From an uncultured Flavobacteriaceae bacterium (lineage in GTDB: Bacteria; Bacteroidota; Bacteroidia; Flavobacteriales; Flavobacteriaceae), in assembly GCA_947500385.1 (NCBI GenBank), contig CANMSA010000002.1, positions 124,001 through 188,000 of the forward strand: 64,000 bases of DNA, given 5' to 3'. Under the pieces are notes generated by a model that ran no database searches, was not told the origin of the DNA, and worked only from the letters and a program-made list of their open reading frames with translations. Within the stretch, counting starts at the first letter, position 1. Every line of letters starts with the position of its first letter. Below, in pieces: positions 1-64,000 of the stretch. A program made the position numbers and the translations under genes.

Positions 1-30
1 GCGATCAAGAATGCGATGGGAAACAAGTAA
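1..30 (+). CDS. 3' end of an upstream gene (tentative)
   Basis: Frame 1 reads nine codons (AIKNAMGNK) to a TAA at 28-30, and a strong intrinsic terminator follows 23 nt later. That is what the tail of a plus-strand gene would look like. Nine residues are too few to name a family, and the coding assignment rests mostly on the terminator. Confidence 0.35.
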   Translation, partial: AIKNAMGNK

Positions 31-52
31 ATTCCCCAACTTTAAATTAGGA

Positions 53-79
53 GAGGCCCAGCAATGGGCCTCTTTTTTT
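53..79 (+). terminator. Rho-independent terminator
   Basis: Perfect 8-bp stem GAGGCCCA/TGGGCCTC with a GCAA tetraloop, followed by seven T residues. It is oriented to end the plus-strand gene entering from the left edge. Confidence 0.9.
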
Positions 80-84
80 GTGAG

Positions 85-327
85 GCACTATTTTGAAAGC
101 ATGAAATGCGCGGCAAGATGGGCTGCCGAACAAACTCCGACCCATAGCGTCGGGGTCTCTTCCAAATTTGTTCCGAGGGTTCCGCACTATTTTGAAAGCA
201 TGAAATGCGCAGCAAAATGGGCTGCCGAACAAACTCCGACCCATGGCGTCGGGGTCTCTTCCAAATTTGTTCCGAGGGTTCCGCACTATTTTGAAAGCAT
301 GAAATGCGCGGCAAAATGGGCGCGAAC
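85..327 (+). repeat. Tandem repeat array 1, 99-bp period, about 2.5 copies
   Basis: Units begin at 85, 184 and 283 (GCACTATTTTGAAAGC...), each 99 bp, with the third truncated near 327. Each full unit holds a stem-loop CTCCGAC-loop-GTCGGGG whose loop varies (CCATAGC, CCATGGC). Because 99 is a multiple of three, spurious ORFs run through the array on both strands; these are artefacts. The unit is alignable with the ~100-bp unit at 3721-4097, so both arrays belong to one dispersed family. No spacers are present, so it is not a CRISPR. Confidence 0.93.
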
Positions 328-370
328 TTTTTTATGCTATTCAAGTATCAAGGCGGTCAATAAGAATATG

Positions 371-378
371 TATTTTTG
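371..378 (+). promoter_or_regulatory. Predicted -7 promoter element of pepP
   Basis: TATTTTTG matches the Bacteroidota TAnnTTTG consensus and lies 18 bp before the ATG, implying a very short leader. No clear -33 TTG is visible, so this is a moderate call. Confidence 0.45.
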
Positions 379-395
379 AGGAAATAGCTATTCCC

Positions 396-1685
396 ATGAA
401 ATACCAACAAATATCCAACGAACTTTTTCGTAAAAACCGCAAAAAATTTATGGCCCAAATGCAGGCAAAGAGTTTGGCGGTCTTCAACTCAAATGATATA
501 TATCCGATCAGTGCGGATGCTACGATGCCCTTTGAACAACACCGCGACATTTTTTACTTGTGCGGCGCCGATCAAGAAGAAACGATACTACTTTTGTTTC
601 CCGATGCCTTAAATCCCAGACATCGTGAAATATTATTTGTTCGGGAAACCAATGCCCATATAGCGGTGTGGGAAGGTGAAAAACTCACTAAAGAAAAAGC
701 GACGGATGTATCGGGGATCGAAACCGTTTATTGGCTTTCTGATTTTGACAAAATATTTTTTGACCTAATGACCGAGGCCGAAACGGTGTATCTGAACACC
801 AACGAACACTACCGACAGGCAGTGGAAACGCAAACACGGGAAGATCGCTTTATCCTCCAATGTAAGGCCAACTTTCCCGCCCATATGGTTGCGAAGAGCA
901 ACCCTATTTTACAGAACATTCGAGGAGTAAAAGAACCGGAAGAAATTGCATTGATGCAAACTGCATGCAATATTACCGAGAAGGGCTTTCGACGCTTACT
1001 CTCTTTTATACGACCAGGAGTATGGGAATATGAGATCGAGGCAGAGCTCTTGCACGAGTTTGTTCGAAACCGATCCAAAGGATTTGCCTATACACCAATT
1101 ATCGCTTCGGGAAACAATGCCAATGTATTGCACTATATCGAAAACAACCAACAATGTAAGGACGGGGATTTAATTTTGATGGATGTAGCTGCCGAATATG
1201 CCAATTACTCTAGCGACCTTACCCGAACGATTCCCGTAAACGGTAGGTTTTCTGAAAGGCAAAAACAGGTATACAATGCGGTGCTTCGCGTAAAAAATGA
1301 AGCGACCAATATGCTGGTTCCCGGAACCATTTGGGCCGATTACCATGTAGAGGTCGGGAAAGTAATGACTTCGGAACTCTTAGGTCTTGGACTTCTGGAC
1401 AAGGCAGATGTACAAAACGAAAATCCGGATTGGCCCGCCTATAAAAAATACTTTATGCACGGAACCAGTCACCATATCGGATTGAACACCCATGACTATG
1501 GAGCATTAAAAACGCCTATGAAAGCCAATATGGTATTCACCGTTGAGCCGGGTATTTACATTCCCGATGAGGGAATGGGAATCCGAATCGAAGATGATGT
1601 GGTTATTCGGGAACAGGGCGCCCCATTTAATTTAATGGGCAATATTCCTATCGAGGTAGGGGAAATCGAGGAGTTGATGCAGTAA
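396..1685 (+). CDS. pepP: Xaa-Pro aminopeptidase (aminopeptidase P, M24B)
   Basis: A cytosolic dinuclear-metal peptidase that removes an N-terminal residue preceding proline. The N-terminal half (about 1-170) is the creatinase-type domain and the C-terminal half is the pita-bread fold. Metal ligands are recognisable: aspartates in MDVAAEYANYSSDLTRT (around residue 263), His in HGTSHHIGLNTHD (about 355-365), and glutamates in VEPGIYIP (about 384) and GIRIEDD (about 397). Its 429 residues are normal for the family. The start follows a TATTTTTG promoter box. It stands alone, between repeat array 1 and the convergent brnQ. Confidence 0.96.
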   Translation: MKYQQISNELFRKNRKKFMAQMQAKSLAVFNSNDIYPISADATMPFEQHRDIFYLCGADQEETILLLFPDALNPRHREILFVRETNAHIAVWEGEKLTKEKATDVSGIETVYWLSDFDKIFFDLMTEAETVYLNTNEHYRQAVETQTREDRFILQCKANFPAHMVAKSNPILQNIRGVKEPEEIALMQTACNITEKGFRRLLSFIRPGVWEYEIEAELLHEFVRNRSKGFAYTPIIASGNNANVLHYIENNQQCKDGDLILMDVAAEYANYSSDLTRTIPVNGRFSERQKQVYNAVLRVKNEATNMLVPGTIWADYHVEVGKVMTSELLGLGLLDKADVQNENPDWPAYKKYFMHGTSHHIGLNTHDYGALKTPMKANMVFTVEPGIYIPDEGMGIRIEDDVVIREQGAPFNLMGNIPIEVGEIEELMQ

Positions 1686-1761
1686 TCGGTTTTCTGCAAT
1701 GGTTTTACCGCTTGTATTTTAAAGGATGTATATTCCGGTTAACTTTCAATACCCAGCACAA

Positions 1762-3042
1762 TTAGGTGTGTGCCTGTTTCAAATGGGGTAAGTTCAGTAC
1801 CATGAAAACCACGAGCGCCGGTAGCACCCACCCCATACTAAATTGACTTAAGGGGATATACTGCTGTAGTTTTTGAGCAACATCGGCTTGGCCTACGGTG
1901 CTTAAAAAGTCTGGAATGCTAAATAGAATCGTACAGATTACGACTGCTCTGAACACGAGAGGGGACGCATACTTTTCGGGAACAACGTTTAAAAGAATCA
2001 ATGCAATCGTTATAGGATAAATGAACATTAGCGCCGGCAAGGCAACGGCAATGATATACCCCACATTAAATTGCCCCATAACAACTCCTAAAACACACCC
2101 AACAATGGCCGTAACAAGATAGGCCTTTGGGGAATCCTTAAAGCGGTGCCTCATAAAATCGGCAGTGCCGGTTACGATACCTACCGCCGTGGTAAAACAC
2201 GCCAAGGCAACCAAAATGCTCAATAAGAGGTTTGCGGTTCCTCCCATGGCTTGAAGGCTAATACCGCTTAACAACTCGGTTCTTGAGATAGCGGGATCAA
2301 ATGAGCCGTGTACCAGGGCCCCGGTAATTATGAGACCGGTATAAATGAAAAACAATCCTAGGCCGGCCAACCAACCAGCGTTGCGAATCAATATTTTTTT
2401 TTCGGAGTAAGAAGCGTTTTTATTTTTGATATTGATCGATACAATGATTACACCACCCACCACTACGGCACCAATGGCGTCAAAGGTTTGATATCCTTCT
2501 AGGATTCCTTTCGAAAATGGACTGTCAAACACAGTGGTTCCAAAGCTAAAATCATAGGAGAATGCAGTAATTCCTATAATCAGGAGTAGAATCAGAATAA
2601 TTGCAGGGGTCAAAAGCTTCCCTATAATGGTTAGGATTTTTGAACGGTTCATAACAAAAATAAAAACCAGCACAAAATAGACCATACTTGTTAGGAGCGA
2701 TGAACTTCCAAAGACTGGTTCAATGGCCATTTCGTGTGTCACCGCAGCAGTACGGGGCGATGGCAAACTAATGGAAATTGCATACACTAAAAAGGAGTAT
2801 ACCAAGCTAAAGGAGGGCGATACCTTTTTCCCAAAATCAAAAATGGTTCCTTGTAATTTTGCATGTGCGAGAATACCAAAAATCGGGATGAGTACGGCGG
2901 AAAGGCAAAAACCAAGGGTTACAAGCCACCAAAGGGAACCCGCCTGAAAACCCAATAAGGGCGGTAAAATTAAGTTGCCAGCACCAAAGAAAAGGGAAAA
3001 CAACGCAAAGGCGGTTACCAAAGTGTCCTTTGTGCGGATCAT
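1762..3042 (-). CDS. brnQ: Branched-chain amino acid transporter, LIVCS family (BrnQ)
   Basis: A polytopic inner-membrane carrier for cation-coupled uptake of leucine, isoleucine and valine. The N-terminus MIRTKDTLVTAFALFSLFFGAGNLILPP is the hallmark of BrnQ/LIVCS proteins. About twelve hydrophobic segments fill the 426 residues. The ATG at 3040-3042 is the natural start. It converges with pepP and leaves a ~300-bp upstream region that may hold its promoter. No partner genes are nearby. Confidence 0.95.
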   Translation of the reverse strand: MIRTKDTLVTAFALFSLFFGAGNLILPPLLGFQAGSLWWLVTLGFCLSAVLIPIFGILAHAKLQGTIFDFGKKVSPSFSLVYSFLVYAISISLPSPRTAAVTHEMAIEPVFGSSSLLTSMVYFVLVFIFVMNRSKILTIIGKLLTPAIILILLLIIGITAFSYDFSFGTTVFDSPFSKGILEGYQTFDAIGAVVVGGVIIVSINIKNKNASYSEKKILIRNAGWLAGLGLFFIYTGLIITGALVHGSFDPAISRTELLSGISLQAMGGTANLLLSILVALACFTTAVGIVTGTADFMRHRFKDSPKAYLVTAIVGCVLGVVMGQFNVGYIIAVALPALMFIYPITIALILLNVVPEKYASPLVFRAVVICTILFSIPDFLSTVGQADVAQKLQQYIPLSQFSMGWVLPALVVFMVLNLPHLKQAHT

Positions 3043-3344
3043 AACAAATTGTTTTTTGGTTTTACTATAGGACCGAAAGATAGGAATTTTAGAAAATCAT
3101 TTATGGGAATTGAATGAAGCTGGCAAAATTCTTGGTCATCGTTTTATCCAAATAGAGGGTATTTCATCGAAAAAGGTGTCGTTCGTCGAAAATATTCATA
3201 AAATTATAGGATGTTTCCAATAAAAAGTTCACCACGCGCGTTCGATACAAAAGCAATTCAAGAACCGCTTTTTTGAGTACCCAAATTTTCTAGCATTCTT
3301 TGATTCCCCAAAAATCTCAGATGCTTTTTCTAAAACCTACTAGC
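3043..3344. other. Intergenic region with a direct repeat TTC(A/G)TCGA
   Basis: About 300 bp between the divergent brnQ and the small CxxC gene. The only visible structure is a direct repeat, TTCATCGA at 3163-3170 and TTCGTCGA at 3182-3189, 19 bp apart. It resembles the ATCGAT-type box of the sRNA control regions elsewhere in the window. AAAACCTACTAGC directly precedes the ATG at 3345. No RNA gene or terminator is evident. Confidence 0.4.
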
Positions 3345-3563
3345 ATGAAAAAAATATTTTGCAACCTCTTCGGACACCACTATTCCGTCTCTAAAAAAGT
3401 GACGCTTCACATTAAAGAATACAAATGCATTCATTGTGGAAAACAGGTGACTACCGATGTAAGTGGAAACCTTTCCGCGCTTACACCAGAGTTGCAAGAC
3501 ATTAACAATACACTTGAAGATATTTATCAGAAAAGACATAGAGCTGCACAGCGCGTAGCTTAA
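3345..3563 (+). CDS. Small CxxC (zinc-ribbon-like) protein of unknown function
   Basis: I take the internal ATG at 3345 (MKKIFCNLFGHHYSV...), since the upstream ORF extension looks non-coding; this gives 72 residues. It has an early Cys followed by GHH, then CIHCG, a pattern that could bind one metal ion, and an amphipathic helical tail. Short proteins of this shape (KIFCNLFGHHY...CxxC) recur in flavobacterial genomes as hypotheticals. No signal peptide is seen. It is followed by repeat array 2. Confidence 0.7.
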   Translation: MKKIFCNLFGHHYSVSKKVTLHIKEYKCIHCGKQVTTDVSGNLSALTPELQDINNTLEDIYQKRHRAAQRVA

Positions 3564-3720
3564 CTATGCTTTGGCAATAGGGTTATCGTTTCCCTACGGT
3601 AACCTGACTCATAGAGAACTTCCTGGAAATTGAGTAAGCACCAGCTTCTTCACTGTCGTACGCCCCACAACAGTTAGGCTGGCCCGCCCTTAATTTTTGG
3701 GAATTTTCTTTTTGGTGAGA

Positions 3721-4097
3721 CCCCACCTGGTCAAGCAGGAAGTGCGCGGACAATGTGGTAGGTCGAACCAATCCTGACCGATGGCGTCAGGGTTTTTTGT
3801 TTTAGGCGATGCGGTTGATTGCCGCATCTTGTCAAGCAGGAAGTGCGCGGACAATGTGGTAGGTCGAACCAATCCTGACCGGTAGCGTCAGGGTTTTCGT
3901 TTTAGGCGATGCGGTTGATTGCCCCACCTGGTCAAGCAGGAAGTGCGCGGACAATGTGGTAGGTCGAACCAATCCTGACCGATGGCGTCAGGGTTTTCGT
4001 TTTAGGCGATGCGGTTGATTGCCGCATCTTGTCAAGCAGGAAGTGCGCGGACAATTTGGTAGGCCGAACCAATCCTGACCGGTAGCGTCAGGGTTTT
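3721..4097 (+). repeat. Tandem repeat array 2, ~100-bp period, four copies in an A-B-A-B pattern
   Basis: The core TCAAGCAGGAAGTGCGCGG recurs at 3731, 3832, 3932 and 4032. Each unit carries a hairpin TCCTGAC-loop-GTCAGGG followed by a T-rich tract, so each could act as a plus-strand intrinsic terminator. Copies 1 and 3 are preceded by CCCCACCTGG and have loop CGATGGC. Copies 2 and 4 are preceded by GCCGCATCTT and have loop CGGTAGC. This indicates that a ~200-bp dimer was duplicated. The stop codon of the convergent hydrolase gene (4096-4098) overlaps the T-tract of the last copy. Confidence 0.93.
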
Positions 4098-5136
4098 ATC
4101 GCTTGCTGTTGAAATGGGAAAGCATTTTATCCGTAATGGTTCCCACCGCTGCATCGGGCAGGTCATGTCCCATGTTTTTCACCCATAAAGTGTCTGAATC
4201 CGGAAGTAAGGAAGCCATTTTTTTACTGTGGGAAATCGGCATCACCGGATCCTCTTCCCCATGTATCAATAAGATCGGGACCAGTGATTTCGAAAGAGCT
4301 TCATAACGAGGTTCGGCCATTTGAATGGCCTTGAAATGATGACGCGCCGATAAAAGATTGTACCCTGCCCGTTTTTTAAGATTGTACAAGGAGGTTTCAG
4401 CCATGGTGCGCACATCAATCTGTCCGGTAGCGCGGCCCATCAGTATTTTTCGATGTACAATTTGAAGTTTGATCTGCCCCTTGGTATTGCCAAAGAAACC
4501 GTGCTTGAAAACAGCACTTATCATTGCCGGAAATATTTCCTGCGACATCGGCGAAAGTTCCGGATCGGTTACGTTGGCCGAGGACATAATTGCGGTTAAA
4601 CTCTCCACCCTTTCGGGATGTTCTATAGTTAAGATCTGCGCAATCATCCCACCCATTGAGACCCCTACCACATGGGCCTTTTCAATAGCAAGCGTATCAA
4701 GAATTGCGGCTACATCCTCTGACATGTCATTCAAGGAATAGGCCCTTTTTGCCTTCCACTTTTTTTCGGAAGTAGAGAGACCGGTCTCTCGATGGTCAAA
4801 TCGTACAACCCCGTATCCCGCATCTAGGAACCTGGTAATGAAATTCTGTGGCCATGTTAGGGCATCGTTGCCGTTGCCCATAATTAATATAATAGTTCCT
4901 TTGCTTGTTTCCGAGGGTCGCTGGTGTTCGAACCAAATTTGGTGTCCGGGCACCTGCACTCTGCCCGTTTCCCCTAGAACTACTTCCCGTACCGGCGCTT
5001 TGAGTACCTCCTTTATTAGTTGTTTCTCCTCCTTTGATAGTTTTGGAACCGCGGCACAAGCACCTATGACCAAACACCCCAACAGACAAACGAGCTTTTG
5101 ATTGATCGATGTTAGACTGCTTTTGATTGGTTTCAT
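4096..5136 (-). CDS. Lipoprotein alpha/beta-hydrolase
   Basis: A 346-residue alpha/beta-hydrolase with an N-terminal lipobox (VIGAC, Cys at about 27), so probably a membrane-anchored envelope enzyme. Catalytic residues are recognisable: nucleophile Ser in GVSMGG (about 159), Asp in HGEEDPVMP (about 296) and His in NMGHDLP (about 323). The oxyanion-loop region is the unusual ILIMGNGNDALTWP. The substrate cannot be deduced. Its ATG overlaps the stop codon of the upstream membrane-protein gene (ATGA), indicating translational coupling, and an AraC-type regulator gene heads the same block. Confidence 0.88.
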   Translation of the reverse strand: MKPIKSSLTSINQKLVCLLGCLVIGACAAVPKLSKEEKQLIKEVLKAPVREVVLGETGRVQVPGHQIWFEHQRPSETSKGTIILIMGNGNDALTWPQNFITRFLDAGYGVVRFDHRETGLSTSEKKWKAKRAYSLNDMSEDVAAILDTLAIEKAHVVGVSMGGMIAQILTIEHPERVESLTAIMSSANVTDPELSPMSQEIFPAMISAVFKHGFFGNTKGQIKLQIVHRKILMGRATGQIDVRTMAETSLYNLKKRAGYNLLSARHHFKAIQMAEPRYEALSKSLVPILLIHGEEDPVMPISHSKKMASLLPDSDTLWVKNMGHDLPDAAVGTITDKMLSHFNSKR

Positions 5137-5786
5137 TTAGCGCGTTGATTGTTCTTTCTATAAAAATACACTATAAAGGCAATTCCGAGCAAGGTTCCCG
5201 CGGCAGAGGGGCCTATTTGACTAAAAGGTTTATGGTTTGGGAAAATCGTGCCTACGGCGGCAGACAGCAGCGCGGTAAATGCCGCGGTCATTTTATAAAT
5301 ATGTTCGTATAGCCACAGCTTCCGGTATTTGTTGGCCGGGATTAGGTATCGAAGAAAGTCATATGCGACGAGGGCAAACAAAAAACCAATCGTCGAATAG
5401 ACAACAACAGGTTCCCAAAACATGCCGATCGATTTCATATAGTACAGAAAATAGCATCCTGAGGAAATGCAAAGAAGTCCTACAAGGATATCTTGGAGTT
5501 TTGGGGTGTTCGATTTGGTTTTCAATATTCGTATTCCTGAATAAGCGTTGTAACCACTTAACAGCGTTACTACAAGTAAAAAGGTGTTTACCTTGAAAAT
5601 GAATACCCCGAGCAAACCTGTAAAGACAACGACCCCTAAAAGCACTGTAAAAATACGTCCACTTTTTATATGTAGTTTGGCTCCTTTTTTGCTGGCAAAG
5701 GCCACAACCGCGATAAGAAGGGCAAGTGTCCCGTTGATGACATGAACAATGATGTTTAGTTTGTGAAAGAAGTTGAAATAGTCCAT
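5133..5786 (-). CDS. Polytopic membrane protein, DUF2306-like
   Basis: A multi-spanning membrane protein with about seven hydrophobic segments. I prefer the ATG at 5786 (MDYFNFFHKLNIIVHV, 217 residues) over the ORF start at 5837; the extra 17 residues look unlike a membrane-protein N-terminus. Conserved-looking features are the paired histidines in FFHKLNIIVHV, KLHIKSGRIF and YEHIYKMTAAF, which resemble haem- or quinone-type His arrangements in small integral proteins, but no function is established. It overlaps the downstream hydrolase by 4 bp and follows the AraC-type gene by 66 bp. Confidence 0.65.
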   Translation of the reverse strand: MDYFNFFHKLNIIVHVINGTLALLIAVVAFASKKGAKLHIKSGRIFTVLLGVVVFTGLLGVFIFKVNTFLLVVTLLSGYNAYSGIRILKTKSNTPKLQDILVGLLCISSGCYFLYYMKSIGMFWEPVVVYSTIGFLFALVAYDFLRYLIPANKYRKLWLYEHIYKMTAAFTALLSAAVGTIFPNHKPFSQIGPSAAGTLLGIAFIVYFYRKNNQRAK

Positions 5787-5852
5787 TTTAAATATTTTGG
5801 ACAAAGCTTTGACATTCAAAAGACTATTTCGACCCAACCCATCGGCTGAACC

Positions 5853-6992
5853 CTATTGCGGATGCTTTTCTTTAAACTTCGAGGGTGAGGTACCGGTATA
5901 CTTTTTAAAATATCTATTAAAAGAGGACTTCGATTTAAAACCACAATCATATGCGATTCCCAATATTGATAAATGCTCGTATGTGGGAGAATTCAACCTT
6001 TTTTTTGCTTCTTCCACTCGGTATTCGTTTACGAAATCATAAAAGCTTTTATTAAAATGTTGGTTCACGATCTGTGAAAGTTGTGCCTGTGTACAATCGC
6101 ATTGACTCGCTAGCATTGATAAGGTGAGTTGCTCGTTTAGAAAAGGCTTTTGTTGCTCCATATGCCGCTGAATTTGAAGCCCTAGCACCTTTACACGGTC
6201 AGGGTTCAAGCCGGATTTTGTATAGGATGGAGTACGGTCTCCGTTTTTCTTTGATTCCCTTGTTGTTTCGTTTATGGGGATATTTGAAAAAACCGTAGAC
6301 TGATGGAATCCGTAAAAGCCAAAAGCGATCAGCATCAGACACAGACAAATACCAACAAGTGCAAACGTATCCTTTAATGGAAAAATTTGAAAGTGTACAC
6401 CACCAAAAACTAAGAAGGAGGCAAACAAGAATAACACGAAATAGGAATACACGACATAGTTCAACCAGCGAAGGTCTACCTGTTCCTCGTATGAATACAA
6501 TTGAGAAATACGCTGCTTGTGTTTTTTTAATAGCAACAGATCCCAAACACAATACAACATACCGGAAATGGCCAGCGGTACCGCGTAATATTGGGTCCAT
6601 AAAGGAGAATCAGGGCTAGGGCTAAAAAAGCCTTGGGACGCTACAAGTTCGTAGTCCGAGGTTTGTGCTGAAAAGTAGAAAACGAGGCAGTATATCGGAT
6701 AAATGCATACATGGGAAGCGATTTGCAGGAAAGAAAGTTGCCGTTTGGTAAGGGATTGTATATACAAGAACAACAGTGGAGCTCCTAACAAGGGGATGGC
6801 AAAACTTACTACTGCCCAAATCCCATACAGGGCAAAATGATAAATGGTTATTTGGTAAAATCCGATTTGTAAGAGCGATGCCGCAATCCAAGAAAGAAAC
6901 AAGTAATCTTTCAGTTGCTTGCCCTTTTTAAAAAGCAATAAAGAAAAGAGGAGTAACCCAACTCCCAATCCTGCATTTAAAACAAACTCCAT
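5853..6992 (-). CDS. AraC-family regulator with N-terminal membrane domain
   Basis: The ORF-track start at 7010 is a TTG. The ATG at 6992 (MEFVLNAGLGVG) is more plausible and gives 379 residues. About seven hydrophobic helices fill residues 5-230. A cytosolic linker and a C-terminal AraC double helix-turn-helix follow (about 275-379), ending in the typical SILGIAYDCGFKSKSSFNRYFKKYTGTSPSKFK. This architecture is common in Flavobacteriia and suggests a one-component membrane sensor. It heads a minus-strand block with the membrane protein and lipoprotein hydrolase and may control them. Its targets are unknown. Confidence 0.9.
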   Translation of the reverse strand: MEFVLNAGLGVGLLLFSLLLFKKGKQLKDYLFLSWIAASLLQIGFYQITIYHFALYGIWAVVSFAIPLLGAPLLFLYIQSLTKRQLSFLQIASHVCIYPIYCLVFYFSAQTSDYELVASQGFFSPSPDSPLWTQYYAVPLAISGMLYCVWDLLLLKKHKQRISQLYSYEEQVDLRWLNYVVYSYFVLFLFASFLVFGGVHFQIFPLKDTFALVGICLCLMLIAFGFYGFHQSTVFSNIPINETTRESKKNGDRTPSYTKSGLNPDRVKVLGLQIQRHMEQQKPFLNEQLTLSMLASQCDCTQAQLSQIVNQHFNKSFYDFVNEYRVEEAKKRLNSPTYEHLSILGIAYDCGFKSKSSFNRYFKKYTGTSPSKFKEKHPQ

Positions 6993-7046
6993 AGTTCGAT
7001 TGCAAATCAACCTACAAGCTACGTATTTATTTAAAACTTCGATTGC

Positions 7047-8096
7047 TTATTTAGAAGCAAAGGAATTCCATCCCTGCGCGGTCAACGCAATTTTGGTATT
7101 GGCGCGAGTTACCAAATGCGCGCCTTCGTTCACATCGGTCATATGACCAATTACGGTCAAATGTGGGTTTCCTTTTGTTTTGAGAAAATCTTTTTGGTCA
7201 ATGGTGAAAAGCAATTCATAATCCTCACCACCACTAAGGGCTACCATGGTACTGTCTATATTAAACTCCTCACATGCACTTATCACCGTGGGGTCTAACG
7301 GAATCTTGTCCTCGAATAGGTTACAGCCAACTCCGCTATTTCGGCATAAATGAAGAATTTCGGAGGAAAGGCCATCACTGATATCGATCATCGCCGTAGG
7401 CCGCACCTCCAGTTGATCAAGCAATTCTTTTATATCTTTTCGGGCCTCTGGTTTTAATTGTCTTTCCACAATATAGGAGTAGGGCTCCAAATCGGGCTGA
7501 TTTGCAGGGTTTACCTTGAAAACCTCTTTTTCGCGCTCCAATACTTGCAGGCCCATATAAGCACCGCCTAAATCTCCACTGACTACTAACAGATCATTGG
7601 GTTTTGCCCCGCTTCGATAGGTCAGTGCTCCCTCTTTTGCTTCCCCTAGGGCCGTAATACTTAGTAGTAAGCCTGTTTTAGAGGAAGTGGTATCCCCGCC
7701 GACCAGGTCTACGTTGTATGCATTGGCCGCCAAGGCGATTCCGGCATACAGTTCCTCCAAAGCCTCTAAAGGGAACCGATTCGATACGGCCAATGATACG
7801 GTAATCTGCGTTGGAGTCGCATTCATCGCGTATACATCTGAAAGATTTACGATCACTGCCTTGTAACCTAAATGTTTTAAGGGCATATAGCTGAGGTCAA
7901 AATGAACCCCTTCTATCAGTAGATCGGTCGTAACCACCGTTTTCTGATCGGTAAAATCGAGAACGGCCGCGTCGTCGCCCACGCCGACCAGCGAAGATGT
8001 CTGTTGAAGCTTAAAATTTTTGGTCAAATGTTCGATCAAGCCGAATTCCCCCAACTGTTCAAGCCCTGTACGTTCTTTTTCCTTGTCTTCTAACAT
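7047..8096 (-). CDS. thiL: Thiamine-monophosphate kinase
   Basis: ThiL phosphorylates thiamine monophosphate to thiamine diphosphate in the last step of cofactor synthesis. I trimmed the ORF to the ATG at 8096 (MLEDKEKERTGLEQLGEFGLIEHL), giving 349 residues, the normal size. Family signatures are VGVGDDAAVL near the N-terminus (ATP/Mg binding), TTDLLIEGVHFDLSYM, NLSDVYAMNATP, DLVGGDTTSSKTGL and MIDISDGLSSEILHLC. It lies alone, just upstream of the AraC block on the same strand but separated by about 50 bp. Confidence 0.96.
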   Translation of the reverse strand: MLEDKEKERTGLEQLGEFGLIEHLTKNFKLQQTSSLVGVGDDAAVLDFTDQKTVVTTDLLIEGVHFDLSYMPLKHLGYKAVIVNLSDVYAMNATPTQITVSLAVSNRFPLEALEELYAGIALAANAYNVDLVGGDTTSSKTGLLLSITALGEAKEGALTYRSGAKPNDLLVVSGDLGGAYMGLQVLEREKEVFKVNPANQPDLEPYSYIVERQLKPEARKDIKELLDQLEVRPTAMIDISDGLSSEILHLCRNSGVGCNLFEDKIPLDPTVISACEEFNIDSTMVALSGGEDYELLFTIDQKDFLKTKGNPHLTVIGHMTDVNEGAHLVTRANTKIALTAQGWNSFASK

Positions 8097-8339
8097 GCGG
8101 CAAAAATAAGCGTATTTTTTGCAACAAAAGCCATGGTTTGGTAGGGTTTTTGATTGTCTAAGGTGTTTACCAGATGGTATTGTTGCGTCCATGGTTGCCA
8201 ATAAACACTATCTTTACATATGGGCATTGGTGGCAATGGCCATGCCAGTGAATGGTGCAACCCTTTAAAATACCAAAAGTTGTACGCCTCAAGCGAATAT
8301 CGCAGGTGACCTTTGTAAAAAACGATTAAATACCTCCGC

Positions 8340-9581
8340 ATGAAAAAGTTCCTTTTTGGATGTCTTTCCTTTCTTTTTTTAATGGCCTGTTCCAATAACG
8401 ACAATGGCTTGGAACCCATAACTCCGGGAGGAGGCGATGGGGGTGATGGTGGCGGTACCCCTACCACCTCTATTACGCCTTGTGAAAACGGTATGGCAGG
8501 AGATTATCCTTGTGACGGGTATGACCTTATTGGGCAAATTGCGCCAACCACTTTTAATGCAAGTGGTGGGAACGATAGCTGGGGATGGACCGACCCGGAT
8601 ACCGGTAAAGAGTATGCAATTATGGGGTTGAACAATGGCACTGCCTTTGTTGATATATCAGATGATGAGAATCTGGTATACCTCGGGAAATTACCAACTG
8701 CCACGGTTGCGAGTTCGTGGCGAGATGTTAAGGTGTATAAAGATCATGCATTCATTGTATCGGAAGCTGCCGGCCACGGGATGCAAATTTTTGACCTTAC
8801 AAGGTTAAGAGGCGTTGTCAATACACCCGCTACCTTCGATGCGGACGTGTTGTACACCGAATTTGGCAATGCCCATAATATTGTAATCAATGAAGAAACA
8901 GGATTTGCCTATGCGGTAGGTACGACAACCTTTAGTGGAGGCGGTCATTTTATAGATGTGAGGGACCCTAAAAACCCTATTGCGGCGGGGGGGCATTCGG
9001 CCAATGCCTATACCCATGATGCCCAAGTGGTGACCTATAACGGTCCGGATGCCGACTATGCCGGAAGGGAAATTTATATTGGTGCCAACGAAGATCTTAT
9101 TGCCATCGTAGATGTGACCGATAAAGCGAATCCGACCGAGATTTCCACAATTACCTACTCCAACATTGGTTATACGCATCAAGGCTGGTTTACCGAAGAT
9201 CAACGGTATTTTATTTTGGGGGACGAACTAGATGAACAACAGGTAGGTTTCAAATCAAGGACTTTGATATTCGATTTCAACGATTTGGATATGCCTTCCT
9301 TGCATTATACCTATTTGGGGCCCACAAGTGCAATCGACCACAATGGGTATGTAAAAGGCGACGAATTCTTTTTGGCCAACTACACGGCGGGTGTTCGGGT
9401 TATCGACATTTCTCAAATCGATGGAAAGAACATTACGGAAAAAGCGTTTTTCGACACGCATCCTGAAACTGATGTGGCCCAGTTTAGTGGGGTGTGGAGT
9501 GTGTATCCCTACTTTGCCAGTGGTAAAATCGTTGTCAGTGATATTAGTCGCGGCTTGTTTGTAATTCGAAAGTCGAATTAA
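8340..9581 (+). CDS. Surface lipoprotein with LVIVD / choice-of-anchor B repeats
   Basis: The signal peptide ends in a lipobox (FLMAC, Cys 17) followed by acidic and Gly-rich spacer residues, typical of surface-exposed Bacteroidota lipoproteins. The body (about 55-413) matches the choice-of-anchor B family: propeller-like repeats such as EYAIMGLNNGTAFVDISDDENLVYLG and VKVYKDHAFIVSEAAGHGMQIFDL. The ligand or role is unknown. The next gene, also a propeller-like lipoprotein, begins about 20 bp downstream, so the two probably form an operon. Confidence 0.88.
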   Translation: MKKFLFGCLSFLFLMACSNNDNGLEPITPGGGDGGDGGGTPTTSITPCENGMAGDYPCDGYDLIGQIAPTTFNASGGNDSWGWTDPDTGKEYAIMGLNNGTAFVDISDDENLVYLGKLPTATVASSWRDVKVYKDHAFIVSEAAGHGMQIFDLTRLRGVVNTPATFDADVLYTEFGNAHNIVINEETGFAYAVGTTTFSGGGHFIDVRDPKNPIAAGGHSANAYTHDAQVVTYNGPDADYAGREIYIGANEDLIAIVDVTDKANPTEISTITYSNIGYTHQGWFTEDQRYFILGDELDEQQVGFKSRTLIFDFNDLDMPSLHYTYLGPTSAIDHNGYVKGDEFFLANYTAGVRVIDISQIDGKNITEKAFFDTHPETDVAQFSGVWSVYPYFASGKIVVSDISRGLFVIRKSN

Positions 9582-9601
9582 GTACATTATTGACTCGGGA
9601 A

Positions 9602-10972
9602 ATGGCTATGTTAAAAAAGAACTTTGAGGTTTATATCGTATGTGTTTGTATGGCCCTTCTGTGCTATGCTTGTTCAAATGATGATAATGGTACCGACCCC
9701 GTTATGGAACCGTCGGCACAGTTTCTTGGAGAAGTAGATTGGGTCAAAAACTTTGGGGGTACTGGAGAAGAAACGGCGCAATCGGTGATTAAAACGAACG
9801 ACGGCGGATATGCCGTTTTAGGCTTTTCAAATAGTACCGATGGCGATTTAATGGGGAAAACACTTGCCGTAAATGATTATTGGTTGTTGAAACTAAACGC
9901 GGAAGGAGAACTACAATGGAGCAAAACCTATGGGGGCAGTAAGGACGATCGAGGGCAAAGTGTGATCCAAACCAATGATGGAGGGTATGCCGTAACAGGG
10001 TATGCGATGAGCAGTGACGGCGATGGCAGCAATAATGAAGGATTTCACGACAATTGGATTCTAAAACTAGATGCTTCGGGGACAATTGAATGGGAAAAAA
10101 GTTTTGGTTTTTCGGGGCACGACCATTCCTACGACATCCTGCAAACGGCAGATGGCGGGTTCTTTTTTGTTGGGTTTTTAGATGTTACTTCTGCCCGTGA
10201 AGATGGTTTTGAAGAAAAAGGAAATTCATTGACCCGCCATGGAGTTGGGGAGTTTTGGGCGACCAAGATCAGCGCCCGGGGGGCTATGGAATGGCGTAGG
10301 TACTTTGGAGGCACCAATAACGACCGGGCACATGCGGTGGTCCAGTCCGATGATGGGGGCTTTGTAATGACCGGTTTTTCGGAAAGCAGTGATTTTGATA
10401 TCAAAAATAGCCGGGGTAGTTATGATTTTTGGGTACTTAAGATTAGCCAAGAAGGCGAATTGGTATGGGAACGTTCCTATGGGGGTTCCGGTATTGAAAT
10501 TTCGAAGGACATTGCCAAAACCGATGATGGGGCGTACGTAATTGCAGGCAATACCTTTAGCACCGATCTTGATATTTCTAAGAATAATGGAGAGTCCGAT
10601 ATTTGGTTGATCAAGGTAGATGACGCAGGCAATCTGCTATGGGAGCAAACCATAGGTGGGAGCGGGTTTGAAGATGCCCAGGGAATTACCTTGAGTGCGG
10701 ACGGGGGCTTTCTAATTTCAGGAAACTCTAAAAGTGCAGATTTAGACGCAAATGCCAATGCCGGCGAGAACGACATATGGCTGGTAAAAACAGATTCCAA
10801 AGGGGCTCCGGTATGGCAAAAATCGTTCGGGGGTTCGGGTCTTGACTTTGGTTTCGATGCTATTGAAAATGAGGATCATAGCGTGCTATTGGTAGGCCAA
10901 CTTGGCAGTGAAGACGCTCCAAATACGACGCTAAAAGGAATGACCGATCTCATGGTCATTAAGATTAAATAA
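9602..10972 (+). CDS. Surface lipoprotein with about seven GGxxxD...TDDGGY propeller repeats
   Basis: The ORF-track start is a TTG at 9590; ATG at 9602 (or 9608) fits better, giving about 456 residues. The signal peptide ends in a lipobox (CYAC), then SNDDNG. The remainder is built from about seven repeats of ~55 residues with consensus W.K.(F/Y)GGS..D....I..TDDGGY...G.S.S.D.D......D.W..K....G. This regular arrangement predicts a seven-bladed propeller. It immediately follows another propeller-type lipoprotein gene. Function is unknown. Confidence 0.85.
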   Translation: MAMLKKNFEVYIVCVCMALLCYACSNDDNGTDPVMEPSAQFLGEVDWVKNFGGTGEETAQSVIKTNDGGYAVLGFSNSTDGDLMGKTLAVNDYWLLKLNAEGELQWSKTYGGSKDDRGQSVIQTNDGGYAVTGYAMSSDGDGSNNEGFHDNWILKLDASGTIEWEKSFGFSGHDHSYDILQTADGGFFFVGFLDVTSAREDGFEEKGNSLTRHGVGEFWATKISARGAMEWRRYFGGTNNDRAHAVVQSDDGGFVMTGFSESSDFDIKNSRGSYDFWVLKISQEGELVWERSYGGSGIEISKDIAKTDDGAYVIAGNTFSTDLDISKNNGESDIWLIKVDDAGNLLWEQTIGGSGFEDAQGITLSADGGFLISGNSKSADLDANANAGENDIWLVKTDSKGAPVWQKSFGGSGLDFGFDAIENEDHSVLLVGQLGSEDAPNTTLKGMTDLMVIKIK

Positions 10973-11042
10973 TATTCCCTAGCGTTAAGGGTTTTTGGAC
11001 CATAGAAAACCCCTATTTCCAAATTTGTTATTATAATGTTAG

Positions 11043-11065
11043 TTATTAGGTTAAAAACCTACTAA
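11043..11065. promoter_or_regulatory. Near-perfect palindrome upstream of sufA (candidate operator)
   Basis: TTATTAGGTT-AAA-AACCTACTAA pairs at nine of ten positions and sits just upstream of the sufA -7 element at 11071, where the -33 region should be. A dimeric regulator bound here would block or modulate transcription of the SUF operon. The regulator itself is not in this window. Confidence 0.55.
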
Positions 11066-11070
11066 TGGGT

Positions 11071-11078
11071 TATCTTTG
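11071..11078 (+). promoter_or_regulatory. Predicted -7 element of the suf operon
   Basis: TATCTTTG (TAnnTTTG consensus) lies 34 bp before the sufA ATG. The identical box, in the context TATCTTTGTAAA, recurs in front of sufS at 15999, suggesting two matched SUF promoters. Confidence 0.6.
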
Positions 11079-11104
11079 TAAACTATTTAGAATCGTAATA
11101 AATA

Positions 11105-11434
11105 ATGATACAGGTTTCCGAAACAGCAAAACAAAAGGTCGTTCATTTAATGACCGAAGAAGGCTATGATGCTACTACCGACTATGTAAGGGTCGGCGTA
11201 AAAAGTGGTGGATGTAGCGGATTGTCATATGAATTGAACTTTGACAATAAGATGGAAGCGTCCGATAAAGTTTTTGAAGATAATGATGTACGCATTATTG
11301 TAGATAAAAAAAGCTTTCTGTACCTAGTGGGTACCGTTTTGGAATATTCGGGCGGACTCAACGGCAAAGGGTTTGTGTTCAACAATCCCAACGCACAACG
11401 CACCTGTGGGTGTGGAGAAAGTTTCTCACTTTAA
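11105..11434 (+). CDS. sufA: A-type Fe-S carrier (HesB/IscA/SufA family)
   Basis: A 109-residue A-type carrier that receives assembled Fe-S clusters and delivers them to apoproteins. The three cluster-binding cysteines are present: Cys37 in SGGCSGLSY, and Cys101 and Cys103 in the C-terminal CGCGESF. It is the first gene of the SUF operon, behind a TATCTTTG promoter and a palindromic operator candidate. Confidence 0.95.
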   Translation: MIQVSETAKQKVVHLMTEEGYDATTDYVRVGVKSGGCSGLSYELNFDNKMEASDKVFEDNDVRIIVDKKSFLYLVGTVLEYSGGLNGKGFVFNNPNAQRTCGCGESFSL

Positions 11435-11568
11435 CAGTTTGAGTGAAAAATAAGTAAGAATTAGTTGCGCCAAACCTTTGATCGTTTTAAGAAAATGGGC
11501 GAATTATATAAAATTTTTAAGGAAGAGAATTAAGGAAACAATCGCTTTTCCCTTGTTAACCAGAACAC

Positions 11569-13014
11569 ATGGCATATACTGAAGAGGAATTAAAAAAAGA
11601 ACTCGAAACCAAAGAGTATGAGTATGGTTTTTACACCGATATTGAATCGGAGACCTTTCCGGTAGGTTTAAACGAAGATATTGTAGTGGCCATCTCTAAA
11701 AAGAAAGAGGAGCCGGAGTGGATGACCCAATGGCGATTGGAAGCCTATAGAGTTTGGAAGGAAATGGAAGAACCGGAGTGGGCCAATGTACAATATTCCA
11801 AACCCGACTTTCAAGCAATTTCATACTATTCTGCGCCGAACAGCAAACCCAAGTACGACAGTTTGGATGAAGTAGATCCGGAGTTGTTGGATACTTTTAA
11901 GCGATTGGGTATTTCGTTGGACGAACAAAAGAAACTGGCCGGGGTTGCCGTAGATATCGTAATGGATTCGGTTTCTGTAGCAACCACCTTTAAAAAAACC
12001 TTGGCGGAAAAAGGAATTATTTTTTGCTCCATTTCAGAAGCGATCAAGGAACATCCCGAATTGGTTAAGAAATACATTGGATCGATCGTACCCCAAAAAG
12101 ACAATTTTTATGCAGCTTTAAACTCAGCGGTATTCTCCGATGGAAGTTTCTGTTACATTCCAAAAGGGGTTCGTTGCCCCATGGAGTTGTCTACCTATTT
12201 TAGAATCAACCAGGCCGGTACAGGGCAGTTTGAACGAACCTTGGTCATTGCCGATGAAGGAAGTTATGTAAGTTATTTGGAAGGATGTACCGCTCCCTCA
12301 CGTGATGAAAATCAATTACACGCAGCGGTAGTAGAGCTTATTGCATTAGACGATGCCGAGATTAAATATTCGACCGTGCAAAACTGGTTCCCTGGTGGTA
12401 AAGATGGGGTAGGCGGGGTCTTCAATTTTGTTACCAAAAGAGGCTTGTGTGAGAAAAATGCCAAGATTTCTTGGACACAGGTCGAAACCGGTTCGGCCGT
12501 CACCTGGAAGTATCCTTCCTGTGTTTTAAAAGGCGATAATTCGATCGGGGAATTTTATTCGATTGCCGTGACCAACAACTACCAGCAAGCAGATACAGGA
12601 ACCAAGATGATCCACCTCGGTAAGAATACCCGAAGTACGATTATATCCAAGGGAATATCCGCAGGGAAATCGCAGAATAGTTATCGCGGGCTGGTGCAGG
12701 TGAATAGCCGAGCCAAAAATGCACGAAACTTTTCACAATGCGATTCGCTCCTAATGGGGAATGATTGCGGGGCCCATACCTTCCCATATATTGAAGTCAA
12801 AAATAAAACGGCCCAAATAGAGCATGAGGCCACTACCAGTAAAATTGGGGAAGACCAGATATTTTATTGCAATCAAAGAGGCATCGATACCGAGAAGGCA
12901 ATTGCGTTGATCGTCAACGGTTTTAGTAAAGAAGTATTGAACAAATTACCTATGGAGTTTGCCGTAGAAGCGCAAAAATTGTTGGAGATTAGTTTGGAAG
13001 GGTCCGTAGGATAA
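11569..13014 (+). CDS. sufB: Fe-S scaffold subunit SufB
   Basis: SufB is the scaffold on which [Fe-S] clusters are built in the SufBC2D complex. Its 481 residues are typical. Recognisable blocks are [33 protein letters not shown], the [18 protein letters not shown] core, [24 protein letters not shown] and the C-terminal [22 protein letters not shown] region that carries conserved Cys residues. It lies between sufA and sufC in the same orientation. Confidence 0.97.
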
Positions 13015-13089
13015 ACAGATTCATGCACAATATCAAAAAGAAGACTTTAATGAAATGCCAAAGGCACCCAATTATTTAAATTAAGAAAG

Positions 13090-13842
13090 ATGTTGAAAAT
13101 CAATGATCTACACGCAAGAGTAGAAGATAAAGATATTTTAAAGGGAATCAACCTTGAGGTGAATGCAGGGGAGGTTCATGCCATTATGGGCCCAAATGGT
13201 TCCGGTAAAAGTACGTTGGCCTCTGTAATCGCTGGCAAAGAAGAATTCGAAGTAACCCAAGGGAGCGTTGTTCTAGACGGGGAAGACTTGGAAGATGAAG
13301 CCCCCGAGGACAGAGCCCACAAAGGAATTTTCCTATCGTTTCAATACCCTGTGGAAATTCCAGGAGTTTCGGTTACGAACTTTATGAAAACCGCTATTAA
13401 CGAATCTAGAAAAGCGAGAGGGTTAGAGGAAATGCCTGCAAAGGAGATGCTCAAATTAATTCGTGAAAAGTCGGAGATGCTCGAAATCGACAGAAAGTTC
13501 TTATCCCGTTCTTTGAACGAAGGGTTTTCAGGTGGTGAGAAGAAACGAAATGAAATTTTTCAAATGGCCATGCTCGAACCTAGGCTCGCCATTTTAGATG
13601 AAACAGATTCCGGCCTTGATATCGATGCGCTACGAATCGTGGCAAACGGGGTGAATAAGCTAAAAAGTAAGGACAATGCGGTAGTGGTCATTACCCACTA
13701 TCAAAGACTATTGGAATATATTGTTCCCGATTTTGTACATGTTTTGCATAACGGAAAAATCGTAAAGTCTGGCGGCAAGGAGCTGGCGCTGGAGTTAGAG
13801 GAAAAAGGGTACGACTGGATCAAAAACGAGGCGGTGGTTTAA
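13090..13842 (+). CDS. sufC: Fe-S assembly ATPase SufC
   Basis: SufC is the cytosolic ABC-type ATPase that drives the SufBCD scaffold. The 250-residue protein has Walker A GPNGSGKST (about residue 35), an LSFQYP Q-loop, the SufC-type signature EGFSGGEKKRNEIFQM, Walker B LAILDETDSGLDIDAL and the switch histidine in VVVITHYQRLL. There is no membrane domain, as expected for this family. Confidence 0.97.
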   Translation: MLKINDLHARVEDKDILKGINLEVNAGEVHAIMGPNGSGKSTLASVIAGKEEFEVTQGSVVLDGEDLEDEAPEDRAHKGIFLSFQYPVEIPGVSVTNFMKTAINESRKARGLEEMPAKEMLKLIREKSEMLEIDRKFLSRSLNEGFSGGEKKRNEIFQMAMLEPRLAILDETDSGLDIDALRIVANGVNKLKSKDNAVVVITHYQRLLEYIVPDFVHVLHNGKIVKSGGKELALELEEKGYDWIKNEAVV

Positions 13843-13946
13843 CCTAAATTGTATTTCTTTCCCACGAAGGTGGGAATCTATTGGAATACCCTGAAAATAA
13901 ATAGAAAAGATTTCCGGGAAGACGGAAATAAAAGTAAGAGGCAGAG

Positions 13947-15263
13947 ATGGATTTAAAAGACAAGCTAATTTCTTCTTTCATGGCGTTCGAGAACAACGTC
14001 GATATTGATAGCGCCGTGCATGATGAGCGCAGTGATGCGATCAAGAATTTTGAGGAAAAAGGATTTCCAAGTAAAAAAGAGGAAGCCTGGAAGTATACTT
14101 CGCTTAAGAGCCTTCAAAAGATAGACTTCAGTATTTTTCCAAAAGAGGCGAATGCCCTCGATTACAAGGATGTGAAACGCTATTTTATCAATGAGATCGA
14201 CACGTATAAAATTGTTTTTGTCGACGGTATCTATAGCTCTTTCCTTTCGGAAACTACGCACGATGGTGTTGATATCTGTTTAATGAGTTCGGCATTGACC
14301 AAGCCAATGTACAAGCAGGTCATTGACGTGTATTTCAATAAAATCGCCTCAAAAGACGAATCGCTCACGACCTTGAATACCGCTTTTAGCAGAGAGGGGG
14401 CCTATATTTATATTCCGAAGAGTAAAATGCCCAAGAAACCGATTGAAATCGTGCATTTTTCTACCGGAAATGAAGCTTCCTTATTGTTGCAACCCAGAAA
14501 TCTGATCATCGTAGAGGAAAATGCGGAATTGCAGGTAATCGAGCGGCATCAAAGTTTAACGGAAAATGAAGTGTTGACGAATTCGGTCACCGAAATCTTT
14601 GCCGCTAAGAACGCCATTGTTGATTATTATAAGGTTCAGAACGATTTGTCTACCGCTTCTTTGATAGACAATACCTATGTCAACCAAAAAGACGATAGTG
14701 TGGTAAACGTGCATACCTTCTCCTTTGGCGGTAAGCTCACACGAAACAACCTTAACTTTTATCAAAACGGAGAGCATATAGACTCTATTATGAAGGGTGT
14801 TACCATTTTGGGCGAAAAACAACATGTAGATCATCATACCCTTGTGCATCACATTCAACCGAATTGTGAGAGCCACCAAGATTACAAAGGTATTTATGGG
14901 GAAAACGCCACAGGCGTTTTCAACGGAAAGATCATCGTAGATAAAATTGCCCAAAAAACGAACGCTTTTCAACAGAATAATAACATTTTGGTAAGTGATA
15001 AGGCAACCATTAATACAAAGCCACAGTTAGAAATATTCGCAGATGATGTCAAATGTTCGCATGGTTGTACCATAGGGCAATTAGATGATGATGCCCTTTT
15101 TTATCTGCAAACCAGGGGTATTCCAAAAAAAGAAGCCAGAGCCTTAATGATGTACGCCTTTGCCAACAATGTCCTGGAGAGTGTTCGCATCCCGGAGTTG
15201 AAAACGAGGATCAATAAATTGATTGCGAAAAAGTTGGGAGTAAACTTGGGCTTTGATTTATAA
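13947..15263 (+). CDS. sufD: Fe-S scaffold subunit SufD
   Basis: SufD is the SufB paralogue that forms the SufB-SufD heterodimer with SufC. Characteristic elements are EEAWKYTSLKSLQ near residues 47-58, the beta-helix core, a His-rich QHVDHHTLVHHIQPNCESHQDYKG segment, and DVKCSHGCTIGQLDDDALFYLQTRGI near the C-terminus. Length (438) is normal. A ~100-bp gap separates it from sufC. Confidence 0.96.
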   Translation: MDLKDKLISSFMAFENNVDIDSAVHDERSDAIKNFEEKGFPSKKEEAWKYTSLKSLQKIDFSIFPKEANALDYKDVKRYFINEIDTYKIVFVDGIYSSFLSETTHDGVDICLMSSALTKPMYKQVIDVYFNKIASKDESLTTLNTAFSREGAYIYIPKSKMPKKPIEIVHFSTGNEASLLLQPRNLIIVEENAELQVIERHQSLTENEVLTNSVTEIFAAKNAIVDYYKVQNDLSTASLIDNTYVNQKDDSVVNVHTFSFGGKLTRNNLNFYQNGEHIDSIMKGVTILGEKQHVDHHTLVHHIQPNCESHQDYKGIYGENATGVFNGKIIVDKIAQKTNAFQQNNNILVSDKATINTKPQLEIFADDVKCSHGCTIGQLDDDALFYLQTRGIPKKEARALMMYAFANNVLESVRIPELKTRINKLIAKKLGVNLGFDL

Positions 15264-15314
15264 GTACTTTTAAACAAGGTGGCTGTTGCTATAGTTGCCT
15301 GTAGATTTGGTTGT

Positions 15315-15956
15315 ATGAAGTACTGTTTTGTCTTTTTTTTGCTATTCGCCACATACGGTCTTCTGGGGCAAGAAACCCGTTACGGAATCAAAACGGGGCT
15401 AAACTACAGCACGATCATAGGAGATCAAACAGAAGGTATCAATCCACGATTGTCGGGTCATCTTGGGGTTTTTGCCGAGATTCGCTTTTCAGATCGATTC
15501 GCTTTTCAACCTGAGGTGGTATATTCCTCTCAAGGCTTTCAATTCAATACCGATTTATTCGTAATCGATCGGCAAGATCCGACCCTCGGAGGTGCGGACT
15601 TTAAGACGGCTGTGCAGTTGAACTACCTCACGGTTCCTATTTTGGCCGATTTCGCCATTCTCGAGCACCTTTCGATTCAAGTAGGGCCACAATTTGGTTT
15701 TCTGCTAAACCAGGTGACAAAACTTAAAAATTTTGATGGTGTAGATAGCACAGATTTGGACGATCGCCAGGTCGTTAATGGGAGGTTTCAACTCGACTAC
15801 GGAGTTGCCGCAGGGGTCGCCTACAAACTTACGGACCAATGGGCCCTTTCCGGACGCATTTATCAAGGTATACGAAATCGGCTTAACGGAAGTTTGGGCG
15901 ATCTTCAAAATTATAATACTTCCATTCAGCTTTCGGTAAACTACCTCTTCCGATAA
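15315..15956 (+). CDS. Outer-membrane beta-barrel protein, PorT family-like
   Basis: Starting at the ATG at 15315 (MKYCFVFFLLFATYGLLGQ), it is a 213-residue secreted protein with a clean signal peptide, then ETRYGIKTGLNYSTIIGD and alternating beta-barrel strands ending in LSVNYLFR. The terminal aromatic-Arg is typical of outer-membrane barrels. It matches the PorT/outer membrane beta-barrel family in layout. It sits inside the SUF cluster, 51 bp after sufD and before the sufS promoter, although it has no known role in Fe-S metabolism. Confidence 0.82.
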   Translation: MKYCFVFFLLFATYGLLGQETRYGIKTGLNYSTIIGDQTEGINPRLSGHLGVFAEIRFSDRFAFQPEVVYSSQGFQFNTDLFVIDRQDPTLGGADFKTAVQLNYLTVPILADFAILEHLSIQVGPQFGFLLNQVTKLKNFDGVDSTDLDDRQVVNGRFQLDYGVAAGVAYKLTDQWALSGRIYQGIRNRLNGSLGDLQNYNTSIQLSVNYLFR

Positions 15957-15998
15957 GTATTTAGATCGTATTATATCTCATAATTAGGGTGTAGTAGG

Positions 15999-16006
15999 TA
16001 TCTTTG
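15999..16006 (+). promoter_or_regulatory. Predicted -7 element of the sufS-sufE block
   Basis: TATCTTTG, 19 bp before the ATG of sufS and in the same TATCTTTGTAAA context as the sufA promoter. It suggests sufS can be transcribed independently of the upstream sufABCD genes. Confidence 0.55.
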
Positions 16007-16024
16007 TAAATTCAAATTCATCCT

Positions 16025-17239
16025 ATGATCGATGTTGCAAAAATTAGGAAAGACTTTCCCATACTATCGAGAGAAGTGAATGGGAAACCCCTTGTGTATC
16101 TCGACAATGCGGCCACTTCCCAAACGCCGACACCGGTAATCGATGTTATCGTTGATTACTATTCAAAGTACAACGCAAATATCCATAGAGGGGTGCATAC
16201 CCTTTCTCAAGAAGCGACCGATGCGTATGAACAAGCCCGTGCCAAAGTGCAACATCACTTTAATATTGCCAAGGCCCAAGAAGTAATCCTAACTTCCGGG
16301 ACTACCCATAGCATCAATATCGTGGCAAGTGGCTTTACAAGTTTATTGGAGAAAGGAGACGAACTGCTTGTTTCCGCAATGGAACACCATTCCAATATCG
16401 TTCCCTGGCAAATGCTTTGCGAGCGAACCGGAGCGGTACTCAAGGTAATTCCCATGAACGAACAGGGTGAATTGGATATGGGCCTGTACCGTGAATTACT
16501 TTCCGATAGCACCAGACTCGTTTTTTGCAATCATATTTCGAATGCTTTGGGAACCATTAATCCCATTGAAGAAATTATCCAAGAAGCCCATGAAGTGGGA
16601 GCTGCGGTCTTGGTCGACGGGGCGCAGGCGGCACCACACATCAAGGCCGATATGCAGCAACTCGATGTTGATTTCTATACGGTTTCCGCACATAAAATTT
16701 GCGGTCCCACCGGCGTTGGAATGCTCTATGGAAAAGAAGAATGGCTCGGAAAATTACCCCCGTATCAAGGTGGCGGCGAAATGATTGCCGAGGTAACCTT
16801 TGAAAAAACGACCTATGCCGATCTGCCGCATAAATTCGAGGCGGGAACGCCCAATATTTGTGGCGGAATTGCTTTTGGTGCGGCGCTAGACTATATCAAT
16901 GCCATAGGGTTGACGAATATTGCGGCCTATGAAAACGATCTTTTGGCATATGCTACGGCCGAACTTCTGAAGATCGAAGGGTTAAAGATCTACGGTACTT
17001 CCGAAAATAAAACCTCGGTTATTTCCTTTAATATAGAGGGGATGCACCCCTATGATATCGGAAGCATCCTTGATAAGCTCGGAGTTGCCGTACGAACAGG
17101 ACATCATTGCGCACAGCCTATTATGGACTTCTACAAAATACCTGGAACGGTACGGGCGAGCTTTAGCTTTTACAACACTAAGGAAGAAGTGGATGTATTG
17201 GTTGCTTGTGTAAAGCGAGCTAGGAATATGCTGGCCTAA
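16025..17239 (+). CDS. sufS: Cysteine desulfurase SufS
   Basis: A PLP-dependent group II cysteine desulfurase that supplies sulfur for Fe-S clusters. The PLP lysine is in VSAHKICGPTGVG (about residue 224), the substrate-persulfide cysteine in RTGHHCAQP (about 362), and the conserved ATSQTP segment near the N-terminus. It has 404 residues, typical of SufS. sufE follows 75 bp downstream with its own promoter-like box. Confidence 0.97.
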   Translation: MIDVAKIRKDFPILSREVNGKPLVYLDNAATSQTPTPVIDVIVDYYSKYNANIHRGVHTLSQEATDAYEQARAKVQHHFNIAKAQEVILTSGTTHSINIVASGFTSLLEKGDELLVSAMEHHSNIVPWQMLCERTGAVLKVIPMNEQGELDMGLYRELLSDSTRLVFCNHISNALGTINPIEEIIQEAHEVGAAVLVDGAQAAPHIKADMQQLDVDFYTVSAHKICGPTGVGMLYGKEEWLGKLPPYQGGGEMIAEVTFEKTTYADLPHKFEAGTPNICGGIAFGAALDYINAIGLTNIAAYENDLLAYATAELLKIEGLKIYGTSENKTSVISFNIEGMHPYDIGSILDKLGVAVRTGHHCAQPIMDFYKIPGTVRASFSFYNTKEEVDVLVACVKRARNMLA

Positions 17240-17269
17240 GGGAACAGTGTTAAGCATTCCTTTAAAGGG

Positions 17270-17300
17270 TTGAAAACCAATTGAACTTGTCGTATTTTTG
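17270..17300 (+). promoter_or_regulatory. Predicted promoter of sufE
   Basis: TTG at 17270-17272 and TATTTTTG at 17293-17300, separated by 20 bp, match the Bacteroidota -33/-7 arrangement. The sufE ATG follows 14 bp later. Confidence 0.5.
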
Positions 17301-17314
17301 TGTAAAATTTAAGA

Positions 17315-17737
17315 ATGGTGATCAAGGAGATACAGGAAGAAATCGTAGAGGAGTTTTCGATGTTCGATGATTGGATGCAGCGCTACGAATACATGATCGA
17401 TTTAGGGAAATCATTGCCTTTGATCAACGAACAATATAAGACCGATGATAATATCATCAAAGGCTGCCAAAGCAAGGTATGGGTACATGCGGAATTGGCC
17501 GAGGATAAATTGGTTTTTACGGCCGACAGCGATGCGATTATCACAAAAGGTATTATTGCCATTTTGATTCGTGCGTTCAGCAATCAAAAACCACAAGATA
17601 TTATAGATGCGGATACCGCGTTTATAGACGAAATAGGATTGAAAGAACACTTAAGCCCCACCAGGGCAAATGGGTTGGTAAGCATGATCAAGCAGTTGAA
17701 GTTGTATGCCGTGGCCTACCAAACACAATTGAATTAA
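17315..17737 (+). CDS. sufE: Sulfur acceptor protein SufE
   Basis: SufE accepts the persulfide from SufS and passes it to SufBCD. The 140-residue protein carries the conserved catalytic cysteine in IIKGCQSKVWV (Cys about 50) and the family segments LIDLGKSLP and HLSPTRANGL. It follows sufS directly, and a MIP18-family gene begins 10 bp downstream. Confidence 0.95.
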   Translation: MVIKEIQEEIVEEFSMFDDWMQRYEYMIDLGKSLPLINEQYKTDDNIIKGCQSKVWVHAELAEDKLVFTADSDAIITKGIIAILIRAFSNQKPQDIIDADTAFIDEIGLKEHLSPTRANGLVSMIKQLKLYAVAYQTQLN

Positions 17738-17747
17738 TAGGAGCAAA

Positions 17748-18080
17748 ATGAGCGAAGAAACAGCGGAAGTAGATACCAGAGAGTTAGGGGAGAAAATCGT
17801 AAAGGTATTGAAGACTATTTACGACCCTGAAATTCCCGTAGACATCTATGAATTGGGGTTGATATATGATGTATTGGTCAATGAGGATAACGATGTAAAA
17901 ATACTGATGACTTTGACCTCGCCCAACTGTCCGGTGGCCGAGACCTTGCCGGTGGAGGTCGAGGAAAAGGTGAAGTCATTGAATTTGGTAAAAGACGCCG
18001 AAGTCGAAATTACATTTGACCCACCTTGGACACAAGATCTTATGAGCGAAGAAGCCAAATTGGAGTTGGGGCTGCTTTGA
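17748..18080 (+). CDS. MIP18/DUF59 family Fe-S maturation protein (SufT-like)
   Basis: A 110-residue DUF59 protein: TIYDPEIPVDIYELGLIYDV and LTSPNCPVAETLPVEVEEKV, including the conserved Cys (about 62), are the family signatures. Members act in maturation of Fe-S proteins. Genes of this type regularly follow sufE in Flavobacteriia. It lacks the N-terminal extension of true SufT, so I give no symbol. Confidence 0.92.
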   Translation: MSEETAEVDTRELGEKIVKVLKTIYDPEIPVDIYELGLIYDVLVNEDNDVKILMTLTSPNCPVAETLPVEVEEKVKSLNLVKDAEVEITFDPPWTQDLMSEEAKLELGLL

Positions 18081-18121
18081 TCCCATACCGGCTTTTATCC
18101 AAAACTACCTAATTAATTGAT

Positions 18122-18628
18122 ATGTCAGGAGAAATTGTAAATCGCGTCGCGGAGAGCAAATTGGTAACTTTTGACCTTGAGGCCTATTATCCGGAAGGCA
18201 AACGGATGGTTCTTGATATTAAGGATTGGCTCTACGAAGGCCTTATCCTAAGGGAAAAAGAATTTCGGGCTTTTGTTGCAGCACATGATTGGAGCAGGTA
18301 CCATGACGCGTATGTATGTGTTGACTGCTCTACCGATGCCATTGTACCGGGCTGGGCGTATATGTTATTGACGGCCAAATTGACCCCTTTTGCGCTAAAA
18401 ACGGTTCAAGGTTCTATGGAATTGTTGGAAACCGCGCTTTACCAAGAAATCATTGAAAAATTGGATGTCTCCGAGTATCAAGACAAGCTCGTAATTGTTA
18501 AAGGATGCAGTAAAAAACCGGTTCCGCCCAATGCCTATATATGGGTTAGCGCCAAGCTACAAGGAGTGGTAAAGTCACTCATGTACGGGGAAGCGTGTTC
18601 TTCCGTACCGCTATTCAAAAGAAAATAA
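18122..18628 (+). CDS. DUF2480 family protein
   Basis: A 168-residue cytosolic protein recognised as DUF2480 from MSGEIVNRVAESKLVTFDLEAYYPEGKRMVLDIKDWL and YVCVDCSTDAIVPGWAYMLL. The family is found in Bacteroidota next to SUF genes. Three or more cysteines (VCVDCS, KGCSKKP, EACSS) would suit a metal or cluster role, but that is inference. Confidence 0.88.
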   Translation: MSGEIVNRVAESKLVTFDLEAYYPEGKRMVLDIKDWLYEGLILREKEFRAFVAAHDWSRYHDAYVCVDCSTDAIVPGWAYMLLTAKLTPFALKTVQGSMELLETALYQEIIEKLDVSEYQDKLVIVKGCSKKPVPPNAYIWVSAKLQGVVKSLMYGEACSSVPLFKRK

Positions 18629-18661
18629 GCCAGATATATTCGCCAACTTGGTGACAATTAT

Positions 18662-18669
18662 TACTTTTG
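18662..18669 (+). promoter_or_regulatory. Predicted -7 element of the DUF3078 gene
   Basis: TACTTTTG matches TAnnTTTG and lies about 60 bp before the ATG at 18728. No convincing -33 TTG is at the usual spacing. Confidence 0.4.
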
Positions 18670-18727
18670 TGTGTCTTATACTACATAGGAAATAAACTAT
18701 AAACACTAACATTTAATATTTTAAAGT

Positions 18728-19660
18728 ATGAAAAGACTTACGACAATGGCGATTGCATTGTTTACCATGACAATCTCCTTTGGACAAACAATCGAGGAGT
18801 TGAAGGCTGAACAGGCTGCAAAAAAAGACTCTGTAGCCGCCATTCAAGCAAGAGTTGATGCACTTCAGGGGCAGATTGACGCCTTTCCTGGATGGAAGAC
18901 CGGCGCTTTCGGTACGATCGGTGCCAATATTTCTAGTTTTAGCAATTGGTATTTGCAGGGTACCCCAAACAACAATTCTGGAAATATCGGGGTAACGGTG
19001 AATGGTTTTGCCAACTTAGACCGTGAGAAGTTTTTCTGGAGAAACTCTGGAAATGTAAATTTACAATGGGTGAAATTGGATAATAAGGATGTTGATACCG
19101 ATAGTGATAGTTTCGATGGTACAACAGATGTATTCAATATTACCTCTTTATATGGATATAAGTTGAGTGAAAAGTTCGCGATCTCCGCTTTGGGAGAATA
19201 CAGAACGTCTATCATCAACAACTTTAACGATCCAGGGTATCTCGATATTGGTGTGGGTGCTACCTGGACACCGATTACCGATATGGTAGTAGTGATTCAT
19301 CCGTTGAACTATAACTTTGTATTTGCAGATAACGACGCAGTATACGAATCGTCTGCAGGTGCCAAGATCGTGGTTGATTACACCAAGCAGTTGGGAGCGG
19401 TAAATTTCAAAACAAACTTCTCTACCTTCCAAAGCTATGAAAATGGAGATTTGAGTAACTGGACGTGGATCAACTCTTTTGGATACACTTTATGGAAAGG
19501 AATCGGAGTCGGTTTTGAATTCGGCTTAAGAGGTAACAAGCAAGAAGCATTGGCCGCAGGAATCGCCAATACGCCCGAAGGAGATACGCCTCCAACCTTT
19601 GACAACGTTGATAACCCTACACAAAGCTATTGGATGTTCGGTTTGAACTATGCGTTTTAA
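18728..19660 (+). CDS. DUF3078 outer-membrane beta-barrel protein
   Basis: 310 residues. A signal peptide (cleavage after FGQT) is followed by a short coiled-coil-like segment (EELKAEQAAKKDSVAAIQARVDALQ, about 20-48) and a beta-rich body, FGTIGANISSFSNWYLQGTPNN..., typical of DUF3078. The C-terminus WMFGLNYAF ends in Phe, as many outer-membrane barrels do. It is last in the SUF-linked run and ends at a strong hairpin. Function is unknown. Confidence 0.88.
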   Translation: MKRLTTMAIALFTMTISFGQTIEELKAEQAAKKDSVAAIQARVDALQGQIDAFPGWKTGAFGTIGANISSFSNWYLQGTPNNNSGNIGVTVNGFANLDREKFFWRNSGNVNLQWVKLDNKDVDTDSDSFDGTTDVFNITSLYGYKLSEKFAISALGEYRTSIINNFNDPGYLDIGVGATWTPITDMVVVIHPLNYNFVFADNDAVYESSAGAKIVVDYTKQLGAVNFKTNFSTFQSYENGDLSNWTWINSFGYTLWKGIGVGFEFGLRGNKQEALAAGIANTPEGDTPPTFDNVDNPTQSYWMFGLNYAF

Positions 19661-19691
19661 GGAATCATAGGATAGGCAGTAAGACGCCAAA

Positions 19692-19848
19692 AAGTAAAAC
19701 GCCCCGACAGTCTCGGGGCGTTTTTTTGTTAAGTAGGATTCGTTACATTAGGTTGCACAGTCAATAAAAATCGAACTAATAAAGTCTTATGCAGATTTGG
19801 GCAAATCCAAATACCTAAAAAGGTATTACAAACACTAAATCTTAAATA
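19692..19848 (-). ncRNA. Candidate small RNA, copy 1 of a five-copy family
   Basis: On the minus strand a control region (half-sites at 19912 and 19891, ATCGAT box at 19942) precedes a -7-like TACATTCG (19861-19854). The transcribed part is ~155 nt, contains AACCTAATG and the family motif CCTACTT, and ends in a terminator with stem ACGCCCCGA/TCGGGGCGT (19699-19721) and T-rich sequence. This hairpin also has seven Ts on the plus strand, so it can end the DUF3078 gene as well. The TSS is inferred; this is the most diverged promoter of the five. Confidence 0.55.
19699..19727 (+). terminator. Bidirectional intrinsic terminator after the DUF3078 gene
   Basis: A 9-bp GC-rich stem, loop CAGTC, then T7 on the plus strand. 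The minus strand reads the same stem followed by TTTACTTTTT, serving candidate sRNA copy 1. Confidence 0.85.
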
Positions 19849-19853
19849 CATAA

Positions 19854-19947
19854 CGAATGTAGGAGCAAATAGAGGGTGCGCTAAATTTTTGTTGTGAATA
19901 CAACCAAAGATGTTGTGAAACAAGTTAAAATGCGTTGTTTCATCGAT
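19854..19947 (-). promoter_or_regulatory. Control region of sRNA copy 1
   Basis: Plus-strand GTTGTGAA occurs at 19891 and 19912 (period 21), with ATCGAT at 19942 (30 bp from the distal site). TACATTCG on the minus strand begins 30 bp from the proximal site. The spacing matches the other copies. Confidence 0.6.
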
Positions 19948-19987
19948 GAAATACACTTGAAAATAGGGGTGTATTGCGAAAAGTACA

Positions 19988-20099
19988 TTTAAAAGCCCTG
20001 GTGTTACCCAGGGCTTTTACTAAGTAGGTTTGGTCTAATTTGGTTTGGTCTTTTATTTTGGCTAAGCTTTGATTTGGGAATCTAGTCTTTCGCTTTATT
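19988..20099 (-). ncRNA. Candidate small RNA, copy 2
   Basis: Minus-strand unit of ~110 nt. The -7 TAAATTTA at 20113-20106 is followed by a segment with CCAAACCTACTTAG and a terminator with an 11-bp stem AAAAGCCCTGG/CCAGGGCTTTT (19991-20018). No protein gene lies between copies 1 and 2, so this terminator has no coding gene to serve on either strand. That supports an independent RNA gene. Confidence 0.6.
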
Positions 20100-20105
20100 A
20101 CAGTG

Positions 20106-20198
20106 TAAATTTACTACCACTTTCAATGAAATTTAAATTATTGTTGTGTGTCAAGTGGAAAGTGTTGTGTATACTACCAAAGGTCTTAAATGTTCGAT
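20106..20198 (-). promoter_or_regulatory. Control region of sRNA copy 2
   Basis: GTTGTG at 20143 and 20164 (period 21); TTCGAT at 20193, 29 bp from the distal site; -7 TAAATTTA starts at 20113, 30 bp from the proximal site. No -33 TTG, consistent with an activator-dependent promoter. Confidence 0.65.
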
Positions 20199-20237
20199 GA
20201 ACTGCACGTCGAGCATTTCTGTAGCTAGGCATTCTGT

Positions 20238-22679
20238 TCATCCTTTTTTCGAACGCAAGCTGTTAAAATCTAAGAAATAAGTCATTTTTAAGGAGATGGT
20301 ACTACTATTTTCCGCTCGCAAGCTATTGCCAAGGTTGCTGCCATAATTGTAGTTCAAGGAATCGGTAAAGCTTTCACTACCATACCTCCAAAAGAAACGC
20401 AGTTCGCTCGCAGGGGCAAACTGCCACCGGGCAGAAAGCTCTCCAAGGAAATTATTGTAGTTGGTGTCAAAGGCATCGACTTCAATTGTCAAATCGTTCT
20501 CTTGCAGGTTTCCAATAGGGGACAAAGAAAATTGCCCCATATAATTTACCTGGCTCCAGTAATGCCGTAAACGCAGATTAGTACTTAGCTTAGGGTTGAG
20601 CACATATGAAATTTGTAATTGATTGCTCCATTCCTGAATGCTGCGTTTTCCTATAAGCACTTGGCTATCCAAACGGGTCATGTAGCCGTGATTGGCATCC
20701 ATATACTCCAAGCTTTGGTCTAGCTTAATACTTAAATGTTGTCCTAGGTTAGCGGTTAAACCATATCCCCAATCAATACTATATGTGAAGGTATCCGAAT
20801 TCATATAATTACGCGTTTCTAGATACGATGCAAAGTAAATGGGTTTGTTCGAATTGGTCTGTACTTCACAAAAGGTCTGTAAGAATGCGGGTCTGTTAAA
20901 AGGTTGGTCCGGTGTGCGAGCTTCAAAAAAACTAGTGCTGGGCTCACGATACTGGACCCCCGCAATGAGGTTCATGTTGTTTTTTAATTGCCCGAAAAAC
21001 TCCACGTCGTACAAGGTAGCTTCCTCTTCCATCAATGAATAGTAATATTGCTTTAAAAAGAGTCCTCTCAATTGGTAATAGTTAAAGGTTTTTTCCGGGT
21101 TGAATTTTTTGTAGATAACATAGTTGGTGAGATTCAATCGATTGTTCCTTGGTAAAAACCCAAAATCATTTGAATCAAAGGTATCGTCATGTAATTCGGC
21201 CCGAATCCCCATATTCCAAGTGCCACTTATTTTCTCTAAAGCGGCATAGTAGTTTTGTCCAAAGCTGTTCTCCTCTTTGGAGCTATACTGCTGGGAGAGC
21301 GCCGCCCTTAACTTAAGGGAGTAGCTTCGCTTTTTATTGAAACCGGTAAATAGCAGGGCACTGAGGTTGGCATCATAGTCATTGCCCTCCCGCAAAACAG
21401 AATTGTTTAAAAAGCTGATGGAGGAGTTGTTTTTCAAAGTTTGATCTACAACAAGGGCGTTGTAATTTGATAAGGGATCGGTCTGTACTTCCCTAAGTTC
21501 GCCAGTATCGGTATTTTCTACAGTGGCATAAGTCCTGTTCGTAATACCATTAAGCACTCCAATGGAGAAACCGTTTTCAGATTTGCCGGTAAATTTGATA
21601 AGATTAAGAATGTTCGATGAGATGGGGTTTTCTATGATTTCCTCTCCTTCTTCTAGTTGTTCTGCCACTGAACCACTTTTTAGGGGTCTCCCACCAATTC
21701 TTCTTGAGTAAAAATAGCCGCCTTTATCGAATAGCTCCGTGCCTTCAACAAAAAACTGTCTGTTCTCGTTGAACTGAATCTCAAAAGGAGAAAGATTGAG
21801 TACTTGATTATCGGAGGGCGCTTGACTAAAATCGGGAATTAGGGAAACATCCAAGGTATATGAGTTGTCATAAACATATTTCATATCCATGCCTGCGTTC
21901 AATTGGGTGGTTTGCCCATCGGTGAAAGGGTTACTTTCTGTAAATACCGAGGTAAAAGGAATAAATGAAAGGTTCAAAGGCGGTTGTATTTTTGACATGC
22001 CGGTAGCGCGACCAAATTGATTTAAGAAACCGTCTTGTTCGATGTCGATATGATTCCAATACGTATCTTCATTATTAAACGCCGAAAACCGCTGAAAGTT
22101 CACACGTACATTGCTTAGTTCTTCCTTAGGGAAACGAATACTGTTAAAGGGTATTTTCATTTCCACCGTCCATTGGGTATCTTCAATAACGACCTTACTT
22201 TCCCATACTACATTGAAATTTGGATAGCTGTCATCGTTTGAAATTTTTTGATCGAACTGCACACCCGCACTGGTCACCAAAAATTCATAACCATCTTGTG
22301 AAAGACCAAAGGGATCTAACCCCAATCCAAAAAAATCACTGTTGCCCAAATCATCACGGGCGGTTAAAATGGTATTGATTTGAGATCGGTCAGATACATG
22401 CAGCTTGGCCGCAATATAAAGGTAGGTGTTGTCATAAAGGACGGCGACTTCCGTTTTTTGAGATGCCTGTTCGCCATTGTTTGGGGCAGATTGTACAAAG
22501 GTAAAAGGGCGCAATTCCGATTCCCAATCCCCTTCATTTAATAGGCCGTCTACTTTAATGGTCCCTGTTTTATGGTGAATATTAATGTGTTGTAGACTAT
22601 CCTGTGCCTTTAGATACTGACTTGGAATGCTATAAAAAACGAGCACTATGAATAAGCCGGTTTTTGAAAATGTTTTCAT
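20238..22679 (-). CDS. DUF5916 outer-membrane protein with N-terminal CBM9-like domain
   Basis: I start at the ATG at 22679 (MKTFSKTGLFIVLVFYSIPSQYLKAQ, 813 residues), which places a signal peptide at the N-terminus. Residues ~35-220 form a CBM9-like domain (KTGTIKVDGLLNEGDWESELRPFTFVQ..., AVLYDNTYLYIAAKL). From about 230 onward the DUF5916 beta-barrel follows (LDVSLIPDFSQAPSDNQVLNLSPFEIQFNENRQFFVEGTELF is characteristic). Such proteins are outer-membrane channels or receptors of unknown substrate. It is divergent from the two-component operon, and the shared upstream region carries 11-bp-spaced operator-like repeats. Confidence 0.9.
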   Translation of the reverse strand: MKTFSKTGLFIVLVFYSIPSQYLKAQDSLQHINIHHKTGTIKVDGLLNEGDWESELRPFTFVQSAPNNGEQASQKTEVAVLYDNTYLYIAAKLHVSDRSQINTILTARDDLGNSDFFGLGLDPFGLSQDGYEFLVTSAGVQFDQKISNDDSYPNFNVVWESKVVIEDTQWTVEMKIPFNSIRFPKEELSNVRVNFQRFSAFNNEDTYWNHIDIEQDGFLNQFGRATGMSKIQPPLNLSFIPFTSVFTESNPFTDGQTTQLNAGMDMKYVYDNSYTLDVSLIPDFSQAPSDNQVLNLSPFEIQFNENRQFFVEGTELFDKGGYFYSRRIGGRPLKSGSVAEQLEEGEEIIENPISSNILNLIKFTGKSENGFSIGVLNGITNRTYATVENTDTGELREVQTDPLSNYNALVVDQTLKNNSSISFLNNSVLREGNDYDANLSALLFTGFNKKRSYSLKLRAALSQQYSSKEENSFGQNYYAALEKISGTWNMGIRAELHDDTFDSNDFGFLPRNNRLNLTNYVIYKKFNPEKTFNYYQLRGLFLKQYYYSLMEEEATLYDVEFFGQLKNNMNLIAGVQYREPSTSFFEARTPDQPFNRPAFLQTFCEVQTNSNKPIYFASYLETRNYMNSDTFTYSIDWGYGLTANLGQHLSIKLDQSLEYMDANHGYMTRLDSQVLIGKRSIQEWSNQLQISYVLNPKLSTNLRLRHYWSQVNYMGQFSLSPIGNLQENDLTIEVDAFDTNYNNFLGELSARWQFAPASELRFFWRYGSESFTDSLNYNYGSNLGNSLRAENSSTISLKMTYFLDFNSLRSKKG

Positions 22680-22756
22680 CTGTTTGGGTTTAAGGTTATT
22701 TGTAGACAAGCGTTGTTTTGAACAATTCAAATATCTGCCGACCTGCCGGATAAGCA

Positions 22757-22784
22757 GGTTAAATGGGGGTTAAAGACAGGTTAA
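22757..22784. promoter_or_regulatory. Three GGTTAA direct repeats with 11-bp period
   Basis: GGTTAA at 22757, 22768 and 22779. Tandem hexamers at one-helical-turn spacing are the standard binding arrangement of OmpR/PhoB-type regulators. The site lies directly upstream of the DUF5916 gene and within 200 bp of the histidine kinase gene. Confidence 0.65.
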
Positions 22785-22858
22785 TGTACTTTTTGGGAAA
22801 GAGTAAAGCGCATTAACATAACCGACAAAAGCTCCATTTAATGGGACTTTCCAAGCTT

Positions 22859-22881
22859 GTTAACGTTAACGGTGGGTTAAC
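22859..22881. promoter_or_regulatory. GTTAAC repeat cluster upstream of the histidine kinase gene
   Basis: GTTAAC at 22859, 22865 and 22876. The last two are 11 bp apart, and the first pair forms the palindrome GTTAACGTTAAC. Same core as the GGTTAA repeats 80 bp away, so probably bound by the same regulator and autoregulatory. Confidence 0.6.
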
Positions 22882-22893
22882 GGCCCCCAATTG

Positions 22894-22925
22894 TTGGGCG
22901 AGCAGAAGGCTTTATAATACTTTTG
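22894..22925 (+). promoter_or_regulatory. Predicted promoter of the two-component operon
   Basis: TTG at 22894 and TACTTTTG at 22918-22925. The spacing (21 bp) is slightly long for the -33/-7 arrangement. The transcript would start near 22932, about 20 nt before the ATG at 22955, which argues against the longer ORF-track start. Confidence 0.5.
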
Positions 22926-22954
22926 AGGTGTTGAAGAATAACGACCAAGCCATT

Positions 22955-24340
22955 ATGCAACAAAAAATAAACATACTGATAGTCACGGCGATTGCAACAT
23001 TGCTCGCCTTGGTAAGTATTCAAACCTATTTGATTTACAATACCTATGAACTTAAGAGAGATGCTTTTTTAAATGAGACTCGAACGGCCATCGGCAGAAT
23101 TGATGATGAAACGGAGGCCATTGTAGAGATCGATGATCTTTGGGATCAGCGTTTTATGCAGCTATTATGGGAATACCGATTTAAGAACCTTTCGAAAGAA
23201 ACACTTTTGAATGAGTTGAAAAAGCAAACGGACTCGTTGAACGACACCTACAATAAACTGTATGCCGAAGAACTAAAGAAGACCAATTTGGGTTTTGACA
23301 TCAAGTTCAAAAAGAATATCCATACCGTAATCTTGTTCGATACTATTCGCCATGACACGGTGTTTCCATTTAAGGGTCATGATCGGATCTTAAAATTTGG
23401 AGAGGATTTTCAGGAGAGTGAAGGGTACAATGTAAGCAAAGCCCTTTGGCAATCTGATTATATACAACAAGAAAATGGAGAGGAAAAAGCATTGGAGTTT
23501 TTGGTCCGGACCGAAGATCGAATGAACATTTCTGAATGGAAACGCATTGTTTTAGGAAGAATGTCGGCGCTTTTGGCAGGATCAATTCTCCTATTGATTT
23601 TTGTGGTCGGACTCTTCTACTATTCCATTAAAAACCTGATCAAACAAAAGAAGGTAGCCGATGTAAAGACCGATTTTATCAATAACATTACCCATGAGCT
23701 TAAGACCCCTCTGGCCACCTTGAGTATTGCCTCCAAAAGTCTAAAAAAGAAAGAAATCCTGGCTTCCCCGATAGCTTTTGAAAGCACCCTGGGCATTTTA
23801 GATCGCCAGAACGATCGGTTGCAGAAATTGATCGATCAGGTCATGACCAATAGTTTGGGTTCGGAAGATTTGGTACTGCATAAAGAGCAGGTAGTGGATC
23901 ATATCTACCTCAAGCATTTGATAGATGATTTTACCCTGTCGGTTCAAAGTAAAGACTTGACCATTGAGCGCGCCATTGAAACAGCAGAGGTAATGCTGCG
24001 TATCGATACTTTTATGTTTACCACCGCCTTGTTCAATATCCTTGAAAATGCTGTAAAGTACGGTAAGGAGAAAGTAATGGTCACCATCTCGACCCGGTTG
24101 AAGAACAACCATTATGAGATTATAATTGCAGATAACGGAATCGGAATCGCCCCAAAAGACCTCGATACTGTTTTCGATAAGTTTTATCGTATCTCCTCAG
24201 GGAATGTGCACAATGTGAAAGGATTGGGCCTTGGCCTCTATTACACGAAACAGGTGGTGGATGCACACCAAGGAACCATTGAAATTGAAAGTGAGTTGGG
24301 TCAAGGAAGTACATTTATTATAACCATACCAGTAAACTAA
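22955..24340 (+). CDS. Membrane sensor histidine kinase
   Basis: 461 residues from the ATG at 22955 (MQQKINILIVTAIATLLALVS); the 38-residue upstream extension overlaps the predicted promoter and operator. TM1 is about 7-27 and TM2 about 200-222, with a ~170-residue periplasmic sensor between. The HisKA phospho-acceptor is in DFINNITHELKTPLATL (His about 247). HATPase motifs are FNILENAVKYG (N), DNGIGIAPKDL (G1) and VKGLGLGLYYTKQVV (G2). No HAMP domain is obvious. The response regulator starts 6 bp after the stop. Confidence 0.95.
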   Translation: MQQKINILIVTAIATLLALVSIQTYLIYNTYELKRDAFLNETRTAIGRIDDETEAIVEIDDLWDQRFMQLLWEYRFKNLSKETLLNELKKQTDSLNDTYNKLYAEELKKTNLGFDIKFKKNIHTVILFDTIRHDTVFPFKGHDRILKFGEDFQESEGYNVSKALWQSDYIQQENGEEKALEFLVRTEDRMNISEWKRIVLGRMSALLAGSILLLIFVVGLFYYSIKNLIKQKKVADVKTDFINNITHELKTPLATLSIASKSLKKKEILASPIAFESTLGILDRQNDRLQKLIDQVMTNSLGSEDLVLHKEQVVDHIYLKHLIDDFTLSVQSKDLTIERAIETAEVMLRIDTFMFTTALFNILENAVKYGKEKVMVTISTRLKNNHYEIIIADNGIGIAPKDLDTVFDKFYRISSGNVHNVKGLGLGLYYTKQVVDAHQGTIEIESELGQGSTFIITIPVN

Positions 24341-24346
24341 GAAAAC

Positions 24347-25030
24347 ATGACAAACGTACTATTGGCAGAAGATGATTTTGATTTTGGAAGCATTCTAAAG
24401 CAATATTTGGAAATACATGAATACCAAGTTACCTGGGCCAAAGATGGGAAGGAAGCATTGGAACTATTTACCAAAAACAACTTTGACATCTGTGTTTTTG
24501 ATGTAATGATGCCGAAGCTCGACGGCTTTAGCTTGGCCGAAAAAGTGGTCGACATAGATCCTGGAGTACCCTTTGTGTTCCTGACCGCCAAAAAACTGAA
24601 GGAAGATCGTATTCAAGGACTGAAATTAGGTGCCGACGACTATATCGTAAAACCTTTTGAAGCCGATATTTTAGTACTCCGGTTGCGAAACATTCTTAAA
24701 AGAACACAACGCATTCAGCCCAAAAAAGAAAAGCTACATCGCATTGGGGGGTATGAATTTGATTCGATCAATCACAAATTGCTGTTTCAAGAAAGCGAAC
24801 AAAGGCTTACCGAAAAAGAAACCGTGCTCATTCAATACTTGTACGAGCATAAAAATACCATGGTAAAAAGAGACGACCTCCTCAAAGACGTTTGGGGCAA
24901 CGACGACTTTTTCTCAGGAAGAAGTATGGATGTATTTATTAGCAGACTGCGAAAGTACTTTAAGCAAGACTCATCAATTGCAATAGAAAGTGTTCGTGGC
25001 GTAGGACTCACCTTTAAGGTAGACCAATAA
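24347..25030 (+). CDS. OmpR-family response regulator
   Basis: 227 residues. The receiver domain (1-120) has acidic LLAEDDFDF, phospho-acceptor Asp in CVFDVMMPKLDG (about 51), TAKK switch and Lys in IVKPFEA (about 102). The C-terminal winged helix (about 130-225) has the typical LLKDVWGNDDFFSGRSMDVFISRLRKYF recognition-helix region. It resembles RprY-type regulators of Bacteroidota. Its likely sites are the 11-bp GGTTAA/GTTAAC repeats upstream of its own operon. Confidence 0.95.
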   Translation: MTNVLLAEDDFDFGSILKQYLEIHEYQVTWAKDGKEALELFTKNNFDICVFDVMMPKLDGFSLAEKVVDIDPGVPFVFLTAKKLKEDRIQGLKLGADDYIVKPFEADILVLRLRNILKRTQRIQPKKEKLHRIGGYEFDSINHKLLFQESEQRLTEKETVLIQYLYEHKNTMVKRDDLLKDVWGNDDFFSGRSMDVFISRLRKYFKQDSSIAIESVRGVGLTFKVDQ

Positions 25031-25076
25031 CGGAGTTTATTTCATCAATTAATCAATCAAAACAAATACTAATAAT

Positions 25077-26306
25077 ATGCGACAATTTGCACTTACACTT
25101 TTACTGATCACCGGAATGGTGGGCCATTTAAAAGCGCAGACAGCTGAGGAGCGTTTGCGATATCAACTTGATAGTATTTCACAACACAAAGACCTTAGCG
25201 GGTTTGGAGTATCCATCTTTTCTGCTGACTCCCTTTATTTTCAAGAAGGGTACGGGTATGCCGATGTAAAACAAAATAAAGCGTACCACCCCAATACGAT
25301 TCAAAATATAGGTTCTATTTCCAAGACATTCATAGGTGTTTCTTTAATGAAGGCGGTAGCATTGGGAACGTTTACCATGAATACTCCTGTGAACGATATC
25401 TTACCTTTCAAGGTAGTGCACCCCAAGTTTCCTGAAAGTGAGATAACCATTCACCACCTAGCTACCCATACCTCCGGGATATTCGATTTTGAAAAGGGAT
25501 ACGATCATAGTTATGTGTTAGAGGATCCCAGTACGGTTACACCGGCAATTTATGGAACCGAAATGGCGAAGTATTTAAAGCAAATAAAGGACAATAAAGC
25601 CGTGCCATTGGGCACCTATTTGCAGGCTTATTTAACCCCCAAGGGCAACTTGTTCCATAAAAAGAACTTTTTAAAAACAGCCCCGGGAGAGCGCTACGAA
25701 TACTCCAATGTTGGTTCGGCACTTGCGGCCTACTGCATCGAAGTTGCCACGGGGTTAACCTTTCCGGCCTTTACCCAGCGTTATATTTTTGACCCCATCG
25801 GAATGGAGGATACGGGCTGGTCGTACGATGCCATAGACCGGGAAAAACATGCACAAACATATGCCAATAATGGGCAAGCATTGCCGCCCTATTCCTTGAA
25901 TACATATCCCGATGGTGGTTTGAGAACCAGTATTGAGAGTCTAACGAAATATATACAGGCCATTGTACGATCGTATGAAGGAAACAATACCCTATTACGC
26001 TCCGATCTTTGTAAGGAAATGATCCAAGCCCAGGTGAGTCCCGAGCAATACGGAGATGAAGAAGAAACAGATAGTTATGGATATTTCTGGGAGTACAATA
26101 GAGATGTGGTAGTGGGACATAATGGCGGCGACCCGGGTATTTTAACCCTTATGTACTACTACAAGGACATAAAAATGGGAGCCGTGTTCTTTACCAATAC
26201 GAATGTAATAGACAACCCGGTTGCGGCAAAACAAGTGCAGGCGTGTTGGAATGCCATACGAACCTATCAAAAAGCGGTCAATAACGATAAAAATTATAAA
26301 GAATGA
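25077..26306 (+). CDS. Secreted serine beta-lactamase-like hydrolase (class C fold)
   Basis: 409 residues with a signal peptide (about 1-20, ending LKAQ). Beta-lactamase/penicillin-binding-type motifs: SxxK in IGSISKTF (about 83), YxN in YEYSNVGSA (about 210) and HNGG in VVVGHNGGDPG (about 345). Such proteins are usually peptidases or esterases rather than lactamases. Located 46 bp after the response regulator and overlapping the next gene by 4 bp (ATGA), so part of the same operon, probably acting in the periplasm. Confidence 0.9.
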   Translation: MRQFALTLLLITGMVGHLKAQTAEERLRYQLDSISQHKDLSGFGVSIFSADSLYFQEGYGYADVKQNKAYHPNTIQNIGSISKTFIGVSLMKAVALGTFTMNTPVNDILPFKVVHPKFPESEITIHHLATHTSGIFDFEKGYDHSYVLEDPSTVTPAIYGTEMAKYLKQIKDNKAVPLGTYLQAYLTPKGNLFHKKNFLKTAPGERYEYSNVGSALAAYCIEVATGLTFPAFTQRYIFDPIGMEDTGWSYDAIDREKHAQTYANNGQALPPYSLNTYPDGGLRTSIESLTKYIQAIVRSYEGNNTLLRSDLCKEMIQAQVSPEQYGDEEETDSYGYFWEYNRDVVVGHNGGDPGILTLMYYYKDIKMGAVFFTNTNVIDNPVAAKQVQACWNAIRTYQKAVNNDKNYKE

Positions 26307-26767
26307 AACACATAGCAATTACAATAATGGTTGTTTTTGGCTCGATGATCGGTGTTTTTGCCCAAGACGATCATACAACCGAAAACCTATTTTATCTAAG
26401 CGCGGATATGGTGAATGTTTATGGATTTGAAGCCGACACCAAAGGGTCTCGTTTCGAATATCAGTTTGAGGATGACTATACCCTTAAAATTACGAACAAG
26501 GTGTATAAAGTGGCACTGTTTTTTGACCAGGACCAGCGAGAAGCGGTTCAAAAACTGGTATCCAGTGTTATGGGCAATGGGGAAGCCACCAGTGGTTTCG
26601 AACAAATGAGTTGGAAAAAAACAGCCGAAAATGGCAAAACCATGCATGAAGTAAAGGTAGAAGACAAAAAGCTAAAAATCACGGTATTTCGCAAACAAAT
26701 AGATGTAGCAGGGTTTGCCGAGATCAATGAATTGGGAAAAGCATTTTTAAAAGAAATCAATAATTAA
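26303..26767 (+). CDS. Small secreted protein, function unknown
   Basis: 154 residues with a signal peptide (MKHIAITIMVVFGSMIGVFAQ). The mature part is a mixed alpha/beta domain with no motif I recognise. Translationally coupled to the serine hydrolase by an ATGA overlap and followed 11 bp later by another small secreted protein. The context suggests a target or effector of the two-component system in the envelope. Confidence 0.75.
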   Translation: MKHIAITIMVVFGSMIGVFAQDDHTTENLFYLSADMVNVYGFEADTKGSRFEYQFEDDYTLKITNKVYKVALFFDQDQREAVQKLVSSVMGNGEATSGFEQMSWKKTAENGKTMHEVKVEDKKLKITVFRKQIDVAGFAEINELGKAFLKEINN

Positions 26768-26778
26768 AAACAACAATC

Positions 26779-27387
26779 ATGAGAATCATCATTTATTTAG
26801 TATTAAGTATCATTTTAGGAATCTTAACGGGCCATAGCCAAGAAACGACTACGACTACAACGGCCTCCACCTCTAGCGTCTCTATCTCGGTCGATGGCGG
26901 TAACGTAGATTACGAACAAAAGGGAAGAACCTACTTTTCAATCAGCGATTCTGATGATAGCTACAAGGTACGTTCAGAATTCCATGAGAGTAAGACAGAT
27001 AAAATACGGTCGTATCTGCTAGAAGAATTAGGGGATGAATACTTAAATACGATGGGCAATAAGTATAAATGGAAACGTTCGTACGCCGGTGATACGGGCT
27101 ATGAGGTAAAGTTGAGTAACGGCGCTTTGAAAATTTATCTTGACAAAGAGCTATTGTCAAATGGAATGGTGAAAAAATTCAAGACCATCACTCGAAATAT
27201 AAAGGACTATACTTCGGGAAGGTCGAGCGAAGAACGGACGGCAGCACAACAAAAAAGAGAAGACGAAAAAATAAAAAGGGAAGCGGAAAGGCTCGAACGG
27301 CAGGCTGATCAAAAAATGAGGGAAGCAGAGCGCCTCCAAAGAGAAGCAGAACGGCTCAAACGGGAGGCAAAACGAAAAAACAGATAA
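26779..27387 (+). CDS. Small secreted protein with charged helical tail, function unknown
   Basis: 202 residues. A signal peptide (to about residue 21, ...GHSQ) is followed by a Thr/Ser-rich linker, a ~110-residue domain, and from about residue 150 a highly charged helical tail of repeating EAERLxREA heptad-like units ending KREAKRKNR. The tail predicts a long single helix or coiled coil. Last gene of the two-component operon; a strong terminator follows. Confidence 0.72.
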   Translation: MRIIIYLVLSIILGILTGHSQETTTTTTASTSSVSISVDGGNVDYEQKGRTYFSISDSDDSYKVRSEFHESKTDKIRSYLLEELGDEYLNTMGNKYKWKRSYAGDTGYEVKLSNGALKIYLDKELLSNGMVKKFKTITRNIKDYTSGRSSEERTAAQQKREDEKIKREAERLERQADQKMREAERLQREAERLKREAKRKNR

Positions 27388-27388
27388 C

Positions 27389-27543
27389 AAAAAAAACCCT
27401 GACATCAACGTCAGGGTTTTTTGCAAGTAGGTCTTTAAAGATTTGGTAACAAGCGTTGTAGGTTCAGTGCTGATTTGGGGAAATCAAAGCACTGGTTGTA
27501 GGTTAGTTCCAGTGTGATTTGGGGTCGACACTATCACTTAATT
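27389..27543 (-). ncRNA. Candidate small RNA, copy 3
   Basis: Minus-strand unit of ~155 nt behind -7 TATATTTA (27557-27550). It contains three CCTAC motifs (two CCTACAACC/G and one CCTACTT) and an internal inverted repeat around CAGTGC...GCACTG. It ends in a perfect hairpin CCCTGAC-ATCAAC-GTCAGGG flanked by T8 on the minus strand. Confidence 0.62.
27391..27422 (+). terminator. Bidirectional intrinsic terminator of the two-component operon
   Basis: The perfect stem AAAAAACCCTGAC/GTCAGGGTTTTTT with loop ATCAAC has T6 on the plus strand and T8 on the minus strand. It can end both the operon (stop at 27387) and sRNA copy 3. Confidence 0.88.
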
Positions 27544-27549
27544 ACATTG

Positions 27550-27643
27550 TAAATATAGAGGGAGCCGCTAAAAAAAGTACAATTATTGTTGTCAAACAAT
27601 CGTGGGGTGTTGTGTGTCTTATGAACGGTTCTTTTTCTCGGAT
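27550..27643 (-). promoter_or_regulatory. Control region of sRNA copy 3
   Basis: GTTGTC at 27588 and GTTGTG at 27609 (period 21). The -7 TATATTTA starts 31 bp from the proximal site. A degenerate GGATGAA box lies at the usual distal position. CAACAATAAT extends the proximal half-site, as in copies 2 and 4. Confidence 0.62.
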
Positions 27644-27706
27644 GAATGACCTTTCGGACTAGAAGGTTTCTATCTTTTTCGGTACGGATTCGGAATATAG
27701 TTTCAT

Positions 27707-27865
27707 AAAAAAAGCCCCGATGGGGATCGAGGCTATTCTTTTAAAGTAGGTTTGTTACATGCAGTACTTTTAAATGGTTATATAAAGTAGGTTAATTGGT
27801 GTTTTTCTGTTTATCTCGATTCACTCTTTTAAAAGCAAATAAAAGGCTTTTGGTATACTATTGAT
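27707..27865 (-). ncRNA. Candidate small RNA, copy 4
   Basis: Minus-strand unit of ~160 nt behind a perfect -7 TATATTTG (27879-27872). Two CCTACTTT motifs are present. CATGTAACAAACCTACTTT is identical to copy 5. The terminator hairpin (27713-27734) has a CCCC loop and T7 on the minus strand. It includes a T-G pair that would be a C-A mismatch on the plus strand, so the minus strand is the structured one. No protein gene separates copies 3 and 4. Confidence 0.68.
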
Positions 27866-27871
27866 ACAGGT

Positions 27872-27964
27872 CAAATATAGAATTGAAAGAGCGTTTGTCT
27901 AAATTATTGTTGTGAACCAAGCACATTCTGTGGTGAACCGTAGCAAGGGTGTAAATTGATCGAC
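27872..27964 (-). promoter_or_regulatory. Control region of sRNA copy 4
   Basis: GTTGTG at 27909 and GTGGTG at 27930 (period 21); ATCGAC at 27959, 29 bp from the distal site; -7 TATATTTG starts at 27879, 30 bp from the proximal site. Confidence 0.65.
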
Positions 27965-28171
27965 GAAATACAATGAGATCTGCACTTTGCCTGGAGAATC
28001 TTTCCATACATGAACGGCTCCGAATGGTTTGGAAAAAAACGATCGGGGTAAGATAAGTAGCCAAGCGGAACTTGCCAATGGCTTTGCTCTTTTCTACCGA
28101 TGGGTACGCTGTTTTGAAAGATGATTGAAACGAGCGTTCCCAATTTGTCTTACAACTGTTTCCCGATTACA
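27965..28171. other. Intergenic segment without recognised features
   Basis: About 200 bp between the divergent control regions of sRNA copy 4 and the giant T9SS gene. I see no ORF with support, no hairpin and no promoter box here. Confidence 0.5.
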
Positions 28172-28235
28172 CACAACAGTTTATCGATGATACACAACAA
28201 ACACAGGGCCTCCCTCATTTATTCATATAAATTTG
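28172..28235 (+). promoter_or_regulatory. Promoter and paired CACAAC operator of the giant T9SS gene
   Basis: CACAAC at 28172 and 28193 (period 21) in plus orientation, then a perfect TAnnTTTG box (TAAATTTG, 28228-28235) starting 30 bp from the proximal site. This is the sRNA control layout in the opposite direction. An ATCGAT core lies in the spacer (28183-28188) rather than upstream. The transcript would start near 28242, about 58 nt before the ATG at 28300. Confidence 0.65.
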
Positions 28236-28299
28236 AAAGAAAAATACTACGATTGTATGTGGTATTTATTTGAGACTACGACTGACCACACCAATTTTT

Positions 28300-31200
28300 A
28301 TGGGGCGAAAAAGATTATACGAAAGTAATGTAAGTGCTTTTAAAATAGGCAAAAAAAGGAAATTAAAGCGCCGCTCCGTCTTGATGTTGGGAGTGTTGGT
28401 TTCGTTTTTTTTCTTACAAAAACTACAAGGGCAAGATTGTTCGGTAAACGCAGGGATACCCGAAACTATCTGCCAAAACAACCTTAACTATACGTTATCG
28501 GGCTCCGTAACCGGGCAAGTGCAAGGAGACCCACTTTGGTCACAAGTTGCCGGCCCACCGGTTCTCTTACAAGATCCTTCCGATTTGAACAGTGCTATTT
28601 TTGGAATGCAAGGGGGCAATAGTTACACCTTTAGACTAAGCGCTAACTGTTTCGATGGTAGTACCCAGTTTCAAGATATCGAACTTACGGTGGCACCCAT
28701 TACGATTGCAGAAACCAGTAACGATTTGTTTTCCTGCCCGGATAGATCAGGAACTATAGAAGTATATGGGAATCCTCCGGAAAACTCTGGAGAAGTAGGT
28801 ACTTGGACTTTTGAGGGCAATAACAATGCAGGAGTGATCATCCACGAACCCAATTCACCCACTACTACTATTAGTTTATTGGAAGTATATGCCGGTACGA
28901 CCACCTTACGATGGACCATTCGTGGTCCTTCGGATGCATTAGGGCAGTACTGCGAATCGTATTCTGAAATGCTTGTCACCAACTATGGGGGTAGGGCTAT
29001 TGTCAATGCGGGTCCCGACCAAAGTTTGAATAATTGCTATTCAGTTTCCCAGAGTACCGGACTAAATGCGTATTTCGGGGGGAGCAATATTAATGGGCAA
29101 CAAGGCACCTGGTCATTGGTAACCGGGCCGAGCACCCCCGTTTTTGAAGATGCAAATAGTAATACGACCCAGGTTTCTAATTTGATAGAAGGCACGTACG
29201 TATTACTATGGACGGTAGATGGCCCCTGTGTTACCGGTTCCGATACAATGACCATCACCGTTGACGAGGCTTCACAAGACGTAACAAGTGCTACCACCGA
29301 ACATCAAAGTCTTCGTTTTTGCGATAGTTCGTTTACGACCACTACCCTGTTAGGGGCACTTCCAATATATACCGGTGAAACCGTACAATGGTTGCAAGTC
29401 GAAGGTCCCGGAGTTACCACCGCCGGGGCTCCTGCTTCTATCAGCAACCCAACTAACAGTGCCACCCAGGTTTCCAATCTCGATGGTGAAAGCACCTATG
29501 TTTTCTCGTATACAATTGCCAATAATGCAACCGGTTGTTCAGATACCAGTACTGTAACGATTGCCTACTCGATAGAACCTATCGCAATTGAGGTAAATGA
29601 TGGAAATGACATTGTTCCACCATGTGGGGAAACCAAAGTATCCATTCCGTTTACCACTTCCGGGGATGCCGCAACTTCTTACAGTATCGTCAGCGGACCT
29701 CCAGGTTCCAGAATGGTAGATTCAGATGATTTCGAGGCGATTGCAAGTACTCCCTTGTCACTCGATTTTGATGTTGAAGGAACGTATACCATACTCTTTC
29801 GAAGAAAGGTAAATGGATCCCTACAGCAAGGCTGTCAGGAAGCGACTGCTTCGGTAAACGTGCATATTTCATCTATTCCAACACCTGCAAATGCCGGTAC
29901 CGGTCAAAACCTCCCTTGCAACCTTACCCAAACATCCTTAACGGGAAATGTCATTTCTTCAGGGACCTCGCTGTGGTCCCAAATAAGCGGTCCGAGTACA
30001 GCGAACATTACGGATCCTTATGCCCGAACAACACAAATAAGCGACTTAGAATCAGGAACCTATACCTTTCGATATAGCGTATCGGGCGGACAACAATGTA
30101 CCCCTGCCCAATCAGACGTGCAAATCATCGTCTCCTCCTCGGCGATTGTCGATAGCGATGCCGGAACCGATCAAACCATCTGTTTTGGCTCCCAGGTACA
30201 ATTGAATGCAAACACGCCATCGGTATCTACCCTTGAAGGTATCTGGAGTGTGAACAGTGCTCCAATTGGTACAAATTTATCTTTTGGCGACGTCAACGAC
30301 CCGAACACCATTGTATCTGGTTTTAACGACCCAAGTGAGACCTATATATTAAAGTGGACCATACGAGATCCGAACAACCCTAATTGCCCAGCCCCTAGGG
30401 AAGATACCGTAGTAATTCGTACCAATTCAACCGAGGGCCCCTCTTTTGCCAATGCGGGGCCAGACCAATGCCTGCCGGCAGGAACCACCTCCGTTGCCCT
30501 TATGGCAAATGCACCAGCGGCAGATGAAACAGGCGCATGGTCGGTAACTCCTAGCGTGGGTTTTTCATTTGCCGACCATACCCAATTCAATACTATGGGG
30601 ACGATCTCGAGCCCAGGCACCTATGTACTCACTTGGACGCTCGACAAATGTCAAACCAGTTCGGATGAGGTGGAAATTACGGTTCTTGACGGCATAGATG
30701 CTGACGCTGGCCCCGATCGCTCAAGCTGCTCCGACCAATTGACCATGGCAGCAAGTACCACTAGCGGATTAGGGGAATGGACATTGGTTTCGGGCCTTGG
30801 CGGGGTGACCATCGATGATATAAATAGCCCCACTGCAACTTTTACATTTACCTATTCGGGAGAATATGTTTATCAATGGACCGTGCGTAAAGGGAGTTGT
30901 TCGGAAACCTCGGATACGGTTCAGGTAAATATAGGGGTTCCCCCTACCGTGGCAAGTACCGGCGCAAATCAAACTATTTGTAATAGCAATTCGCTGGTAC
31001 TCAATGGGAATGCATACGATACCAATGTAGAAACCGGTTATTGGACCCTGCTTAGCGGAGCTCCGAATACCCCTACTATTGCAAATGTCAATGACCCGAT
31101 TTCCGGGGTGACCAATCTCGTTTCGGGTATTTATACGTTTCGATGGACGATTACCGGAGTCGATTTTTGTGCCCCCTCCTTCTCCGATAGTACCTACGAG

Positions 31201-34041
31201 GTTTTTGTGGTGGCCGACGCCGGCGTAGACCAGCAATTATGTGAATCTGAGAACACCATATTACAAGCGACCCAGGGTTCTACGGGAACTTGGCTTCAGA
31301 TTGATGGACCCGGAGTGAATGGAAACCCGGGAATACCCGCGACTATTTTACAAAATCCGGTAAATGGTCCGCGTGCCGAGGTAACGCTTACCACCGGTTC
31401 GGAGTACGTGTTCGAGTTTACCACTGATTATACAACTTGTGCATCAACCAGCGATCAGGTGGTAATTTCAACAAGTAATTCGTCTAGTGCAAGTCCCGAT
31501 GCCGGAGAAAATCAAGTGATTTGTAATGCCGCAGGGAATACCTCGGTAACCCTAGACGGCAATGACCCTATTATCGCTGGTTTTGATACCACTATCCCCG
31601 GGAACGAAGCTTATTGGCGGTTTGCCAGTGAACCCGAAGGGAGTATTGCCACTATCACCGACCCTACCATACATAACACGACGCTTACGAATCTTGTTAC
31701 TCCGGGAATCTATATTTTGGAATGGAACTTTTCCGCCCAAAATTGTACCGATGAGGCCGACGTAGTTCGAATAGAGGTTTTTGAACCCTACGATGCTATT
31801 GCAGGACCAGATCAGCCGAATGCCTGCCCGGCCTCCGTAAATCTAAATGCTGTTGCGCCACCCTTGGGAATTGGAGAATGGCGTCTTGTTACGGATCCTT
31901 CGGGTGGGGCCATTGTAATAGAAAGCCCCAATTCCCCTACTTCAAGTCTATCAAATGTGACTGCGTTGGGAACCTATGTCTTTGAATGGACCGTCACCAA
32001 CGGAGCCTTTACCTCGGGAAGTTGTGCAAATGCTACGGACCGTGTTGCCATTACGTTCACCGGGGAAGCGCCCGATATGCCAGAAGCTGGGTTGGATCAA
32101 GCATTGTGCAGTCTAGATCAAACAAGCTTGGATGCTATGCCTTTGTCGGTGGGAACCGGAACCTGGTCGCAAATCTCGGGCCCTGGAATAACAGTGCCAG
32201 GTGCGTTGGCGACGATTGCTACGATAGATGACCCTAAAACGCGGATTACCAATTTAGAGGCGGGTACCTATGAGTTTGTTTGGACGAGTAGTAATGGAGG
32301 ATGTTCGTTTTCCGACGCCGTGACCATCATGGTTTTTGACCAGGCAAATTCGGTGGAAGCCGGCGCCGATCAGACATTGGGGGAGTTCGATATTGTGCAG
32401 TTGAACGCAGCACCTACCATGATTGGAGAAGGAAGTTGGAGCCAAGTTTCGGGGCCCACACCTGCAAATTTTATCGCTGCAAATGACCCGACCACCCCGG
32501 TTTTGGGAACCGCGGTTGGCGTATACGTGTTTGAATGGACTATTACCAACGGAACCTGCAACCCTATATCGGACCGTGTTACCATAACATTCGAGGGGAA
32601 TGCCGACTTAGAACTTACGAAAGAAGTAACTCCCGAGCAAGCACAGGCAGGAGATACGGTACGGTTTACCATCTCGGTCTACAATAATGAAACGAATGGT
32701 TCTGCAGATGCTACAGGAGTTTCAATTGTTGACATGGTGCCGTCCGGATACCTGGTTTTACCAGAAAGTATCAGTGCGAATGGAATGCATAATCAAGACG
32801 AATCCATTATTTGGTCGAACCTCGAAATTGCCAATGGCGCCACCTTTGAACTTAGTTTTGAAGCAATCGTTAACGTAGGGGGAATCTATACGAATTCTGC
32901 TGCTGTAGTTGCCTCTGACCAAGAAGATAGGGACTCCGATCCCGGGAATGATCTTATTGGGGAAGATGACCAAGATACTGCCAGTGTGTTAACGGCTGAC
33001 TTGAGTTTGGAAAAAACGGCCAGTAGCTCCGAAGCCGTTGCAGCGGATACGGTTACATTTATTCTTACGGTCACCAATGATGGAGATGAGATTGCCACCG
33101 GGGTAGGGGTGCAAGACATGCTTCCCATTGGTTTTGCCACTGTAACCAACATTAGCGACCTAGGGGTACTCACAGAAAGTGATAGGGTCGTGTGGACGGG
33201 GTTGACAGTACTACCGGGCGAATCGATCGAACTGAGTTTCGATGCGATAGTACAGGCCTATACAGGGGGCGAGAACGAATATTTGAATAGAGCGGAGATT
33301 ATTGCAAGTGACCTTTTAGACCCCGATAGTACGCCCAACAATGGTACGGAAGCATTAAATGAGGACGATGAAGCACGCTTTGAAGTTCGTTTTCCATCTA
33401 CCGACCTAGGCCTAACCAAAAGTGTGGACAACGCGAACCCCGGAATCGGGGAAGCGGTGGTGTTTTCCATTACCGTTTCAAATTTGGGTGATACAGATGC
33501 AAGTACCATAGGTATTGAGGAACTACTTCCCTCGGGATACCGCTTTGTAAATGCCCAATCGACGGAAGGTAGTTATGATGGGGTTTCAAATTTCTGGAGT
33601 ATCCCGTTACTAGAGGCCGGCAAGAATGCTACCTTAGAACTTACCGTTGAAGTATTGAAGACGGGAACCTATCTCAATGAGGTGCAATTGGTTTATTTGG
33701 ATCAAATTGATTTAAACGACACCAACAATAGCGCAACGGCAAACCTCGTTCCCCGATGTTTGCTGGTGTATAACAAGTTTTCTCCGAACGGGGACGGTAT
33801 CAACGATTTCTTTAAAATTGATTGTCTCTCGGATTATCCCAATAGTGTGCTTACCATTTTTGACCGTTGGGGGAAAAAACTGTATGAGGCGAAAGACTAC
33901 CAGAATAATTGGCAGGGAATTTCTGAAGTAAATGCGACCGTAAATGCGGGGGAAAGGCTTCCCGAAGGTACCTATTATTATTCCCTTGATTTGGGAGATG
34001 GTTCCAAGCCCATTGTAGATTGGCTTTACTTAAAACATTAA
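28300..34041 (+). CDS. Giant cell-surface repeat protein with T9SS type-B (gliding motility-associated) C-terminal domain
   Basis: I use the ATG at 28300 (MGRKRLYESN, 1913 residues); the ORF-track start is a TTG. A long N-region and hydrophobic core form the signal peptide, ending LQGQ. Residues ~45-1430 are about a dozen PKD/Ig-like repeats of ~100 residues, each opening with (N/D)AG.DQ..C and containing W..VSGP and G.Y.F.W. Three DUF11 domains follow (starting about 1433, 1565 and 1700; LELTKEV, LSLEKTA, LGLTKSV). The CHU_C/type-B sorting domain ends the protein (KFSPNGDGINDFF...GTYYYSLDLGD). It is exported by T9SS, probably as an adhesin, and a PorP/SprF gene follows 34 bp later. Confidence 0.93.
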   Translation: MGRKRLYESNVSAFKIGKKRKLKRRSVLMLGVLVSFFFLQKLQGQDCSVNAGIPETICQNNLNYTLSGSVTGQVQGDPLWSQVAGPPVLLQDPSDLNSAIFGMQGGNSYTFRLSANCFDGSTQFQDIELTVAPITIAETSNDLFSCPDRSGTIEVYGNPPENSGEVGTWTFEGNNNAGVIIHEPNSPTTTISLLEVYAGTTTLRWTIRGPSDALGQYCESYSEMLVTNYGGRAIVNAGPDQSLNNCYSVSQSTGLNAYFGGSNINGQQGTWSLVTGPSTPVFEDANSNTTQVSNLIEGTYVLLWTVDGPCVTGSDTMTITVDEASQDVTSATTEHQSLRFCDSSFTTTTLLGALPIYTGETVQWLQVEGPGVTTAGAPASISNPTNSATQVSNLDGESTYVFSYTIANNATGCSDTSTVTIAYSIEPIAIEVNDGNDIVPPCGETKVSIPFTTSGDAATSYSIVSGPPGSRMVDSDDFEAIASTPLSLDFDVEGTYTILFRRKVNGSLQQGCQEATASVNVHISSIPTPANAGTGQNLPCNLTQTSLTGNVISSGTSLWSQISGPSTANITDPYARTTQISDLESGTYTFRYSVSGGQQCTPAQSDVQIIVSSSAIVDSDAGTDQTICFGSQVQLNANTPSVSTLEGIWSVNSAPIGTNLSFGDVNDPNTIVSGFNDPSETYILKWTIRDPNNPNCPAPREDTVVIRTNSTEGPSFANAGPDQCLPAGTTSVALMANAPAADETGAWSVTPSVGFSFADHTQFNTMGTISSPGTYVLTWTLDKCQTSSDEVEITVLDGIDADAGPDRSSCSDQLTMAASTTSGLGEWTLVSGLGGVTIDDINSPTATFTFTYSGEYVYQWTVRKGSCSETSDTVQVNIGVPPTVASTGANQTICNSNSLVLNGNAYDTNVETGYWTLLSGAPNTPTIANVNDPISGVTNLVSGIYTFRWTITGVDFCAPSFSDSTYEVFVVADAGVDQQLCESENTILQATQGSTGTWLQIDGPGVNGNPGIPATILQNPVNGPRAEVTLTTGSEYVFEFTTDYTTCASTSDQVVISTSNSSSASPDAGENQVICNAAGNTSVTLDGNDPIIAGFDTTIPGNEAYWRFASEPEGSIATITDPTIHNTTLTNLVTPGIYILEWNFSAQNCTDEADVVRIEVFEPYDAIAGPDQPNACPASVNLNAVAPPLGIGEWRLVTDPSGGAIVIESPNSPTSSLSNVTALGTYVFEWTVTNGAFTSGSCANATDRVAITFTGEAPDMPEAGLDQALCSLDQTSLDAMPLSVGTGTWSQISGPGITVPGALATIATIDDPKTRITNLEAGTYEFVWTSSNGGCSFSDAVTIMVFDQANSVEAGADQTLGEFDIVQLNAAPTMIGEGSWSQVSGPTPANFIAANDPTTPVLGTAVGVYVFEWTITNGTCNPISDRVTITFEGNADLELTKEVTPEQAQAGDTVRFTISVYNNETNGSADATGVSIVDMVPSGYLVLPESISANGMHNQDESIIWSNLEIANGATFELSFEAIVNVGGIYTNSAAVVASDQEDRDSDPGNDLIGEDDQDTASVLTADLSLEKTASSSEAVAADTVTFILTVTNDGDEIATGVGVQDMLPIGFATVTNISDLGVLTESDRVVWTGLTVLPGESIELSFDAIVQAYTGGENEYLNRAEIIASDLLDPDSTPNNGTEALNEDDEARFEVRFPSTDLGLTKSVDNANPGIGEAVVFSITVSNLGDTDASTIGIEELLPSGYRFVNAQSTEGSYDGVSNFWSIPLLEAGKNATLELTVEVLKTGTYLNEVQLVYLDQIDLNDTNNSATANLVPRCLLVYNKFSPNGDGINDFFKIDCLSDYPNSVLTIFDRWGKKLYEAKDYQNNWQGISEVNATVNAGERLPEGTYYYSLDLGDGSKPIVDWLYLKH

Positions 34042-34075
34042 AAAAGTGGATTCCTGAAAGCCCAAACCAACTCTT

Positions 34076-34996
34076 ATGAAAAATTTTTTTCTATCAATAC
34101 TGCTAGTGCTAGTCCTGCTTAACATCTTCGTGCTTACCGCGCAGCAAGAACCACATTTCGCTCAATACACCTATAATACGATGACCGTAAACCCTGCCTA
34201 TGCCGGGTCAAAAGAATACTTATCGGCAATTGGGATGCATCGTTCGCAATGGGTAGGGGTAAACGGCGCTCCGACCACCCAATTTGTTAGCCTGCATGGG
34301 CCTACAGAAAGCACCGTGGGCTGGGGTATCGGGATTTCCAATGAAGCTTTGGGGCCTGTGAACAATTTGGTATTCGATGCTAATTTTTCGCATACGGTTC
34401 CGTTACATCATAAAAACAAGAAACTCTCTTTCGGGTTAAGGGCCGGGGCGCGTGTGTTCGATGTGGATTTTTCCAAAGGGCTTGCAGAGAACGAGGACAT
34501 TGCTTTTCAAACGAATATTCAAAATAAGTTTTTGGGTAGTATCGGTGCCGGAGTCTATTATAGATCCGAAAAGACCTATGTGGGTTTATCGGTACCCAAT
34601 TTCTTTACCCAAGAATACTATGATCCGTTAGAACAAGAGATAGATGTGGCGCGCTTGCATTTCTTTTTGATCGCAGGGACGGTTTTTGAATGGAACAAAG
34701 AGGTGCTGCTGAAACCTTCAATTTTCTCAAAATGGGAAACGAATAATGATTGGGTGGCCGATATTGCGCTAAGCGCCTTGTTCAAAGAAACGTTGAATGT
34801 AGGCCTCGCCTATCGTCTTGGCGACTCGATTGCCGCATTGCTAGGGGTACAGATAGTCCCTAGCATTCATATAGGATATTCGTATAACCTAAACAACAAA
34901 GAGTTGAAAGGCTATAATTTCGGCACGCACGAAATCTTGATTCGGTATGACTTTAAGAACGGAAAAACACGCTTTAATGCCCCTCGTTTTTTTTAA
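34076..34996 (+). CDS. PorP/SprF family T9SS outer-membrane protein
   Basis: 306 residues. Signal peptide, then QQEPHFAQYTYNTMTVNPAYAGSKEYLSAIGMHRSQWVGVNGAPTTQ, the unmistakable PorP/SprF opening, followed by beta-barrel strands. SprF-like proteins are needed for secretion and surface attachment of type-B CTD cargo encoded beside them. Here the cargo is the giant protein directly upstream, with only a 34-bp gap, so the two are almost certainly an operon. Confidence 0.95.
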   Translation: MKNFFLSILLVLVLLNIFVLTAQQEPHFAQYTYNTMTVNPAYAGSKEYLSAIGMHRSQWVGVNGAPTTQFVSLHGPTESTVGWGIGISNEALGPVNNLVFDANFSHTVPLHHKNKKLSFGLRAGARVFDVDFSKGLAENEDIAFQTNIQNKFLGSIGAGVYYRSEKTYVGLSVPNFFTQEYYDPLEQEIDVARLHFFLIAGTVFEWNKEVLLKPSIFSKWETNNDWVADIALSALFKETLNVGLAYRLGDSIAALLGVQIVPSIHIGYSYNLNNKELKGYNFGTHEILIRYDFKNGKTRFNAPRFF

Positions 34997-35014
34997 AACG
35001 CACAGGGGTGGTAT

Positions 35015-35144
35015 AAAAAAACCCCGGCTGGGGAGCCGAGGTGATTTTTTAAAGTAGGTTTGTTACATGCGCATTTAATTTTTTAAAAGCTGTTTCGGTT
35101 AAGTTCAAGCGATTTGTTTTGGGAAAAAAGGCTAACGCTTTATA
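35015..35144 (-). ncRNA. Candidate small RNA, copy 5
   Basis: Minus-strand unit of ~130 nt behind -7 TATATTTA (35158-35151). It contains CATGTAACAAACCTACTTT, identical to copy 4. The terminator stem ACCTCGGCT/AGCCGGGGT with CCCC loop is followed by T7. It pairs fully on the minus strand (one T-G) but has a C-A mismatch on the plus strand. It lies antisense to nothing, downstream of the PorP/SprF gene. Confidence 0.68.
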
Positions 35145-35150
35145 ACACTG

Positions 35151-35244
35151 TAAATATATTTCCGATTTTCCGATAGGGATACACTATTGTTGTGAACAGG
35201 CCCTTTTTTGTTGTGAAAAATACAAGAGGTTCAAAATAATCGAT
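35151..35244 (-). promoter_or_regulatory. Control region of sRNA copy 5
   Basis: GTTGTGAA at 35189 and 35210 (period 21); ATCGAT at 35239, 29 bp from the distal site; -7 TATATTTA starts at 35158, 31 bp from the proximal site. This is the cleanest example of the arrangement. Confidence 0.7.
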
Positions 35245-35368
35245 AAATGGTAGTCTTTAAAGGCGTAGCTTTTGAAGGAACTCCCGGCTAGAAATCAAGA
35301 GAGCGACGGTCATCTTGTTGATTTTGAACAATGACATCGATACATCTTACACAGAACAATGCTCTCAA

Positions 35369-36580
35369 TCAATATTGATCTAAGTTTTCAGGATACAGGA
35401 AGTTATTATACGGGAAACGGGTCACATGTATATCACGTACCTCTGAATAAACCCGCTTTCTAAAATCGTCAAGATTCTCTTTGTTCAAGGCAGAAATAAA
35501 CAAAGCATTGTCGCCGACACGTTGCATCCATGTTCGTTTCCAGTCTTCTAGCGTAAAGTGTATTGCTGTTTTTTCGGTGATAAGGTCGTCCTCGGCAATG
35601 GTTTCCGGAAGGTATTGATCTATTTTATTAAAGACCATGATCGTATTCTTATCAGCGCTATCTATTTCATCCAGAATTTTGTTCACCGAATCAATATGTT
35701 CTTCGAATTGTTCATGTGAAATATCTACCACATGTAACAATAAATCGGCTTCACGTACCTCGTCCAAGGTACTTTTAAAACTTTCTACCAACTGTGTGGG
35801 AAGTTTTCGTATAAAACCTACGGTGTCGCTCAACAAGAACGGCAGGTTCCCGATCACGACTTTTCGAACGGTAGTATCTAAGGTGGCGAATAATTTATTC
35901 TCGGCAAAGACATCACTTTTGCTCACTACATTCATTAAAGTAGACTTACCAACGTTCGTATACCCTACTAGGGCCACCCGGACCAAAGCGCCGCGATTGC
36001 CGCGCTGGGTCTCCATTTGCCGGTCTATTTTCAATAACTTCTTTTTCAGCAGGGTAATGCGGTCGCGCACAATACGCCGATCCGTTTCAATTTCGGTCTC
36101 CCCTGGGCCACGCATTCCAATACCCCCTTTTTGACGTTCCAAATGCGTCCACAAACCGGTTAGCCGTGGCAATAGATACTCGTACTGTGCCAACTCTACT
36201 TGGGTTCTTGAGTAACTGGTCTGCGCCCGTTGGGCAAAAATATCAAGAATCAGACCGGTGCGATCCAAAATTTTACAGCGCAACTGTTTTTCAATGTTTC
36301 GTTGCTGGGCAGGACTCAGTTCATCATCAAAAATTACAGAACCAATTTCGTTTTCTTCAACATATGCCTCTATTTCTTGCATCTTACCACTACCGATCAT
36401 GGTCTTGGGATTCGGAACGTTCACGCGTTGAACAAAACGCTTGCATACCTCTCCGCCGGCGGTAAAGGTTAAAAAGGCAAGTTCATCTAAATACTCGGTC
36501 ACTTTTTGCTCGTTCTGCTGCTGGTTGATGACCCCGATCAGGACCGTCTTTTCATATTTTGTCGTTTTCTTTTCTAGCAT
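35369..36580 (-). CDS. hflX: Ribosome-associated GTPase HflX
   Basis: 403 residues. HflX is a GTPase that splits stalled ribosomes under stress. The N-terminal HflX domain (ELAFLTFTAGGEVCKRF..., IFDDELSPAQQRNIEK, LDRTGLILDIFAQRAQT) precedes the family signature QKGGIGMRGPGETEIETDRR. G-domain motifs are G1 GYTNVGKST, G3 DTVGF and G4 NKID. The ATG at 36578-36580 is clear. It is monocistronic and convergent with sRNA copy 5 and the T9SS operon side. Confidence 0.96.
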   Translation of the reverse strand: MLEKKTTKYEKTVLIGVINQQQNEQKVTEYLDELAFLTFTAGGEVCKRFVQRVNVPNPKTMIGSGKMQEIEAYVEENEIGSVIFDDELSPAQQRNIEKQLRCKILDRTGLILDIFAQRAQTSYSRTQVELAQYEYLLPRLTGLWTHLERQKGGIGMRGPGETEIETDRRIVRDRITLLKKKLLKIDRQMETQRGNRGALVRVALVGYTNVGKSTLMNVVSKSDVFAENKLFATLDTTVRKVVIGNLPFLLSDTVGFIRKLPTQLVESFKSTLDEVREADLLLHVVDISHEQFEEHIDSVNKILDEIDSADKNTIMVFNKIDQYLPETIAEDDLITEKTAIHFTLEDWKRTWMQRVGDNALFISALNKENLDDFRKRVYSEVRDIHVTRFPYNNFLYPENLDQY

Positions 36581-36774
36581 ATGGGAATTTAGAGTACAAA
36601 TCTAATCAATGAATTTGTTCCTATGTTTTTCTTTTGCTTGCGAATTTCGTGTTTTGCCTCTTAATTTGAGTTCTTTTTGAGATTGTAAGGATAGAAAGGT
36701 CGAAAAAGGTTTTTTGAGAATACTAGCTGGGCTCTTTTAACGTTCATTCTCCGTATTCAATTAAAAAGGCAGGG

Positions 36775-36802
36775 TTGCGCATTACTTCCCATGCTATTTT
36801 TG
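36775..36802 (+). promoter_or_regulatory. Predicted promoter of the endonuclease/exonuclease family gene
   Basis: TTG at 36775 and TATTTTTG at 36795-36802 (17-bp spacing); the ATG follows at 36831. Confidence 0.55.
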
Positions 36803-36830
36803 TAAATTTAACTCCCCAACGAAAAACATC

Positions 36831-37805
36831 ATGTCTTTATCTTTTGTAAAGAAAAACCCGAAAGGGAATCTTCATAGCATTGCTTTCTACAATCTTGAAA
36901 ACCTTTTCGACACGATCGATGATCCAGATACTATGGACGACGAGTTTACACCTGAAGGTGAAAAAAAGTGGTCTATGAAGCGCTATAAGCGTAAGTTATA
37001 TAAGTTGGCTAAGACCATTTCGGAAATCGGCGCAGTGACTACTGAGAATGTTCCTGTCTTGGTGGGTGTGGCCGAAGTCGAGAACGAACATGTAATGCAA
37101 GATTTAATCGATGCAGAACCCTTACGAGGAATCGATTATGGGTTTGTACATTATGACTCCCCTGATGAACGGGGAATCGATGCGGCGTTGATTTATCATA
37201 AGAAGTATTTTGAAGTACTACATTCAGAACCCATTACGTTGTATGTCAACAATCCCGATGGTCGTCGAGACACTACCCGCGATATTTTATATGTGCTTGG
37301 AAAACTCAACGGCGAAACGGTCAACATCTTCGTAAATCACTGGCCTTCGAGAAGAGATGGGGAAATGGAAACCGATTACAAGCGTATCAAGGCGGCCGAA
37401 ACCCTTAAAAGTTTTATCGAAAAGATTGAAGTTGAAACCCCCAATGCCAATTATATCATCATGGGAGATTTTAACGACAACCCGGATTCCAAAAGTATTC
37501 AAACGTTGTTAGAAATGAATACCTTATATAACCCTTCTGAAAAATTAATGTCCAAATACCGTGGTACGGCAAACTATCGAAAAAATTGGAGCATGTTCGA
37601 TCAGATTATTTTTTCACATAATTTTCTGAACTATGAGAAGGGTACCCATAGCTTTGCCCACGCCAATATATTTGATGAGGCCTTTTTAACCGAGTTCAAG
37701 GGCAAGTATCAAGGAACCCCATATCGAACCTATGCAGGGCGAAAATACATCGGAGGTTATAGTGACCACTTCCCGGTCTATATCCAATTGAAGTTCAATG
37801 TTTAA
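36831..37805 (+). CDS. Endonuclease/exonuclease/phosphatase family protein
   Basis: 324 residues of the EEP fold. Conserved elements: FYNLENLFDTIDDP (Asn/Glu metal site region), VGVAEVEN (catalytic Glu), FVNHWPSRR, MGDFNDNPDS (Asp/Asn) and YSDHFPVYIQL (catalytic Asp-His). There is no signal peptide. Homologues in Bacteroidota are annotated generically as endonucleases; the exact substrate is not determinable. Confidence 0.92.
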   Translation: MSLSFVKKNPKGNLHSIAFYNLENLFDTIDDPDTMDDEFTPEGEKKWSMKRYKRKLYKLAKTISEIGAVTTENVPVLVGVAEVENEHVMQDLIDAEPLRGIDYGFVHYDSPDERGIDAALIYHKKYFEVLHSEPITLYVNNPDGRRDTTRDILYVLGKLNGETVNIFVNHWPSRRDGEMETDYKRIKAAETLKSFIEKIEVETPNANYIIMGDFNDNPDSKSIQTLLEMNTLYNPSEKLMSKYRGTANYRKNWSMFDQIIFSHNFLNYEKGTHSFAHANIFDEAFLTEFKGKYQGTPYRTYAGRKYIGGYSDHFPVYIQLKFNV

Positions 37806-37844
37806 AGAGTGTATTCAACTTGAACGAAAGGTTATCGGTACGCC

Positions 37845-38558
37845 TTAGATACTTTTAATTTCATTTTCGGCCAATAATTCTTCGTTCCGCATTCTTAGAA
37901 ATACCTGGGCGGTAGCCACTACATCTAGTTCACAGTAGGTTATAATCCGATCTATGTCGTTCTCCTCATAGTAGACTTTGTAAACCATACTGCCATCTAT
38001 ATCTTGCTTGGGGGAAGGAATTCCTAAAATGTTGGTCAATAGCTTTAATGAAGTAAAGTGTTTGTAATCCCCAAATTTCCATAATTCCATTGTATCCAAA
38101 TGAGGAACTTCCCAAGGTTTTTTACCGAAAAGGTTTAGTTTGTAAGGAAGTTCAATTCCGTGTATAATCATGCGCCTTGCGATATAGGGGATATCGAATT
38201 CTTTTGCATTATGGCCACAAAGTAAGTGTTTAGATTCGCTAAAATGGGTCGCCACCAAGTTTTTAAACTCTTTCAACAGTTTTGGTTCGTCTCCATAAAA
38301 ACTAGTCGTTCGGAACGAACGGGTACTCCCTTTATAGGATACGTAACCAACCGAAATACAAATTATTTTTCCGAATTCGGCCCAAATACCCGCACGATCA
38401 TAAAATTCCGCTGCCGAAAAATCCTCCTTGCGCTGGTACTTTGATTTTTGTTCCCACAATTCTTTTTTGGCAGTATCGAGTTGCTCAAAATGTTCCCTTT
38501 CGGGAACGGTTTCTATATCCAAAAAAAGGATGTTCTCGAGATTAATTTTCTGTAGCAT
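37845..38558 (-). CDS. 3'-5' exonuclease, DEDDy-type (PolB-like)
   Basis: 237 residues of the DnaQ/PolB-type exonuclease superfamily. ExoI LFLDIETVPE, ExoII GHNAKEFDIPYIARRM and ExoIII-like YCELDVVATAQVFLRM are visible and hold the acidic metal ligands. Likely a stand-alone DNA/RNA exonuclease. Its start overlaps the 3' end of the upstream DUF4153 gene by 17 bp, so the two are co-transcribed. Confidence 0.88.
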   Translation of the reverse strand: MLQKINLENILFLDIETVPEREHFEQLDTAKKELWEQKSKYQRKEDFSAAEFYDRAGIWAEFGKIICISVGYVSYKGSTRSFRTTSFYGDEPKLLKEFKNLVATHFSESKHLLCGHNAKEFDIPYIARRMIIHGIELPYKLNLFGKKPWEVPHLDTMELWKFGDYKHFTSLKLLTNILGIPSPKQDIDGSMVYKVYYEENDIDRIITYCELDVVATAQVFLRMRNEELLAENEIKSI

Positions 38559-40371
38559 AGGGTGCTTGTTTAAGAAACAGATAGGCGCTGGAATGATTCA
38601 AGACTAGTTCATCATCCTTTACGTTGTAGCCCAGATCTGTGAAAATCAACTTTCCTAAAATACGTTCCTTTTCAAAATCTAGCACCATTTCACTTGCACG
38701 ATTTTCGGGGAGCGATGAATTGTATTTGGCCAAGGCCATGAGTTTTTCCTCTAATGCAATGCTATAGTATTCCGAACTATCGGTCTTTGATTCAATAAGT
38801 ATCGCTACATTTTCCGTGTCGTAAGACACATAAAAATCCCCTATTTCTCCTTTTTTTTCAGTGTAGCTGTTCATTTGTATAGGGGAAAAATAATCGTAGG
38901 CATCAATTGCGACCGATTTGTCATTGAACAAATGGGTTCCATAGTAGTTGTATGATTTTCCATATAGATTATTGGCGGCGGCATCTTTGGGATTCAGGAA
39001 AATGCCCATAGAGTCCATTACCTTTTGGGTATCCAACCAGGAATAATTATAGCGATAGGATTCATCACCATTGATGGTGTCTTTAAATGCGGCAACCATG
39101 GCGATACCGGTAATCGGGTCTAATTCGGAAAGCGATCGGCGGTCATCAAAATAATTTAAGATCGATTTTAACTGATTATACTGTTTGGTATTCGCAGTTT
39201 TATCGTTGGCCGTGACCGCGGCATATACCTTTTCAAATTGTGCCAATTGGCTGCGTTTTGAAATGCCCATTGCACCCCAAGGGCCAAATGAGGATAAAAC
39301 GGCCAGAATAAACAGGGTAATAGGCAGTAGGATCAAGCGTTTGCTTTTTGCGAATAATAGGTATAGGGCCATGGCTAAAATCCAACAGGCCAGTACAAGA
39401 ACAAAGTACCTGTTTTCGGTGATGCCATAGTCGTTTACACGCCGTATGATGGCAGTAAAAAGTAAGACCAACAACGGTAGCAATAGGAGGTAGAACCAAG
39501 GATAAAATTTGTTCACGGTCCATGCTTTGATGCTTTTTTGAACAGGATTTATGATTACCTGAACTATAAAGCCTAAAAAGGCCAGTACGGTGACCAAATA
39601 GGAAACCCATCCTTTGGGCAATTCCCATTCAACAAGGATTTTTGCGCTATAGGCATATAAAATCACTAGGTACAATACGACCAGTGGGATCAAGATGAAT
39701 TTCACAAAGACTTCCAACGCCTTTTGAAAATGGATGGTCGTGTTAGAGCGAACGTCTTTGGGGAAATCGGACAAGTAGATCCAAGTGTTCACAATTCCCA
39801 AACAGAAGAAAAACAACTGTCCATAGCGCCTGCCATGTATATTGGCATCGAACAAGGCGTCTATTGCGACCAATGCCAAGGCAAGGCCAACATATAATAC
39901 GCCAGAAAAGAAACTACTTCGCAGTATGGCGGTTGCGACCGATTTTAAATAGGACCAGTAGGCTTCCTTATTCCATGACTTTATAAAAGGTGCAAAGAAC
40001 ACAAACAAATGCCCGGCTATCAAGAAAAGAAAGAATCGCAGTAGAAAGCCAGGAGATTCGCTTTGGGGAAAGCCGTCCGGGTAATACCAGCAAAACAGAA
40101 AAAGCAATACCAACAAGGCGCCTTTTAGAACCAACCATTTTTGTGGTTTTTGCTGTTGCTCGATAAAGAACTGGGTAGCGATGAACCAACTTACCCCTAG
40201 AATAAGGGTAAGGACCACGTCTAAGTTTTGATCAAACAGGTCCCCGCTATTATCATCGAGGAGCACCATACAATAAAAGGTTCCTAAAATGGCCCAAACC
40301 AAGGTAACGGGAAATCTTTTGAAGGCATTTTGCGCTTTTCCACTAATTTCTGCTATCGAGAATAAATTCAT
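38542..40371 (-). CDS. DUF4153 membrane protein
   Basis: 609 residues. About ten to twelve hydrophobic helices occupy residues 20-400 and a soluble C-terminal region follows (about 400-609). The pattern, including FPKDVRSNTTIHFQKALEVFVKFILIPLVVLYLVILYAYSAKILVEWELPKGWVSYLV, matches the DUF4153 family. Function is unknown. Confidence 0.82.
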   Translation of the reverse strand: MNLFSIAEISGKAQNAFKRFPVTLVWAILGTFYCMVLLDDNSGDLFDQNLDVVLTLILGVSWFIATQFFIEQQQKPQKWLVLKGALLVLLFLFCWYYPDGFPQSESPGFLLRFFLFLIAGHLFVFFAPFIKSWNKEAYWSYLKSVATAILRSSFFSGVLYVGLALALVAIDALFDANIHGRRYGQLFFFCLGIVNTWIYLSDFPKDVRSNTTIHFQKALEVFVKFILIPLVVLYLVILYAYSAKILVEWELPKGWVSYLVTVLAFLGFIVQVIINPVQKSIKAWTVNKFYPWFYLLLLPLLVLLFTAIIRRVNDYGITENRYFVLVLACWILAMALYLLFAKSKRLILLPITLFILAVLSSFGPWGAMGISKRSQLAQFEKVYAAVTANDKTANTKQYNQLKSILNYFDDRRSLSELDPITGIAMVAAFKDTINGDESYRYNYSWLDTQKVMDSMGIFLNPKDAAANNLYGKSYNYYGTHLFNDKSVAIDAYDYFSPIQMNSYTEKKGEIGDFYVSYDTENVAILIESKTDSSEYYSIALEEKLMALAKYNSSLPENRASEMVLDFEKERILGKLIFTDLGYNVKDDELVLNHSSAYLFLKQAPYATEN

Positions 40372-40558
40372 GACACTTGGTTTTCAATTTAAATACTATA
40401 AAGCTACGCATCTAGTGCGTACGAAAACACCCAGAAAACAGGTATTCTTCAAAATAGTTGTTTTCAGAAGATAGGTAGTTCATCGAAATGCAATGGTCAA
40501 AACCAATTTTTTTGCGCACAAGTCGTTTTATGAAGGAACACAAAAGACCCCAAATCTT

Positions 40559-41353
40559 ATGAAACGCATAAAAACTTCAAATTCTTCCTTGTTTTTTTCG
40601 AGCTATCTTTTCTGTGCCGTGATGGTAATGATTTCCGTATCGTGCAGTAAGGAAACTACAGATGTGCCAATTGATGAAGAGCAAATAGGACCTCCGTCGG
40701 AAGAAGAAGCACCGAAAACCGGTGATTGTACCGACAAGGCCGATTATATTTTTGTTGAAAAGGATGGCTTGGTGAATGTACAGTTCGAAGAGGCGGTTTT
40801 TGATGCCGATTGGAAATTGAGTACAGACGGGGATGCCCTTTCCGGAAAAGGATATATGGTATGGACCGGGGAGCAATCGCTGGGCAATCCTGGTTTGGGC
40901 GCTACTTCGTTTAGAATTAAGATTGAAAACACAGGTGTTTATAGATTTATATGGAAATCAGCGGTAAAAATGGGGAATAGCGGTACCGACCACAATGATA
41001 CATGGCTTCGTTTTGCCGATGCGAGCGACTTTTACGGACAGAAAGGAGAAAGCGTAGTCTATCCAAGAGATACCGGAAAAACACCAAATCCCGAGGGGGC
41101 TTCCAAAGATGGTTGGTTTAAGATTTACAGAAGTGGCAACGATCTAGATTTTAAATGGCAGTCTTCTACTTTTGACAACAATGGTCACGACGTGTTTGTA
41201 CGGTTTGATCAAGCAGGAATCTATACCATGGAAATTTCGGCCCGATCTTCAGGCCATGGTATTGATAAGTTTGCCCTGTTCAATGATACGTATTCAAAAG
41301 CCGATATTGAAGCTGAAACCCTGGCCTTGAGTGCTATTAGTTGTGAGGATTAA
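40559..41353 (+). CDS. Lipoprotein with a carbohydrate-binding-like beta-sandwich
   Basis: Start chosen at the ATG at 40559 (MKRIKTSNSS), giving 264 residues with a lipobox SVSC at about residue 31 followed by an acidic linker. The body resembles a jelly-roll binding domain: EDGLV..., GVYRFIWKSAVKMGNSGTDHNDTWLRFADASDFYG, NPEGASKDGWFKIYRSG and IYTMEISARSSGHGIDKFALFN. Such domains accompany polysaccharide-active proteins, but no catalytic residues are visible. Monocistronic, ending at a strong terminator. Confidence 0.75.
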   Translation: MKRIKTSNSSLFFSSYLFCAVMVMISVSCSKETTDVPIDEEQIGPPSEEEAPKTGDCTDKADYIFVEKDGLVNVQFEEAVFDADWKLSTDGDALSGKGYMVWTGEQSLGNPGLGATSFRIKIENTGVYRFIWKSAVKMGNSGTDHNDTWLRFADASDFYGQKGESVVYPRDTGKTPNPEGASKDGWFKIYRSGNDLDFKWQSSTFDNNGHDVFVRFDQAGIYTMEISARSSGHGIDKFALFNDTYSKADIEAETLALSAISCED

Positions 41354-41420
41354 AATAATAAAATGGTCCTATTTTTATACTGATTTTTCGGAAACGATTT
41401 TATACGGTTACCCAATAATT

Positions 41421-41466
41421 AAAAGTCTTGTATTCGATTACACTAAATCGAATACAAGACTTTTTT
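41421..41466 (+). terminator. Long intrinsic terminator
   Basis: A perfect 19-bp stem (AAAAGTCTTGTATTCGATT) with loop ACACTA, followed by T-rich sequence. It ends the lipoprotein gene on the plus strand. Confidence 0.92.
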
Positions 41467-41631
41467 GATTTGTTTTTTTGGCGATAGCTCCCTTAAAAGA
41501 AAGCCTACAAAACCGACCCGCCGGTCTATAATGAATAAGTACTCCCCATCGCCTTATTGCCATGCCATCCATTTAGAGCCAGAAACATTCGTTGAATAAC
41601 GCTTTTGGAGCGTTTGATGGAATATTGGCCG

Positions 41632-41654
41632 GTAAAACCGACCGAGCGGTCGGT
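41632..41654 (-). terminator. Intrinsic terminator of ogt
   Basis: ACCGACC/GGTCGGT with loop GCTC on the minus strand, followed by TTTTACC, a few bases after the ogt stop codon. Confidence 0.75.
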
Positions 41655-41659
41655 AACTA

Positions 41660-42133
41660 TTAAAACAAACTTTGTTGGGTTACAGGACTTTCATGGTCTA
41701 TTAGCCACTTTTTTCGATACAATCCCCCTGCATATCCAGTGAGTGATCCGTCACTGCCGATAACCCTATGGCAGGGCACTACGATCCACAGAGGATTCTT
41801 ACCATTCGCGGCCGCTACGGCACGGATTGCCTTTGCATCGCCCAAGGTTTTGGAGAGCGTTAGATAAGATACGGTTTTCCCATACGGAATCTTTAGAAGC
41901 GCCTCCCATACTCTTTTTTGAAAATCGGTTCCTTGAGGATTTAAATTCAAATCGAAGACTTTTCGTGTTCCTTCAAAATACTCCCTCAATTGATATACAC
42001 TGTCCTCTAATACTTCGGGTATAATGGTAGCGGGAACTTCTTCGCTGTTCAGCACTGAAATCGACGCAAGGCCCTCTTTGTCGCCAGCTAAACGGGCAAT
42101 GCCCAGGGGCGTTTGTATCAACGCAATTTCCAT
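41660..42133 (-). CDS. ogt: Methylated-DNA-[protein]-cysteine S-methyltransferase
   Basis: 157 residues. A suicidal DNA-repair protein that removes O6-alkyl groups from guanine. The active-site motif is WIVVPCHRVIGSDGSLTGYAGG (acceptor Cys about 125), and the helix-turn-helix-like RVWEALLKIPYGKTVSYLTLSK precedes it. It lacks an AdaA regulatory domain. Its ATG overlaps the stop of the CNNM-type gene by one base (TAATG). Confidence 0.95.
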   Translation of the reverse strand: MEIALIQTPLGIARLAGDKEGLASISVLNSEEVPATIIPEVLEDSVYQLREYFEGTRKVFDLNLNPQGTDFQKRVWEALLKIPYGKTVSYLTLSKTLGDAKAIRAVAAANGKNPLWIVVPCHRVIGSDGSLTGYAGGLYRKKWLIDHESPVTQQSLF

Positions 42134-43254
42134 TAGTCCGAGTTGTCGCTTTTTTCGATAATCCCCGTTTTTTTAGCGCGGTGTTCCCAGTTTTTTCGAG
42201 CTAGTTGTTGTAAGTCGGCCACATTGTCGCTCTCGTCCATAATCTCAAGCCCCAATAGGGTCTCAATAACGTCTTCCATGGTAACCAAACCACTAACAGA
42301 GCCATACTCATCCACCACCAAGGCGATATGCTGCCGTTTTGCAATAAGTGTTTCGAATAGTTGCGGAATAGGGGCATTTCGTTCCACCATTAGAATATCC
42401 CGACGTATTTCCGAAAGGGCAACATCTCCATTTTCATTTACCAGTTCTTCCAAGATGTTATCTTTCAGAACAAACCCGGTAATATGATCGGCGTTATCGC
42501 CATATACCGGAATCCTAGAAAAGCGCATCTTCTGATTTTCCTCGAAAAACGCTGCGATAGAAAGGTCTTCCGACGCCATTTTAAGGACCGTTCGTGGGGT
42601 CATGATATCTTTTGCCTGCACTTCATCAAACCGCAGTAAATTTTTAATGATGGTCGATTCCGATTTTTCGAAAACACCTTCTTCGTGAGCAATATCGGTC
42701 ATGGCGGTAAAATCTTCCCTGCTGAGGACGCTCCCATGATGACTTTTGGCACCGACCAACTTTGTAAATAACTGTAATATCCATAAAAGACCTGTCCATT
42801 TTAGGATGAGTACCATAATCTTCAACGATTTGGCAGTAAAATTGGCCAACTGTTTCCAATAGGTGGCCCCAATGGTCTTGGGAATAATTTCAGAGGCGAC
42901 GAGAATCAAAATAGTCATGATGGTCGATACTACCCCTACCATCAAATCTTCCGTAAACTCGATTCCCAAAAAGCTCCGTTGTGAAGTGCCATAGAGTTGT
43001 GCATAGGCCGCTTTGGCCTGTACACCTACCAAAATGGCGCCCACCGTATGTGCAACGGTATTTAGGGTGAGAATTGCTATCAACGGTTTGTCGACATCTT
43101 TCTTAAGTACTTCCAAGGTGTCGGCATAGGCCTTCCCTTCTTTTTTCTTCAAGTTAATGAAGGTCGGATTGATACTCAGTAAGACCGCTTCTAGAATGGA
43201 ACATAGAAACGAAAAGAAAATAGAGATTACGGCATAAAAAATAAGGAGACCCAT
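42133..43254 (-). CDS. CNNM/HlyC-CorC family membrane protein with CBS pair
   Basis: Start at the ATG at 43254 (MGLLIFYAVISIFFSFLCSILEA, 373 residues). The N-terminal DUF21 transmembrane domain (about 1-185) contains ILTLNTVAHTVGA and SEIIPKTIGATYW. Two CBS domains follow (about 200-335; VQAKDIMTPRTVLKM, VVDEYGSVSGLVTMEDVIETLLGLEIMDE). Family members are linked to divalent cation export. There is no C-terminal CorC_HlyC transporter-associated domain, so the protein is the short form. Translation is coupled to ogt. Confidence 0.9.
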   Translation of the reverse strand: MGLLIFYAVISIFFSFLCSILEAVLLSINPTFINLKKKEGKAYADTLEVLKKDVDKPLIAILTLNTVAHTVGAILVGVQAKAAYAQLYGTSQRSFLGIEFTEDLMVGVVSTIMTILILVASEIIPKTIGATYWKQLANFTAKSLKIMVLILKWTGLLWILQLFTKLVGAKSHHGSVLSREDFTAMTDIAHEEGVFEKSESTIIKNLLRFDEVQAKDIMTPRTVLKMASEDLSIAAFFEENQKMRFSRIPVYGDNADHITGFVLKDNILEELVNENGDVALSEIRRDILMVERNAPIPQLFETLIAKRQHIALVVDEYGSVSGLVTMEDVIETLLGLEIMDESDNVADLQQLARKNWEHRAKKTGIIEKSDNSD

Positions 43255-43295
43255 ACGTCGAAAATATGGAAACGAAGATACCAATTAAATTGAAA

Positions 43296-44633
43296 TCAAT
43301 CTTGGGTCGTAGCGGTCGTCTGATAAAAAACACGTTGAACCGCTTCTCTAATCTTTAAATCATAGAGGCCACGGTGCTTGCGGGTTGGATGTACACGGTT
43401 CGACAAAAAAATATATACCAATTGGTTTTTTGGATCGGCCCACACGAAGGTACCCGTAAAACCGCTGTGTCCAAAGCTTTGAGCACTTACTTCCGGTGCG
43501 GGGTACGCTTGTGAAAAAGCGCGTTCAGCATTATTTAATAACGGTTTGTCAAATCCCAACCCCCTTCGGTTCTTATTTTCGGGATATTGTACGGCGCTAA
43601 ATTCTTTAAGGGTCGCTTCCGAGAAATACCTTTTACCCTCATATTGGCCAAACTGTACGTACAACTGCATTATTTTTCCCAGATCTTTGGCCGTAGCGAA
43701 GAGGCCGGCATTTCCGGAAATGCCACCCATGAGTGCAGCGTTTTCGTCATGCACCCACCCTTGCGTTACCCGTTTTCGGAACAGGCTATCATATTCCGTT
43801 GGAACCATTGGGTTGGTAAAATTTTTAGTTTTTGGTCGAAAACCCATGGTTTTGGTACCCAATGGTTGGTAAAAGTGTCTTTGCAGATAGGTCTCATACG
43901 CAACACCTGTGAGCTGCTCTACTAGTTGGGGAACAATCAAAAAGAGAAGACCGGAATACCTATATTTTTTTTCTTCCGAAACCGTAGATCGGTCGATCAT
44001 TCGGTATATTTTTCGTTGAAAACGGTTGTTGACAAAGATATCGTCATATGCCTGTAGCGAATAACGCGCACTGGCTTTCGAACGTATGTAGCGCTTTTTT
44101 AGTGTTCCATTTTTGCGGAACACTTCCTTCAGAAATACAATATACGGGGTTAATCCTGCTTGGTGTGCCAAGATCTCCCGAAGCGTTAGATCCTTCTTGT
44201 CCTTGATATTTTTCCAACGCGACCAATAGGTACTAAAAGGCTTGTCAAGATCTATGCGTTTTTCATCGACCAATTTCATAAGGGCCGGTAAAGCGGCCGT
44301 TATTTTGGTAACGGAAGCAAGATCATACATATCTTCCCGGGTCACGGCTTGGAGGCTATCGTAGGTATGAAAGCCATACGTTTTGTGAAACAAGATTTTT
44401 CCTTGCTTGGCCACCAGCACCTGTGCCCCGGGAAAAGCCTTGTTTTTTATACCGGTAGTTATAATAGAATCGACTTGCCGGTGGGCTTTGGCATAATCGA
44501 GGTTTGATGCGATATGCGAGCCTTGAGAGCCCTTATTTACCACTGTTTCCGGGTCCGATGTCTCCTGGTCGTTCTGGGCATTTAAACAGCAAACAAAAAG
44601 GCCCGTCAACAAAAAGAAAAGTACATTTTTCAT
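43296..44633 (-). CDS. Secreted serine hydrolase, beta-lactamase/penicillin-binding-protein family
   Basis: Start at the ATG at 44633 (MKNVLFFLLTGLFVCCLNAQ), 445 residues with a signal peptide. Active-site motifs: SVTK in LASVTKITAALPAL (about 120), YSG in KYRYSGLLFLIVPQL and HSG in SFGHSGFTGTFVW (about 400). It contains QVLVAKQGKILFHKTYGFHTYDS, typical of periplasmic class C-like hydrolases. Substrate unknown; monocistronic between the CNNM-type gene and hemB. Confidence 0.9.
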   Translation of the reverse strand: MKNVLFFLLTGLFVCCLNAQNDQETSDPETVVNKGSQGSHIASNLDYAKAHRQVDSIITTGIKNKAFPGAQVLVAKQGKILFHKTYGFHTYDSLQAVTREDMYDLASVTKITAALPALMKLVDEKRIDLDKPFSTYWSRWKNIKDKKDLTLREILAHQAGLTPYIVFLKEVFRKNGTLKKRYIRSKASARYSLQAYDDIFVNNRFQRKIYRMIDRSTVSEEKKYRYSGLLFLIVPQLVEQLTGVAYETYLQRHFYQPLGTKTMGFRPKTKNFTNPMVPTEYDSLFRKRVTQGWVHDENAALMGGISGNAGLFATAKDLGKIMQLYVQFGQYEGKRYFSEATLKEFSAVQYPENKNRRGLGFDKPLLNNAERAFSQAYPAPEVSAQSFGHSGFTGTFVWADPKNQLVYIFLSNRVHPTRKHRGLYDLKIREAVQRVFYQTTATTQD

Positions 44634-44686
44634 GGTATGACCCTTTTCATGGGGAATTTGTCCCATTTTTTTCGAACATGACGCTG

Positions 44687-45676
44687 CTATCCCATCAATT
44701 TCACCGCATCTTTGGCAAAGTAACTGGCGATGATATTTGCACCGGCTCTTTTAAAAGCAATCAATTGCTCCATCATAACGGCATCGTGATCCAGCCATCC
44801 TTTTTCCGCGGCGGCTTTTAGCATGGCATACTCCCCACTCACTTGGTACACAGCCACCGGAACATCGACCTCATTGCGTATTTCGCGTACAATATCCAAA
44901 TAACAGAGTCCGGGTTTGACCATTACAATATCGGCCCCTTCATCGATATCGGCCTGGGTTTCGGTAATGGCTTCGAAACGGTTGGCCGAGTCCATCTGAT
45001 AGGTTTTTTTGTCCTTTGGAACATTTTTGAGGTCCACGGGAGCCGAATCGAGTGCATCCCGGAAAGGACCGTAGAACGCACTGGCATATTTGGCACTATA
45101 GCTCATGATTCCGGTATGAAAAAGTTCCACTTCCTCCAATGCTTCTCGAATGCTAAGAATACGACCGTCCATCATATCGCTAGGGGCTACAAAATCGGCC
45201 CCGGCTTGGGCATGGGAAACGCTCATATCTGCCAAGAGTTCAACGGTTTCATCGTTTAAGACAATGCCGTCTTCAACAATCCCGTCATGGCCGTATGAAG
45301 AATAAGGGTCCATTGCCACATCGGTCATGACCACCATTTCGGGGCATGCATTTTTAACCGTTTTGATGGCCCGTTGCATTAAGCCATCAGGGTTCAACGC
45401 TTCTACACCTTTATTATCTTTTAAGGCATCGGGAACCTTTGCGAAAAGCAGTACGGCGCACAATCCCATACTCCATAATTCCTTCACTTCCTTTTCCAGG
45501 TTATCAAGACTAAGCCGATAATAATCGGGCATAGAGGTAATTTCTTCCTTGATCCCTTTTCCCTCTACTACAAACAAGGGCACTAAAAAATCACTGGGGG
45601 TCAATATGGTTTCGCGTACTAAATGTCTAACGGCGTCGTTAGTTCTTAATCTACGGTTTCTTCTTAAAGGGTACAT
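44687..45676 (-). CDS. hemB: Delta-aminolevulinic acid dehydratase (porphobilinogen synthase)
   Basis: 329 residues from the ATG at 45676 (MYPLRRNRRLRTNDAVRHLVRET); the longer ORF adds a non-homologous 30-residue head. It condenses two 5-aminolevulinate molecules to porphobilinogen. Active-site Lys residues are in YSAKYASAFYGPFRDA (about 196) and ADIVMVKPGLCYLD (about 250); the metal region is VMTDVAMDPYSSYGHDGI. hemF lies 7 kb away on the same strand but is not in the same operon. Confidence 0.96.
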   Translation of the reverse strand: MYPLRRNRRLRTNDAVRHLVRETILTPSDFLVPLFVVEGKGIKEEITSMPDYYRLSLDNLEKEVKELWSMGLCAVLLFAKVPDALKDNKGVEALNPDGLMQRAIKTVKNACPEMVVMTDVAMDPYSSYGHDGIVEDGIVLNDETVELLADMSVSHAQAGADFVAPSDMMDGRILSIREALEEVELFHTGIMSYSAKYASAFYGPFRDALDSAPVDLKNVPKDKKTYQMDSANRFEAITETQADIDEGADIVMVKPGLCYLDIVREIRNEVDVPVAVYQVSGEYAMLKAAAEKGWLDHDAVMMEQLIAFKRAGANIIASYFAKDAVKLMG

Positions 45677-45685
45677 GAAATCTCC

Positions 45686-45707
45686 TATTTTTGAGAAATC
45701 AAAGTTA
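45686..45707. promoter_or_regulatory. Divergent -7 elements for hemB (minus) and the helicase (plus)
   Basis: TATTTTTG at 45686-45693 on the plus strand fits the helicase gene, whose leader would be about 45 nt. TAACTTTG at 45707-45700 on the minus strand fits hemB. The two boxes nearly abut, so the promoters would overlap. Confidence 0.5.
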
Positions 45708-45745
45708 CTTATAATCCATTTACCATCTAGCAAATCACAAAAGTC

Positions 45746-48385
45746 TTGGCCGCACGCTTTCAGCAACTGAAGTTCAAATTTACCTGGCGGAGCTATCAGC
45801 AGCGCTTTTTAGACCATTTTCAGGAACATATTCTGGACAATCACCTGCATGTAGTTGCCCCGCCCGGTTCTGGGAAAACCATTTTAGGCCTTGAGATGTT
45901 GCGACAAGTAGGAAAACCCACGCTGGTGCTGGCACCAACCTTGACCATACGCAATCAATGGCAGAGCAGGCTAGAGACCTTCTTTTTGAACAATGGTTCC
46001 TTTGACGGGTATACCTTAGATATTAAAAACCCCAAAACACTTACTTTTTCTACGTACCAATCGCTGCACGCACTGGGCAAAAGCCTTCCCGGGAAAGAAG
46101 ATGCACTGAAGCTTTTTATTGAGAAACAGGGGATACAGGCTGTGGTACTAGACGAGGCACACCACCTTAAAAACGAATGGTGGAAAAACTTGATGGCCTT
46201 AAAAGAAATCGAAAACCTCACCGTGATTTCGCTCACTGCAACCCCTCCTTACGATAGTAGCGCCCAAGAATTGGCAAAATATTTTCAGTTATGCGGCCCG
46301 ATCGACGAGGAGATCGCAGTACCCGATTTGATACAAAATGAAGATTTGTGTCCGCATCAAGACTTCGTCTTTTTTTCAAAACCCGATAAGGCGCAGATCA
46401 AATATATCATTACCTACAGGGAGCAAATACTGGCATTTATGAACAGCCTATTGCGAAATAACGAGTTTCAGCAGTTGCTTCTGCAACACCCTTTGTATGC
46501 CGACACCGACAATTCGTTGGAGGCGCTTTATGAAAAGCCCCATTTTTTTTCGGCCATCCTGATTTTTCTGAAAGCCGCGGGATGTGCGATTGATTCAAGA
46601 AAGTTACGCGTATTGGGGTTTGAAGGAAAAAGCGTTGATTTTCCCAATTTAAACTATGAATGGCTCGAGCGATTGCTGCAAGAACTTCTGGTGGTGCAAA
46701 GAACGGAATTGTTTGCTTATGAACCCTTGCTTTCTTCCCTTGAAAAACAGCTGGCGAAAATAGGTGTATTTGAAAAAAAGCGGGTCAATTTTGTAGGGGA
46801 CGAACAATTGTACCGTAGTTTGGCGAACAGCCCTTCCAAGCTTCAGAGCATTCATACGATTCTTGAAGCGGAAGCAAAGCAACTTGGACCTGATTTAAAA
46901 GCGGTGGTCTTAACCGATTTTATTCGAAAAGAGTTCCTGGATTTTAAGGGGGATGATAGAACCCTGCTGAATAAACTCGGAGTGGTCTCGATTTTTCAGA
47001 CATTGCGCGTTCAAGGTTCTTTTGAAGGGGATTTGGCAGTCCTTACAGGTTCACTGATCATCTTACACATTGGTGTGTTACCGGCGTTTAAGGAACAACT
47101 TAGAGGTGCCCATTTTCAGGGAGTACCCTTACCTTCCGATGGCAACTTTCTGGTGGTCGAGGCTCGAGGAAGTGTTAAAAACCATTTGGTAGCGGCCGTT
47201 ACGGCATTGTTCCAGGCCGGGGATATTAAAATACTGATTGGTACAAAATCATTGTTGGGAGAGGGATGGGATGCCCCGGCCATGAATACCCTTATATTGG
47301 CCTCCTATGTCGGGTCTTTCGTTTCATCGAACCAAATGCGAGGCAGGGCCATTCGTAGAGACACGAACGCTGCACATAAAACAGGTAATATTTGGCACTT
47401 GGCCTGTCTTGACCCGACCCGTGAAGATGGTGGTAAGGACCTAGAAAAATTACAAAGAAGATTTGAGGCGTTTTCCGGGGTGTCCGCCGCCGGAACCACG
47501 TATATTGAAAATGGCTTGGAACGCCTTCAGCTTCCCACAAAGTTTTCCCCAGATATGGATCTTCAAGACTTGAATGCGCGAATGATGCAGTTGGCCAATG
47601 ACCGTGCAAGTCTAAAAACGCGTTGGTTTGATGCTATTTCGAAAGGGAGTGTCCTTATTCGGGAAGTCAAAGTACCCTATTTGGATGATTTGCCACCTGA
47701 AGAGACTAAGAAATTGCGTTGGGGCAATGCCTCTAAATTTTTGCTGTTAGAGGTACTTACTGGGGTCACCTTGTTTTTTCCCGAATTTTTGGCCAAACAT
47801 CTCGATGTTTTATTGGGGAAAGGCGTTTTTCAGTTTTTGTATGTGCTTTTGGCGGCCGTTTTTGTGGGTTTCGCCCCAAAGACATTCAAAGCAGTTCAAC
47901 TGTATTTTATGTTTGGCAATACCTATAAAAAGACAAAGAAAATAGCCAAAGCACTCTTAGAGGCCCTTCTCGATACCGGAAAAATACAAACGTCTAACGA
48001 GGCGGTCTCCTTAGTGGCCGAGCAACATGTAGATGGTAGTTTCGTATGTTATTTAAAAGGGGCGACAAATGCTGAGAGCAGTCTGTTTGTCAACCTACTG
48101 GCCGAAATAATCGCGCCTATTGAAAACCCTCGATATTTGTTGGTGTATCGGCATTGGTTAAGACGTTTATGGGGGCGCCATGCCTATTATGTGGTACCTT
48201 CTTTGTTTGGCAAAAGAAAGCAGGATGCCCAACATTTCCATCGTTTTTGGCGTACACATGTAGACCGTTCAAAACTACTCTATGTACGTTCCGTAAAAGG
48301 CCGCAAAGCGCTATTAAAGGCCCGCTTTTCCCATATTGTATATCAGTTTAAGGAAGTCTCGAAAAAAGCTATCACGTGGAAGTAG
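45746..48385 (+). CDS. SF2 (DEAD/DEAH-type) helicase with internal membrane helices
   Basis: 879 residues from a TTG; an in-frame TAG at 45728 and the absence of any ATG between make TTG the likely start. Residues ~10-200 hold the RecA1 domain with Walker A VAPPGSGKTILG (about 38) and DEAH in VVLDEAHHLKNEWW (about 137). A long insert (about 200-460) separates it from the RecA2 domain with LLGEGWDAPAMNTLILASY and QMRGRAIRRD. Residues ~664-715 are hydrophobic enough for two membrane helices (FLLLEVLTGVTLFFPEFLAKHL, FLYVLLAAVFVGF). A ~160-residue basic tail of unknown family follows. Confidence 0.85.
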   Translation: MAARFQQLKFKFTWRSYQQRFLDHFQEHILDNHLHVVAPPGSGKTILGLEMLRQVGKPTLVLAPTLTIRNQWQSRLETFFLNNGSFDGYTLDIKNPKTLTFSTYQSLHALGKSLPGKEDALKLFIEKQGIQAVVLDEAHHLKNEWWKNLMALKEIENLTVISLTATPPYDSSAQELAKYFQLCGPIDEEIAVPDLIQNEDLCPHQDFVFFSKPDKAQIKYIITYREQILAFMNSLLRNNEFQQLLLQHPLYADTDNSLEALYEKPHFFSAILIFLKAAGCAIDSRKLRVLGFEGKSVDFPNLNYEWLERLLQELLVVQRTELFAYEPLLSSLEKQLAKIGVFEKKRVNFVGDEQLYRSLANSPSKLQSIHTILEAEAKQLGPDLKAVVLTDFIRKEFLDFKGDDRTLLNKLGVVSIFQTLRVQGSFEGDLAVLTGSLIILHIGVLPAFKEQLRGAHFQGVPLPSDGNFLVVEARGSVKNHLVAAVTALFQAGDIKILIGTKSLLGEGWDAPAMNTLILASYVGSFVSSNQMRGRAIRRDTNAAHKTGNIWHLACLDPTREDGGKDLEKLQRRFEAFSGVSAAGTTYIENGLERLQLPTKFSPDMDLQDLNARMMQLANDRASLKTRWFDAISKGSVLIREVKVPYLDDLPPEETKKLRWGNASKFLLLEVLTGVTLFFPEFLAKHLDVLLGKGVFQFLYVLLAAVFVGFAPKTFKAVQLYFMFGNTYKKTKKIAKALLEALLDTGKIQTSNEAVSLVAEQHVDGSFVCYLKGATNAESSLFVNLLAEIIAPIENPRYLLVYRHWLRRLWGRHAYYVVPSLFGKRKQDAQHFHRFWRTHVDRSKLLYVRSVKGRKALLKARFSHIVYQFKEVSKKAITWK

Positions 48386-48408
48386 GCAGTACTGTTGGAG
48401 AGCCGGGG

Positions 48409-49032
48409 CTATTGAAGCGGGGCGTCTTCCGTTGTGGTCGCAAGTTCTTTTCTACATTTCGAAATTCGCTGTAAGGCCCGTCCTTGATTATGCGTAGCCC
48501 ATAATCCAATATCTTCCTGGATTTTTAGGGGATCTTCGTCCGCATCGATATAGCGTCTGATGGCGGCTACTGCCGGATCGTCAATACCCTGAATTTTGAG
48601 GATAGACCGGTTTCCAGGAATACTGTAATCGTCTTCGTAATCGTAGCAAAAAACCAATACACGGTCACCAATGGTAATATCCTGTTCATAAAAACAATCA
48701 GTACGAAGGTATTGTTGCCCTTTATAGGTCTTCGCCCCCAGCGCTTTTATTTTAAAGACCTTTTCAATTTTTATGAGCCCTTCTTGAGAAGTGTACAAGG
48801 GTCCTGGGTCGTTCGTTGGTTCCTTCAGCTGGGTGAGGCTTCCTACCAGTACCAGTGAAAGTTCTTCCCCACACATTCCTATAAAAGGACCCGATTCCGA
48901 CCACCAATACGTATACCCGACATTGAGGGTGTCCGGGGTGAAAACAAGCTCGATATCGCTTTTCGCTTTTTTATGTTCACAGCTGGCCAATATAGCAAGA
49001 AAGAAGACTAATATGTAGTATTTTAGATACAT
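48409..49032 (-). CDS. Lipoprotein of unknown function
   Basis: 207 residues with a lipobox LASC (Cys about 18) and a body rich in beta strands. It contains YTYWWSESGPFIGMCGEELSLVLVG and CYDYEDDYSIPGNRSILKIQGIDDP. I recognise no family. It is last in a three-gene operon: its ATG overlaps the stop of the TPR-membrane gene by one base. Confidence 0.75.
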   Translation of the reverse strand: MYLKYYILVFFLAILASCEHKKAKSDIELVFTPDTLNVGYTYWWSESGPFIGMCGEELSLVLVGSLTQLKEPTNDPGPLYTSQEGLIKIEKVFKIKALGAKTYKGQQYLRTDCFYEQDITIGDRVLVFCYDYEDDYSIPGNRSILKIQGIDDPAVAAIRRYIDADEDPLKIQEDIGLWATHNQGRALQRISKCRKELATTTEDAPLQ

Positions 49033-50258
49033 TAAGATTCAATGAAATTGCCTATCCATGTATACAACACCATCAAACCAAATACAATAAGCCCGGCAGT
49101 TACGTAGGAAGTGAAAAAGGGAGCGATACAACCGGTAGCAAGCATTCCCAACCCATAAGCGGCAGCCAAACTACGCCCTTTTTTGGTCGATAGCAAAAAG
49201 GAACGCGGTAGTGGTAACAAGGTGCAAATAAAGGTTACCCCCAGTGTTAATGCAAATTCCATATCGGTGATATAAAACACCAACATACTCGTCAATCCCA
49301 ACAATAATAGGCCTCCAAAAAAATACCCGCTGGTTTTTTCCGCTTTTCCCAGGAGGTATTTTCCGTAGCGGTCAAAATTAAGAATGGTGTTCGATAGGGG
49401 CTCCATGATCCAGCCTCCCAATGCGAAAAGCAAATAGGCACCCATTAAGGGAACCGCGGCATAGGTCATTCCCGTGGCGCTCAACAGTTTCACTGCCACC
49501 CGATATGCGATATAAATGCCTATAATAAACACCCATTGGTTTTGAGAAGATTTTTTCCCGATCCAAAAGGCATACTTTAGATACCACCGATAGAAAATGT
49601 TTTTGCTTTTTAAAGCAGTAGTCATCCCTTCACGGGCATAGTCAAAATTAGGGTCAAACTGCAGCGCCTGTCGAAAGTGCTCTAGTGCCTGCTTGTGATT
49701 TCCGTTTTCAAGCGCTACCCAGCCAACATTGGCATGTGAATAGCTGTCTTCAGGATTATCGTATAGAATATTCTCGACCGTTTCATCTGCTTCCTCGACC
49801 CGATCAAGCTTGGTCAATATTTGCGCTCTTAAATTAAGACAATACGAATTTTTGGGAGCTATTCGTAGCCCATCGTTGACAATCGCCAAGGCTTCTTCAT
49901 AATTTTTTTTATGAAGTAGTAGCGCTGCTTTAAAGCCCAAGTAATCCGGGTCGTTTGGGTTTATTGCAATGGCTTCCTCTATAAAAGACCGTGCCTCCTT
50001 GTCACGATCTTGCTGCATGGCTATACGGGCCTTGAGAAAAAAAATATCAGGATGGTTGGGATGCTCGTGCAACAGGCTATCGGCCAAAACAGCTGCTTTT
50101 TCGAAGGCCTGTGTATCGTAAAAGCAATGTGCCAAATAGTACTTTGCCGACCAATCATCGGCATTTTCCGAGATGGCTTTTTGGAAAAAAGGAATCGCCT
50201 CTTTATTTCGCCCCATTTCAAAAAGGCTCAAACCGCGTGCAAGATTTTTGGACTCCAT
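49032..50258 (-). CDS. TPR protein with C-terminal membrane domain
   Basis: 408 residues. Residues 1-210 are about six tetratricopeptide repeats (for example WSAKYYLAHCFYDTQAFEKAAVLADSLL and PNDPDYLGFKAALLLHKKNYEEALAIVNDGLRI). After a conserved-looking linker, residues ~225-405 hold five or six membrane helices. The protein could tether a TPR scaffold to the inner membrane. It overlaps both neighbours by a single base (TAATG), indicating tight coupling with the TPR-AAA+ ATPase and the lipoprotein. Confidence 0.85.
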   Translation of the reverse strand: MESKNLARGLSLFEMGRNKEAIPFFQKAISENADDWSAKYYLAHCFYDTQAFEKAAVLADSLLHEHPNHPDIFFLKARIAMQQDRDKEARSFIEEAIAINPNDPDYLGFKAALLLHKKNYEEALAIVNDGLRIAPKNSYCLNLRAQILTKLDRVEEADETVENILYDNPEDSYSHANVGWVALENGNHKQALEHFRQALQFDPNFDYAREGMTTALKSKNIFYRWYLKYAFWIGKKSSQNQWVFIIGIYIAYRVAVKLLSATGMTYAAVPLMGAYLLFALGGWIMEPLSNTILNFDRYGKYLLGKAEKTSGYFFGGLLLLGLTSMLVFYITDMEFALTLGVTFICTLLPLPRSFLLSTKKGRSLAAAYGLGMLATGCIAPFFTSYVTAGLIVFGLMVLYTWIGNFIES

Positions 50259-51553
50259 TATTTTTTAATGTTTAGGTAAGATAGAATATCATCATAAAGT
50301 CCACCGTCGTTCGAATACAAGGCGTAGTTCTTGGCTGACGAAAACCATTCTTTTGTGCTAGGCTTTACCTTTTTTATGGCTGCGGCCAGGTCCTTGGTCG
50401 TAAGGGGTTTAGGAATGCCGTCTAAAAACGCTTTTTCCAATTTTTGCTCGATTGCTACATCGATTACGGCTTTGATATCGGCACCGGAAAATGTTTTGGA
50501 GTTTTTGGCCAAGGTCTCATAATTGATGTTTTCGGTAGGTTTATCCCTTAATTGAATGTCAAAAATGGCATTCCTTGCCTCCATATCGGGCGGCGAAACA
50601 AAAATAATACGATCAAACCTGCCGGGGCGGCGAAATGCGGGATCTAGATACCAAGGAGCATTGGTAGCACCAATAATAAGAATGCCGTCATTTTCGGAAT
50701 CGATACCATCCAATTCGGCTAGAAATTGGTTGATAACGGTGCGGCCCGCCGCCTTGTTCACGTCATTTCTATTGGCACCGAGGGCATCTACTTCATCTAT
50801 AAAAATAACGCAGGGTTTGTTTTTTCTTGCGGTCTCAAAGATTTGATGTAGGTTTCTTTCGGAGCTGCCCACCCACATATCTAGAATTTCATTGATACCA
50901 ACATTTAGGAAATTTGCATTGATTTCCCCGGCGGTCGCCTTTGCAAGATGGGTTTTCCCGCATCCCGGCGGGCCGTACAAAAGAATACCACCACCAATTT
51001 TTTTTCCATACGCCTTGTAGAGTTCTTTATGTTCCAAGGGTTTGATTATTTTAAGGGAAATTTCCTTTTTTACTTCGTCCATTCCGCCAATGTCTTTAAA
51101 GCCAATGTCCGGTTTTTTCATAAAGGAGATGGCATCGTCATCGGTAAACTCTTCTTCTACAGCCGAAGAAGGTACTTTTAAGTGCGCATCGAAATCTTCA
51201 TTTCTGTAAGAAGGGTCAAGAATCAAGATTTCTTGATAGCTTGCTTGCGCATCTGCCAAACTATTTTGTTGTAATTGGCAATAACATAAAAGCACCAGAT
51301 ATTTTACCTCTTTTTGCTGTTGAATCATTTCTTCCAGCAAGATTTCTGCCGCCGCCGGTTTGTTTTGTTTGTAAAAGCAATTGGCCAACTCAAACTTGGC
51401 ATCGAAATGGGTGCTGTCAATATGAATGATTTCTATAAGATGTTTTTCCGCTTCTTCATATTGCACGTTTTGCATGTACAATTTGGCAATTTGGAATTTC
51501 AAAGGAAGGTTGTTCGGAGATTGTTTCAAGGCTTCCAAAAGACTTTCTAGCAT
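50258..51553 (-). CDS. AAA+ ATPase (Cdc48/FtsH-like) with N-terminal TPR repeats
   Basis: 431 residues. Three or four TPRs occupy residues 5-115. A single type-I AAA module follows (about 145-400): FKDIGGMDEVKKEI, Walker A YGPPGCGKTHLAKATA (about 195), pore-loop region LDMWVGSSERNLHQIF, Walker B CVIFIDEVDALGANR, sensor and Arg-finger region IGATNAPWYLDPAFRRPGRFDR, and the SRH. There is no protease or membrane domain, so it is likely an unfoldase or remodeller whose substrates are chosen by the TPR part or the partner proteins downstream. Confidence 0.9.
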   Translation of the reverse strand: MLESLLEALKQSPNNLPLKFQIAKLYMQNVQYEEAEKHLIEIIHIDSTHFDAKFELANCFYKQNKPAAAEILLEEMIQQQKEVKYLVLLCYCQLQQNSLADAQASYQEILILDPSYRNEDFDAHLKVPSSAVEEEFTDDDAISFMKKPDIGFKDIGGMDEVKKEISLKIIKPLEHKELYKAYGKKIGGGILLYGPPGCGKTHLAKATAGEINANFLNVGINEILDMWVGSSERNLHQIFETARKNKPCVIFIDEVDALGANRNDVNKAAGRTVINQFLAELDGIDSENDGILIIGATNAPWYLDPAFRRPGRFDRIIFVSPPDMEARNAIFDIQLRDKPTENINYETLAKNSKTFSGADIKAVIDVAIEQKLEKAFLDGIPKPLTTKDLAAAIKKVKPSTKEWFSSAKNYALYSNDGGLYDDILSYLNIKK

Positions 51554-51685
51554 AGTGTATGTATAAAGAACTTGTCTTGATTATTTCTTTTCGCTCTAAT
51601 TTACAAATATCAAGATTTCTTCGGTTCGAAGCTAATGTGTTGCGGCGTATTCTCAGGAAATGATGGGTGCTGGCACGATGGGCTT

Positions 51686-52603
51686 TCAGGGTGAAGGAAT
51701 CCATTCTTTGGGATGCTGTAGTACCCTCAACAATCGTTCTTCTTTGCTACCGGGATCGGGGGTATGATCGTACACCCATTGCACCTGTGGTGGAAGGCTC
51801 ATCAAAATACTTTCGATTCGGCCATTGGTCTTTAAGCCGAAAAGGGTTCCCTTGTCATGTACTAGATTGAATTCTACATAACGCCCACGCCTTATTTCTT
51901 GCCAATCTCTCTGTTTGTCGGTGTATGCAGTACTTTTTCTTTTTGTAACAATTGGTATATAAGCTTCTAAAAAACTATTTCCTACTTCGGTGACGAAGTT
52001 GTACCAATGCTGCATCGACATGCTTTCAGTGGCCTTACAATAATCGAAAAAGAGTCCTCCAACACCCCTTGCCTCGTTGCGATGTGCATTCCAAAAATAG
52101 TCGTCACACTTTTTTTTGTAAACGGTGTAAAAGTCGGAATTGTGCCGATCACATGCCCTTTTGCAGATAGTATGAAAATGCAGGGCATCTTCCTCGAATA
52201 AATAGTAGGGGGTAAGATCTTGTCCGCCTCCGAACCATTGATCCACTAACTGCCCTTTTGTATCATACATTTCAAAATACCGCCAGTTGGCATGCACCGT
52301 AGGGACCATCGGATTCTTCGGATGGAGTACCAGACTCAATCCGCATGCGAAAAAATCCGCATCCTGCACCCCAAAATAGGTCTGCATGCTTTGGGGGAGT
52401 GCCCCGTGAACGGCCGAAATGTTAACTCCACCTTTTTCGAATACCCCGCCATTTTCAATAATTCTTGACCGGCCACCACCACCTTCGGGTCGCTCCCAAA
52501 GGTCTTCTTTGAATTGAGCGGTACCATCGACTCTTTCCAATTCGGCGGTAATAGTATTCTGTAGATTTTGAATGTATTGGTAAAACCGATCTTTTATCTC
52601 CAT
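51686..52603 (-). CDS. hemF: Aerobic coproporphyrinogen III oxidase
   Basis: 305 residues. HemF uses oxygen to convert coproporphyrinogen III to protoporphyrinogen IX in haem synthesis. Family signatures: GGGGRSRIIENGGVFEKGGVNISAVHG, PTVHANWRYFEM, WFGGGQDLTPYY and RGVGGLFFDYCK, then the ending RGRYVEFNLVHDKGTLFGL and SILMSLPP. Length is standard. Monocistronic, 130 bp upstream of the TPR-AAA operon. Confidence 0.97.
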   Translation of the reverse strand: MEIKDRFYQYIQNLQNTITAELERVDGTAQFKEDLWERPEGGGGRSRIIENGGVFEKGGVNISAVHGALPQSMQTYFGVQDADFFACGLSLVLHPKNPMVPTVHANWRYFEMYDTKGQLVDQWFGGGQDLTPYYLFEEDALHFHTICKRACDRHNSDFYTVYKKKCDDYFWNAHRNEARGVGGLFFDYCKATESMSMQHWYNFVTEVGNSFLEAYIPIVTKRKSTAYTDKQRDWQEIRRGRYVEFNLVHDKGTLFGLKTNGRIESILMSLPPQVQWVYDHTPDPGSKEERLLRVLQHPKEWIPSP

Positions 52604-52661
52604 AGTAGGGCAGAATTCAATAGGTCAAAGATAGCGGTATTTTCTCCAAAAAGGGGAATGC

Positions 52662-52705
52662 CAAAAAACCATCTAGACGTCAAATTAACTGCTAGATGGT
52701 TTTTA
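52662..52705 (-). terminator. Intrinsic terminator of the first GH9 gene
   Basis: ACCATCTAG/CTAGATGGT arms with a 15-nt loop, followed by TTTTTTGG on the minus strand, about 50 bp after the stop codon at 52748. Confidence 0.75.
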
Positions 52706-52747
52706 TAAATTGCATGGTAATCCCCTAATAAGGAAAAGTCATTTGTG

Positions 52748-55700
52748 CTAACGTTTTATAACTTTTAAGCTTTGGTTCCCAAGTTTAAGAAAATAGATGC
52801 CGGTGGGCAGGTTTGCCATATGAATAGCCTTGGGAATGCTTTTTTGAACCTTGCCTTGATCCACCAGGCGCCCGGTGAAGTCATATAAGTAGTAGTTGCC
52901 CTCGAACTCCTTGTTTTCAAGGACAAAAGAATCCAATACGGGATTTGGATATAGTAAGAAATTATCTTTCCCTGTTTCCAGTTGAGACGAGGCCGCGGCT
53001 GCGGTCGTATCCGTACTTTCAAATAGCCATTGTGTCCAATTTCCGGTCCAAGAATTGGGTCTTAGGACCAAGGTCCGATTTTGCTCATTTAAGGCGCGAA
53101 CATATTTGCCGGTACTTTTATTGACCAAATAGGAATGAATCCCGTCTGGTGCAGGTATGGTGGACCATTGCACCCAAGATCCCGACCAACTCGCAGGTTT
53201 CTGCTGTATCTCAGCACCATTGGTATTCGTAGCTGGCCTAAAATGCATGCCGGTCTTTTTGTTCTTTAAGATAAAGTACCCGGATTCTGTTGTTATTTTC
53301 TCCCATTTAAACCAATCGGTATTATCGTTTTCAGTGACTAAAATAGGGGAGTCTACGGCATTTGTATACGGTCTTATATAGGCGCCAAGCTGCTTGTTTT
53401 TGATGTAAAAGTAAGCCGTGGCCGTTTCACAGGCGGTGCCTCCTGAAGCTTTGGTGGTCGATTTTTCGGTTCCGTTTTCATCCGACCAGTATATCTTGGT
53501 TGTATTGGCACCGTTTACCGTGATGGTCTCAAAAAAACTATCTCCGTTTGGAACGGTCAAAGATCCTGTTTGATCGGTGCCATACACCTCCCACTGCAGC
53601 GGCACGTCAAAATCGTTCGGATTTCGAACCCGCCAGTTTCTAGTAGCACTCGGATCATCTGAACACATGGAAGTCAGTAGGAGGTTTTCAATAGGTACTG
53701 GAGTATCGTCTCCTACGCTGACATTGGTGTTGGGAAAGGAGGCCAAGGTGCCACTATAGTCCCCGTTGAACAGGTTGAGGAAAACGAGGTACGCATCCCC
53801 TTCAGCCGCATCTTCGGGCACAGTGATGTCCAAGGATACGGTCCCACTGGTATTGCCCGTTACCGGTGTGGATGCCCCGCTGTTGAGTTCTACCCATTCC
53901 CCCGATGCGGTGTCAAAAATATTGATAAAGATATTCCCGTCCTCCAGGGCGCTATACTCGATTTCTATTGGGGTGATGCTACCTGGGGCGAAGGTCTCGG
54001 GAATGCTGGCCGAGATGCTGTTTTCTGTAGGCCCCGGGTCGCCCGCCCCCACGCTGACATTGGTATTGGGGAAGCTGGCCAGGGTACCGCTATAGTCGCC
54101 GTTGAACAGGTTGAGGAAAACGAGGTACGCATCCCCTTCAGCCGCATCTTCGGGCACGGTGATGTCCAAGGATACGGTGCCACTGGTATTGCCGGCCACC
54201 GGGGTGGAGGCCCCGCTATTGAGCTCTACCCATTCCCCCGAGGCGGTATCAAAAATATTGATAAAGATATTCCCGTCCTCCAGGGCGCTGTAGGCTATTT
54301 CGATCGGGGTAACACTCCCAGGGGCAAAATTCTCCGGGATGGCGGCCGAAATGCTATTCTCGGTCGGTACGGTAGTGTTTTCCCCTATACTGACATTGGT
54401 ATTGGGAAAGGAGGCCAGAGTGCCACTATAGTCGCCGTTGAACAGGTTGAGGAACACAATATAGGTATCCCCTTCTGCCGTACCTTCGGGCACGGTGATG
54501 TCCAAAGAGACGGTCCCGCTGGTATTGCCCGTTACCGGTGTGGATGCCCCGCTGTTAAGTTCTACCCATTCCCCCGAGGAGGTATCGAAAATATTGATAA
54601 AGATGTTGGCATCCTCCAGGGCGCTGTACTCGATTTCTATTGGGGTGACGCTACCTGGGGCGAAGCTCTCGGGAATGCTGGCCGAGATGCTGTTCTCGCT
54701 GGGTACCGTGCTGCCCTCGCCGACACTGACCATGGTCTGTGGAAATGAGGCAAGGGTACCACTGTAATCCACGTTGAAGAGATTTAAAAATACCAGATAG
54801 TCATCTCCTTCTCTTGCGTACGCTGGTACGGTGATATCCAAAGAGACGGTACCAGTGGTATTGGCGATAACGCTTTGTGAGGACCCGCTGTTGAGCTCTA
54901 CCCATTCTCCTGAGGAGGTATCGAAGATGTTCAGAAAAATGTTGCCATCCTCTAGGGCACTGTACTCGATTTCTATTGGAGTGACGCTTCCCGGGGCAAA
55001 GCTATCGGGAATCACTGCATTGATACTGTTTTCGGTCGCCGGAGTAGTGTCGTCCTCTTTAAAGGTGATGTTTACCTGTTCTCTTGCTAGAATCTCGGAC
55101 CAGCCTACATCGAAGATCGTTAGCCATACAAAATAACTACCCTCCACATCTACATCGGCCGGAATGTCATAGGTAAAGGTCTCGGTGCCCGAGGTATCCG
55201 CCACTATTGGGACGGATTTCCCATCGGCCAGTTGCACCCATTCTCCAGTGGAGGTTTCGAATATATTGATAAATAGATTGCCATCGTCGGCCGTGGTATA
55301 GTCCACATCGAACTCCAGCGTTGTACCGGGCGGTATAAAAGATGGGATTTCTGCCGATACGGTATGTCTTACCGGTTTTTCACCTGACAAATACACGGTT
55401 AAGGGCTGCCCGGGATAAATGGCAAGTTCAGTAGAAAGGTCTGTGGCCAATAATTGGATGTCCACAGTATAAAAATCCCCTGCGGGCAAGTCATTTGGAA
55501 TTTCAAAGGAGAGGTTGACCTCACCGGTTCCGGGTACCACTTCACTAGAAACAGCCAACATTTCCACCGTTTCAGTAGAGGAATTGTCGAATAACCGCAT
55601 TACCACGATGGCATCTTGGTCTGAGGTGTAGTTGATGGAAGCAGAGAACGTCTCTCCTTGTTCAATTTCATCTACCAACGTGGCTGCGACGAAGTTGGAA

Positions 55701-57679
55701 GGATTCCCCACATCAATCGTGTCGTCTTTCGAATCCTTTCCCACAAAATGGGCCAATAATTTTACGTAGGCCGCTTGGTAGTAGATAGCAGGCTCGTTTA
55801 AGGTCCAACTTTCGGTGATTTGTTGCAATTGGTCGTCCCAACCAAGGTTTTCTACGGAAAATGACTTTTCCGCAGGTTGATTTCGAACTTCACCGGCATA
55901 GAGTGTATTCCCGAGCTTAACCCCATATGGCAAATTGTCGTTATAATTTTGATTGGGCCCTCCAGGGAGGAAACCGGGTGCCGGCCCATATTGATTGTCA
56001 AGGGCATTGTCATATTCGGTGCCCTCTTCGAACCAGGTATGAAAAATTTCAGTGGTCGAGAACTCGGCCCCATATTGGATCATGGGCGATTCTTTCATAT
56101 TGGTCAAATACACCATGGAGAAAGGATTTACCCCATGAAAATGATGCAATACATTTTGTGCTTTTTCTTTGTATTTGGCGTTGTTTCCAACATTGACGCC
56201 TGTTCGGAAAAAGTCATAGGAAGCATCGGCCAAATTGCTGCGCACATAGGCACTTCCCCAGTGATAAGCATCAAAATTGGCGCCGTATAGGTCGTCTTCC
56301 CGGTTGAACATATAAACCGCTGCATTGTTGCTTCCGGAAGTTTTGTTGTTGATTATATTGGCCCTTGCAGTGGCATCGGCATTAGGGAGGGAAGCATAAA
56401 AAGTAAGGGCGTCTCCCATAAAGGCATTGTAGCGCCCCCAAGCGTTAAAGGCGATAAAGTTGTTGTTGCTTTCGTAGTACTCCAAAAAGGCCTCATTGTA
56501 TTTTTCATCCCCGGTAGCCGCATATAGGTAAGCGGCCGCTACAGAAGCTTCTCCTTTTTGGTAGTTCACTTCCCGATCCGCATCTCCGCAGCATATACCG
56601 CTTCCATCGGCATCCACTTGGTAGGCTTTGTTCGGATCGAATTGCGGGTCGCATCCCGTCTCAAAAGTGCCTCCGTTCAAATCGGCAAAGTTGCTCCATG
56701 CCAGTTCTGCCCGCATCTTAAGTTCTTCCGCATAACCATTTAGGCATCCAACATCCTTAAAAACCAAATAGGCATGGGCAAACATGGCCGCCGCTGCAAT
56801 CGTAGAGGAAGAACATTTTTGTTCATAATAGCGTCTGCGTTCATCTTCCCAAGGCACCTCGCCAAATCCACGTACCCCGGATTTAATATGTACCCCGCCA
56901 TCGTCCAAATCTTGCATTTTCATGATCCAGTCGAGTTCCCATTTTAGTTCGTCCAACAAATCTGGGACTTCATTGCCCGATTCCGGAATGTTTAGGTCCA
57001 AGGTATTCCACATGCTCTTATTTTCGGTATAAGAGGTCAATAATGAATGTACGGGAGGGGAGGCAAAAGTGACATATTTGTTGGAATCACCCGCATCCAT
57101 CCACCCTCCGCTCAAGTCCTTGACTAAGGACTCGTTTTCAAGGTCGTCCACGAAATAGGAATGTTCGTCTTCCTTGTTAAAGACTTCATTGACCACCCAA
57201 TTGCTTTCTGCATAAGGGGCTTCTTTCTTAATACCGGAGCGATTGTAATAGAACATGCGCACTGCGGCACGTAGAACATCTTTGTATACAGCGTCCCCGA
57301 TATGGAATTTATAGGATCGTACATCGTTTTCCACATCGTAAACATAATAATCCCCATTTTCTTGTAGGTCGGAGAACGTGAACCACCAGCCGCGGTCTCC
57401 CGAATTTTCGTGCGTAGCCCCTTGGTTCCAAACTTCTGGACTTCCTGAGTAGACCGTTTCATTGGTATCCCATTTTCGAACTTCGTAGGTGCTTCCCGGA
57501 ACGAAGGAATCATCGGAATTGTACCCTATTTGTGGATCCGCGATTACCGCATACTTTGTATCACCGGTTCGATATCCGAACTGATCAACCGTGATATATT
57601 TTTGAAGTGTGCCCTGTTGTGCCTGTAATAATAAGGCGCCATTTACAAGCAAGCATGCTAGAAATAGTATTTTTTTCAT
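52748..57679 (-). CDS. Multidomain GH9 glycoside hydrolase with T9SS type-A tail
   Basis: 1643 residues. Signal peptide (1-20); N-terminal Ig-like domain (about 25-110, ITVDQFGYRTGDTKYAVI); GH9 catalytic domain (about 125-645) with GGWMDAGDSNKYVTF (Asp pair about 190) and the late Glu in NEPAIYYQAAYVKLL (about 628). Six Ig-like modules follow. The last four, ending near residue 1326, are nearly identical 112-residue units (336 bp in DNA). Then come a small unknown domain, a ricin-like beta-trefoil (about 1415-1560; YFYIKNKQLGAYIRP) and a C-terminal T9SS type-A domain (LYPNPVLDSFVLENK...). GH9 enzymes mostly cleave beta-1,4-glucans. Probably surface-bound or released through T9SS. Confidence 0.93.
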   Translation of the reverse strand: MKKILFLACLLVNGALLLQAQQGTLQKYITVDQFGYRTGDTKYAVIADPQIGYNSDDSFVPGSTYEVRKWDTNETVYSGSPEVWNQGATHENSGDRGWWFTFSDLQENGDYYVYDVENDVRSYKFHIGDAVYKDVLRAAVRMFYYNRSGIKKEAPYAESNWVVNEVFNKEDEHSYFVDDLENESLVKDLSGGWMDAGDSNKYVTFASPPVHSLLTSYTENKSMWNTLDLNIPESGNEVPDLLDELKWELDWIMKMQDLDDGGVHIKSGVRGFGEVPWEDERRRYYEQKCSSSTIAAAAMFAHAYLVFKDVGCLNGYAEELKMRAELAWSNFADLNGGTFETGCDPQFDPNKAYQVDADGSGICCGDADREVNYQKGEASVAAAYLYAATGDEKYNEAFLEYYESNNNFIAFNAWGRYNAFMGDALTFYASLPNADATARANIINNKTSGSNNAAVYMFNREDDLYGANFDAYHWGSAYVRSNLADASYDFFRTGVNVGNNAKYKEKAQNVLHHFHGVNPFSMVYLTNMKESPMIQYGAEFSTTEIFHTWFEEGTEYDNALDNQYGPAPGFLPGGPNQNYNDNLPYGVKLGNTLYAGEVRNQPAEKSFSVENLGWDDQLQQITESWTLNEPAIYYQAAYVKLLAHFVGKDSKDDTIDVGNPSNFVAATLVDEIEQGETFSASINYTSDQDAIVVMRLFDNSSTETVEMLAVSSEVVPGTGEVNLSFEIPNDLPAGDFYTVDIQLLATDLSTELAIYPGQPLTVYLSGEKPVRHTVSAEIPSFIPPGTTLEFDVDYTTADDGNLFINIFETSTGEWVQLADGKSVPIVADTSGTETFTYDIPADVDVEGSYFVWLTIFDVGWSEILAREQVNITFKEDDTTPATENSINAVIPDSFAPGSVTPIEIEYSALEDGNIFLNIFDTSSGEWVELNSGSSQSVIANTTGTVSLDITVPAYAREGDDYLVFLNLFNVDYSGTLASFPQTMVSVGEGSTVPSENSISASIPESFAPGSVTPIEIEYSALEDANIFINIFDTSSGEWVELNSGASTPVTGNTSGTVSLDITVPEGTAEGDTYIVFLNLFNGDYSGTLASFPNTNVSIGENTTVPTENSISAAIPENFAPGSVTPIEIAYSALEDGNIFINIFDTASGEWVELNSGASTPVAGNTSGTVSLDITVPEDAAEGDAYLVFLNLFNGDYSGTLASFPNTNVSVGAGDPGPTENSISASIPETFAPGSITPIEIEYSALEDGNIFINIFDTASGEWVELNSGASTPVTGNTSGTVSLDITVPEDAAEGDAYLVFLNLFNGDYSGTLASFPNTNVSVGDDTPVPIENLLLTSMCSDDPSATRNWRVRNPNDFDVPLQWEVYGTDQTGSLTVPNGDSFFETITVNGANTTKIYWSDENGTEKSTTKASGGTACETATAYFYIKNKQLGAYIRPYTNAVDSPILVTENDNTDWFKWEKITTESGYFILKNKKTGMHFRPATNTNGAEIQQKPASWSGSWVQWSTIPAPDGIHSYLVNKSTGKYVRALNEQNRTLVLRPNSWTGNWTQWLFESTDTTAAAASSQLETGKDNFLLYPNPVLDSFVLENKEFEGNYYLYDFTGRLVDQGKVQKSIPKAIHMANLPTGIYFLKLGNQSLKVIKR
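53700..55040 (-). repeat. Four tandem 336-bp coding repeats inside the GH9 gene
   Basis: The same segment (plus-strand TATAGTCGCCGTTGAACAGG or its variant) recurs at 53755, 54091, 54427 and 54763, exactly 336 bp (112 codons) apart. DNA identity between units is very high, suggesting recent amplification or gene conversion. The copy nearest the catalytic domain is the most diverged. Confidence 0.9.
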
Positions 57680-57776
57680 TTTTTTGTTTATGATGTTTTT
57701 TAAATGGAAGGGATGCTACCGCCTTGTCACGATATCTTTTAGCCGTATAAGTCTGATCAAGGGCCAAGGGTAAAAT

Positions 57777-57800
57777 CACCCCTCTCCAAAAGGAGAGAGG
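57777..57800 (-). terminator. Candidate hairpin terminator after the second GH9 gene
   Basis: On the minus strand CCTCTCTCC-TTTT-GGAGAGGGG (one T-G pair) is followed by TGATTTTAC, 36 bp after the stop at 57836. The T-run is interrupted, so this is a moderate call. Confidence 0.5.
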
Positions 57801-57835
57801 TAATTTTGCAACTAACAAGAAGGATATTTCCAGTA

Positions 57836-60800
57836 TTACTCTTTAATGAACTTGAATGTTTTTTGCGAGGTACGCAACAGGTACATTCCCGATTCAAGCG
57901 TCGTAATATCAATATCTGTCTGGGCGCCATCGGATAGGTTCCCTGTTTTTACGGTTCTGCCCGAAAGATCGTAGATGGCGTATGGAGCCTCTGTTTTTGA
58001 ATGTGTTAAGACTATGGAATTCTTTGCGGGGTTGGGATACAATAGCATGCGTACTTCCCCATCTGGTAAACTGGCCTTTAAACTGGTTGCCGTCGGCTCA
58101 AATACCCAACGGGTCCAACTACCGCTCCAAGATGTTGGTCTTGCCACCAAGTATCGATCCGTATTACTCAAGGCTCTAAAGTAAAGTCCGGTCTGTCTGT
58201 TGGCCAGGTGCACATAGGTACCATCCCCGCTATCCACTTCTGTCCATTGTGTATAACTCCCACTCCAGCCCGTTGATTTTTGAGCCATCACCGAGCCATC
58301 GGTCTTCACATCTGCGTTGTCCGCTGGTCTAAAGTATTTGCCAGATTCCTTGTTCTTCAAATAGAAATGACCGTTACTCGTAGCGACTTTTTCCCAAAGG
58401 AACCAGTCGGAATTGTCTTTATCCTGTACCAATATCTGCGCGTTGTCGGCCGCACTTGCGGGTCGAAGGTAATCTCCCAGTTGTTTGTTGCGGATATAAT
58501 AATAGGTGGTGTCGTTGTTATTGTTTCCACCATTGCAGGAGAGGGTTCCATAATTGAAATAACCGGTACACCAGAGATTGTCATCATCACCACAACCAGG
58601 GCCACGAGTAGCGGTATCCTCCGTTTCATATACTTCATCGCACACAGTGATGCGATCAATGGCCAAGTTACGGTCACAACCATTGTCATTGGCATCGTTG
58701 GTAAAGGCGACTTCGACTGCTCCGCCAGAGAAACCAGTATAGGTGTAGTTGGTAAAACTGGTTCCTATGTTGTTCCAGGTTTGCACAGTACTACCATCGA
58801 CCCTTAATTCCATGGTTTCAGAGCCGCAGGTGCCGCGCGCGCGAATAACGATGTCACCATTTCCTGGATCAGGGTCGTCTCCTACAACGCTTACCGCGGT
58901 ATTCGGAAAGGAAGCGAGGGTGCTGCTCCAATCTTGGTTGAACATGTTCAGATATAGGATGTAACCAGTTCCAATCGGGGTATTCGCCGGGATGTCGACC
59001 AATAGGGTTACATTCCCTGACCCGGCGCTTACTGCCTGGGAAGCACCATCGCCATGGCTTATCCACTCAGTACCACTGGTATCGAACAACTGAGCAAAAA
59101 TATTGGCGCTGGCATTCGCGGTGTAACTCACATTCAAAGTGACCGTTTCCCCGGGGCTTACTTGCGCTGGAATGGTTGCATTGATGTTGTTGTTGTCTGG
59201 TTCCTCGCCACCCGTATTTTCCACAACTTCAATAGCTGTCGTCGGGAAGGTTGCCAAGTTGCCGCTGTAATCGCTGTTAAACATGTTCAAATACACCGCA
59301 TAGGTAGTTCCCAGTGCTGTGTTTGCCGGCACGTCTAATTGCAAGGTTACCGTACCACTTCCTGCCGAAACGTTTGAGGAAGCGTTTACCCCGTCTCCTA
59401 CGTCGGAATAGGGGTCGGTGCTACTATCTAAAAGGCTGATGAAGATGTTTCCCGTTTCATTAACGGTATAATTGATCGAAATGGAGGTGGATTTTCCTCG
59501 CTCTATCGTAGCAGGAAGAGTGGTGCTTATGTCATTGGAAGTACCTAAATCTTCATCATCGGGCTCTGGATCACCTGAGTCTTTTCCAACAAAATTCGCC
59601 AATAGCTTAACGTAGGCACTTTGATAGGTAATCGAGTTTTCGGTCAATGCATAAGGAAACGTTAGTTGGCTTAGACTCTCGTCATAGGCATCTAAGTTTT
59701 CGGTGTACAATTTGTCCTTTGGCTGATCTTTCATTTTTGAATTGTACACGGTGGTACCGATTTGTACATTGTAGGGATCCGGGTTGTTTACCAGCGAGGT
59801 CCATTGACTATTGGGACCACCCACTACATATCCAGGGGCAGGACCATTGTTTTCCTGGGCATTGTCGAAGTCGCTACCATCTTTGAACATGGTATGGAAC
59901 AAGGCATTCGCCGAACTTTCGGCACCCCAGCGAATTCTGCTGGAAGACCCCATATTTGTTAGGTAAGACATTTGCAGTGCATTTACGCCATGGAACCCGT
60001 GCAGAATGTTCAAGGCTCTTTTTTTGTACACCTTACTTTTGGAACTATTTGCGTTGGTTTCCCTAAACTTCAAGGCAACATTTCCGATGTTGGCCCTTGG
60101 TTTGGTATTTCCCCAATGATCTTGGGTATTGTCGGCACGGTAAAGGTGTTCATTACTGGTAATCACAAACTTTGCGTCATTGACCGCATCGTTTCGGGCC
60201 GATAAAATATTGGAAACCGCCGTTCCATTGTTGTTTGGCAATGTTAGGTATAATTCGAAGGCATCTGCCACCTGTGCTTCGTACATACCCCATTCTGTTG
60301 TTTTTTCACCGATATAGATTCCAGACTGGTAATAGTTTAGGAATTCGGTGTGGTATGAGTTGTTTCCTGTAATGACCCAAAGGTATAGTGCCGCAGTGGC
60401 CGCTTCGCCATTCTGAGTTGTAACGCCCCTATCCGCATCTCCGGAACGCACCGCTTTTGGGTCGCAATCCGTTTGTATTTGTCGGTTGTTTTTGCTGCTA
60501 TTGGCAAACCAATCCCAAGCATCGATGGCCGCTTGCCTTAAAGTATTGGCATAGGAATTCATCCCGATGCTTTGAAAGACCATACTGCCGTGGGCATACA
60601 TTCCTGCCGCTGCCAAGGTGGAAGAAGAACATTTTTTCTCATAAAACGCTCCGGAGTTATCGTTCATCACATCAGGATGGTTAAAGCCTACTTGGCCTAT
60701 TTTAATGAACACCCCCCCATCGTTGTCCTGCATTTTCAACAACCAATCCAGTTCAAACTTGACCTCGTCCAAAATGTCCGGAGTACTGTTGTTGCTTTCG

Positions 60801-61501
60801 GGAATATCGAGGTCCAGATTGTCCCAAAGATTTTTGTTTTCTGTGTAGGAGGTTAACAACTGATGAACAGTTACTTCTGCAAAAGTGACATATTTATTAC
60901 TGTCACCGGCGTCCATCCAGCCTCCGCTCATGTCGCGCGATGTACTTGCGACCTGGTTGTTTACATCAATAGCATTGTTATCTTGCTTGCGAAATCTTCC
61001 GCTAAATTTCCATGGATCGTCGCCAAACGATTTGGTAATGTTGTTTCCTGTGTTCGAAAGGCGTTGGTAATAAAAAGTTCGCATGGCGGCCTTTAGTACG
61101 TCTTCATATACATTTTCGCTCACATGGAAAACGTGTGAACGCCTATTTCGTTGTACATCGTAGATATAATAGTCCCCGATTTGATCCAACAAAGAGAAAT
61201 CGAACCACCAACCGCGATCTCCATTGTCGGAATCAGTGGCACCGTTGTTCCATTGAACAGGACTGCCAGACAGCATAACCGCATCATCTGAAAGGCGGCG
61301 TACTTGATAGTTGTTTCCCGGGCTAAAGGAGTCGTTCGAATTAAAACCCTCTTGAGGATCTGCGATAACCGCTACTTTGTCATCTCCGGGCCTGTAGCCG
61401 AACTGGTCTACCACAATGTATTTTTGTAAAGTTCCTGTCTGGGCAAAACCGGCATAAAATAAAAGCCCAATAAAGCATTGTAAAAATCGTCTCATAGTCA
61501 T
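57836..61501 (-). CDS. Multidomain GH9 glycoside hydrolase with CBM60-like domain and T9SS tail
   Basis: 1221 residues, paralogous to the gene downstream. Signal peptide, Ig-like N-domain (IVVDQFGYRPGDDKVAVI), GH9 catalytic domain (about 120-640; GGWMDAGDSNKYVTF about 195, and the C-terminal TENSITYQSAYVKLL Glu). Two Ig-like modules follow (about 660-870). A domain at about 884-990 (IVIRARGTCGSETMELRVDGSTVQTWN...DRNLAIDRI...LWCTGYFNYGT) matches calcium-dependent CBM60/xylan-binding modules. A ricin-like beta-trefoil (about 994-1140) and a T9SS type-A domain (LLYPNPAKNSIVL...) end the protein. It differs from its paralogue in carrying the CBM60-like module. The ORF start is ATG at 61499-61501; a second ATG two codons later is equally likely. 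Confidence 0.92.
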   Translation of the reverse strand: MTMRRFLQCFIGLLFYAGFAQTGTLQKYIVVDQFGYRPGDDKVAVIADPQEGFNSNDSFSPGNNYQVRRLSDDAVMLSGSPVQWNNGATDSDNGDRGWWFDFSLLDQIGDYYIYDVQRNRRSHVFHVSENVYEDVLKAAMRTFYYQRLSNTGNNITKSFGDDPWKFSGRFRKQDNNAIDVNNQVASTSRDMSGGWMDAGDSNKYVTFAEVTVHQLLTSYTENKNLWDNLDLDIPESNNSTPDILDEVKFELDWLLKMQDNDGGVFIKIGQVGFNHPDVMNDNSGAFYEKKCSSSTLAAAGMYAHGSMVFQSIGMNSYANTLRQAAIDAWDWFANSSKNNRQIQTDCDPKAVRSGDADRGVTTQNGEAATAALYLWVITGNNSYHTEFLNYYQSGIYIGEKTTEWGMYEAQVADAFELYLTLPNNNGTAVSNILSARNDAVNDAKFVITSNEHLYRADNTQDHWGNTKPRANIGNVALKFRETNANSSKSKVYKKRALNILHGFHGVNALQMSYLTNMGSSSRIRWGAESSANALFHTMFKDGSDFDNAQENNGPAPGYVVGGPNSQWTSLVNNPDPYNVQIGTTVYNSKMKDQPKDKLYTENLDAYDESLSQLTFPYALTENSITYQSAYVKLLANFVGKDSGDPEPDDEDLGTSNDISTTLPATIERGKSTSISINYTVNETGNIFISLLDSSTDPYSDVGDGVNASSNVSAGSGTVTLQLDVPANTALGTTYAVYLNMFNSDYSGNLATFPTTAIEVVENTGGEEPDNNNINATIPAQVSPGETVTLNVSYTANASANIFAQLFDTSGTEWISHGDGASQAVSAGSGNVTLLVDIPANTPIGTGYILYLNMFNQDWSSTLASFPNTAVSVVGDDPDPGNGDIVIRARGTCGSETMELRVDGSTVQTWNNIGTSFTNYTYTGFSGGAVEVAFTNDANDNGCDRNLAIDRITVCDEVYETEDTATRGPGCGDDDNLWCTGYFNYGTLSCNGGNNNNDTTYYYIRNKQLGDYLRPASAADNAQILVQDKDNSDWFLWEKVATSNGHFYLKNKESGKYFRPADNADVKTDGSVMAQKSTGWSGSYTQWTEVDSGDGTYVHLANRQTGLYFRALSNTDRYLVARPTSWSGSWTRWVFEPTATSLKASLPDGEVRMLLYPNPAKNSIVLTHSKTEAPYAIYDLSGRTVKTGNLSDGAQTDIDITTLESGMYLLRTSQKTFKFIKE

Positions 61502-61944
61502 TCTGTGTGTTAAGGTTAAACGAATTGATGTTTGGCGATTGAAAATTTTTCAATTTTCTGCCTTGAGACACTAGGAATGTAAAGTGGGCTTGGGAAGCTA
61601 AAAAAAGCTGCTGTGGATCTGGCCGCTTTGGAAGTGTTAATTATTTGTTATAAAACTAAGCACTTATTTGACATTTCCACAATTTGAGGGGTGTATTTTG
61701 TCGAAAACACAATTTTAAAGAAAAGAATGATAAAATAATGTCAGTTTCCGCTTTCCCTGTAAACCCTTTGTTTTCAATTGTTTAATTGTTTTTTGAAAAT
61801 GATTAAACAAAACCATTCTTCCAAAGTGAAGATTTAGGGCGGGTCGTTTAAAGGATAGTATCGGTTGTCATTGAATATGTCCGAGGCGTTGCTTCCAATG
61901 CACTGTACTGAGCATTTTGGGCAGGTTTTTGACCGTACATCTTT
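61502..61944. other. Intergenic region upstream of the second GH9 gene
   Basis: About 440 bp between two minus-strand genes. It is A/T-rich and should hold the GH9 promoter. The palindrome TTGAAAATTTTTCAA near 61540 is the only small symmetric element I see. No CACAAC pairs, no strong terminator for the upstream gene and no supported ORF. Confidence 0.4.
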
Positions 61945-64000
61945 TTATTTTAATATGGTGATAGCACCTTTGAAGCTAGTATTTTCAGCATCACCTAAAT
62001 TGAGCAGGTAGTAATAGGTGGCTACCGGCAACGGATTTCCTTGGTTAGAGCCATACCAATTGTTTTGATAATTATTGGTTTCATATACTTTACTTCCCCA
62101 GCGGTTGTAAATAATCAAACGACAGTTCGGATAGGCTTCAATACCTTCTATGTAAAACATGTCATTGGCCCCATCCCCATTGGGCGTCATAGTATTGGCG
62201 ATGCGCACAGGACCTTCTTCGGGAAGCCCTTCCTGACAATCTGCAGGGCTCCCGATTACATAGGGCCCTGCTATGGCTCCACATCCAAAGGCATCGATGA
62301 CCTGCAAGGTGTATGTGCCTGCGCCCACCCCATCTAGGGCCAATGTGTCACCTACTGTTGTGCCCAGTGCATCCGTCCAGCTGAAAACCGCTGCGACCTC
62401 TTCTCCAATGTAAGCGATTCCCGAAATGCTGCCAGTTCTACCCTCACAGGTCGTATTGGTGAGTTCAAGACCCGTGTCGTCCAGGTCCGGTGGCCCTGAT
62501 TCGTTCACCATAAAGGTCAGCGCACGTTCGCAGCTCGTATCTTCTGTTACCGTGAGCGTATAACTACCCAAGCCCACATTTGGCAAATCTAGCTGCATAC
62601 CGATGACCATGCCGTTGCCATTTGTCCAAACATAGCTTTCATTACCACTACTTCCGGTAACCGTTATGCCCGTAATGCCGCCGTCATTGAGCTGGCAGGT
62701 GGCATCAGTGATACTTCCTCCCGATAGCATTAACGGGCAGTTGGGGTCGACCACTGTAATCATTACCGCATCGGTCGCAGTACATCCACCACCAAAATCG
62801 GTAGTAACGGTATACAAGGTGGTCATTGTAGGACTGGCCATAGGATTCGCTATGGTAGCATCATCCAAACCAGTGGTAGGAGTCCAGCTGTAAGTAACCG
62901 GAGTACCACCGGTTGGCAATGCTTCCAATTGGGTGCTCTCCCCCGCGTTGATGGTAACATCGGGACCCGCATTTACGGCCAGTGTTCCAAGCGTTTCCGT
63001 TACCGAAACATCGTCAATGAAATAATAGCTGATAACATCATTGTTAGTTCCGGGTGTTTGCTGGGTAACCTGTTGTGTGTCGTCAATCGTTCCACTATTG
63101 AAACGCCCTATCGTCAAAAACGCTTCGCCTCCTGAAGCAACAAAAGTTCCTGTTACCTCGATCCAATCGTTCATCTCAGTGATATTGATCGTTGTTTCAA
63201 TATTCGGTGTAACTTGGATCATGGAAAATCCCGTTCCTTGGACCTGAGCGGATGAAAAATAGGCCCCCAAAGAAGTGGCTACCTGAGAGATATCACTTAA
63301 GTTGACATAAAAGCGCACGGTGTACTCCAGGTTAGCGGTCAATGGGTTTGCCAGTTGTATGGTGATATATTCAGAATAGTTATCTATTCCCGGGTCATAG
63401 GACAAGGAAGCGTAAGTGTATATTCCGGCGTGGTTTGTTCCCGTCCTGGACGCTTGTACACTGTTGGCCAACCGATACTCCTCTCCGACCGGAGTCATCA
63501 AGGTAGAGGCGGCGGCGCAAGGGGCGCTAATAATATCAGGGGTGGCGGGGGTCGCATTGATCCATCCTTCTGCAAAACACAAATTGTTATGATATTCCCA
63601 AGTTGGATCTGATGGATGACAACCGGGCCCTAGAGAGCTTCCCAAAGGACAGTCATTTAAATTTTCGAAACTTGGATTCATAACCAGGTTGGTCCCTGAG
63701 CAATTCACGGGAGGGTTATTCACCGATACCGTAACCATGTCCGTAGCTATACATCCACCACCAAAATCGGCAGTTACCGTATACGTCGTAGTAACCGTGG
63801 GGCTGGCTGTAGGGTTGGCCAGCGTGGCATCGTCTAATCCCGTGGCCGGGGTCCAACTATAACTTATTGGGGTGCCAGTAGGAGTTGCCGCCAATGAGAC
63901 ACTGGCACCGGAGTTGAGGTTTACATCTGCACCGGCATTAATAGAAAAACCGTTAGTAGTCCCGACAGTCCAGGTTCTTGAACGCTGGCATCCTCCTCCC
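61945..64000 (-). CDS. T9SS type-B (gliding motility-associated) secreted protein, 5' end beyond the window
   Basis: The frame stays open past the ORF-track start (a TTG) to the right edge, reading ...SINAGADVNLNSGASVSLAATP, which matches the repeat consensus seen later (VNAGPDVTINAGESTQLEALPTGG). The visible ~685 residues hold PKD-like repeats (YSWTPATGLDDATLANPTASPT, twice), a carbohydrate-binding-like domain (NLVMNPSFENLNDCPLG...FIDDVSVTE), SprB-type repeats with CQLNDGGITGI and CEGRTGSISGI, and the type-B sorting domain TPNGDGANDMFYI...ATYYYLLNLGD. Cargo of T9SS. No PorP/SprF gene follows; GH9 genes do. Confidence 0.9.
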   Translation of the reverse strand, partial: GGGCQRSRTWTVGTTNGFSINAGADVNLNSGASVSLAATPTGTPISYSWTPATGLDDATLANPTASPTVTTTYTVTADFGGGCIATDMVTVSVNNPPVNCSGTNLVMNPSFENLNDCPLGSSLGPGCHPSDPTWEYHNNLCFAEGWINATPATPDIISAPCAAASTLMTPVGEEYRLANSVQASRTGTNHAGIYTYASLSYDPGIDNYSEYITIQLANPLTANLEYTVRFYVNLSDISQVATSLGAYFSSAQVQGTGFSMIQVTPNIETTINITEMNDWIEVTGTFVASGGEAFLTIGRFNSGTIDDTQQVTQQTPGTNNDVISYYFIDDVSVTETLGTLAVNAGPDVTINAGESTQLEALPTGGTPVTYSWTPTTGLDDATIANPMASPTMTTLYTVTTDFGGGCTATDAVMITVVDPNCPLMLSGGSITDATCQLNDGGITGITVTGSSGNESYVWTNGNGMVIGMQLDLPNVGLGSYTLTVTEDTSCERALTFMVNESGPPDLDDTGLELTNTTCEGRTGSISGIAYIGEEVAAVFSWTDALGTTVGDTLALDGVGAGTYTLQVIDAFGCGAIAGPYVIGSPADCQEGLPEEGPVRIANTMTPNGDGANDMFYIEGIEAYPNCRLIIYNRWGSKVYETNNYQNNWYGSNQGNPLPVATYYYLLNLGDAENTSFKGAITILK

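Follow-up and report, generated by a model that had tools for sequence, protein, structure and literature searches.

A giant surface protein operon in an uncultured flavobacterium has the same promoter layout as five predicted small RNAs (sRNAs) encoded nearby, and this raises the question of which regulator joins them. The window, which is the whole 64,000-nucleotide stretch of DNA that was analysed, contains at 28172-28198 on the plus strand a pair of direct repeats placed at a fixed distance from a promoter box. This pair very probably serves as operator for a LytTR response regulator whose gene lies outside the window, at C3:256005-256754, and which would govern an autoregulated set of adhesins and sRNAs. 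The motif, its geometry and conservation, its linkage to the regulator gene and its co-occurrence with that gene are documented at the level of sequence; binding, activation and phosphotransfer are inferred.

An operator shared by an adhesin operon and five predicted RNAs

Both half-sites are exactly CACAAC (28172-28177 and 28193-28198, plus strand), with a period of 21 bp. The −7 box TAAATTTG follows at 28228-28235, so that the full layout, CACAAC-N15-CACAAC-N29-TAAATTTG, occupies 28172-28235 without a mismatch to the full pattern. The spacing of the half-sites and the TAnnTTTG box reported in an earlier note on this DNA are thus borne out by exact coordinates; the distance of 30 bp given there reflects the fact that 29 bases intervene and the T of TA is base 30 past the half-site. 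One period further upstream, at 28151-28156 (+), there is a possible third half-site, TACAAC, imperfect by one mismatch. A gapless matrix derived from other species scored the operator at 28.6, and a promoter model, described below, matched it with E 4.8e-5 over positions 1-64. Downstream lies the gene for a giant T9SS surface protein (28300-34041, +) with five PKD domains, three DUF11 domains and a CHU_C type IX signal. The list of open reading frames gives its start as TTG at 28270, but an in-frame ATG at 28300 is the more probable start. The second gene of the operon encodes a PorP/SprF family protein (34076-34996, +; PF11751, E 1.6e-74).

The promoters of the five sRNAs, all predicted to belong to one family termed A, are on the minus strand. 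Operator and −7 box of s1 span 20106-20169, and those of s2 span 19854-19917, with half-site pairs at 20169-20143 and 19917-19891 and gaps of 29 to TAAATTTA and TACATTCG, respectively. The RNA s1 is predicted at 19990-20105, with a Rho-independent terminator at its end, and s2 at 19695-19853, with a terminator at 19696-19724; s2 is of a TACATTCG subtype that also adjoins the DUF3078 gene in other genomes. The promoter of s3 (27872-27935, pair at 27935-27909, gap 29 to TATATTTG; RNA at 27705-27871) has CACCAC as its distal half-site and is the top model match in the window (E 3e-8). That of s4 (27550-27614, pair at 27614-27588, gap 30 to TATATTTA; RNA at 27386-27549, terminator 27391-27422) has GACAAC as its proximal half-site and is weak in the model (E 0.72). 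The promoter of s5 (35151-35215, pair at 35215-35189) again has a gap of 30 to TATATTTA, and its RNA is predicted at 35013-35150. Five minus-strand promoters with a shared layout, as first described, are therefore present, with gaps of 29-30 and two inexact half-sites.

It had been argued that six promoters of the same geometry are unlikely to arise by chance, and counts of exact pairs exclude chance as their origin. The window has 4 exact CACAAC-N15-CACAAC pairs against 0.01 expected, and the 6.03-Mb genome has 9, against 1 for the reversed control; nearly half of the genome's exact pairs thus fall in a part of the window about 15 kb long. Gap and period scans covered 1.18 Mb from further contigs of this genome, with the window excluded. 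The distance from CACAAC to a −7-like box peaked at exactly 29 (7 matches, compared to a mean of 0.74 per gap over gaps of 10-55), and the repeat period of the half-site peaked at 21. The earlier note would have been refuted by a background frequency of the pair without linkage to −7 boxes, and this check on 1.18 Mb did not give that outcome. With a gap of 29 and up to three mismatches, a genome scan for the full pattern gave 27 matches vs. 10 in the control. At a gap of 30 there were 15 vs. 12, so only s4, s5 and a site at C2:78728 are considered credible there. Three exact pairs (C19:50244, within a coding sequence, C1:263288 and C30:31317) were rejected as targets since they have no −7 box at 29 or 30.

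Models built from regulator loci of other species gave the same picture. The gapless matrix found 5 sites scoring at least 14 in the 64-kb window and 7 in 1.18 Mb, and its reversed control had no match of 10 or more. A held-out model was made from 67 promoters at regulator loci of other species, with the closest relatives left out. Its top five matches in the window were 27935−, 35215−, 19917−, 28172+ and 20149− (E 3e-8 to 0.0044), and in the genome from which the window comes it ranked first the promoter of a sensor kinase gene (E 3.3e-9), which adjoins the candidate regulator.

The candidate regulator and its rivals

The window has no LytTR gene, as had been noted before. The candidate at G000:C3:256005-256754 encodes a REC-LytTR response regulator of 250 amino acids (PF00072, E 1.4e-20; PF04397, E 1.2e-17). 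One operator site lies about 80 bp past the end of its gene, and a second precedes the next gene, which encodes a TPR/HisKA_2/HATPase sensor kinase. Orthologs of the regulator are highly conserved (80 loci retrieved, 88-99% identity; the one in Pelagihabitans pacificus is 96% identical), and under a slightly looser rule the operator is present at 75 of the 80 loci. Nearly all of these sites are on the same strand, just downstream of the regulator and before an sRNA of a second family, B, and/or the TPR-HisKA_2 kinase. In the 955 kb around the 80 loci, 98 pairs with at most one mismatch were found vs. 12 in the control. Almost all of the 98 share the strand of the regulator gene, lie no more than about 1.4 kb downstream of it and have the box at a gap of 29.

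LytTR operators consist of direct repeats of 9-11 nt with spacers of 11-13 nt (PMC4847170), and the conserved CACAACAA-type direct repeats at the regulator loci, with their 21-bp period, fit this description. The REC and LytTR domains and the linkage of the operator to the regulator gene are likewise those expected of a LytTR two-component regulon. In the aligned promoters the box TAnnTTTG stands at a fixed distance, as expected of the flavobacterial sigma-A −7 box, which is placed at −12 to −5 (PMC9723704), and the spacer shows no conserved −33 element in the alignment.

The regulator and the motif occur in the same genomes. Among 301 Flavobacteriaceae genomes, 50 have both, 8 the regulator only, 7 the motif only and 236 neither (Fisher p=1e-40); by genus the tally is 43/5/6/183. 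Because some sites sit at the regulator locus itself, the test was repeated without them, and a distant site was found in at least 43 of the 58 regulator-positive genomes, counted among the sites listed, vs. 7 of the 243 negative ones (p=7e-32). In 198 Flavobacteriales genomes, with an ortholog threshold of E<=1e-60 chosen beforehand, the ortholog and the exact motif were found in the same five (5/5 vs. 0/193). The Fisher p-values overstate the evidence, since the genomes are related and phylogeny was ignored. Of the eight genomes with the regulator only, seven have a recognisable variant of the site next to it; none was found there in the eighth, the diverged G255 (59% identity). Most motif-only genomes look like chance, with tandem repeats or wrong flanks, as judged from the listed sequences, and the sole convincing one is G355. 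In this 1.7-Mb genome, which has no ortholog, a different REC-LytTR gene has the operator immediately upstream (L281, G355:C31).

In the proposed mechanism the two direct-repeat half-sites, with a consensus of about TTnCACAACAAnAWTT and a period of 21 bp, are contacted by a LytTR dimer from one side of the helix. The probable partner would be the TPR/HisKA_2/HATPase kinase encoded by the gene following the regulator, a pairing that rests on adjacency. The proximal half-site would fall just ahead of RNA polymerase, at about −47 to −42, and the distal one at about −68/−63, at a sigma-A type promoter with a −7 box and without a conserved −33 element. The regulator would then activate its own kinase gene, giant CHU_C adhesins and their PorP/SprF and OmpA partners, and further a PAS kinase, an ECF sigma factor, small proteins and the two multicopy sRNA families.

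The earlier note had suggested LytTR- or AraC-type recognition of the 21-bp repeat and had named the AraC-type gene at 5853 as an untested candidate. The LytTR alternative is now strongly favored by the linkage at 75 of 80 loci and by co-occurrence across genomes, whereas the AraC alternative is rejected. AraC-family proteins are able to recognise direct half-sites with a spacing of about 21 bp, and one such gene (5853-7010) sits in the window. A close match to it, however, is found in only 4 of the 301 genomes, its own included (49-100% identity, E<=1e-116; all others at most 38%), compared to 57 with the motif; the relatives in the 3 of 300 other genomes have 49-56% identity. Nor was an AraC gene noticed next to a site at the regulator loci examined, and an AraC-type regulator can practically be dismissed. 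A different doubt comes from the genome itself, which encodes 46 LytTR proteins, so that one of the other 45 could bind a real and shared operator of which the linked gene is merely a conserved neighbour. The site in G355 speaks for such a reading; the tight linkage of regulator and site and their near one-to-one co-occurrence speak against it, and it is judged unlikely. As an observation apart, 46 LytTR proteins looks like a large set for one 6-Mb genome.

Orientation and distance alone leave the sign of regulation undetermined, and the regulator might instead block adhesins and sRNAs until a signal arrives. Repression has no direct support, and it is given little credence: the sites occupy about −42 to −68, beyond the upstream edge of the polymerase footprint, close to the activator arrangements of AgrA and VirR, and this position, together with the absence of a conserved −33 element, favors activation.

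Two predicted RNA families and known counterparts

Family A comprises the five copies in the window and, elsewhere, single or tandem copies in many genera. Its members have a conserved 5′ end, CAgTGTAATTAAGTGATAGTGTTGACCCCAAATCG, repeated CCCAAATC, CTTAACC and ACCTACTT elements, and a terminator. RNAalifold gave no conserved pairs for the RNA body, the only part analysed, with some 3′ ends cut before the terminator. Since no conserved helix was found, pairing through the repeated C-rich seeds is inferred to be the likeliest mode, and this largely unstructured RNA would probably use several seeds to pair with its targets. Members of family B share a 35-nt core, TTTTTTCATTTTCATATAGTGTTCTCGTAAAAGAG, that is almost invariant; this core is present at 35 of the 80 regulator loci, and the genome analysed here has it in four copies. 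Perfect antisense matches to this core were confined to its own four copies, with two further places at two mismatches, and no convincing sRNA targets were found; the transcription and targets of the sRNAs remain inferences.

A family A locus between genes for an HflX-type GTPase and a DUF3078 protein is conserved in L173 (G133), L180 and L181, where the flanking genes were recognised by eye from similarity to the proteins of the window. The window has the same flanks, at 35369-36580 and 18728-19660, respectively, but s5 is separated from s1 and s2 by about 15 kb with DUF5916, adhesin and PorP genes together with s3 and s4. The flanks being adjacent elsewhere and about 15 kb apart here, an insertion is suggested: the giant adhesin/PorP operon, which carries the same operator, seems to have entered what was originally an sRNA locus. 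It is also conceivable that the predicted sRNAs are attenuated leaders, or junk bearing the motif, rather than independent RNAs. There are no RNA-seq data on them here, and in some genomes a related leader precedes a 34-aa ORF. Each, however, has a promoter, a conserved body and a terminator; family A is kept at the HflX/DUF3078 locus in several genomes, with tandem copies elsewhere, and the family B core is nearly invariant over 35 nt in its 35 loci. This explanation is accordingly judged very improbable.

A close parallel is VirS/VirR of Clostridium perfringens, with its VirR boxes and VR-RNA, VirT and VirU. It also has a LytTR-type regulator and paired direct repeats; the two VirR boxes stand upstream of the promoter at a distance that is fixed and helically phased, and the system directly drives secreted surface and virulence proteins and several regulatory RNAs (PMC2838878). 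The flavobacterial system differs in half-site, kinase type (TPR-HisKA_2), promoter class (−7 TAnnTTTG) and phylum, and it has two multicopy sRNA families in place of three single RNAs. The agr system of Staphylococcus aureus, with AgrA and RNAIII, likewise joins a LytTR regulator to paired direct repeats that lie near −60, and this regulator controls both its own operon and an effector RNA (PMC4227749). Many sRNA copies and T9SS adhesin targets set the flavobacterial system apart; no AgrB/D-like peptide system was seen, with no agrB or agrD noticed among the neighbouring ORFs listed at the regulator loci, and on present evidence the system falls outside the agr family. To the extent that sequence alone can tell, it has the hallmark of VirSR and agr, the same operator before genes for surface or secreted proteins and before predicted regulatory RNAs.

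Other likenesses are partial. YpdB, a LytTR protein of E. coli, uses a direct repeat of about 10 nt with a spacer of 11-13 nt and a period of about 21 bp; its half-site, GGCATTTCAT, is different, and the portion of the article that was available describes no sRNA regulon (PMC4847170). FopS of Bacteroides thetaiotaomicron is a large paralogous family of mostly single-stranded, terminator-ended sRNAs, also in Bacteroidota, but it is reported to use canonical sigma promoters and to have no known dedicated regulator (PMC11697453), unlike family A with its proposed LytTR operator. In PorXY-SigP, two-component control is tied to type IX secretion, but PorX is a separate regulator and its targets, in the incomplete source available, are the secretion machinery, not adhesins and sRNAs. 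No published LytTR regulon in Bacteroidetes matching this system was found in the literature searched, nor were the regulon, the operator or either sRNA family; Rfam gave no family at the gathering threshold in the window or in the seven loci searched.

With somewhat better than even confidence, the system can be viewed as a flavobacterial counterpart of VirSR/agr, a TPR-kinase/LytTR switch for gliding and adhesion proteins and for sRNAs that reprogram the envelope, with the adhesin operon placed in an ancestral sRNA locus. If true, many related sRNAs of two new families would act on the envelope post-transcriptionally alongside giant adhesins, under a switch conserved across dozens of genera. 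How marine flavobacteria control their T9SS adhesin and PorP/SprF operons is for the most part not known. The analysis supplies a defined operator, names a specific regulator and kinase as candidates, and adds two sRNA families that are conserved; the adhesion programme gains a candidate master regulator, and the logic of a LytTR regulator plus effector RNA, known from Gram-positive pathogens, would extend to Bacteroidota.

Other promoters with the operator

The genes in the window account for only a share of the regulon, which has roughly 20-30 promoters. In the same genome and across dozens of genera the operator precedes other adhesin/PorP operons and the two sRNA families, which supports the original idea that one regulator links such an operon to several RNAs. 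Among the genes behind good sites are an adhesin-PorP-OmpA operon (C1:662537), a HYR/Ig_7 adhesin (C2:3838, minus strand), a 3379-aa DUF11/CHU_C protein (C8:134723), another CHU_C protein (C30:10568, minus) and a PorP-OmpA pair (C30:35084, minus). Sites also precede a PAS kinase with a REC protein (C4:73467), an ECF sigma factor (C3:318069) and the four copies of family B (C3:256834+, C4:67052+, C6:88025− and C8:221351−; L017, L019, L021 and L031). The genome encodes 34 CHU_C proteins, and the genes for six are directly downstream of a site when weaker sites are counted (C2:157763, C1:665426, C8:144713, C30:8143, C17:92977 and C1:345898). Weaker sites with only a good proximal half-site may not be targets.

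The operator ahead of the PAS histidine kinase gene is kept in three genera (L176, L179 and L142), and in at least two of these loci a REC gene follows; from this conserved arrangement, a further signalling pair may belong to the regulon. At C17:80670+ (L166), before a 4175-aa CHU_C protein, the half-sites are spaced by 22 bp, not 21 bp. Two tandem tiny ORFs, beginning MLYDTYGEEYLNFLQDLNEIL and MAKQNPDNAAYLNFIEDLNEIL, stand behind an operator at C6:78219+ (L020). A protein of about 34 amino acids, MEAx(2)NH...EIQVYKNDFFSGxVxLxxKLFML, is encoded behind the operator at C2:78728+ (L038), L174:17298−, L178:2733− and in L254; its genes have a family-A-like leader, and in three cases a CoA-transferase-like gene adjoins.
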